Positions 1 through 34,412 of a stretch of DNA of 34,412 nucleotides are shown here, one piece after another; the first letter of the stretch is position 1, and the number at the start of each line of letters is the position of its first letter. This DNA is from Bacteroidales bacterium (GTDB taxonomy: Bacteria > Bacteroidota > Bacteroidia > Bacteroidales > Tenuifilaceae), in the NCBI GenBank assembly GCA_003818205.1, contig RPRQ01000049.1:1-34412 (forward strand). Direction: 5' to 3'. Made by a program: the position numbers and the translations under genes. The notes beneath the pieces were generated by a model. It was given only the letters and a program-made list of their open reading frames with translations, was not told where the DNA came from and did no database searches.

Positions 1-155
1 CCTTTCAGGGCGCAACTTGATCGTTAAACAAACGCCCAAGGCGCTGCCTTTGGGCTATATTAAGTTGGACTTTCAGCCCGAGCATGGGTTGAGGTAGTTG
101 GAAGAGAATAGTTTTTCATTAACTACGATAGACGCATAGGGCACATTAGCAAAAG
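1..155. repeat. left flank repeat of the REP-associated transposase
   Basis: This stretch is repeated, imperfectly but collinearly, at 769-928 on the other side of the transposase gene. The best conserved block is about 49 bp (34-82 against 804-854, ending in TTTCAGCCCGAG), followed by a shared GGAAGAGAATAG and a shared track of TAGACnC-TAGGnCACA-TAG. It contains a hairpin at 34-55 (GCCCAAGGC and GCCTTTGGGC around a short loop, one base bulged) and, cut by the window edge, a CCT-TTC-AGG hairpin at position 1. Such flanks fit the substrate DNA of a single-strand HUH transposase. The element may continue to the left of the window. Confidence 0.7.
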
Positions 156-200
156 CAAAGTCCGTGGGAATAAAATTGAATATGACCAATTTAATGAAGA

Positions 201-300
201 AGTTGCTCCTGCGTCCTGAAAGGACAGATAAATCTAGCCAAGGGCAACGCCCTTGGGAGTTAAATTGAATTTAACCAACGCCCTGTAAGGGCAAATTAAA
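201..300. repeat. cluster of three REP-like hairpins
   Basis: Three perfect short hairpins with three-base loops follow each other: 213-225 (GTCCT, loop GAA, AGGAC), 238-256 (CCAAGGGC, loop AAC, GCCCTTGG) and 280-292 (GCCCT, loop GTA, AGGGC). The last ends 18 bases before the transposase start codon. Stem sequences differ but the scaffold is the same, as in REP elements recognised by RAYT transposases. They could also affect transcription or translation of the transposase gene. Confidence 0.6.
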
Positions 301-309
301 ACAAATGAT

Positions 310-765
310 ATGTCTCAATCATTATCAAAATTGTATGTGCATATTGTTTTCCATATAAAAAACCCTCTTGTATCCATTCGTAAGGAAGACAAAACAGAAC
401 TTTTTGCATATATAGGCTCAATCATTAAAGACAATGGTTCTATTCCAATTCTTATCAATGGCATGAGTGACCACCTGCATATATTATGTGTAATGTCTAA
501 AAATATTGCTCTTGCTAAGCTGACAGAAGAAATCAAACGTCATAGCAGTCGTTGGATAAAAACGAAGGGCATGCATTATCAAAATTTTGCATGGCAAGGA
601 GGGTATGCAGGGTTTTCAGTCAGTCAATCATTGCATGATAAAACAAAACAATATATAAAAAATCAAGAGGTACATCATGCAAAAATGACATTTAAGGATG
701 AGTTGGTTGTATTTTTAAAAGAGTATGGAATTGAATATGATGAAAAGTATTTATGGTCTGATTAA
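310..765 (+). CDS. REP-associated tyrosine transposase / IS200-like TnpA
   Basis: This 151-residue protein is a Y1 HUH single-strand transposase of the IS200/IS605 superfamily. These enzymes nick and rejoin single-stranded DNA at hairpins through a covalent phosphotyrosine. The HUH metal motif is His55-Leu-His57 (SDHLHILC), and the likely nucleophile is Tyr115 in KTKQYIKNQEVHH. The FAWQGGYAGFSVS segment before it is typical of the Bacteroidetes transposases often annotated as RAYT. Length is normal and no frameshift is seen, so the gene looks intact. No tnpB or accessory gene accompanies it. It lies between two imperfect ~160-bp direct flanks containing hairpins, which are the likely substrate. 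A domesticated, REP-maintaining enzyme is more likely than a classical IS200, but the two cannot be separated here. Confidence 0.9.
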   Translation: MSQSLSKLYVHIVFHIKNPLVSIRKEDKTELFAYIGSIIKDNGSIPILINGMSDHLHILCVMSKNIALAKLTEEIKRHSSRWIKTKGMHYQNFAWQGGYAGFSVSQSLHDKTKQYIKNQEVHHAKMTFKDELVVFLKEYGIEYDEKYLWSD

Positions 766-768
766 GTT

Positions 769-928
769 GCTCTTTCAGAGCGAAATTCGATGGCGCATAA
801 ATTAGCCCCAAGGCGTTGCCTTTGGGCTATATTAAGTTGGACTTTCAGCCCGAGAATGTGATGAGGTTGTGGGAAGAGAATAGTATAAATCATTAACCAC
901 AATAGACACGTAGGACACAATAGTAAAA
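769..928. repeat. right flank repeat of the REP-associated transposase
   Basis: This is the partner of the repeat at 1-155. It begins four bases after the transposase stop codon with a perfect hairpin at 769-781 (GCTCT, loop TTC, AGAGC), then a second hairpin formed by GCCCCAAGGC and GCCTTTGGGC at 804-827, and the conserved block ending at 854. The segment at 895-924 (CCACAATAGACAC and CACAATAGT) reappears inverted and shortened at 1137-1158, beside the parC terminator. Confidence 0.7.
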
Positions 929-1085
929 AGCGACAAAAAAGTTAGATTATATCAAGACTATTATATTTCATTTCAAAACTCTGTCAGGGTTTTGAACCCT
1001 GACAGAGTTACGCATAAGTAAATGTATTGTTTATTATTAGGCTCTATATAACTTAAAAAAACACCTAGAAATAATTCTTTATAAA
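929..1085. other. intergenic DNA with a 15-bp perfect hairpin
   Basis: There is no gene here. The main structure is a hairpin at 977-1009: AACTCTGTCAGGGTT and AACCCTGACAGAGTT around the loop TTG, 15 perfect pairs. It has no T-run on either side, so it is not a clear terminator. A related CTGACAG/CTGTCAG palindrome sits inside the element at 30800-30935. Confidence 0.6.
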
Positions 1086-1087
1086 AC

Positions 1088-1117
1088 AAAAAACTCGGCT
1101 TTTAGACCAAGTTTTTT
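1088..1117 (-). terminator. terminator of the parE-parC operon
   Basis: AAAAAACTCGG and CCAAGTTTTTT form an 11-position stem about 58 bases beyond the parC stop codon. Read as minus-strand RNA it is fully paired, with one G-U wobble, and ends in a run of six U. Read as plus-strand RNA there is a C-A mismatch, so it fits parC best. Confidence 0.75.
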
Positions 1118-1174
1118 GTTGTTTATCCTAATGTGAACTATTGTGTCTATTGTGGTGAAACTAATAATGTGGTT

Positions 1175-3841
1175 TTATATTCCCAACGTCATCTGCGTTC
1201 CGGTATCGGACTCGTTTTCGATTCCATTATTACCTTCTTCTTCATTTATATCGCCTTCCTCCTCATCATCCTCTGATGGTGGAAGTTCTTTTTGAAGAGG
1301 TTCGATAAAGGTTACTGCTTTCACCTCATTGGTGGATAATCGTTTGCCCTTTGCTTTATAGCCCTTAACAGCGATGAATTCATACACATCAACCTGCTCA
1401 GGATCTTTCTTAGCGTGCTTGCCCTTAAAGGTAATCTCGATACATGGAAAATCATCGTCGTTGATGGCAACAAACTTTGAACCCTCCTCCTCGGCAATAA
1501 ACGATTGAGGTTTTTCGGATGGTTCAAATGCGAAGCGTTTCAAGTAGTAAAAATTCTGCTCACCATCGTAATAGACAGCCGAGAATACTTTTTCGGCATC
1601 AAACTTTTCGATAATAATCGGGTTGTTCTCAAATCTTACAGAAAAATCGAATCCACAGGTAGTGTAGGTTCCATCGCCGTTTACAACAAGAATCTTCTCT
1701 CCATCGTGAAATTCTCCAAGGTATTTTCCACGACTATCGGAATTGAGGCGAAGAACATCCTCATCGAGCCAAATCTTATGGCCACCAAGGGTGCTAACAC
1801 CCTTCTCCTTTATCTGAATCTTATGGATTGCATAACGGGTAAAAATATTTCCCATGGAGCTACGACCCTTAATCACCAGCTGGCTAAAATCAAGTTCGAT
1901 GATTAGGTTACGTAAACGTGGTTTGGGTTTTAAGAAAACCTTAAGAATTTCAGCTTCACCATTGGGGTTTGCGCTCATGTAAAGCACTTGTGACCCATCG
2001 GTACCTTTTGTAATATCGTACTCCTTATCGCGGGTAACACCGGTAATGGCACATCGTTTCATCATAATTGAACCGTTACGTCCATCGCGATAAACCGCAT
2101 TATAGATTGTACGTTGGTCATTCTTTTTAAACACTGCAATGTGAAGAATATCCTTGCCCACAAACGCCTTCTCCTGCACCTTTGAAATGAAGTACTTCCC
2201 ACTCTTTAAAAATACTATGATATCATCAATATCAGAGCAATCGGCAACAAATTCATCCTTTTTAAGCCCTGTTCCAAAGAATCCTTCCTCACGGTTAACG
2301 TATAGTTTCTCGTTGGCAACCACAACCTTTGTGGCCTCGATGGTATCGAAACTGCGAAGTTCTGTTTTGCGCTCTTTTCCCTTACCGTGCTTCTTCTTAA
2401 TCTGCTGATAGTAGTTGATGGTATAAGGAATAATATTCGCCAAATGGTTCTTAACCTCTTCAATCTCCTCAACCACGGCACGGATATGCTCATCGGCTTT
2501 CTTGATATCAAACTTAGATATTTTGCGGACAGGTTTCTCGGTCAACTTAAGTAAATCCTCTCGGGTAATCTCTCGCTTAAAGAGTTTTTTATATGGTTTA
2601 AATCCCTTATCAATTGCATCAATTACCTGCTCCCATGTTTCAGTATCCTTCTCCAGCTCACGGTAAATCCTTTGCTCGAAGAAAATCTTTTCGAGCGATG
2701 AGAAATGCCAATCCTCCTCCAGCTCATCCAATCGATTCTTTAGCTCCCAAGTGAGCAGAAACTTAGTATGGTCGACGGAGGCCTTTAGAAGATTCTTAAC
2801 CCCCATAAAACGGGGCTTATCCTGATAGATTACGCAGGAGTTTGGCGATATTGAAATCTCACAATCAGTAAATGCGTAAAGCGCATCGATGGTAACATCG
2901 GGTGATACATCGGCAGGAAGGTGGATAAGAATCTCCACATTCTCCGAGGTGTTATCGTCAATCTTTTTAATCTTTATCTTGCCCTTATCGTTCGCCTTTA
3001 CAATAGTATCGATAAGCGATGATGTTGTTTTGCCGAAAGGAAGTTCTGTGATTGAGAGCGTTTTTTTATCAATCTTCTGAATTTTTGCTCTTACCTTAAT
3101 TGCCCCACCTCTTAGACCATCGTTGTAACGGGTACAATCGGCTAGTCCACCAGTAATAAAATCGGGGTAAAGCTCAAAGTCATGCTCCTTCAAATAGGCA
3201 ATCGCAGCATCTATTAGCTCAATGAAATTATGAGGTAGAATTTTTGAGGCTAAACCAACGGCAATCCCCTCAACGCCCTGTGCAAGCAGCAAAGGGAATT
3301 TCATTGGAAGTGTGACAGGCTCCTGATTACGACCATCGTAGCTGAGCATCCACTCGGTTGTCTTAACGTTGAATGCAATGTCGAGCGCAAATTTCGAAAG
3401 TCGAGCTTCGATGTAACGTGGCGCAGCAGCGCTATCGCCGGTAAGAATATTACCCCAGTTTCCCTGTTGATCGATGAGCAACTCCTTTTGTCCAAGTTGA
3501 ACAAGAGCATCACCAATTGAAGCGTCACCATGGGGATGGAACTGCATGGTATGACCGATGATGTTTGCAACCTTATTGTAGCGTCCATCATCGAGGCGTT
3601 TCATCGAATGAAGGATACGTCGTTGAACAGGCTTTAACCCATCATCGAGATGTGGAACAGCACGCTCAAGGATTACATAAGAAGCATAGTCGAGAAACCA
3701 GCTCTTATACATCCCGGTAAGGTGTACCTTTTTCGAGGTGTCTCCAGTAATTTTGGCAATCCTAGCATGTTCATCGGGTGTGGTTTTACGGGTATTATCC
3801 TCGTTTAAAAACTCATCCGCTTCAAAATCATCTAAACGCAT
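1175..3841 (-). CDS. parC: DNA topoisomerase IV subunit A (ParC)
   Basis: This 888-residue type IIA topoisomerase A subunit breaks and rejoins DNA to decatenate daughter chromosomes together with ParE, encoded just upstream. The winged-helix region is clear: HPHGDAS near residues 102-108, and the active-site Tyr143 in AAPRYIEARLS. The quinolone-resistance region lies at about residues 100-125. A beta-pinwheel-like C-terminal half follows, without a recognisable GyrA box (QRRGGKG-like), which favours topoisomerase IV over gyrase. The tail is very acidic (EDDEEEGDINEEEG, residues ~850-866). The ATG is preceded by CTGAAGGAA, a usable ribosome-binding site. parE and parC are on the same strand, 103 bases apart, and probably co-transcribed. 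Many Bacteroidetes copies are annotated simply as gyrase/topoisomerase IV subunit A. Confidence 0.93.
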   Translation of the reverse strand: MRLDDFEADEFLNEDNTRKTTPDEHARIAKITGDTSKKVHLTGMYKSWFLDYASYVILERAVPHLDDGLKPVQRRILHSMKRLDDGRYNKVANIIGHTMQFHPHGDASIGDALVQLGQKELLIDQQGNWGNILTGDSAAAPRYIEARLSKFALDIAFNVKTTEWMLSYDGRNQEPVTLPMKFPLLLAQGVEGIAVGLASKILPHNFIELIDAAIAYLKEHDFELYPDFITGGLADCTRYNDGLRGGAIKVRAKIQKIDKKTLSITELPFGKTTSSLIDTIVKANDKGKIKIKKIDDNTSENVEILIHLPADVSPDVTIDALYAFTDCEISISPNSCVIYQDKPRFMGVKNLLKASVDHTKFLLTWELKNRLDELEEDWHFSSLEKIFFEQRIYRELEKDTETWEQVIDAIDKGFKPYKKLFKREITREDLLKLTEKPVRKISKFDIKKADEHIRAVVEEIEEVKNHLANIIPYTINYYQQIKKKHGKGKERKTELRSFDTIEATKVVVANEKLYVNREEGFFGTGLKKDEFVADCSDIDDIIVFLKSGKYFISKVQEKAFVGKDILHIAVFKKNDQRTIYNAVYRDGRNGSIMMKRCAITGVTRDKEYDITKGTDGSQVLYMSANPNGEAEILKVFLKPKPRLRNLIIELDFSQLVIKGRSSMGNIFTRYAIHKIQIKEKGVSTLGGHKIWLDEDVLRLNSDSRGKYLGEFHDGEKILVVNGDGTYTTCGFDFSVRFENNPIIIEKFDAEKVFSAVYYDGEQNFYYLKRFAFEPSEKPQSFIAEEEGSKFVAINDDDFPCIEITFKGKHAKKDPEQVDVYEFIAVKGYKAKGKRLSTNEVKAVTFIEPLQKELPPSEDDEEEGDINEEEGNNGIENESDTGTQMTLGI

Positions 3842-3849
3842 TTCCTTCA

Positions 3850-3890
3850 GTTGTCGGTTATCGGTTGTCGGTTATCGGTTGTCGGTTATC
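3850..3890. repeat. 14-bp tandem repeat between parE and parC
   Basis: GTTGTCGGTTATCG is repeated 2.9 times without mismatch, ending nine bases before the parC start codon. Degenerate copies (ACAGACAACTC, AACTGATAAC) follow at about 3903-3930. The array forms most of the parC leader within the operon and could change length by slippage. Confidence 0.9.
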
Positions 3891-3944
3891 ATTATTAAAA
3901 CATAACAGACAACTCATAACTGATAACTATTTATATTTCATAAA

Positions 3945-5843
3945 TCAAGCCACTTTCTCCTCTATCTCAAACTCCAGCTCCTCCTCCAAGGGTGGTTTCG
4001 ATTCCTCAATGATATCCTCATCAATCTTAAGATTATCGATGATAAACTCTTGTCTTTCGGGAGTGTTCTTGCCCATGTAGAAACTCAGTAAATCGGCAAT
4101 AACATCATCGCGGGTTAGGCGAACGGGGTCGAGGCGGATATTTTCGCCGATAAAGTTCTTAAATTCATCTGGAGAAATCTCACCAAGACCTTTAAACCTT
4201 GTAATTTCGGGGTTTACACCAACATCCTTGATAGCTTTCTGCTTTTCATCGTACGAGTAGCAGTAGAAAGTTTTCTTCTTATTACGCACCCTGAATAACG
4301 GGGTTTGAAGTATAAACAGGTGTTCCTGACGAATTAAATCAGGGAAAAATTGTAAAAAGAAGGAAATTAGTAACAGTCGAATATGCATCCCATCCACATC
4401 GGCATCGGTAGCTATTACAACCTTATTGTAGCGAAGATTTTCGATATCATCTTCAATGTTTAGCGCAGCTTGAAGTAGGTTAAACTCCTCGTTTTCGTAA
4501 ACCACCTTCTTGGTCATTCCATAGGTATTAAGCGGTTTACCTCTAAGCGAGAATACCGCTTGAGTATTCACATCACGCGATTTAGTTATTGAACCGCTTG
4601 CCGAATCGCCCTCAGTGATAAATAAGGTTGAATCCTCGCCCCTCTCATCCTTTGAATCGAGATGGACACGACAATCGCGAAGTTTCTTGTTGTGAAGGCT
4701 TGATTTCTTAGCACGTTCACGGGCTAATTTTTTGATTCCTGAAATTGCCTTACGCTCCTTTTCCGCTTCGAGAATACTTTGCAAAAGGGTTTGAGCCGTT
4801 TCAGAATTTCGATGTAGGTAGTTATCAAGCGCATTCTTAACAAAATCGCCAATATACTGACGAACCCCTGCTCCGCCCGGAGCCATATCCTTGCTGCCAA
4901 GTTTTGTTTTGGTTTGCGATTCAAAAACGGGGTCCTCAATCCTCACGCTAAGCGCGCAGATAATTGAGGTACGAATATCGGATGCGTCAAAATCTTTTTT
5001 ATAAAAACCACGAATTGCCGTTACAAACGCCTCACGGAAGGCCGCAAGGTGAGTTCCACCCTGAGTTGTATGCTGTCCGTTTACGAACGAGTAGTAATCC
5101 TCGCCGTAACCATTTCCATGGGTGAAAGCAATCTCAATATCTTCACCTTTAAGGTGGATAAGCGGATAAAGCCCTTCGCCGCTCATATTCTCGGCAAGCA
5201 GGTCGAGCAATCCGTTTTGCGAAACAAAACGCTTATCGTTGAAATTGATAACCAATCCGGTGTTCAGGTAGGTGTAATTACGTAGCATTGTCTCCACGTA
5301 CTCATCCTGAAAGTTGAATTCACCAAAAATAGAATCATCGGGAAGAAACTCTACGATTGTTCCATTCTTCTCCCCGTTACTTTGATAATCATTTTCGGCG
5401 ACCACCTTACCACCAGAAAACTCGATAAGTTTTCCTTGCCCTTCGCGAATACTTTGAATTTTGAATGATGCAGAAAGTGCATTTACGGCCTTAATACCAA
5501 CCCCGTTGAGACCAACGGATTTCTTAAACACCTTGGAATCGTACTTGGCCCCAGTATTCATTTTTGAGGCAACATCGAGCAGTTTGCCCAGGGGAATACC
5601 CCGACCAAAGTCGCGAACACGCACAACCTTCTCACTGATGGACACATCGATATTCTTACCATGCCCCATCATATACTCATCCACTGAGTTGTCGAACACC
5701 TCCTTAAGAAGTATATAGATACCATCATCGGGTTGAGAACCATCGCCCAACTTCCCGATGTACATCCCAGGACGCAGCCTAACGTGCTCCTGCCATTCGA
5801 GGGTTCTAATGCTATCTTCTGAATAGCCAGTATTTATAGACAT
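3945..5843 (-). CDS. parE: DNA topoisomerase IV subunit B (ParE)
   Basis: This 632-residue ATPase subunit drives strand passage in topoisomerase IV. The GHKL ATP site shows [11 protein letters not shown] (residues 47-57), RDFGRGIP (77-84) and [11 protein letters not shown] (111-121). A transducer domain follows. The TOPRIM domain has the catalytic Glu411 in [10 protein letters not shown] and the metal aspartates Asp480-Ala-Asp482-Val-Asp484 in [12 protein letters not shown]. Residues ~533-615 form the C-terminal gyrase-B domain ([13 protein letters not shown]). The length is typical of ParE and lacks the long gyrase-B insert. It is the first gene of the pair, read from a TATTTTTG element just upstream, with parC next. 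No Shine-Dalgarno is visible before the ATG. Confidence 0.95.
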
Positions 5844-5859
5844 TACAAAAATTTTGATG

Positions 5860-5867
5860 CAAAAATA
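5860..5867 (-). promoter_or_regulatory. -7 element of the parE promoter
   Basis: On the minus strand the sequence reads TATTTTTG, an exact match to the Bacteroidetes -7 box TAnnTTTG, 16 bases before the parE ATG. An ATTG lies 16 bases further upstream, closer than the usual 19-21, so the -33 box is uncertain. Transcription would begin very near the start codon, leaving a very short leader. Confidence 0.55.
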
Positions 5868-6096
5868 CAGAATTATTCACGGTCAATACGAAAGTTAGCA
5901 TATTTAAATATCAACAGGGGTTAAAGAGTTATAAACTGGGGGGTTATGGTTTAAGCATAGTTCTATTCCTTAGTTATAAACAACCTTCATAAGTTTTGAT
6001 AAAAAACATCTGCTCAGGAATAAAAAACATTCTAAATCACATAAAAATTTCAACTAATAATTACATTTGTTTACTGTTTTGATAAAACTATAAATT

Positions 6097-7038
6097 ATGG
6101 TTGAAAATATTACAGAGCATCTGAGAAAAATATCCGTTGAGAGTTGTTTTGAGTTATCAGCATTTCGCAGTGGATGGGAAACATGGAAAATTGAAATTCA
6201 AAATAAATTAGGAAATAATTTCAATGAAATTGATATTTTAAATTTAGGAGATCATTTATCAACTATTTTCTCAATAACAGGAACAGGGCGCAGCCAAAGT
6301 GATGTTTCAGGTGGGGGATATGGCTGGGAAGGATTTATTTGCTGGTATTTGAATTTATGTTTAATTGGCAGCAGAGGTGTAGCTGTGAGAAAAATCTCAA
6401 GTTTACCAGAACCTCTTCGAGATTCAATTTCTGTTAACTATGGGAATTTTAGAAGTAATACTGAATCAGATATTACAGTTATCATTTTCCCAAATTTACA
6501 AGAATTTACATCAGACATAAATACATTAGAGATACTGGATAGTCGAGGAATGAGAATCCCAAACCTTTTAAGGTCAGGTAAATTTAATCTGAAAGGTATT
6601 TTTGACAGACTTTCTGAACTATATTTTGACAATTTTGAATTAGGTATAATCCAATGTAAAACGAATTGGAATGATAACGCACAAATCCCAATGCTTTGGA
6701 GCATGATTTATGAAGCAAATTCTTTTGTTAATAGTTCAATCTCAATTGGCAGAAATAATTACAGCCTAAGGGATTTAAGAAAATTCACATATTCATTCTG
6801 TACCGTTCCAACGAATAGCCTAGATAACTATACACAAAGTTCAACTTCTGTAAATAGAGTAAGAAATTTAACAGGAGGAAATTACTGGGGATACCCAACA
6901 AGTAATGGTATTGCAAGTTCAATAAAAGAGATATTTAACAATAACTTCAGAAACGCATATACAACAAACCAAAGAACATGTATAAGAAATTCAATTCTTG
7001 AATTATCTGAACGATTAAACTATTTCGATATTATTTGA
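6097..7038 (+). CDS. putative type II restriction endonuclease, PD-(D/E)XK fold
   Basis: The 313-residue protein is not assigned to a known restriction family by eye. Context and motifs suggest an endonuclease: an acidic strand TESDITVIIF (about residues 126-135) followed by ELGIIQCKTNWNDNAQIP (about residues 186-203) gives the D...(Q/E)-x-K pattern of PD-(D/E)XK nucleases, with Gln192 and Lys194 as candidate catalytic residues. There is no signal peptide or membrane segment. It faces a C5-cytosine methyltransferase and the two stop codons overlap by eight bases (7031-7038), a tail-to-tail type II restriction-modification layout. The gene looks AT-richer than its parE and mgtE-side neighbours, which suggests acquisition. 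Recognition sequence cannot be predicted. It could instead be a non-cleaving accessory factor, but this is less likely. Confidence 0.72.
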   Translation: MVENITEHLRKISVESCFELSAFRSGWETWKIEIQNKLGNNFNEIDILNLGDHLSTIFSITGTGRSQSDVSGGGYGWEGFICWYLNLCLIGSRGVAVRKISSLPEPLRDSISVNYGNFRSNTESDITVIIFPNLQEFTSDINTLEILDSRGMRIPNLLRSGKFNLKGIFDRLSELYFDNFELGIIQCKTNWNDNAQIPMLWSMIYEANSFVNSSISIGRNNYSLRDLRKFTYSFCTVPTNSLDNYTQSSTSVNRVRNLTGGNYWGYPTSNGIASSIKEIFNNNFRNAYTTNQRTCIRNSILELSERLNYFDII

Positions 7039-9235
7039 TTACTTTCAATATTTCAACAGCTACAGCCCTCGCAAGTAAAGGAGGAACTGCATTTCCAACT
7101 AGCGTAAATTGAGGAACCTCATCTTTACGTTTATTTCCACCAGTTGATCTTTTTCCCTGAAAAACGAAAGAATCATCAAAGGACTGTAAACGTGCCATTT
7201 CCCTAACGGTAAGTGCTCTTGGATTAGAGTAATGAATATAATCATCAGGAATGGTCATTACAGTTGGACTTTGAGAATCTGGTTTCAAAATATTATAATT
7301 TCTTTTCTCAGAATCAAGTCCTTCCTTTCTAAGATTTACCTTTGCTTTATCATAATCACCAGTATTTAATATTATTTCGAGCCTTTTAACTACATCATCG
7401 TTTTGCTTGCTCGTTTTATGATTATTCAAAGGTGTAGGTATATGCTGTAATGGATTGTTAAACTCCTCAATATTTCTAACATAAAGAGGTTGTTTAATAT
7501 TAGCAAATCGTCCATTTAATCTACCCGTTTTTGACCATTCTGAGTACGATTTACCTGTTTCGGAAACCCTACCATCTACATTTCGCTTCTTTAACAATTC
7601 TTTTAAATATTCAGCAGAACCGTTATACTTCTCAAATAGATCAACCGTAGAGTAAGTATGACTTTCTTCATCATTTCCTATAAAATCTAAATCATAAATT
7701 GCTTCAAATACTGTTACTTTTTCATTATGCTTCAAGCTTGAAGGAATCTCTTTTATCAATTTTTGATCTTTACGACAACCAATAAATAGTACTCGTTCTC
7801 TATTTTGAGGTACTCCATAATTTGATGCAAGAGCAACAAATGGTTCATCAATATTATAAAGTCTTAATTCACTCAAAATCTCTTCAAATTCCTCCTTTTT
7901 GTTGAATTTTACTGAAAGTTGATTCAATGAATTTAAGCATTCATCTATTGTTTGCGAAAAAATCTGAAGTGAGCTGCTGATGTCTTCAACATCTTTCTTG
8001 TAATCTTTTGGCGATTTTAAATTATTGAAAGCTAACCCTATAACCCCAATTATCGATTCTGGCTCAATGAAACTCAGAAAATCATTAAACTTTTCAACAA
8101 AAAAATCATTGTCTATGTCACAAACTGACTTCTCAATAATTACTTGCTTTTTTATTGCTCTTAATTCCTTGATTCTCTTTAAAAGATTGAATCCATGTCT
8201 TATTGTGCCAATGCTCTCATCAGTTTTTGAAGTTTTATAATCTGCAATTTTGGGGAGTAGATTTTTAAATTTTTGCTCAACATTATTAATATATCTTTCT
8301 TTTAACAAAGAAAGTTCATTACCATTTGACTTTTCAAATTGCAATCTCTGAATATAGCAGTCTATGAGGAAACTATAACCATTATCAATTTTCTTGAGGT
8401 GGTTTAAAAAGATAATAAGTTTAGGTAATTCGTTAAAATCAATAATTGATCTAATTTGAGAAAGAATCATTTCTTTAATCCTACCATTTTCCTTTGTTAG
8501 AATGCCCTTGACATTCTCCATAATAAAATATTTTGGTCTCAAATGGCTTATCACATCTATATAGTGAGAAAACAGATCATCCTTTTTATCGAATTTCTTC
8601 CTCTTTCCTGCTAAGCTAAAACTCTGACATGGAGGTCCACCACAAATTACATCTACCTTTTGTCCTTCTAATTTTTCTAAAAGATTATTGAGAAAATCTG
8701 ACTCTGTAATATCCTGTTTTAAAAATTGTGTACCTAACCCTAGTTGATGATTATATCGAACCACATGCGTTAACTCGCAATTCTCGTTGATGTCGCTCGC
8801 TAAAATAAAATCGAATATTTTATTTTTCTGTTCCGCTTGCAAAAATCCTTCGCTAAATCCTCCCGCTCCTGCAAACAAGTCAATAAATGTTATTTTTTGT
8901 CCATAAAAAGGTTCTGAATCTTCAATAATCTTTACTTCGTTGCTTGATCTATAGCATTCCACAAGAGAAGAAACCTGTTTTTTAATTTCGCTTACTGTTA
9001 AATCTTTTTTATGACTATTATTAAAAAACGATTCTGTCTCTTTTTTCAAGTAGAAGAAATAGTTATTTATAGATTCTCTACCTTTTACACATTGATTATC
9101 TATATCCCATTCCACAAGGTTAACTTTCTCACCAGTAGCAATCTTGATTTGTTTACCTTTGCATCTTATCACTAAATGAATGGGTGCAAATCCCTTTTTA
9201 TCTGATTTATCGCGATAGAAATTAACTGTTGCCAT
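7031..9235 (-). CDS. C5-cytosine DNA methyltransferase with N-terminal integrase-type Arm domain
   Basis: The 734-residue enzyme methylates cytosine at C5 using S-adenosylmethionine, presumably protecting the site of the facing endonuclease. Motifs in order: I FIDLFAGAGGFSEGF (117-131), IV GGPPCQSFS (199-207, catalytic Cys203), VI MENV (239-242), VIII QNRERV (477-482), IX LTVREMARLQSF (675-686), X VGNAVPP (713-719). Two parts are extra. Residues ~1-75 (MATVNFYRDK, APIHLVIRCKGKQIKIATG, VEWDIDNQCVKG) resemble the Arm DNA-binding domain at the N-terminus of Bacteroidetes tyrosine recombinases. Between motifs VI and VIII there are about 235 residues, where simple members such as M.HhaI have about 40. 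The target-recognition region should lie after motif VIII. The ATG is the first residue of the Arm motif, which supports this start. GTCCGT repeats lie directly upstream. Confidence 0.93.
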   Translation of the reverse strand: MATVNFYRDKSDKKGFAPIHLVIRCKGKQIKIATGEKVNLVEWDIDNQCVKGRESINNYFFYLKKETESFFNNSHKKDLTVSEIKKQVSSLVECYRSSNEVKIIEDSEPFYGQKITFIDLFAGAGGFSEGFLQAEQKNKIFDFILASDINENCELTHVVRYNHQLGLGTQFLKQDITESDFLNNLLEKLEGQKVDVICGGPPCQSFSLAGKRKKFDKKDDLFSHYIDVISHLRPKYFIMENVKGILTKENGRIKEMILSQIRSIIDFNELPKLIIFLNHLKKIDNGYSFLIDCYIQRLQFEKSNGNELSLLKERYINNVEQKFKNLLPKIADYKTSKTDESIGTIRHGFNLLKRIKELRAIKKQVIIEKSVCDIDNDFFVEKFNDFLSFIEPESIIGVIGLAFNNLKSPKDYKKDVEDISSSLQIFSQTIDECLNSLNQLSVKFNKKEEFEEILSELRLYNIDEPFVALASNYGVPQNRERVLFIGCRKDQKLIKEIPSSLKHNEKVTVFEAIYDLDFIGNDEESHTYSTVDLFEKYNGSAEYLKELLKKRNVDGRVSETGKSYSEWSKTGRLNGRFANIKQPLYVRNIEEFNNPLQHIPTPLNNHKTSKQNDDVVKRLEIILNTGDYDKAKVNLRKEGLDSEKRNYNILKPDSQSPTVMTIPDDYIHYSNPRALTVREMARLQSFDDSFVFQGKRSTGGNKRKDEVPQFTLVGNAVPPLLARAVAVEILKVIK

Positions 9236-9238
9236 TTC

Positions 9239-9275
9239 ACGGACATTTTTACGGTTACGGACAAATTTACGGACA
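9239..9275 (-). promoter_or_regulatory. GTCCGT repeat array before the methyltransferase start codon
   Basis: On the plus strand ACGGACA occurs at 9239, 9257 and 9269, with a degenerate ACGGTTA at 9251. On the minus strand these are GTCCGT hexamers separated by AT-rich hexamers, with 12- and 6-base steps, ending four bases before the ATG. The array lies between the likely promoter and the start codon, where an operator would block transcription or initiation. It may be the binding site of the Arm domain encoded by the same gene (inference). Confidence 0.6.
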
Positions 9276-9285
9276 TATTTTTAAA

Positions 9286-9318
9286 ACAGAATACATTTCC
9301 GTTTATTTTTTCAAAAAC
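9286..9318 (-). promoter_or_regulatory. possible promoter of the methyltransferase gene
   Basis: On the minus strand GGTTTTTG (9311-9318) lies 17-18 bases before TATTCTGT (9286-9293), a weak version of the TTTG...TAnnTTTG promoter. Transcription from it would place the GTCCGT array in the first 40 or so transcribed bases. The -7 box is not a full match, so this is tentative. Confidence 0.35.
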
Positions 9319-9343
9319 CTCTCACAAAAATTAAACTTTTTTA

Positions 9344-9374
9344 TTTGCAAGTTTAAAATAGAAACCTACTTTTG
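9344..9374 (+). promoter_or_regulatory. Bacteroidetes-type promoter of the mgtE-like/NRAMP-like operon
   Basis: TTTG at 9344-9347 and TACTTTTG at 9367-9374 are separated by exactly 19 bases, a complete match to the Bacteroidetes TTTG-n19-TAnnTTTG consensus. The start of transcription would be near 9381, giving a leader of about 120 nucleotides before the ATG at 9503. Confidence 0.75.
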
Positions 9375-9380
9375 TTCAGC

Positions 9381-9502
9381 AAACCAGTACTAATTATTTA
9401 TATGGACGGCGACCCTGCGATACGATTTATTAACCCACACACAGACAGGTAGTTTGTCATATGCCAACGACCTTCTGTATGTAAAATATTAAGGAGGTAA
9501 AT
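9381..9502 (+). promoter_or_regulatory. long leader of the metal-transport operon, candidate regulatory RNA
   Basis: About 120 nucleotides lie between the predicted transcription start and the ATG. The part from 9402 is less AT-rich than the surrounding spacer (GGACGGCGACCC, GCCAACGACC). It ends in a perfect AAGGAGGT at 9491-9498, uncommon in Bacteroidetes. CCTT at 9470-9473 could pair with AAGG of that ribosome-binding site, but the helix is only four pairs. I do not recognise the conserved cores of the M-box or the yybP-ykoY manganese riboswitch. A metal-responsive leader is an inference from position and from the genes downstream. Confidence 0.35.
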
Positions 9503-10780
9503 ATGGCAAATCTTTCAACTTTTTACTTAAGCCGTATTATAGGAAAAAGGGTTTATGATACCGAAGGAAAAAAAATCGGGATTGTAAAAGATTTATTGGT
9601 TGACACCCTTACAGCCAACCCCAACGATACACCCGATAAACCCAAGGTAATTGGCGTCAAGGCCAAAACCTCAAAGGGGATAAAAATATATTCATTTGAT
9701 TTTATCGATGTTTTCAGGATTGAAGGCCGGTTAACTGTCAAGTGCAATAATATTGTTGAGTTAGCCCAAGAAACTATCGACAATGGATTTTTCCTTGCCA
9801 AATTGATGCTCGATAAGCAGATTGTCGACCTCAATGGTCGTAAGCTTGTTAGAGTTAACGATATCAGATTAGTTGATATTAAGGACGGGACCTTTGCAGT
9901 AGCCGTAGATATTGGTATAGAAGGTCTTCTCCGAAGAATTGACATCGAAAAACCCATCAAGTTTGTACTTTCGTTTCTAAAAGTCAACATACCTGCCAAG
10001 TATATTATTTGGGACGATGTTCAGGCCATCGACTTTTCGAGCCACAGCATAAAACTTTCGAAGGTTTATTCCAAGTTAAATACGCTCCACCCCTCTGATC
10101 TTGCCGATATTATTGAAGATTTGGGTAGGGCTACCCGAACATCTGTTTTCTCAGCACTGGACGAGGAGCATGCGGCTGACGTTTTGGAAGAACTCGAACC
10201 TGAAGCTCAGGTTCAGCTGGTTGAGAGTTTACCTGTGGATAAGATGGCCGATGTGCTTGAAAAAATGCCTGCCGATGAGGTTGCCGACATTCTCGATGGC
10301 CTAGAGGATGAAAAGGCCGAAAGCCTTTTAAAAGAGATGGAGGCCGAATCGTCGCAGGAGGTACGAGAGCTGCTTGAATACGAGGACGACTCGGTGGGTA
10401 GTATCATGACCACCGATATCCTTGCCTTTAACCCAACAAAAACGGTAGAAGATGTTATCAGGGAAATTCGTACTCGTAAACCCGAAGCTGTTGAATTGTA
10501 TAACCTTTTCGTCACTGATGCCAAGGAGGAGCTGATAGGCTTTTTTACGCTTCGCGATTTGATTGTTTCCGAACCTGATACAACCATCAATCAGATTATG
10601 AAGGAAGAACCCATCTACCTATACGATGACCAAGGGATTGATGATATCGCAGAGATTATATCGAAATATAACCTACTGGCTATCCCAGTTATTGACAAGC
10701 AAAATCTTTTGCAAGGAATGGTGGTAATCGACGACGTTGTTGAGGATTTGGTGAACAAACGTAGAACTTTCAAAAGGTAG
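9503..10780 (+). CDS. PRC-barrel / MgtE N-domain / CBS-pair protein without a pore
   Basis: The 425-residue cytoplasmic protein has two PRC-barrel-like regions (about 8-80 and 100-185), an MgtE-type N-domain of right-handed helices (about 195-295, with LHPSDLADIIEDL and the repeats AADVLEELEPEAQ, MADVLEKMPADEV, VADILDGLEDEKAESLL), and a CBS pair (about 296-420, beginning DDSVGSIMTTDI). In true MgtE Mg2+ channels these domains sense cytoplasmic Mg2+ and gate a membrane domain of five helices; here that membrane part is absent and the protein ends KRRTFKR. Five bases later an NRAMP-like transporter starts, so the likely job is to sense Mg2+/Mn2+ and control that transporter. The start is fixed by AAGGAGGT at 9491-9498. 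Confidence 0.88.
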   Translation: MANLSTFYLSRIIGKRVYDTEGKKIGIVKDLLVDTLTANPNDTPDKPKVIGVKAKTSKGIKIYSFDFIDVFRIEGRLTVKCNNIVELAQETIDNGFFLAKLMLDKQIVDLNGRKLVRVNDIRLVDIKDGTFAVAVDIGIEGLLRRIDIEKPIKFVLSFLKVNIPAKYIIWDDVQAIDFSSHSIKLSKVYSKLNTLHPSDLADIIEDLGRATRTSVFSALDEEHAADVLEELEPEAQVQLVESLPVDKMADVLEKMPADEVADILDGLEDEKAESLLKEMEAESSQEVRELLEYEDDSVGSIMTTDILAFNPTKTVEDVIREIRTRKPEAVELYNLFVTDAKEELIGFFTLRDLIVSEPDTTINQIMKEEPIYLYDDQGIDDIAEIISKYNLLAIPVIDKQNLLQGMVVIDDVVEDLVNKRRTFKR

Positions 10781-10785
10781 GCGAC

Positions 10786-12039
10786 ATGGCATTTAAATTA
10801 AGCAATACACGTTTTTTCAAAAAACTTGCAATCTTCCTTGCAATCCTTGGACCTGGCATAATAACAGGCAGCGTCGATAACGATGCAGGGGGAATCACAA
10901 CATACTCCGTTGCCGGAGCAATTTATGGTTACAACCTTATCTGGACGCTTATTCCCTCATTCATTGTACTAATCGTTATTCAGGAGATGAATGCCCGTAT
11001 GGGAGTTGTTACTGGCAAAGGGCTTGCCGACCTGATTCGCGAAAGCGCAGGGGTTAAAGTTACCTTTTTCATTTTCCTCGGTCTTTTGGTTGGTGATATC
11101 GGAAATACAACCACCGAATTTGCAGGTGTTGCGGGTAGTATGCAGGTTCTAGGGGTAAGCAAGTACCTTTCCGTTCCAATTGTTGCAATGCTTATCTGGC
11201 TGCTGGTTGTTAAGGGTACCTATAAAATTGCCGAACGAATATTCTTACTTTTCAGCGTTTCTCTGCTGATGTATGTTGTTTCAGCGTTGATGGGTGACCC
11301 AGAATGGAGCGAAATTGGGAGTGCAATTGTTCGTCCGCAATTTGAGGTGAACGGACAGAGTATAGCCATGATTATTGGATTAGTCGGCACCACCATTGCC
11401 CCATGGATGCTATTCTACATGCAATCATCGGTGATTGAAAAGGGGCTGAAGATGAAAAACTACAAGTACACTATTATCGATATTGTTGTAGGCTGCGTTG
11501 CTACTGTTGTGGTTGCTTTCTTTATTGTAGTTGCATGTGCCTCTACCCTGCATAAAAATGGAATTCAGATAAATGAAGCCAAAGATGCTGCAATGGCGCT
11601 AAAACCATTAGCGGGTGCAATCGCCTCACAGGTATTTGCATTTGGACTTTTTATTGCATCGATATTTTCAGCTACCATATTACCACTTGCCACAGCATTC
11701 TATATCTCCGAGGCCTTTGGCTTTGAAGCAGGGATTGATAAAAAATGGAAAGAAGCGCCTGAATTCTACACTTTATATACTAGTATTTTGGTAATTGCCG
11801 CAGTAATCATTCTATTACCCAATGCACCGCTAATTCAGATTTCATTGTGGTCGCAGGTGCTAAACGGACTTCTATTACCCGTGGTTTTAGTTTGCATGAT
11901 ATTGCTAGTTAACAAGAAAGAGATAATGGGTAAATACGTAAATAAACCTATAAACAATATAATTAGCTGGACAACAATTATTATTCTTGTCGGCTTATCA
12001 ATTACTCTTCTTGTTATGAAATTATTTGGAGGGAAATAA
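10786..12039 (+). CDS. NRAMP-family divalent metal transporter, divergent metal site
   Basis: A 417-residue polytopic membrane protein of the NRAMP/SLC11 family with about eleven helices. The family signature in helix 1 is changed: aligned from LGPG (21-24), the usual DPGN becomes DAGG (33-36). In helix 6 the usual MPH becomes APW (Ala205-Pro206-Trp207 in GTTIAPWMLFYMQSS). The methionine and histidine normally there are gone; the methionine helps select Mn2+/Fe2+ over Mg2+. NRAMP-related Mg2+ transporters that lost this methionine are known, so Mg2+ or a mixed Mg2+/Mn2+ substrate is likely (inference). The gene begins five bases after the MgtE-N/CBS gene, which fits a two-part transport system. 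Annotation as MntH would be misleading. Confidence 0.88.
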   Translation: MAFKLSNTRFFKKLAIFLAILGPGIITGSVDNDAGGITTYSVAGAIYGYNLIWTLIPSFIVLIVIQEMNARMGVVTGKGLADLIRESAGVKVTFFIFLGLLVGDIGNTTTEFAGVAGSMQVLGVSKYLSVPIVAMLIWLLVVKGTYKIAERIFLLFSVSLLMYVVSALMGDPEWSEIGSAIVRPQFEVNGQSIAMIIGLVGTTIAPWMLFYMQSSVIEKGLKMKNYKYTIIDIVVGCVATVVVAFFIVVACASTLHKNGIQINEAKDAAMALKPLAGAIASQVFAFGLFIASIFSATILPLATAFYISEAFGFEAGIDKKWKEAPEFYTLYTSILVIAAVIILLPNAPLIQISLWSQVLNGLLLPVVLVCMILLVNKKEIMGKYVNKPINNIISWTTIIILVGLSITLLVMKLFGGK

Positions 12040-12271
12040 CTTCTTTGATTTGCTAAGCTCAAAGCGCTGGCTTTGCAGATAACCAATCAGAAGATCATTA
12101 ACCTTAGTAAATTTAAGAATATCATGACCCCCACATGACGGCCCATGTATGATGCTCTGAGCCTGAGTCCTAGCAGAATCGGAGGTCAGAGAATAGGATT
12201 ACATCGTTCTAATCAAACAAATCGTCAAAATTGAATCCGAGATAAGGTCTTCTTATCCCGAGTTTTTTTTT
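12040..12271 (+). ncRNA. candidate structured RNA or 3'UTR-derived RNA
   Basis: The 265-base gap after the NRAMP-like gene is dense in potential helices. CTTCTTTGAT and ATCAGAAG (12040-12093) enclose a perfect six-pair hairpin (12060-12075). ACATG/CATGT pair at about 12133-12148. CTCTGAGCCT pairs with AGGTCAGAG at 12155-12191 with a single bulged G. GATTA/TAATC pair at about 12198-12216. It ends in a terminator (12241-12271). No SRP, tmRNA, RNase P or 6S signature was recognised. It could be a metal-related sRNA, a long 3' UTR, or a leader for the next operon. Confidence 0.35.
12241..12271 (+). terminator. intrinsic terminator
   Basis: GATAAG and CTTATC form a six-pair stem with a GTCTT loop (12241-12257), followed by CCGAG and nine T (12263-12271). 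It terminates the metal-transport operon or the candidate RNA before the next gene. Confidence 0.7.
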
Positions 12272-12273
12272 GC

Positions 12274-12281
12274 TATATTTG
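12274..12281 (+). promoter_or_regulatory. -7 element upstream of the GT-C gene
   Basis: TATATTTG matches the TAnnTTTG box 24 bases before the ATG at 12305. It directly follows the terminator T-run. No clear TTTG is found at the -33 distance, so the assignment rests on the -7 box and position. Confidence 0.4.
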
Positions 12282-12304
12282 AATATCTCAATTAGAGCCC
12301 ATAA

Positions 12305-13579
12305 ATGAAAGCACTTTGGCAACCCATTAGAACAGTAAAAGAGAGCTTAAAATTCGTTTCAGCATACGCTATCCTTTTCGCCACGTATATTATAATCCTC
12401 CCTAAATCTGGGCACAGCTACGATTTATCTTGCTGGAGCGGTTGGTGCAAACACATATTTACCAATGGTTTAGGGAAAGCGTATCAATCGGGAACCGATT
12501 ATTTACCGCTTTATCATTACATTCTCTACCTTTTCGGGCTAATACAGGGTAGCACCGAGAATATTGAGCGAAACATCTACCTGCTTAAAGTATTTACCAT
12601 AATCGCCGAGTTTATTGGAGGTTTCTTCCTGATAAAGCTCATCAAGGAGAGAATTAGCAACACCTACGAGCAATTCTTTTATTCCATGTTCTTCTTCCTA
12701 AATATTGCCGTATTTTACAATTCAATAATCTGGGGGCAGGTGGATGGGATACTTACCACGCTACTTTTCATCTCTGTTTACTTCGCTCTAAAAGAAAAAA
12801 TTCTATCCTCCCTCCTGTTCTTCCTCCTTGCTATTAACATGAAACTTCAGGCTATTATTTTTATGCCTATTATTGGGTTAATGCTACTGCCATTAATGTT
12901 AAAGCGGTTTAGCTTTAAAAATCTCACCTTATGGATTGGGTCGCTAATCGTTCTCCAGCTGTTGATTCTGCTACCATTCATTATCAAGGATGATATTGGA
13001 CGAGTTTTACATGTAATTATCGGCTCATTTGGCAAATACCCTGTTGTATCGATGAATGCCTATAATTTCTGGTTCTGGTTTCTAAAAGGTAATTTAATGC
13101 AAATCCCCGATAGCAACCTTTACCTTGGGGGTTCCTATAAGAGTTGGGGGTTGCTCCTATTCTTCACAACATCGTTCGTTGCGCTTTGGCCTTTGATAAA
13201 GAATGCTTATTATAAAGCGATAAGGGGATCGATTGAAGCGATTTCCGTTGAAAGAATACTGCTCGTATCAACCCTGATCCCCCTGCTATTCTTCTTTTTT
13301 AACACACAAATGCACGAACGTTACTCACACCCTGCACTGATGTTTGTTATCGCTTACTCCATCCTTAGCAAGGATTTTCTTCCATCGGTTATTATCTGCC
13401 TAGCCTATCTACTGAACATGGAGGATGTACTGCGCTATCTAAATCTTGATAATTACTCGTATTTTATCTTTAAGCGTCACTTCATAGCAATCATATATGC
13501 AGTTGGTATTCTTATCCTTTACGCAAGGTTATACAACTTTAGGTTAAACCTCAATTCCATTTCAGCATCAAAGGGATGA
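12305..13579 (+). CDS. GT-C type membrane glycosyltransferase (mannosyltransferase-like)
   Basis: A 424-residue integral membrane protein with about ten hydrophobic helices. The first extracytoplasmic loop holds an acidic residue in HSYDLSCWSGW (about residue 40), as expected for the catalytic loop of GT-C enzymes, which use polyprenyl- or dolichyl-phosphate sugars as donors. Further family-like features are WGQVDGI (about 142-148) and QMHERYSHPA (about 336-345), matching the HERY motif of GT87/PIG-M-like mannosyltransferases. The sugar and acceptor are unknown. It is followed after 12 bases by a PLP-enzyme gene, probably in one transcript, although a functional link is not evident. Confidence 0.75.
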   Translation: MKALWQPIRTVKESLKFVSAYAILFATYIIILPKSGHSYDLSCWSGWCKHIFTNGLGKAYQSGTDYLPLYHYILYLFGLIQGSTENIERNIYLLKVFTIIAEFIGGFFLIKLIKERISNTYEQFFYSMFFFLNIAVFYNSIIWGQVDGILTTLLFISVYFALKEKILSSLLFFLLAINMKLQAIIFMPIIGLMLLPLMLKRFSFKNLTLWIGSLIVLQLLILLPFIIKDDIGRVLHVIIGSFGKYPVVSMNAYNFWFWFLKGNLMQIPDSNLYLGGSYKSWGLLLFFTTSFVALWPLIKNAYYKAIRGSIEAISVERILLVSTLIPLLFFFFNTQMHERYSHPALMFVIAYSILSKDFLPSVIICLAYLLNMEDVLRYLNLDNYSYFIFKRHFIAIIYAVGILILYARLYNFRLNLNSISASKG

Positions 13580-13591
13580 AATTGCTACAAT

Positions 13592-14572
13592 ATGATAACC
13601 AATAACTACTTTGAACTTGGGTTTTTCCCTACCCCTTTGCACCGGCTTAACCGTTTATCGGAACATTATAGCGACTACAACATCTACATCAAGCGTGATG
13701 ATCAAACAGGGTTGGCGCTGGGAGGAAATAAAACCCGTAAGCTGGAATATCTTGTAAAAGATGCTATTGATAAGGGTTGTGATACGCTAATAACCTACGG
13801 TGCAGCCCAATCGAACCATTGCAGGCAAACAGCAGCTGCGGCAGCCATTGCAGGCTTGGGATGCCATCTTTTGCTTAAAGGCTCGGCTACTCCTGAACTA
13901 AATGGTAATATCCTGCTCGATAAGCTTTTAGGAGCCAATATCCATTGGACGGAACAACCCGAAGGGCTATTAACCCCTGAGGAGCTGATTAAAAGGGTAA
14001 AATTATCGGGGAAAAAACCGTACTACATACCAATTGGTGGTTCCAATGAGATTGGGAGTCTAGGTTACGCAAGAGCAGTTTTAGAGCTAAAGCAGCAACT
14101 TTTCGAGAACATACTTGACATCGACTATATCATTTTCTCATCATCGTCAGGAGGAACTCATGCAGGGCTATTGGTAGGTAAATATCTTTATAACCTATCA
14201 TCGGAAATTATTGGAATTAGCAACGGCAAGGACGAAATGGGTAAAACCCCCTTAGGCCAACAGATTGTTGATATCGCAAACAAAGTAGCAGCCCTTCTGA
14301 AGTTTGATAAATTATTCACCCTTGATGATGTTATTCTCAACAGCGACTACAATAGCGCAGGGTATGGTGTGGTAACCCGAGCGGAAGTTGACGCATTACA
14401 CCTTCTTGCCCAAAAGGAAGGCATAATACTCGACCCTGTTTACACCGGAAGGGCATTTGTTGGGCTAATTGATTGTCTTGAAAAAGGAAATTTTAAAAAG
14501 GGATCGAATATCCTCTTTTGGCATACAGGTGGTGCTCCTGCCAATTTTCACTACGCTAAACAGCTTGTTTAA
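13592..14572 (+). CDS. PLP-dependent D-cysteine desulfhydrase / ACC deaminase family enzyme
   Basis: The 326-residue cytoplasmic enzyme belongs to the fold-II PLP family that includes D-cysteine desulfhydrase (D-cysteine to pyruvate, H2S and ammonia) and ACC deaminase. YIKRDDQTGLALGGNKTRKLE (about residues 32-52) contains the expected PLP-binding lysine in GGNK (Lys47). GAAQSNHCRQTAAAAA (70-85) is the substrate-carboxylate loop, with Ser74, Asn75 and His76. SSSSGGTHAG (about 187-196) is the phosphate-binding region. GRAFVGLID and HTGGAPANF mark the C-terminus. The length is normal. Motifs cannot decide between desulfhydrase and ACC deaminase; desulfhydrase is more common in this phylum. The start lies 12 bases after the GT-C gene. 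Confidence 0.85.
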   Translation: MITNNYFELGFFPTPLHRLNRLSEHYSDYNIYIKRDDQTGLALGGNKTRKLEYLVKDAIDKGCDTLITYGAAQSNHCRQTAAAAAIAGLGCHLLLKGSATPELNGNILLDKLLGANIHWTEQPEGLLTPEELIKRVKLSGKKPYYIPIGGSNEIGSLGYARAVLELKQQLFENILDIDYIIFSSSSGGTHAGLLVGKYLYNLSSEIIGISNGKDEMGKTPLGQQIVDIANKVAALLKFDKLFTLDDVILNSDYNSAGYGVVTRAEVDALHLLAQKEGIILDPVYTGRAFVGLIDCLEKGNFKKGSNILFWHTGGAPANFHYAKQLV

Positions 14573-14605
14573 ACACCCGAACAAATCACCAATCAATTTA
14601 TTGTA

Positions 14606-14613
14606 TATGTTTG
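14606..14613 (+). promoter_or_regulatory. -7 element of the symporter promoter
   Basis: TATGTTTG matches TAnnTTTG, 31 bases before the TTG start of the symporter. A transcript would start near 14620. No convincing -33 box is visible. Confidence 0.4.
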
Positions 14614-14644
14614 CAATTAGGGTTCAACAAAAAAAACTAATATT

Positions 14645-16072
14645 TTGACAACCGAGAATGTTACTCCAAAGGCCGCAAAAAGCCAATCGAGGAATGGTAG
14701 GGTTCCTGCTTACTATCTTATTGCAATGCTCTGTACGCTATTTGTAGCATCGGCGTTCAACCTACTTAGCCATTACGGCTTATTCAAAATAGATGGCACG
14801 GTGCTTATGGTCTTCCGTTGGGTTGCCATTGCCACCATTGTAGGTTATGCTGTGTTCCGCAAATCGCTTACCACATGGATTTTGATAAGTATGATAGTAG
14901 GAGCTGAGTTTGGGCATGACCTACCACAGTTTGCAGTGAATTTGAATGTGGTGAGTAAAATTTTCCTTCGCTTAATTAAAACAATCATTGCCCCTCTCCT
15001 TTTCGCCACCATCGTTGTTGGTATCGCAGGACACTCCAACCTAAAACAGGTTGGCCGAATGGGTTGGAAATCGCTATTATACTTTGAGATAGCCTCAACG
15101 CTAGCCCTCGTGATCGGATTGCTTGCAATCAACATTAGCCAAGCAGGCGTTGGTGTTGTAATCCCCGATGCCATTAATCAATCTGAACTACCTGATGTAG
15201 CCGTTGTAAAAGGTTCCGATATAATCCTTCATATCTTCCCCGAAAATATTGCCAAATCCATTTACGAGGGGCAAGTTCTTCAGATTGTGATATTCAGCAT
15301 TTTGTTCGGTATAGCCGTTGCCATGCTAAAGGACAAACACAAGAACCCGATGATCCGTTTCACCGAATCGCTTGCCGAAACGATGTTCAAGTTTACTCAG
15401 GTTATCATGTTCTTTGCTCCTTTTGCCGTTTTTGCAGCAATTGCTTATAGCATTGGGCATATGGGCCTTGATATTCTTTTCAATCTATTCAAACTACTTG
15501 CTACGCTTTACGTATCGCTAACAGTATTCTTATTAGGAATTTTACTTCCCATTGCCTTACTTTTTAAAATTCCTATCCGAAGATTTATTAAGGCAGTGTC
15601 GGAACCGGTAACCATTGCCTTTGCAACAACGAGCTCCGAATCGGCTTTGCCTGTTGCCATGGAACGCATGGAGGAATTCGGAGTACCCCGTAAGATTGTT
15701 GCCTTTGTAATGCCTACAGGTTATAGCTTTAACCTCGATGGAACAACTCTCTACCTTTCATTAGCTACAATATTTGTGGCACAGGTAAGCGGAATACATC
15801 TTTCCATTGATAAACAGATCCTAATCGTTTTCACGCTAATGCTTACAAGCAAGGGCGTTGCGGGTGTTCCTAGAGCGTCACTTGTTATTTTACTTGGAAC
15901 TGCCGCAAGTTTCGGCCTTCCTACGTGGCCTATATACATCATCCTCGGGATTGATGAGCTAATGGATATGGCAAGAACTTCAGTAAACGTTCTTGGAAAT
16001 TGTCTTGCTACAGCAGTTATTGCACGCTGGGAGGGTGAATTTAACCCACCTGCTGAAACAATTAATAATTAA
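14645..16072 (+). CDS. dicarboxylate/amino acid:cation symporter (DAACS family)
   Basis: A 475-residue secondary transporter taking up dicarboxylates, glutamate/aspartate or related solutes with Na+ or H+. The serine-rich re-entrant loop is TTSSESALPVAMERMEE (about residues 329-345), and MPTGYSFNLDGTTLY (about 357-371) is the family signature for substrate and cation binding. GVPRASLVIL (about 404-413) is the second re-entrant loop. The N-terminus has additional hydrophobic segments before the usual first helix, making it longer than GltP. The start is TTG: no in-frame ATG occurs before the methionine inside the first membrane helix, and the upstream ATG at 14607 is in another frame. The stop codon overlaps the end of a MITE-like palindrome. 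Confidence 0.88.
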   Translation: MTTENVTPKAAKSQSRNGRVPAYYLIAMLCTLFVASAFNLLSHYGLFKIDGTVLMVFRWVAIATIVGYAVFRKSLTTWILISMIVGAEFGHDLPQFAVNLNVVSKIFLRLIKTIIAPLLFATIVVGIAGHSNLKQVGRMGWKSLLYFEIASTLALVIGLLAINISQAGVGVVIPDAINQSELPDVAVVKGSDIILHIFPENIAKSIYEGQVLQIVIFSILFGIAVAMLKDKHKNPMIRFTESLAETMFKFTQVIMFFAPFAVFAAIAYSIGHMGLDILFNLFKLLATLYVSLTVFLLGILLPIALLFKIPIRRFIKAVSEPVTIAFATTSSESALPVAMERMEEFGVPRKIVAFVMPTGYSFNLDGTTLYLSLATIFVAQVSGIHLSIDKQILIVFTLMLTSKGVAGVPRASLVILLGTAASFGLPTWPIYIILGIDELMDMARTSVNVLGNCLATAVIARWEGEFNPPAETINN

Positions 16073-16253
16073 CGTGAGTTCGATATAAGAAATAGTGGTA
16101 ATGCTCTAAAATGTAATTTGTTACAAATTTTTTATTTGGAATTGGAATGGTGCCTGCCTGCCGGTAGGCAGGCACTCTTCCAATTAATCATTAAAGATAT
16201 AATGATAATAAACAAGTAGTTAAGTTGATTCTTACATCGAACTCACGTTAATT
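16067..16253. mobile_element. MITE-like palindromic element, copy A
   Basis: AATTAACGTGAGTTCGAT-TAAGAA at the left end and its reverse complement at the right end (to 16253) form near-perfect terminal inverted repeats of about 25 bp. Inside is a strong hairpin, GTGCCTGCCT and AGGCAGGCAC (16150-16175), extended by AATTGGA/TCCAATT. The left end includes the symporter stop codon (16070-16072), so insertion may have supplied the stop. No reading frame is present. Related copies lie at 21315, 30963, 32334 and 32533. Confidence 0.8.
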
Positions 16254-16577
16254 AAGTATAGAATTTCCCTCGATTTTCAATTTATATTAAACCCTTTTTT
16301 TCTAGAGTTAATTTCAACCCTCTAAATATTAGTTGTTTGAAATTGATCCGAACACTATTTCTAAGATTCTTAGGGCAAATCTATACATGAATTGAATCCT
16401 AAATCGCAAAAAAATCAACAAATTTTACTACCTTTGGCTTGTTCAGGGCTGTCAGAACTACAAATATCGAAGAAACTACTCCCATCACAGGAGAAGACTC
16501 CTCATAAATCTGAATTACTGTCAGCTCAGTAAAAAACAGGTTTAATAACTCAAATCCTTCGAGGAGGGGGAAATTCA
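16254..16577 (+). promoter_or_regulatory. spacer with promoter element and strong ribosome-binding site
   Basis: This AT-rich spacer shows TACCTTTG at 16429-16436 (a -7 box match), which would give a leader of about 135 bases. GAGGAGGGGG at 16561-16570 is a strong ribosome-binding site seven bases before the ATG at 16578. Nothing else is recognised; small frames on the minus strand have no support. Confidence 0.4.
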
Positions 16578-17399
16578 ATGTCATCATTATTCGTAAAATC
16601 CTATCTCAAGCTATGCGGTGTAATCCCAGGATTCCGCAAGATTACCCGTAAATGGATGTATCAGCTAATGGCCCGTTTCATTAAACAAGATCAGTGGTCA
16701 TTCATGAACTATGGTTACGCTCAAATCGATGGGCAAGAGGTAAAACCTATTCTTGACTCCTCTGATGAGGTAAATCGTCTTTCATTTCAGCTCTACCATC
16801 ATCTAGCCAATGAGGTTAACCTTGAGGATAAATCCCTTTTAGAGGTTGGCAGCGGACGTGGAGGAGGTGCATCCATGATTAAGAAATATCATAAACCTAG
16901 CACCATGGTGGGGCTTGATTACTCGGGCAATGCGGTTAAGCTATGCAATAAAAATCATGGACGTGAAGGCTTATCGTTTGTTGAGGGTGATGCTGAAAAT
17001 CTTCCATTCAGCCACGAAAGCTTCGATGCGGTAATCAATGTGGAATCGTCACACTGCTACGAATCAATGAACCGATTCCTCGGGGAGGTAAAAAAAGTAC
17101 TTAAGCCCGGAGGGCATTTCCTTTTCACCGATTTTAGGTACTCTTACGAAATGGAGGAGCTTGAGAAGCAGCTGAACGATTCACAAATGGTTGTGATGAA
17201 GAAAAGGGATATCACCCCCAATGTGCTCCAAGCCTTGGATGAGGATCACGATCGCCGAATGACCGATATATCGAAGAGCATTCCCAAACTATTTGCCAAT
17301 CAGTTCCGTGAATTCGCAGGGGTTAAGAACTCTGTTGTTTACAATCAGTTTGCGAATAGAGATCTTATTTACTTCAGTTTTATACTACAAAAACAATAA
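16578..17399 (+). CDS. class I SAM-dependent methyltransferase, PhMT-like
   Basis: The 273-residue protein has a class I methyltransferase core. Motif I is LLEVGSGRGGG (87-97), the acidic residue of motif II is in VGLDYS (111-116), motif III is EGDAENLPF (136-144), and LKPGGHFLFTDFR follows (175-187). The N-terminal part with a polar segment FMNYGYA (42-48) resembles phthiotriol/phenolphthiotriol methyltransferases and similar lipid or small-molecule methylases. The substrate is unknown. No signal peptide is seen. It is well separated from the symporter and is followed by its own terminator, so it is probably a single-gene transcript. Confidence 0.8.
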   Translation: MSSLFVKSYLKLCGVIPGFRKITRKWMYQLMARFIKQDQWSFMNYGYAQIDGQEVKPILDSSDEVNRLSFQLYHHLANEVNLEDKSLLEVGSGRGGGASMIKKYHKPSTMVGLDYSGNAVKLCNKNHGREGLSFVEGDAENLPFSHESFDAVINVESSHCYESMNRFLGEVKKVLKPGGHFLFTDFRYSYEMEELEKQLNDSQMVVMKKRDITPNVLQALDEDHDRRMTDISKSIPKLFANQFREFAGVKNSVVYNQFANRDLIYFSFILQKQ

Positions 17400-17423
17400 A
17401 TTGAACTCAATATAACCAACTAA

Positions 17424-17457
17424 AGCAGCGCAGGCTTAGGTTTTGCGTTGCTTTTTT
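17424..17457 (+). terminator. intrinsic terminator after the methyltransferase
   Basis: AGCAGCGCA and TGCGTTGCT (17424-17452) form a nine-position stem with one G-U pair, followed by TTTTTT. It lies 25 bases after the stop codon. Confidence 0.8.
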
Positions 17458-17566
17458 AATTGCCTCACCCGATAAAAATACGTTTGAATCTCATTAATGA
17501 TAAATAATTGCTATTTTTCGAAGTTATTCAAAAACGATTGATAATGATAAATTTTTCAAGAATAGA

Positions 17567-18007
17567 ATGGGGAGTATAAACATTCAATATCTTATTAAAG
17601 GGAAGACAAACAGTACTTTACTGCAATTATTCCGATATACCCTTGTCGGTGGTTTCGCATTTTTAATCGATTTCGGAACATTATTCTTTTTAACTGAATA
17701 CCTCCATATTCACTATTTAATCTCGGCAGGCATTGCTTTTATTGTCGGGTTGATTGTTAACTACTTTTTAAGCGTAAAGTGGGTTTTCGATGGGCATACC
17801 ATGGATAATCGATTAATGGAATTTGTAGTATTCTCCCTTATCGGGGTGGTTGGATTAGGGTTAAACGAGCTATTTATTTGGATACTCACCGACATATTAC
17901 TAATTTACTACCTCCTATCGAAGCTTATTACAGCATTCGTAGTTTACTTCTGGAATTTCTTTGCCCGAAAGGTAATCCTCTTCAACAAAAGCAAAAGCAA
18001 TGAGTAA
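17567..18007 (+). CDS. GtrA-family membrane protein
   Basis: This 146-residue protein has four hydrophobic helices, the size and pattern of GtrA proteins, which are thought to flip polyprenyl-phosphate-linked sugars across the inner membrane. [19 protein letters not shown] (helix 1), [16 protein letters not shown] (helix 2 and the conserved NY-x-L-x-x-x-W-x-F motif) and [15 protein letters not shown] (helix 4) are typical. It overlaps the next gene by eight bases (18000-18007), so translation is probably coupled. The lipid-linked sugar is unknown. Confidence 0.85.
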
Positions 18008-19586
18008 AACAGCCATTATAATCGGGGCAGGACCTGCAGGATTAACCGCCGCTTACGAGCTTGTCACGAGAACCGATATTAAACCCATTATTATTGAAAG
18101 CACCAATGATATTGGGGGTATCTCTAAAACTGTTGTTCACAAAGGGAATCGCATGGATATTGGGGGGCATCGATTCTTCTCAAAGTCCGATACGGTGATG
18201 AAATGGTGGCAAGAAATTCTGCCAATTCAAGGATCTAAATCAAAGGATGAAATTCTAAAAGATATTCACTATCAGAATAAGAAAACTACGATAAACCTCT
18301 CACCGAATGGCCCTGATCCTGAAATTACTGATAGGGTAATGCTTATCCGTAGCCGTTTATCGCGCATCTTCTTCCTCCGAAAATTCTTCGATTACCCCAT
18401 AACCCTTAACCTTAAAACATTATCGAACCTTGGAGTAATACGGATTTTTAAAATTGGATGGACCTACTTCTGGGTAAGGGTCTTCCCGGTTAAAAGGATA
18501 ACCTCTCTCGAAGATTTTTTCATCAGCCGATTCGGGAAAGAGCTTTACAAAACCTTCTTCAAGGACTATACCGAGAAGGTATGGGGCGTATCGTGCACAA
18601 AAATTGCAGCCGACTGGGGAGCACAACGGATAAAGGGGTTATCGGTTTCAAGGGCAATCCTTCACGCCATCAAATCGATGTTCAAGAGAGAAAAAAACAT
18701 TGAGCAGAAGAATACCGACACTAGCCTTATTGAACAGTTTATGTACCCTAAACTTGGCCCAGGGCAGATGTGGGAAACCGTTGCCCGTATTGTAGAGGAA
18801 AAAGGAGGTGTTATCATTAAAAACACCCAAGCGGTAGGGATTAATATCAGCACAAATCAGGTTAACGATGTATTATGTATCAACACAACAACTAAAGAAG
18901 AATCCACAATAAAAGGGGATTACTTTTTCTCAACAATGCCTGTTAAAGACCTAATCAATGCTATGGGAGGCATTGTTCCTTCATCGGTTAAAGAGGTTAG
19001 CGAAGGTCTGCAATACCGCGATTTTATAACCGTTGGTTTACTTCTGAATAAGCTGAAGATTAAGAATGAGACGAAGATTAGCACTTTATATAATCTAGTA
19101 CCCGATAATTGGATATACATCCAGGAACGGGATGTTAAAGTGGGCAGGCTACAGATTTTCAACAACTGGTCGCCCTACATGGTTGCCGATATCGAGAAAG
19201 TATGGATTGGGCTTGAGTACTTCTGTAACGAGGGCGATGAGCTATGGACTAAAACCGATGCTGACTTCATCCAATTTGCTATTGAAGAGCTGCACATGAT
19301 TGATATTATTGATAGGAATGAGGTAATTGATAGCACGCTAATTCGAATGCCGAAGACCTACCCTGCTTACTTCGGAACCTACTCTCAATTTGATACTATT
19401 AAAGATTTTACCAATAAATTTGAAAACCTATTTTTAATCGGGCGAAATGGGATGCATAAGTATAACAATCAGGATCATTCCATGCTTACGGCAATAACAG
19501 CGGTTAATAATATAATAGCAGGGAACAAACAGAAGGATAATATCTGGAGCATCAATACGGAGGAGGAGTACCACGAAAAGAAATGA
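18000..19586 (+). CDS. FAD-dependent oxidoreductase/mutase-like protein
   Basis: The 528-residue flavoprotein begins with a Rossmann FAD site, [16 protein letters not shown] (6-21), and the ribose-binding acidic residue in IIIES (about 30-34). DIGGHRFFS (about 53-61) and a C-terminal FAD motif, [19 protein letters not shown] (about 474-492), are characteristic of the protoporphyrinogen oxidase/UDP-galactopyranose mutase-like group (COG1232-type). In this operon, between GtrA and a GT-C enzyme, a role in modifying a nucleotide- or lipid-linked sugar is more plausible than heme synthesis (inference). It overlaps both neighbours, by eight and four bases. Confidence 0.8.
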
Positions 19587-21193
19587 CAGGATTTTTTAAC
19601 CATTTAAGAACATGGTTAGGTTTCATTAGATCAAATTTTTTACTCTCTGATATTCATATAATTAAACAAACAATGTCAAAAATACAAAGAAATAAAAAAG
19701 ATAATCAAGAAACTGCTTCCGAATCGTTTTTCAAATTCATGCTACAAAAAGAGCAGAAATATCAAGTAATAGCATTCATTGCTCTTTACTTTATACTCTA
19801 CTATGTAATAACCTATTTGAACCCATACCCCGCAAGCATATCGGACTCGGGGGCGTACGTAAACGCTGCGCTCTCCAACAGGATTGACACCTATAGACCT
19901 TTCGGCTATTCGCAGTTTTTAATATCAATCCATAAATGGTCAACATCCATTCACTTTGTTGTTGCAGTTCAATATTTAATAAATGCAATAAGCTCGTTAC
20001 TACTCATCTTCTCCATCAAATACTTTTTCCAGCCCAAAAGCAAGTTTACCTTTTACCTTTTTGCAATTCTGGCAATATTCTCGCCCCTCTGCATATACCT
20101 AACCAATACAGTGTTAAGCGACTCGCTCTTTTCCTCGTTGACCGTTATATGGGTTACAACAGGGCTTTGGATACTATTCGACCGAAATAATTTTCACAAA
20201 TATTTCTTTTATGCAATCCACCTGATCCTGCTGTTCTACCTTATCAATATTCGATATACAGGGTTAGTATATCTGCCCATAACAATACTACTTCTATTCC
20301 TAACCTTTTATCGTCGGAATATCTATATCAGCCTAATACTCTCGGTAATACCCATTATCTTGGTTTACGGTTATTACAATAAGCAAAAGGCAAAGATTTA
20401 CGACCTAATTCGTGTTGACACCTTTTCGGGCTTCTCGGGTTGGCAGCTGGCGAACAATGCGCTACACTGTATTCCATACGTCGATTTAGACCTATCAGGC
20501 ATTAAGGATAAACAGGTCAAGGAGTTCGCCGAAATTGCTGTGCAGCTAAAAGCATCGTTGGAGCTGAAGAGTAAGCCAACGGCTAAATTCATGTGGGATA
20601 AAACCTCTCCACTAAAGCTTTACTGTTACTACGAGTGCGACAGAACCAATAGCCCTTATATCTACCAATGGAATTACCTCGGAGAGAATGTGTATAGCAA
20701 ATTCGGATCGTATGTAATTATGAAACACCCATTAACCTTTGCAAAGAACTATCTTATACCAAACCTTTGGACAGCACTTTACCCTGTCCACGATCAGATT
20801 GTTAAGCGTTTTAGAATTGACGGAATCCCAGACGAGCGAATGCGCGATTGGTTTAAACTTCCCGCTTCGGAAAAAGTTTATGTTAAGAGTAAAGTATTTG
20901 AGAACTACTTTTTTTTAATCCCCATATCACGGTTAATTATTTGGATTGTAGTACTTGGAGCATTTGTGCTATACCTGATTAAACGAAAGCAAATGCAATG
21001 GCAACCGTACCAGCATGCTGCATTATGGTTAATATTGATTTTCACATCAATATACCTAGCATTTAACGTTTATGCTAGCCCCTTCGAGTTGCGTTACATT
21101 GCGCCTATTCATCTCATGCAGCTTTCGATTATATATATTGTGATTAATACTTTCCGCTTAAACATTCATAAAAGAACACATCAAAAAGTATAA
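19583..21193 (+). CDS. GT-C fold membrane glycosyltransferase (GT39/ArnT-like)
   Basis: A 536-residue protein with a cytoplasmic charged N-terminus of about 55 residues, then about ten membrane helices. The first extracytoplasmic loop contains [16 protein letters not shown] (about 77-92), an acidic catalytic-type loop, followed by RPFGYSQFL (about 100-108). A periplasmic domain of about 160 residues (about 270-430) separates the later helices, and [12 protein letters not shown] (about 502-513) is in the last part. The closest visible resemblance is GT39/PMT-like enzymes using polyprenyl-phosphate sugars. The start ATGA overlaps the stop codon of the FAD gene, so the three genes form one operon. 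Donor and acceptor are unknown. Confidence 0.7.
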
Positions 21194-21565
21194 TGGACAT
21201 TTGCTAATCGCTTTTGTAATAGCTACTTTTTCAAGATTAGATTGTGAACTACCCTATACCGAGAGCACAGGGATTTGCCGTTCTTTAAATCAACTCTTCC
21301 AAGTCCTACGGTTTTGTGAGTTCGATTTAAGAATGCTTATTATATATAGCTATTTATTAGTACTTTAATGCCAATATTAAGTTTTTTCTTTCTTGGTTAA
21401 CCTGCCTACCCTGCCTACCGGCAGTTCGGTTTAGCAACTTTGCGAGAGCCCCGCAGGGCTCAACGAAGTTAAAAATAAACGAGCAACAGTCTTTATGCCT
21501 GAACGTTACACTTATTAACTAAAGAAAATGCCTACATAAAAATGTGCCTGAGTAGTTACTAATTA
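21194..21565. repeat. spacer with one-ended, decayed MITE-like copy B
   Basis: TGTGAGTTCGATTTAAGAA at 21315-21333 matches the terminal repeat of the family at 16067. A broken version of the CTGCCTACCGGCAG core is at about 21402-21424, but no matching right end is found, so the copy seems decayed. A hairpin GAGCCC/GGGCTC lies at about 21446-21461. No gene is seen in this spacer between convergent transcription units. Confidence 0.55.
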
Positions 21566-22174
21566 TTAAATCTTCCGATACGCAACGGCCTCAATTCTCA
21601 GCGATGGGGCTTCGCCGTAAGGTCGGCTGTGCGATTTCTTTTTAATAAGTACAAGCTCCCCATTTAGCATGGCGGCTTTCTTTCGAAGGATAATATTAGC
21701 TGAGTTCTCAAGGGTTTGGGGCTTAACGTACTGCTCACGGGTACTCGCCTCGACCACCACTTCTATTAGGTCAATCTCAATCATCATCGGGCTTACATCC
21801 TTTGGGTTTTCGGTAACCTTAATCTTTTCCCAATCACTATTCTGAGGAATATCAACAGCCCGAGGGGTTATCACCTCCTTACTTCCGCTCCGATAGTAGA
21901 TAACGTTAACCAATCTCCTATCGATTTGAACCATGGTCGATTCTTTAGGCCGCGAATAATAAATGAATTTCGTTGAAAATTTTCTTATTTCTACTTCTCT
22001 TTGCTCCCCGGTCATAAGCATCATAATATCGACACCTAGCTTTGACTTGGGGAAGGCAGCTGATGCGTTGGTGCTCTTATTGGTGGTATCCTGAATAAAA
22101 TAATTTCCCATAGCCAATAAGGGTTGACTATAGCTTAAAACCATTGATACAATAACAGACAGGAGGTTTCTCAT
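21566..22174 (-). CDS. secreted protein of unknown function
   Basis: I do not recognise this 202-residue protein. It begins MRNLLSVIVSMVLSYSQPLLA, a probable signal peptide, followed by a beta-rich region with alternating charged residues (EVEIRKFSTKFIYYSRPKE, MMIEIDLIEVVVEAS) and a basic C-terminus (IEAVAYRKI). An in-frame ATG 30 bases upstream exists (22204) but lies upstream of the TATTTTTG promoter box at 22193-22200, so transcription would start inside it; the ATG at 22174 is chosen. It stands next to the cyclic-diphosphoglycerate-synthetase-like gene on the same strand, separated by a terminator, so the two are probably not co-transcribed. An envelope location is likely. Confidence 0.65.
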   Translation of the reverse strand: MRNLLSVIVSMVLSYSQPLLAMGNYFIQDTTNKSTNASAAFPKSKLGVDIMMLMTGEQREVEIRKFSTKFIYYSRPKESTMVQIDRRLVNVIYYRSGSKEVITPRAVDIPQNSDWEKIKVTENPKDVSPMMIEIDLIEVVVEASTREQYVKPQTLENSANIILRKKAAMLNGELVLIKKKSHSRPYGEAPSLRIEAVAYRKI

Positions 22175-22192
22175 TATTAAAAAAATCCGTAG

Positions 22193-22200
22193 CAAAAATA
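22193..22200 (-). promoter_or_regulatory. -7 element upstream of the secreted protein gene
   Basis: On the minus strand TATTTTTG matches TAnnTTTG, 19 bases before the ATG at 22174. It supports this start codon over the one at 22204. Confidence 0.5.
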
Positions 22201-22254
22201 GCAATAATTATACCATTGAAAAATATATCCTAAAAATGAGCTATTCAATAAAAT

Positions 22255-22287
22255 AAAAAGGGGGCGCTCCTTCTACGAAACGACCCC
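22255..22287 (-). terminator. terminator of the diphosphoglycerate-synthetase-like gene
   Basis: On the minus strand GGGGTCG and CGCCCC form a stem with one bulged base, followed by CTTTTTATTTTATT. It lies 20 bases beyond the stop codon at 22307. Confidence 0.6.
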
Positions 22288-22306
22288 TAAAATAAGTATG
22301 AATGAA

Positions 22307-23653
22307 CTATTTTTTCTTCAACTTGTGCTTCTTAACGAAATTCTCAAGAACACCCTTTAAATCGGGTAATCCAATCTCAGCTAGATCGTAGTAAACACGT
22401 GTATTAGGCTTCTTAATCTTGATGATACGGTTAAGGTCAATTGGAGTACCGATGATAACGGTATCGCAATCGGTCTTGTTGATGGTAGCCTCAAGATCCT
22501 TTAGCTGCTGCGCGCCATAGCCCATTGCTGGTAGAATATTACCAATATTTGGATAAATCTCATAGGTCTCTTTCAGTTTACCTACTAAGTATGGACGAGC
22601 ATCAATCTCTTCAGAAGCACCAAATTTGCGGGCGGCAATAGTACCAGCACCAATCTTCATCTCACCGTGGGTAAGGGTTGGGCCATCCTCAACGATTAAG
22701 CAACGTTTTCCTTCAATAAGACTTGGATCATCAACCTTGATTGGAGAAGCACCGTCAACAACAATAGCTTTGGGATTGGTTTTGCGGATGTTGTCGCGAA
22801 CAATTTGAATTCCTTCTGGCGATGCTGAATCCATCTTGTTAATAACAATTACATCTGCTAAACGAATATTAACCTCACCTGGATAGTAGCTAACCTCAGC
22901 ACCTGGTCTGTGTGGGTCAGCAACAGTTATAGTCAAATCTGGTTTGTAGAAAGCGAAGTCGTTGTTACCACCATCCCAAAGGATAACATCGCAACCGCTA
23001 GGATCTTTCTCTGCTGCACGAAGAATTGCCTCATAGTCAACCCCAGCGTAGATAACATTACCACGTACTACGTGTGGTTCGTACTCTTCCATCTCCTCAA
23101 CGGTACACTTGTGCTTCTTCAAATCTGCTACAGTTGCAAAACGTTGAACTTTTTGAGCAACTAAATCGCCATAAGGCATTGGGTGGCGAACAGCAACAAC
23201 CTTAAGGCCTTGAGCCATTAAATGCTCAACAACTTTACGTGATGTCTGTGATTTTCCGCAACCTGTACGGGTAGCAACAACTGCAATAACTGGTTTTGTG
23301 CTCTTAACCATAGTCTCACCTGGGCCAAGCAGCATAAAGTTTGCACCAGCAGCATTAACAATTGAGCTGATATTCATAACCCGATTGTAAGGAACATCGC
23401 TATATGAGAATACACAATCAGTAACTTTTAAATCTTTAATCAACTTTACAAGTTCTTCCTCAGCAAAGATTGGAATTCCTTTTGGATAAAGTTTTCCGGC
23501 TAATTCGGCTGGATATTTACGACCGTCTATATCAGGAATTTGTGCTGCTGTAAAAGCAACTACATTATACTGTGCATTATTGCGAAAGAAAGTGTTGAAG
23601 TTGTGAAAATCTCTTCCGGCAGCACCAATAATAATTACATTACGTTTTGTCAT
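22307..23653 (-). CDS. cyclic 2,3-diphosphoglycerate synthetase-like P-loop GTPase
   Basis: The 448-residue protein matches the COG2403-type family that includes archaeal cyclic 2,3-diphosphoglycerate synthetase, which closes 2,3-diphosphoglycerate into a cyclic, thermoprotective solute using ATP. It has an N-terminal Rossmann-like region (NVIIIGAAGRDFHNFNTFF, 5-23), a P-loop ATRTGCGKSQTSRK (127-140), DVILWDGGNNDFAFYKPDL (about 224-242), ADVIVINKMD (about 267-276) with an NKxD-like motif, and GPTLTHGEMKIGAG (about 325-338). There is no signal peptide. The ATG has AAAGGAGG as ribosome-binding site, strong for this phylum. Bacterial homologues are mostly of unproven function, so the reaction is inferred from the family. 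Confidence 0.8.
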   Translation of the reverse strand: MTKRNVIIIGAAGRDFHNFNTFFRNNAQYNVVAFTAAQIPDIDGRKYPAELAGKLYPKGIPIFAEEELVKLIKDLKVTDCVFSYSDVPYNRVMNISSIVNAAGANFMLLGPGETMVKSTKPVIAVVATRTGCGKSQTSRKVVEHLMAQGLKVVAVRHPMPYGDLVAQKVQRFATVADLKKHKCTVEEMEEYEPHVVRGNVIYAGVDYEAILRAAEKDPSGCDVILWDGGNNDFAFYKPDLTITVADPHRPGAEVSYYPGEVNIRLADVIVINKMDSASPEGIQIVRDNIRKTNPKAIVVDGASPIKVDDPSLIEGKRCLIVEDGPTLTHGEMKIGAGTIAARKFGASEEIDARPYLVGKLKETYEIYPNIGNILPAMGYGAQQLKDLEATINKTDCDTVIIGTPIDLNRIIKIKKPNTRVYYDLAEIGLPDLKGVLENFVKKHKLKKK

Positions 23654-24045
23654 GGAACCTCCTTTGTATTATTTAGTTTTCAATTGTTTATTCGTAAAAT
23701 TGCCTGACAAATTTAGAAGTTTAAGTATCACTATAAAGTTGGTTTGAGAAAATTTGAAGCCATTCGGATTGAAAAATAATCGTAAATATCTATATATAAC
23801 TGATTATTATATAGTTATGCCTACATCAATCAAAACATGTTAAGAAACATATTATAAAAATATCCATTTATCGGTTTACCCCTCATTCGAAAATATCTAT
23901 ATATAAGTACCATATTTCGTTGAATTGGCGGTGTATATACAACAATTGATCAAAATCATTGTAATTAAACCCATTTTTAGTAGGTTGGCTAGATGGATAA
24001 TGTATTTTTGTATAAGAAAACTTATTTTGATTTAATTGGGAAAAA
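23654..24045. promoter_or_regulatory. divergent spacer with paired 16-bp direct repeats
   Basis: This very AT-rich spacer separates the diphosphoglycerate-synthetase-like gene (-) from the SiaC-like operon (+). AAATATCTATATATAA occurs at 23784-23799 and again at 23891-23906, 107 bases apart, both preceded within a few bases by a CATTCG-containing segment. They may be regulator sites. The TATTTTTG box at 24003-24010 belongs to the plus-strand operon. No gene is seen. Confidence 0.4.
24003..24010 (+). promoter_or_regulatory. -7 element of the partner-switch operon
   Basis: TATTTTTG is an exact TAnnTTTG match 36 bases before the ATG at 24046. The -33 region has only a poor TTG. Transcription would start near 24017. 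Confidence 0.5.
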
Positions 24046-24423
24046 ATGGAAAGGTATTTTACCAATTCTACCGATGATTCCCCATCAATTCTATTCGATG
24101 GGGATAAGGGTTTGATTGAAATTATTGGGAAATCGCTCCCCGAGGATGCTATTACCTGCTACACTCCGTTATACAACTTGGCGAAGGAGTACATTAAATC
24201 ACCCAAACAGCATACCACATTAAATTTCCGATTAGTATATCTGAACTCATCATCGGCAAAAAAAATTCTTGAAATAATAAGCCTATTCGAAGATTTCCCC
24301 TCACAGGATTATCGGGTTACCCTAAACTGGTTTTACAATGCCGACGATGAGGATATGCACGAAGAGGGTGAGGAGTTTAAAAGGATGACCGATTTACCCA
24401 TAACGCTAGTAAAAGAGCAATAA
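24046..24423 (+). CDS. SiaC-family (DUF1987) regulatory phosphoprotein
   Basis: The 125-residue protein matches DUF1987/SiaC, a STAS-like small protein that is phosphorylated by a kinase (SiaB) and dephosphorylated by a PP2C phosphatase (SiaA); the unphosphorylated form activates a partner, a diguanylate cyclase in Pseudomonas. ILFDGDKGLIEIIGKSLPED (15-34) is the conserved N-terminus, and LVYLNSSSAKKILEI (63-77) contains the likely phosphorylation site in NSSSAK. The next gene is a PP2C/SpoIIE phosphatase, strongly supporting this role. No SiaB-like kinase or GGDEF cyclase is present in the window, so the kinase and the target must be elsewhere or different. First gene of a four-gene operon. 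Confidence 0.85.
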   Translation: MERYFTNSTDDSPSILFDGDKGLIEIIGKSLPEDAITCYTPLYNLAKEYIKSPKQHTTLNFRLVYLNSSSAKKILEIISLFEDFPSQDYRVTLNWFYNADDEDMHEEGEEFKRMTDLPITLVKEQ

Positions 24424-24437
24424 GATTATTAACCTGA

Positions 24438-26366
24438 ATGGAACTGAAAACTAACAGATATTTATTGGCTATTCTCTTGACCGGATTCTTCTTGTCGCTC
24501 CAAATACATTTCGCTTCGGCTCAAAAACAGCTATCCGAAACGCTGCAAAAGGAGGTTGATGATAATCTTGTCAAAGCAAGAACGCTAGAATCGAACGGAG
24601 ATTTTAGCCAAGCAGGGTATTACTACAATACCATTGCAACCACTTACTGGATGAATGGTCTGCCGAATGAGGCCATTGCCAATTTCCGAAAAGTTATTGG
24701 ATCATACGAAAAGGTTGGCAACCGTAATGCCATTAAGAACACCTACAATAACATTGGCATGGCCTACACCGATATTGGCGACTACTCAAACGCCCTTGTC
24801 AACTTTGAAAAGTGCCTCCTGGAATGCCGTAATGCAGCAAAAAAAAACGAAATCGCATCAGCCCTAATCAATATAGCCAACACATACACCCAAACTGCAA
24901 GCTACGAAAAGGCAATTAGCACGCTCAATGAGGCAACCTCAATAGCCCAAGAGGTGAACGACACAAAGCTTCTTCGGAATATATATTCAGTATTAGCAGC
25001 CAACTACGAGAAGATGGGAAATACCGAGAAATCGGCGGAATACTTTGCCCTTTACACCGCAATAACCCGAAAAATCCAAAAGGAGGAATTTCAAAAAAAA
25101 GAAGCCGAGACAAAGCAAATAGTCAACGAAGCTCAGAATAGGGTTCAGGTTGCCGAATCGCAAAAACAGCAAACACAGATAGCCCTAGAGGAGAAAAAGG
25201 AAATTCTCGATAAAACCGAGAAAAATCTTCAGAAAACCGAGAAAATATCGAACGTTCAAAAAACACAGATCAACCAATTGAATAGGGAAAAGGAGTTTCA
25301 AAACGTTGTAATAAGCAATCAGCGCTTAATTCGAAATATATTTATTGTTATAATCGTTGCAGTGCTAGCATTTTCTGGGTTACTCGTATATAGTCTTTAT
25401 AATAAAAAGAAAGCCAACGCCCTGCTAGCAAAGCAGAACGATGAGATAACCCAACAACGGGATATGATTGAGCAGCAAGGGCTTGAACTAGTAGGAGCAA
25501 TGGTTCAGATCGAGAAGCAGAACCACGATATTACAAGCAGCATAAACTATGCGCATCAGATACAGGAAGCCCTACTACCCACTGAAGAGAATCTTAGAAA
25601 TATACTCCCCGATTCGTTCGTTCTTTTTAAGCCACGTGATGTTGTTAGCGGCGATTTTTACTGGTTTACCGCTTACTCGGGCAAAAATGGCGCAAACGAA
25701 AAATCTCACCGACACCATATCAAGCTGAGCAATGTTCCTGACGATGAGAGCGGTTTTATCATTACCGCCGTGGATTGTACAGGGCATGGAGTACCTGGCG
25801 CATTCATGTCGATGATTGGGTTTAACCTGCTCGAAACCCTATCGCGAAGCGGAGTGGTTAAACCCAATGAAATGCTTAACGATCTGCATAAATCTGTCCG
25901 TTATTTGCTTAGGCAAAGTAAAAGCGACAACCGCGATGGAATGGATATGGCCGTTTGTGTGGTTAAGGATAACGGCAAGCGGTTGGAGTACGCCGGTGCT
26001 AAAAACCCTTTGTTATTCATCTCAAACGGAGAGGTTCATTATATCAAGGGCGATCCTGTTCCCATCGGAGGCATTCAGAAAGAGGTCAAAAGGGAGTTCA
26101 CATTGCATACAATCGATATTACATCACCCACATATTTCTATATCTTTTCCGATGGCTATACCGATCAGTTTGGAGGGGTTGGCGATATAAAATTCTCGTC
26201 CCGGAAGTTTAAAGAGTTACTGCTCGAAATCCACTTACACCCGATGATTGAACAGAAGGAGATTTTAAACCAACGCATTACAACCTGGATGGGTAAGAAT
26301 AAACAGCTCGACGATATAATTGTTATTGGCTTTAAACTTGGTGATAGAATAATAGAATTATCTTAG
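24438..26366 (+). CDS. TPR / coiled-coil / transmembrane SpoIIE-type PP2C phosphatase
   Basis: A 642-residue membrane phosphatase. Domains in order: signal peptide (1-29, ending HFASAQ), tetratricopeptide repeats (about 40-210, e.g. NTYNNIGMAYTDIGDYSNAL), a long coiled coil (about 212-295), one membrane helix (299-319), a second short coiled coil (about 325-375) and a cytoplasmic PP2C domain (about 385-638). Metal-site residues are present: VVSGDF (Asp406), DCTGHGVPGAF (Asp446), GMDMA (Asp502/503 region), SDGYTDQ (Asp572) and LDDI near the end. The TPR part should therefore lie in the periplasm and the phosphatase in the cytoplasm, acting on the SiaC-like protein encoded 14 bases upstream. 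The OmpA-like gene follows after three bases. Confidence 0.88.
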   Translation: MELKTNRYLLAILLTGFFLSLQIHFASAQKQLSETLQKEVDDNLVKARTLESNGDFSQAGYYYNTIATTYWMNGLPNEAIANFRKVIGSYEKVGNRNAIKNTYNNIGMAYTDIGDYSNALVNFEKCLLECRNAAKKNEIASALINIANTYTQTASYEKAISTLNEATSIAQEVNDTKLLRNIYSVLAANYEKMGNTEKSAEYFALYTAITRKIQKEEFQKKEAETKQIVNEAQNRVQVAESQKQQTQIALEEKKEILDKTEKNLQKTEKISNVQKTQINQLNREKEFQNVVISNQRLIRNIFIVIIVAVLAFSGLLVYSLYNKKKANALLAKQNDEITQQRDMIEQQGLELVGAMVQIEKQNHDITSSINYAHQIQEALLPTEENLRNILPDSFVLFKPRDVVSGDFYWFTAYSGKNGANEKSHRHHIKLSNVPDDESGFIITAVDCTGHGVPGAFMSMIGFNLLETLSRSGVVKPNEMLNDLHKSVRYLLRQSKSDNRDGMDMAVCVVKDNGKRLEYAGAKNPLLFISNGEVHYIKGDPVPIGGIQKEVKREFTLHTIDITSPTYFYIFSDGYTDQFGGVGDIKFSSRKFKELLLEIHLHPMIEQKEILNQRITTWMGKNKQLDDIIVIGFKLGDRIIELS

Positions 26367-26369
26367 CAT

Positions 26370-27302
26370 ATGATTAAAAGAGTTACTCTAAAACTACTCC
26401 TGATCACTTTATTAACTCCATTCTTAATGGGGCAACAGAAGGGAGCAGGGATATATGTTGACAGCTTAGGCCAAGTGTATGTGCAAGCGAACATGCCGGC
26501 ATACTTCTTTATTGCACCAGAGAACAATCAAGAAAAGAGAATCCTTATCACTAGCAAGGATCCAGAATCAAACCCGATGTACTTCGATGGTAACGGTACA
26601 CATTATATTCGAACCGTTGATGGTGAAACGAATAGGCTGATTAGCTTTAAAATTTTTGCCGATGGAATAGCCCCTAAAGTTAATTTAAGTTTTAAAAATA
26701 CTCTTTTGAAGAATTCACGAAAAAGGTTCTATGTTGAGGTTGGCTCTAAGGCCGACATCATCGCAAAGGATAACCTTTCGGGTGTTCAAGGGGTATTCGT
26801 TTCAATTGATAATGAAGATTTTACAAATACCAAAACAGTCGTTTTTGATAAAGAGCGCGATTATAACATAAAAACATTTGCTATCGATAATGTTGGTAAT
26901 ATTAGCGACACGCTTAGGTTTAATGTAATTACTGCGGTAGATTCAATCGTTAAGATCAGGAACATTTACTTTGACACCAATAGCTCAAGGCTTCGACCCA
27001 TAAGCAAGCTTGAACTTGATGAATTTGCTCAAGTTCTGAACGAATACCCCGAAATAAGGATTGAGCTCCGTGCTCACACCGACTGTAGAGGTGATGCCGC
27101 TTACAATCTTAACCTTTCCGAGTTGCGTGCTGAATCAATTGTTAACTATCTAATTTATAAAGGGGTAAAAAAGAACCGGTTAACCTTCAAAGGGTATGGG
27201 GATACAAACCCCGTAAATGAGTGTACGAAAGATGTAATATGCTCCGATGAAAAGCATCAGGTAAACCGTAGAGTTGAGTTCAAAATACTTCCGATTAAAT
27301 AG
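26370..27302 (+). CDS. OmpA-family protein with N-terminal Ig-like repeat
   Basis: The 310-residue envelope protein starts with a signal peptide (MIKRVTLKLLLITLLTPFLMG). Residues ~25-105 are a domain shared with the next gene product (VDSLGQVYVQANMPAYFFIA against KDSTGKLFIAKGTHVYLFIG). Then an Ig-like repeat ends in FAIDNVGN (170-177), and an OmpA C-terminal domain covers 193-308: IYFDTNSSRLRP, RAHTDCRGD (Asp238) and HQVNRRVEF (Arg301), the residues that bind the diaminopimelate peptide of peptidoglycan. It has no beta-barrel. Two cysteines (285, 291) in an insertion could form a disulfide. It follows the PP2C gene by three bases. It probably anchors the module to the cell wall (inference). 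Confidence 0.85.
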   Translation: MIKRVTLKLLLITLLTPFLMGQQKGAGIYVDSLGQVYVQANMPAYFFIAPENNQEKRILITSKDPESNPMYFDGNGTHYIRTVDGETNRLISFKIFADGIAPKVNLSFKNTLLKNSRKRFYVEVGSKADIIAKDNLSGVQGVFVSIDNEDFTNTKTVVFDKERDYNIKTFAIDNVGNISDTLRFNVITAVDSIVKIRNIYFDTNSSRLRPISKLELDEFAQVLNEYPEIRIELRAHTDCRGDAAYNLNLSELRAESIVNYLIYKGVKKNRLTFKGYGDTNPVNECTKDVICSDEKHQVNRRVEFKILPIK

Positions 27303-27311
27303 AACCCGATT

Positions 27312-29024
27312 ATGTTAAGACAAAATATATCATTCATATCTATAATGGTTAAATACTTCATCATAATCATTGCTGTTTTTTTAAGCATCAATTTAACAGC
27401 GCAGAACGATACAATCCCCACTTTATACAAGGATTCAACCGGTAAACTCTTTATTGCAAAGGGGACTCATGTGTACCTCTTCATTGGAACATCACCCGAA
27501 GGGAGTAAAAGTTTTAGATTAAAAGGGGATAACGGTAACGAACCATTACACTGGAGTAACCATGGACTAAAACGCCTTACGCATCTAAATCTCGACCTAG
27601 GACGCAAAGTCAATCTCGACCTTTTCGCAGATGCCCTTCCTCCTAAGTCCTCAGTTGGGTATGATTCCGAAAAAGTTTTTCAAAAAGCTAATACCACATA
27701 CCTCTCGGGGCTATGCGTCATTGAACTCTCAGCAAAAGACCCCGATGCCGGTTTAAATGGAATTTACTACTCTATCAATGATGGGACGAATATAAAGTAC
27801 AACGAACCTATCTCGCTGAAAAGCGAAGGGAGCTATAAACTAACAGTATTTGCCCTTGATAACGTTGGAAATAAAGAGGAGGAGGCTACGCATACTATTG
27901 TTGTTGATAACACCCCTCCCCTCTCAAATTTAGATTTAATTGGTGATAAGTTCGAGAATATAGTATCGGGGCGATCAACTTTAGCGTTAACTTCCGCTGA
28001 TGCTATAGGGGTTAAACAAACTTTGTATAAAATCGATAGCAGTAAACTGGAAATCTATACGAAACCAATAAGTACATCATCGCTAAGCGAAGGGGAACAC
28101 ACAATAAGCTGGTATTCAATTGATGAGGTTGGCAATACCGAGAACCCTAAATCTTTCACATTTTTTGTTGATAAAACACCACCTATGGTTTTTGAAGAGA
28201 TTGTAGGTAATACATACATTGTTGCAGGTAAAGAGTACTCTTCGGGTAGAAGTCAGCTAAGAATTGCTGCAGTGGATAATAAATCTGGCGTTAAGGAGAT
28301 TAACTACTCTTTAAATAATAGCCCTTTTGTATCCTACGAAAAACCAGTATATCTATCTGACATTATGGGTTCAGTTAGCTTAAAATCTTTTGCAATAGAT
28401 AATGTTGGTAACCGAAGTAAATCTGATACTCAGTCTGAATCATTTAGCATGCCTATGGTTGACATCACTGGACCTCAGATTAGGAAGAGCTTCATTGGTC
28501 CAAAAATGACCATCAGGGATACCCTTTGGATTGGCCCAAAAACAAAAATATCAATTACAACCAACGATATTGGGGCCGGGGTTAGCAAGGTAAACTACAG
28601 GTTAAAGGGTGGAGACGAAAAACTCTATACTGAACCATTTACTCTCGAAACCGGAGGCAAGCACGAAATGGTATGCACTGCTTACGATAATGTGGATAAC
28701 GTAAACCTACTCTCATTTAATTTTTGTATTGATAATCAACCCCCATCAATCTACCATCATTTCAGTATAGAACCATCGGGATGGTTGAATGAAAACGATG
28801 CAAAGATTCCCATTTTTTCGAAAGGAATTAAACTTTACCTCGCAGCAACCGATAATGTATCAGGGGTTGAAAAGCTAGGCTATATTTTGAATGGGGCAAG
28901 AGAAATCAAATATGGTTCACCCATTGAAGGGTTTAAAACCCTTACCACCTATACGCTACTCATTAAAACCATTGATTTTTTAGGAAACGCCTCTGAAAAA
29001 ACCATTACGTTTAGAGTGGAATAG
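27312..29024 (+). CDS. secreted Ig-like (OmpL47-like) repeat protein
   Basis: A 570-residue exported protein with the same N-terminal domain as the OmpA-family protein before it, then five repeats of about 90-100 residues, each ending in a version of A-x-D-N-V-G-N (FALDNVGNKEE, YSIDEVGNTEN, FAIDNVGNRSK, TAYDNVDNVN, KTIDFLGNASE). Such repeats are seen in OmpL47-like and other bacterial Ig-like envelope proteins. There is no OmpA domain or sorting signal at the end. The annotated start (27312) adds 11 residues before a typical signal peptide beginning MVKYFIIIIAVFL, so 27345 is an alternative start. It is the last gene of the operon, nine bases after the OmpA-family gene. Confidence 0.8.
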   Translation: MLRQNISFISIMVKYFIIIIAVFLSINLTAQNDTIPTLYKDSTGKLFIAKGTHVYLFIGTSPEGSKSFRLKGDNGNEPLHWSNHGLKRLTHLNLDLGRKVNLDLFADALPPKSSVGYDSEKVFQKANTTYLSGLCVIELSAKDPDAGLNGIYYSINDGTNIKYNEPISLKSEGSYKLTVFALDNVGNKEEEATHTIVVDNTPPLSNLDLIGDKFENIVSGRSTLALTSADAIGVKQTLYKIDSSKLEIYTKPISTSSLSEGEHTISWYSIDEVGNTENPKSFTFFVDKTPPMVFEEIVGNTYIVAGKEYSSGRSQLRIAAVDNKSGVKEINYSLNNSPFVSYEKPVYLSDIMGSVSLKSFAIDNVGNRSKSDTQSESFSMPMVDITGPQIRKSFIGPKMTIRDTLWIGPKTKISITTNDIGAGVSKVNYRLKGGDEKLYTEPFTLETGGKHEMVCTAYDNVDNVNLLSFNFCIDNQPPSIYHHFSIEPSGWLNENDAKIPIFSKGIKLYLAATDNVSGVEKLGYILNGAREIKYGSPIEGFKTLTTYTLLIKTIDFLGNASEKTITFRVE

Positions 29025-29448
29025 AGATATTCGAAAAGAATTAAACGCAGAGTCGCTGAGAAATATAAAGAACCCGTTTAAATATTTGATAATAAAATTC
29101 TTCGTACAAAGAAAATCCCTGATTATAGTAGGGGGGTTACCCTTTTCTCAAGGGAGCATGCCACACCTACGGTGTTTAAGATAAGCTAGGAATCTCCCTT
29201 ATACCGACATATCACGCCTAACGGCGTTTCCTCTACAGCTACCAGCGCATTAAGCCCAGCGGGCTGAAACATCGGTAACCGACAAGCGTGCTACGTGCTA
29301 TAAAACCCCAGAGGGGTGATACTATCAATACCCTTAATATCTACACCTTACAAATATTTCACCCTACTGCTATAATTTTAAACGTTTAACAGTTTCTAGG
29401 GGATTAGCTCCGCATCCTCTGCGTCTCAGCGGTGAAAATCATTCGTTT
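29025..29448. repeat. convergent spacer with four REP-like hairpins
   Basis: Between the end of the envelope operon and the end of hydF there is no gene. Four hairpins with five-pair stems and 3-4-base loops follow one another: 29163-29175 (ACACC/GGTGT), 29213-29226 (ACGCC/GGCGT), 29253-29265 (AGCCC/GGGCT) and 29305-29317 (ACCCC/GGGGT). Stem sequences differ but all keep the A-n-CC...GG-n-T layout. They resemble the hairpins around the transposase at 310-765. No clear intrinsic terminator was found for either gene. Confidence 0.6.
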
Positions 29449-30681
29449 TTATAAATAGCTATGCTTCCCCGAATCAGCTGAAGAGAACGGTGCAACGGCC
29501 CGTTGGTAAATCCCCTGAACATAAGCTATTGCCATTCCGTAGTTGGTAACGGGAACACCCGCTTCAATCGCCTGTCGAAGTCTATTAAATATCTGCTTAC
29601 GGGTAATCATACACCCACCACACTGAATTACCAATGCGTACTCTTTTATATCATGGGGAAGTTTATCTAGCCCTGCCACCACATCGAATTCCAACCTTTT
29701 GCCTGTAAAATTGCTAATCCAACGGGGAATTTTTACCCGCCCAATATCATCGCATGAGGTATGATGCGAACAACTTTCGAGGAGCAGCACCCTGTCGCCA
29801 TCCTTTAAATCCGAGATCATCGGGGTACCCTTGATGTAACTCTCGAAATCGCCTTTAAACCGTGCCAAAAGAATGCTGAAGCTGGTAAGCGGAATATCCT
29901 TTGGGATAGAGGCATCGGCCTTAACGAATATCTGGCTATCGGTAACCACCAAAGCAGGTTTTATTGCCGTTCTCCGCAGGAAAGCATCCACCTCGCGCTC
30001 TTTTAGCACAATGGCAACCGCATCGTTATCCAAAATATCGCGGATAGCCTGCACCTGTGGAAGGATTAGCCTGCCTGCTGGAGCCTCAACGTCAATAGGG
30101 ATAATAAGCAGAACAATATCACCGTAAGAGATTAAATCGCCAAGTAACGTTGGGGTTTTATAGGATGATTCGGGGATTGCATGCTGAATCGCAAGAACAA
30201 GCTCCTCAACGCAATTGGGGTTATTAATGCTGGTTTCAATAACCTGAGACTTCGAACACTTCTCCCGCAATTCAGCTCTAAACTCCTTTGTTATGGGCAC
30301 AATATCGCTTTTGCCATGGACAAAAATAAAAGGAATCTCGGTTTTAGCGAATTCGGCGATCAGCATATCCTCATGCTCGCCCCATGAATTATCGACCAAA
30401 AGGAGGATCGCCAAATCGATATGGTTGATAGACTCCAACGTTTTCTCAACCCGCTTCGCACCGAGTTCACCAATATCATCGATGCCTGCCGTATCGATTA
30501 GAATAACTGGCCCAAACCCGGTAATCTCGAACGATTTCTTTACCGGATCGGTGGTTGTACCCGCAAAATCCGATACGATTGCCACATTCTGCCCTGCAAG
30601 CATATTGATGAGCGAGCTCTTCCCGTTGTTGCGCCTGCCGTATATGCCAATATGAGGTTTCGATTCTTTCCCTTTTACCAT
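29449..30681 (-). CDS. hydF: [FeFe]-hydrogenase H-cluster maturation GTPase HydF
   Basis: This 410-residue protein (from ATG 30681) is the scaffold/GTPase on which the 2Fe subcluster of [FeFe] hydrogenase is assembled, together with radical-SAM enzymes HydE and HydG. The GTPase part has the P-loop GRRNNGKSS (15-23), FAGTTTDP (G2, about 40-47) and DTAG (G3, about 63-66). The C-terminal cluster domain shows Cys304-x-His306 in SCSHHTSC and Cys354-Gly-Gly-Cys357 in QCGGCM; the usual His before the first of these cysteines is Gln. The frame extends to a TTG at 30702, but the ATG seven codons later is preferred. hydE, hydG and hydrogenase genes are not in the window. Confidence 0.93.
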   Translation of the reverse strand: MVKGKESKPHIGIYGRRNNGKSSLINMLAGQNVAIVSDFAGTTTDPVKKSFEITGFGPVILIDTAGIDDIGELGAKRVEKTLESINHIDLAILLLVDNSWGEHEDMLIAEFAKTEIPFIFVHGKSDIVPITKEFRAELREKCSKSQVIETSINNPNCVEELVLAIQHAIPESSYKTPTLLGDLISYGDIVLLIIPIDVEAPAGRLILPQVQAIRDILDNDAVAIVLKEREVDAFLRRTAIKPALVVTDSQIFVKADASIPKDIPLTSFSILLARFKGDFESYIKGTPMISDLKDGDRVLLLESCSHHTSCDDIGRVKIPRWISNFTGKRLEFDVVAGLDKLPHDIKEYALVIQCGGCMITRKQIFNRLRQAIEAGVPVTNYGMAIAYVQGIYQRAVAPFSSADSGKHSYL

Positions 30682-30799
30682 TCGCTTTGAAATATACAGC
30701 AAATTAAACCATTATTAGCGAAAAATGTTTCATACTCAACACGATCTTTGGATAACCATTTTTAAAGATCGTATGAGCACATTTTTCAAGAATATAAAT

Positions 30800-30935
30800 C
30801 AATGTCGTTTTAATTAAGGTTGATAAAACGCTGACAGGTTCTTCGAATTCTGTCAGGTTAACCAACTTGATTGACCTTTCAGAGTCGGAAGACCTGAAAG
30901 CGTCAATTGTAAAATCCTTAATTAAACGACATTGG
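30800..30935. mobile_element. second MITE-like palindromic element
   Basis: CAATGTCGTTTTAATTAAGG at 30800-30819 is repeated inverted at 30916-30935 with one base difference. Inside are two further hairpins, CTGACAG/CTGTCAG (30831-30856) and CTTTCAG/CTGAAAG (30876-30900), so a single strand could fold into a three-way structure. It has no coding capacity. It differs in ends from the AACGTGAG family just downstream. The inner CTGACAG/CTGTCAG palindrome resembles the one at 977-1009. Confidence 0.65.
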
Positions 30936-30962
30936 AATATAACCTCTCATACATTAAAATAA

Positions 30963-31177
30963 AGTCAGTTCGATGTAAGAATTAACTTAACTACTTGTTT
31001 ATTATAATCATATCAATATGGAATAATTGGAAGAATGGAATGATGGAATTTTGGAAGAAAAATGTTAGAAGAAACCCCATTAATCCATCATTCCATCATT
31101 CCAAAAAAACATACACATATCTGTAATGTATTGTATAATTGATATTTACTATTGTCGCTTAGATCGAACTCACGTTA
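30963..31177. mobile_element. MITE-like palindromic element, copy C (inverted)
   Basis: AGTCAGTTCGATGTAAGAA at the left and TTAGATCGAACTCACGTT at the right match the terminal repeats of copy A. The left 50 bases (AACTTAACTACTTGTTTATTAT) are the reverse complement of the right part of copy A (16205-16229), so this copy is inverted relative to it. The core palindrome is different: GGAATGATGGA pairs with TCCATCATTCC (about 31036-31100). Confidence 0.75.
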
Positions 31178-31358
31178 AAATAGTTTGATAATAATACTTA
31201 TTGCTTAGCTAAATCCTAGCGTCTTTGTGCCTTCGTAGCAAATCATTCAATCGTTAGTCATAAGCAATAAAAATTGAAAAAAACTAAAATCTTTGTAATT
31301 TAGTCTTCTGAAATGCAGAATTAAAACAATCGTTTAAACCATAGTAAAACCAAACAAA
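31178..31358. other. AT-rich leader region of the DUF4412-type gene
   Basis: No gene is seen. It presumably contains the promoter of the gene at 31359, but no full TTTG...TAnnTTTG match was found. Confidence 0.3.
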
Positions 31359-32330
31359 ATGAAAGCAAGAATTATCGGATTGATGCTAGTGGCTGGGGTA
31401 TTAATATCAGGGAATCCTGCATCAGCACAGTTTAAAGACTTATTGAATAAAGGCGTAAATAGCGCTCTAGACAAAAAGCTAAAGAAGGACGAGGAGGAGC
31501 GAAAGAAAAAAGAGGCTGAGAAGAAGAAGGCTCAAGGACAAACCCAGTCAGGAGATCAGCAATCGAGCTCGAATCCTGCCGATAACCTTATGCAGAAGAA
31601 GATGATGGGCATGATGGGCATGAAGGATGTAAAGCACGAAACCAGCTACTCGTTCACCTCAAGCATGACCATGGAGATGCAGTCAACCGACTCGTTGGGT
31701 AAAAAATCGGAAAAAGTGCTCTACACCACATTCTTCGATAAGAATAGCAAGAGCTTCGCCATGGAGTTCGAAGCTGCCGACAAGCAAACCAAGGAGAAAC
31801 AACAAAGCCTGTTTATTTACGATTACAAGAACTGGGCAATGCTTATTCTTGGGGGGAAGAGCGGCGAAAAGAGCGGCATTGCCATGGAGATGCCGAAGGA
31901 TTCAGCAATTGAAGCGAAGCAAAAACAAGGCAACAATGCACAGGATAAAAAGGATTATAAAGATTACATGTCAAGCTATAAGCCAACCGGAAGAACAAAA
32001 ACCATTGCAGGGTATAGCTGCAAGGAGTACGTTCACGAAAACCCCCAGGGGAAAACCGAAATTTGGGCAACCAAAGATGTTGTTTTCGACTACTCATCGG
32101 CATACGGGCAGATGGGTGGCATGGGCGTATTCGCTTCGGGTGGCACAACCTCCGGCGTGGGCACCATGATGGAGATGCACACCTACGCAAAAGACTCCAA
32201 GGCTCAATCGGACCTAACCGTTGTTGACATCAAACCGAGTAACCCAAAAACGTTTAACCTTGCCGGGTATCAGATTATCGGCATGGGCGGCGGACAGGGA
32301 CAGCAGCCAAAAGGGAAAGGGAAGAAGTAA
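31359..32330 (+). CDS. secreted DUF4412-type protein
   Basis: A 323-residue exported protein. Signal peptide at 1-23 (MKARIIGLMLVAGVLISGNPASA), then a highly charged lysine/glutamate segment (LDKKLKKDEEERKKKEAEKKK, about 37-57) and a Gln/Ser-rich linker, then a beta-rich domain (about 85-305) resembling DUF4412, with FTSSMTMEMQSTD and IAGYSCKEYVHE (about 218-229). Methionine and glycine are unusually frequent (MMGMMGM, GQMGGMGVF). The tail is glycine/lysine-rich. The function of DUF4412 is unknown; in Bacteroidetes it is common in periplasmic or outer-membrane proteins. It is a single gene between two MITE-like elements, the right one starting four bases after its stop. Confidence 0.75.
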   Translation: MKARIIGLMLVAGVLISGNPASAQFKDLLNKGVNSALDKKLKKDEEERKKKEAEKKKAQGQTQSGDQQSSSNPADNLMQKKMMGMMGMKDVKHETSYSFTSSMTMEMQSTDSLGKKSEKVLYTTFFDKNSKSFAMEFEAADKQTKEKQQSLFIYDYKNWAMLILGGKSGEKSGIAMEMPKDSAIEAKQKQGNNAQDKKDYKDYMSSYKPTGRTKTIAGYSCKEYVHENPQGKTEIWATKDVVFDYSSAYGQMGGMGVFASGGTTSGVGTMMEMHTYAKDSKAQSDLTVVDIKPSNPKTFNLAGYQIIGMGGGQGQQPKGKGKK

Positions 32331-32333
32331 AAT

Positions 32334-32532
32334 AACGTGAGTTCGATCTAAGGAATGATAGTAATACTCTAAATTTCAATTTATTACAAATATTTCATTT
32401 GGAATTGGAATGGTGCCTGCCTGCCTGCTGCCTGCCGGTAGGCAGGCAGCAGGCAGGCATCATTGGCTACGCCGAACTCGCAAGCTCGGTTCCATTTTCT
32501 CCAATAAAGCAAAATACTGATAATATATCATT
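32334..32532. mobile_element. MITE-like palindromic element, copy D
   Basis: It begins AACGTGAGTTCGAT four bases after the stop codon of the preceding gene and shares about 80 bases with the left half of copy A, including GGAATTGGAATGGTGCCTGC. Its core is an enlarged perfect hairpin of 19 pairs, TGCC-TGCC-TGC-TGCC-TGCC (32418-32436) and its complement (32441-32459), loop GGTA. No proper right terminal repeat is found before copy E begins at 32533, so E may have inserted into or replaced its right end. Confidence 0.7.
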
Positions 32533-32889
32533 TAACGTGAGTTCGATATAAGAAAAAGGGTTATGACAGTTGATGCCTGAGAATAAATATCAGCCTTAGC
32601 TACAAATACAGGCTAAAGGCTGAATCACTAACTCCGCCTTTTAAGGCGGAGTTAGTAAACGCTGAATTAGCTGGGCTTTAGCCCTGAGTAAATAAATGAT
32701 ATCATTGTATCCCGCTATTAGCTTTAATTAGCAATCCATTTGATGTTGGGCTAAAGCCCATTGCCTTTTTCCATTAGACACCGCCTTGAAAGGCGGTGTT
32801 AGTGATTGTGCTTGTAGCTGTTTTCTACCCTTAAACCCTTATATCGAGTTGACGTCATTTAAGTTGTTTCTTACATCGAACTGACGTTA
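32533..32889. mobile_element. composite MITE-like element, copy E, carrying several hairpins
   Basis: AACGTGAGTTCGATATAAGAA at 32533 pairs with TTCTTACATCGAACTGACGTT ending at 32888. A second right-type end, TTATATCGAGTTGACGTCATT, is at 32839-32860. Between them lie ACTAACTCCGCCTT/AAGGCGGAGTTAGT (32627-32656, 14 pairs, loop TT), ACACCGCCTT/AAGGCGGTGT (32778-32799, 10 pairs) and weaker GGGCT/AGCCC hairpins. No reading frame of note. The two related CCGCCTT palindromes in one element suggest nested insertions. Confidence 0.7.
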
Positions 32890-33339
32890 AAATAGTATTT
32901 TTGCTATACCCTCTTCTTCGAACAGCTAGGCTTCAAAAGGCTTTCAGGGTTAACCATCTCCTTTTAGCGGCAACCAAACAGATATAATATGGGCGTTACT
33001 TGCTAAGGCCTTGGAAAAGAACTTTACCTATGGGGCAAAACCCCAATAGATTTCTGATCGGTTTCCTTTTCAAAAAAGGACTCAACCGATAGTCAGTTTA
33101 TATATCTGACATCCTGCTATATAGTAAATTATATTTAAATCTGTTAGGATATTAATAAGAAAAATGTATAATTTTATAGGAGGGAATAAAAGCGTACAAT
33201 TCATCAAAATTGTACGCTTTACCTTTGAATACGAATCGTAAAAAATATACCATGTTATTCCTTGAACCGTATGATGTGGTTAACCTTTTTCACTTTGACT
33301 AATGAAGGAATCACTAGATAAAATACAACTAATAAAATC
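32890..33339. promoter_or_regulatory. leader region of the tail-fibre-like genes with several hairpins
   Basis: No gene is seen in 450 bases. Hairpins: TGGGG/CCCCA (33031-33045), CCTTTT/AAAAGG flanked by CGGTT/AACCG (33059-33088), and a strong 13-pair stem, AAAGCGTACAATT and AATTGTACGCTTT (33189-33220). The last is palindromic and has U runs too short to be a sure terminator; it may instead be an operator or attenuator. The promoter of the gene at 33340 was not recognised. Confidence 0.4.
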
Positions 33340-34164
33340 ATGAAAAAACTAACAATTCTATTCGCTTTAATAGCGGTAAGCATTTATGGGTTAAAAGCGC
33401 AAATCGCATGGCCATTGAATGGCACAAGTATATACTATAATGGAGGTAATGTTGGGATTGGTACTACAACACCATCCGAAAAATTGCATATACGGAGCAC
33501 ATTCCCAGTAATAAATTTGGAGAAAGCAGGTATTTTAAATTGGAAAATTGGCAACCGTTTAGAGAATAATTTTTCTATATATTCTGATGCTGGTGCTGGA
33601 GATGCATTATCTATTAATTGTAATACTGGCAACGTCGGCATTGGTACTACAACATCATCCGAAAAATTGCACATACGGAGCACATTCCCAGTAATAAATT
33701 TGGAGAAAGCAGGTATTTTAAATTGGAAAATTGGCAACCGTTTAGAGAATAATTTTTCTATATATTCCGATGCTGGTGCTGGAGATGCATTATCTATTAA
33801 TTGTAATACTGGCAACGTCGGCATCGGCACCACCAACCCCACGGCAAAGCTCGCCGTTAATGGAAACATTAAGGCCAAAGAGGTAAATGTTACCCTCGAT
33901 GGTTGGGCTGACTTTGTATTCCACCCCACCTACAAGCTACGCACCCTAGGTGAGGTGGAGCAGTTCATCAAGGCCAACAGCCACCTGCCCGAAATCCCCA
34001 CCGCAGCGGAGGTGAAGGAGAACGGCGTTAGCCTGGGCGAGATGAACGCCAAGCTGCTCCAGAAGGTGGAGGAGCTGACGCTGTATATGATTGAGCAGCA
34101 AAAAATAATTGAAAAACAAAACTTGAGAATTGAAAAACTTGAGAAAACGACAAACAGCAAATAA
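33340..34164 (+). CDS. secreted tail-fibre-like repeat protein
   Basis: A 274-residue exported protein. Signal peptide MKKLTILFALIAVSIYGLKA, then a short conserved leader, then glycine-rich beta repeats with the signature GNVGIGTT (three times, about 36, 97 and 158), and a C-terminal part with LGEVEQFIKANSHLPEIPTA followed by a coiled coil (about 230-270, MNAKLLQKVEELTLYMIEQQ and on). This layout is common in Bacteroidetes surface proteins related to tail-fibre chaperone (S74-like) proteins, but no S74 autoprotease is evident. Residues ~41-162 contain two nearly identical 61-residue units. DNA of residues ~165-250 is visibly GC-richer than the repeats. The next gene starts with almost the same signal peptide. 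Confidence 0.8.
   Translation: MKKLTILFALIAVSIYGLKAQIAWPLNGTSIYYNGGNVGIGTTTPSEKLHIRSTFPVINLEKAGILNWKIGNRLENNFSIYSDAGAGDALSINCNTGNVGIGTTTSSEKLHIRSTFPVINLEKAGILNWKIGNRLENNFSIYSDAGAGDALSINCNTGNVGIGTTNPTAKLAVNGNIKAKEVNVTLDGWADFVFHPTYKLRTLGEVEQFIKANSHLPEIPTAAEVKENGVSLGEMNAKLLQKVEELTLYMIEQQKIIEKQNLRIEKLEKTTNSK
33461..33826 (+). repeat. two 183-bp tandem repeats inside the tail-fibre-like gene
   Basis: Units 33461-33643 and 33644-33826 are 183 bp (61 codons) each and differ at only a handful of bases, for example CATATACGG against CACATACGG and ATTCTGATG against ATTCCGATG. A third, divergent start of the unit follows at 33827. The in-frame unit length keeps the protein intact when copies are gained or lost. 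Confidence 0.9.
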
Positions 34165-34172
34165 AATATAAC

Positions 34173-34412
34173 ATGAAAAAATTAGCTATTCTATTCGCAC
34201 TAATCGCATTAAGCATTTACGGGTTAAAAGCGCAAATCGCATGGCCACAGAATGGCTCTAATATCTACTATAATGGCGGTAATGTCGGCATTGGAACAAC
34301 AGCACCTGCTTGTAAATTCAATATCATTGATGCGTCAAACTACCAAACTTCCACTGGACTTTCTTTAGGTTCATTAACAGTGGCAAATAATTATGCTGGC
34401 ACAGGTTCGAAC
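34173..34412 (+). CDS. second tail-fibre-like secreted protein, cut by the window end
   Basis: This reading frame starts at the ATG at 34173, nine bases after the previous stop, and stays open for 80 codons to the window edge. The first 43 residues, MKKLAILFALIALSIYGLKA followed by QIAWPQNGSNIYYNGGNVGIGTT, are almost identical to the start of the preceding protein. After that the sequence diverges (APACKFNIIDASNYQTSTG). It is a tandem paralogue with a shared signal/leader cassette and a different body. The 3' end is outside the window. Confidence 0.8.
   Translation, partial: MKKLAILFALIALSIYGLKAQIAWPQNGSNIYYNGGNVGIGTTAPACKFNIIDASNYQTSTGLSLGSLTVANNYAGTGSN

Follow-up and report, generated by a model that had tools for sequence, protein, structure and literature searches.

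The window, by which we mean the whole stretch of 34,412 nucleotides that was analysed, carries on its minus strand the gene for a predicted C5-cytosine DNA methyltransferase whose N-terminus (MATVNFYRDK at the start of the ORF) resembles the arm domain of Bacteroidota integrases and, close upstream of this gene, a conserved array of short direct repeats enclosing a candidate promoter box (Table 1). A convergent ORF on the other strand had no match in Pfam, NCBIfam, PHROGs or PADLOC and, judged by its position, is the probable restriction endonuclease of the system. By eye only, an ESD and QCK residues can be seen in it with a spacing like that of PD-(D/E)XK nucleases.

Table 1. Features of the methyltransferase locus, in positions of the window
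Feature	Position	Strand	Basis
Probable restriction endonuclease, convergent 313-aa ORF	6097..7038	plus	position
Arm-domain C5-cytosine DNA methyltransferase (predicted)	7031..9235	minus	ORF of 734 aa, stop codon counted in; PF00145 E 2.7e-57
Methyltransferase domain, residues 115-734	7034..8893	minus	PF00145 begins at residue 115
Insert of ~200 residues, residues ~265-465, motifs VI/VIII	7841..8443	minus	PF00145 in two stretches
Arm-DNA-bind_5-like domain, residues 1-99	8939..9235	minus	profile matches, BLASTP, AlphaFold2 model
Conserved repeat array, proposed arm-type operator	9239..9275	minus	sequence and homologous loci
TAAATTTG, fits Bacteroidota -7 element TAnnTTTG, between first two hexamers	9262..9269	minus	sequence, alignment

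The match to PF00145, the catalytic PCQ and the motifs I-X indicate a C5-cytosine DNA methyltransferase, as the initial annotation had proposed for the part that follows the N-terminal domain. The NCBIfam model TIGR00675 likewise exceeded its cut-off with the window protein (161 bits against 100.65), and the segments PPCQSFS, ENVKG and QNRERV are fully or almost invariant in the methyltransferase alignment A3. The insert of about 200 residues, whose limits in the window protein were drawn by eye, is missing in a 409-aa Stenotrophomonas relative. Pfam gave no hit at E<=10 between the window protein and the tyrosine recombinase catalytic domain (PF00589).

The same annotation had likened the N-terminus to the Arm domain that begins tyrosine recombinases, and we consider its homology to integrase arm domains to be firm on the profile evidence. 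A comparison by hhalign of 48 methyltransferase N-termini (alignments A3 and A4, 48 of the 80 fetched sequences) with 20 integrase arm domains gave a probability of 99.6% (E 1.2e-24 over 90 columns), against 0.7% for the core-binding region of the same integrases used as a control, and BLASTP aligned the window N-terminus with integrase L125 over 98 aa at 32% identity. The suggested Pfam search did find an arm family, PF17293 (Arm-DNA-bind_5), on residues 7-54, but taken singly the window domain falls under the Pfam threshold (20.5 bits, where the cut-off is 22.6, with E 7e-4, when just the N-terminus was scanned; E 0.013 within the whole protein). Three homologues scored above the cut-off, at 34.4, 32.6 and 28.1 bits, and 25 of the 26 N-termini in alignment A2 matched the family at E<=0.01. 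With the N-terminus alone, NCBIfam and PHROGs gave no match, and no helix-turn-helix family was among its Pfam matches. The AlphaFold2 model (mean pLDDT 89.3) shows three predicted strands followed by two helices, and its fold match by VIA-align to known arm domains, which have a three-stranded sheet and a helix, was weak. When solved structures were searched with the profile of the N-terminus, no integrase arm domain was found; the best matches, ankyrin repeats (E 0.0064), were discarded as based on a short repeated PxHL-like match.

Of 395 genomes of the phylum, five had a full-length homologue (E<=1e-60), that of the window among them, and 232 relatives were confirmed by scanning genome contigs, the best 80 of which were fetched. 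The combination of arm domain and methylase recurs, with 79 of these best 80 matching from residue 1 and the remaining one truncated by its contig end. As the fusion is present in four further genomes of the 395 and in the 80 fetched loci, it is not an accident of the window genome. Of the best 80 of 232, 79 come from Bacteroidota and represent at least six named classes, the other being titled just 'bacterium'; clustering at 90% identity, with the window included, gives 54 clusters. A search for arm-less members of the family in 296 genomes of the phylum returned four matches at E<=1e-40, that of the window counted, all of them with the arm. The nearest arm-less relative found was the Stenotrophomonas plasmid enzyme mentioned above, which is 37.9% identical over 59% of the query and starts shortly ahead of motif I. 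With tblastn the N-terminus found nothing at E<=1 in 50,697 phage records, and viral contigs yielded one relative, 33% identical from residue 118 onward and without the arm domain. A quick tree, built on few columns from 25 arm domains of methyltransferases and 42 of integrases, places the methyltransferases on one side of one branch (SH-aLRT 80), which is compatible with a single capture of the arm domain by the methyltransferase lineage.

Upstream of the window gene, GTCCGT occurs at 9269-9274, 9257-9262 and 9239-9244 on the minus strand, with a degenerate AACCGT at 9251-9256. The hexamers thus stand at offsets of 0, 12, 18 and 30, from which the full array can be described as two 18-bp units placed head to tail. 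These repeats begin 4 bp outside the interval covered by the initial annotation, which did not mention them. In 78 of 79 loci from the best 80 of 232 (L088, cut by its contig, was left out of upstream counts), the array lies close upstream of the start codon and reads TGTCCGTAnnTTTGTCCGT, mostly with a second 18-bp unit. At least two GTCCG copies fall within 110 nt of the start in 78 of the 79, and in the window too. The offsets are 0, 12, 18 and 30 in 48 of these loci, 0, 12 and 30 in 14, and 0 and 12 in 12. The best 18-bp unit matches at least 16 of 18 positions in 79 of 80 sequences, and it begins 39 or 40 nt ahead of the start codon in 39 of 80, the array lying within about 20-70 nt of the start. 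The exception, L025, has the arm domain and lacks the upstream array (L025:1-130, one of the 79); it lies near a contig end.

The unit is conserved far beyond its surroundings. Among proteins that are 55-65% identical, its DNA identity is 94%, against 27-37% for the same protein pairs in windows 22 to 100 nt upstream and 69% in the next 18 bp downstream. It is not conserved as protein, because its spacing from the start codon places it in each of the three frames (43, 24 and 12), and the possibility that the array is coding sequence was ruled out for this reason. Sites with at most one mismatch numbered 1, 1, 1, 1 and 2 in five genomes, in which the counts with two mismatches resemble those of a reversed control pattern, and a strict 20-base pattern matched the window's own genome alone among 198. 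The initial annotation had proposed that a second DNA-binding activity could serve either autoregulation or tethering to a specific locus; the conserved promoter repeats and their integrase-like layout speak for the first use, and tethering elsewhere gains no support from the near-single sites per genome. We also considered an operator in viral contigs, where 18 stretches carry the exact pattern; none is followed by an ORF resembling this methyltransferase or the arm domain, as judged by eye from the printed starts of these ORFs, and the matches look like chance.

The octamer between the first two hexamers fits TAnnTTTG, the -7 element described for the primary sigma factor of Bacteroidota (PMC7366714). 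In the 79 aligned loci from the best 80, TA and TTTG are near-invariant and nn is variable, and about 19 nt upstream of the box a TTG is moderately enriched (T 54, T 42 and G 45 of 79); the window has no clear -33 TTTG or upstream TTG. The second 18-bp unit has an A-rich middle in place of TAnnTTTG and, going by its position, would overlie the predicted transcription start, expected near position 9255 of the window.

Were arm domains to recognise direct repeats close to their own genes, such repeats would be expected for arm-domain integrases as well. We therefore screened the 150 nt upstream of integrase ORFs for direct repeats whose copies lie 11 or 12 bp apart and agree at 8 or more positions with no more than 1 mismatch, taking windows from the same loci as controls. 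The 11-12 bp spacing was picked after set 1 (30 loci minus two methyltransferases and five loci with short flanks), in which repeats were found in 16/23 integrase ORFs vs 17/276 control windows, and the rule was then fixed, so that sets 2 and 3 are tests. In set 2 (26 loci, less four shared with set 1 and two whose flanks were short) repeats preceded 18/20 ORFs vs 18/240 controls, and in set 3 (40 additional places, not counting five for which no locus was listed), where the domain matches were weaker, the result was weaker too (19/40 vs 10/119). Pooled over the three sets (L091-L231), this amounts to 53/83 vs 45/635. One such upstream repeat reads ATGTTGTACCTATGTTGTACCT, and that of integrase L143 reads ATGTTGTACCT. 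The catalytic part was that of a recombinase in all 20 integrases scanned, and these repeats are probably arm-type sites.

Repeat similarity followed arm identity across 43 arm domains, namely the window and 42 integrases whose best 11/12-bp repeat score was at least 9: it was 0.47 below 20% identity, 0.62 at 30-40% and 0.81 at 40-50%, vs 0.45, 0.48 and 0.57 for neighbouring control DNA in the matching bins. The Spearman coefficient was 0.31, a value reached by 0 of 999 label permutations; shared DNA ancestry may contribute to this correlation. The methyltransferase repeat itself was no more similar than average (0.43-0.50) to the repeats of the three integrases with the closest arms. Exact TAnnTTTG overlapped the repeats in 3 of 42 integrases, and the repeats lay a median of 67 nt before the start, so that promoter overlap is not general in integrases.

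These comparisons bear on two other explanations. The repeats could bind another protein, such as a host regulator or a specialised sigma factor, with the arm domain serving dimerisation or non-specific DNA contact. Binding of the array by the arm domain is inferred, and RNA polymerase alone would conserve the promoter box within it; yet the array accompanies the gene at 94% identity through at least six named classes of Bacteroidota, a host regulator would need equal conservation and be expected to have further targets, although exact sites are single per genome, and the same repeat spacing recurs upstream of arm-domain integrases, all of which makes this explanation improbable. We regard it as very unlikely that domain and repeats are left from, or serve, recombination, the restriction-modification island being moved or anchored by an integrase that uses the same repeats as its arm sites. 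Both domain and repeat layout are indeed integrase-like, but a GTCCGT pair was present in none of the integrases examined, which had at most one GTCCG per 150 nt, the viral-contig matches look like chance, and the array sits next to the methyltransferase start rather than at island edges. We favour binding of the array by the methyltransferase itself.

The genes that accompany the methyltransferase differ between loci. Relatives of the 313-aa ORF are convergent to it in 15 of the 79 loci from the best 80 of 232, and an MvaI/BcnI-type partner was found by tblastn with a representative in 57 of the 79 (Pfam was run on two of these partners); a third kind occurred in two, a Dazbog-like gene alone in one, and in three a contig end intervened. 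Across the same 79, a restriction gene lies downstream in the same direction in 56. One of the best 80, L070, has the operator and no known partner gene nearby, and is possibly a solitary enzyme. As the array is kept with three kinds of partner and in the partnerless L070, it belongs to the methyltransferase. L020:8232-11638 holds PADLOC matches to DzbA and DzbB between the methyltransferase and the MvaI/BcnI-type gene, and in 6 of the 79 loci from the best 80 the methyltransferase is followed by a DzbA-like gene, as though the promoter served another defence system too. In L054:4474-6187, a 205-aa gene of no named family (relatives in 3 of the 79) and a GmrSD_N gene stand between the methyltransferase and the MvaI/BcnI-type gene.

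A promoter holding the enzyme's own target, silenced or relieved once modified, could also be pictured, and control through methyltransferase activity is a recognised class (PMC3978073). MvaI cleaves CCWGG. BcnI cleaves CCSGG (PMC4081073). With partners of this type in 57 of the 79 loci, CCNGG is the target class to be expected; it is present in 0 of 79 of the 60-nt upstream regions (best 80 of 232), and the array as a methylation target was rejected for this sequence. The consensus array also lacks any 4-bp palindrome containing C, and we consider control by methylation of the promoter extremely unlikely. The arm domain might instead act on the repeats as an activator, or as a switch favouring the restriction gene, in the way that M.SsoII represses M and stimulates R (PMC3978073); the probable restriction gene of the window is convergent and would have its own promoter. 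This too we hold to be highly unlikely, as the repeats lie on both sides of the -7 box and extend into it, which is typical of repression, and the opposite strand of the 80 best loci (872,048 bases) yielded no copy of the array, from which it follows that the restriction promoters are without the array.

We propose, at roughly three chances in four, that the methyltransferase is an autorepressor, acting on its own promoter by way of a borrowed arm domain and an arm-type operator. The N-terminal arm domain would bind the tandem GTCCGT repeats, which lie around and across the -7 box and the probable start of transcription; as the enzyme accumulates, the bound protein would exclude RNA polymerase and transcription of the methyltransferase would fall, a downstream restriction gene in the same direction, where there is one, being turned down with it. 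Two to four monomers could be seated on the two 18-bp units, in each of which a pair of hexamers stands 12 bp apart, this number of monomers and the effect on the restriction gene being presumptive. The homology of the domain, the conserved site at the promoter box and the similar spacing upstream of integrases lend strong indirect support to autoregulation.

Self-regulation is described for several C5 methyltransferases, namely M.SsoII, M.Ecl18kI, M.EcoRII, M.MspI, M.ScrFIA and M1.LlaJI (PMC3978073, PMC6100179, PMC3695355). M.SsoII represses its own gene through an N-terminal domain and a 15-bp site distinct from the sequence it methylates (PMC3978073, PMC3695355). The window family shares with this type the extra N-terminal domain on a C5 methyltransferase, the conserved non-target site at its own promoter and, by analogy, the negative feedback. 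Where these sources describe the domain of the M.SsoII type, it is a predicted helix-turn-helix on an inverted repeat (AGGACAAATTGTCCT in M.SsoII), whereas the window family has an integrase-type arm domain and direct repeats. With no helix-turn-helix match, a model that begins with three strands, and repeats that are direct, it would work like M.SsoII without being a member of that type. In C-protein restriction-modification systems an operator-binding protein likewise delays or limits R and M (PMC3978073); as described there the controller is a separate gene, whereas here the DNA-binding domain lies within the methyltransferase.

Among autoregulated tyrosine recombinases, such as KplE1 IntS and P4 Int, arm-type sites overlap the recombinase's own promoter, and IntS is reported to repress the promoter so overlapped (PMC2951348). 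Autorepression is thus shown for IntS, and its methyltransferase counterpart would be analogous. The window protein differs in having no recombinase catalytic domain, and IntS probably belongs to a different arm-domain lineage. Closer are the Bacteroidota integrases (PF17293, PF13102 and PF00589), which have a homologous N-terminal domain and repeats 11-12 bp apart upstream, but which carry a recombinase catalytic part, have other repeat sequences and seldom hold a promoter box inside the repeats. Among open-licence PMC papers we found no publication on an arm domain in a cytosine methyltransferase, nothing on autoregulating methyltransferases with such a domain in Bacteroidetes, and no paper on arm-type sites in Bacteroides. 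What appears new here is the partner site, that is the repeat array, and the use of integrase-type parts in a methyltransferase that, on sequence grounds, would regulate itself.

More tentatively, and with rather less than even confidence, we suggest that the arm domain and a tandem 11-12 bp promoter repeat form a portable autoregulatory cassette of Bacteroidota, in which arm domains are transcription regulators that recombinases use for complex building and self-limitation, and which a methyltransferase lineage captured once, site included. On that view, the DNA just upstream of most PF17293 integrase genes could reveal the arm sites of these enzymes. The repeat rule gives a simple means of finding candidate arm-type sites in many uncharacterised Bacteroidota integrases, and for the methyltransferase an exact candidate operator is supplied. 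A restriction-modification system entering a new host must bound the level of its methyltransferase, and here regulator and site would come together in one gene; this would show that a defence enzyme can take over the DNA-reading domain of mobile-element integrases for use as a transcription regulator.
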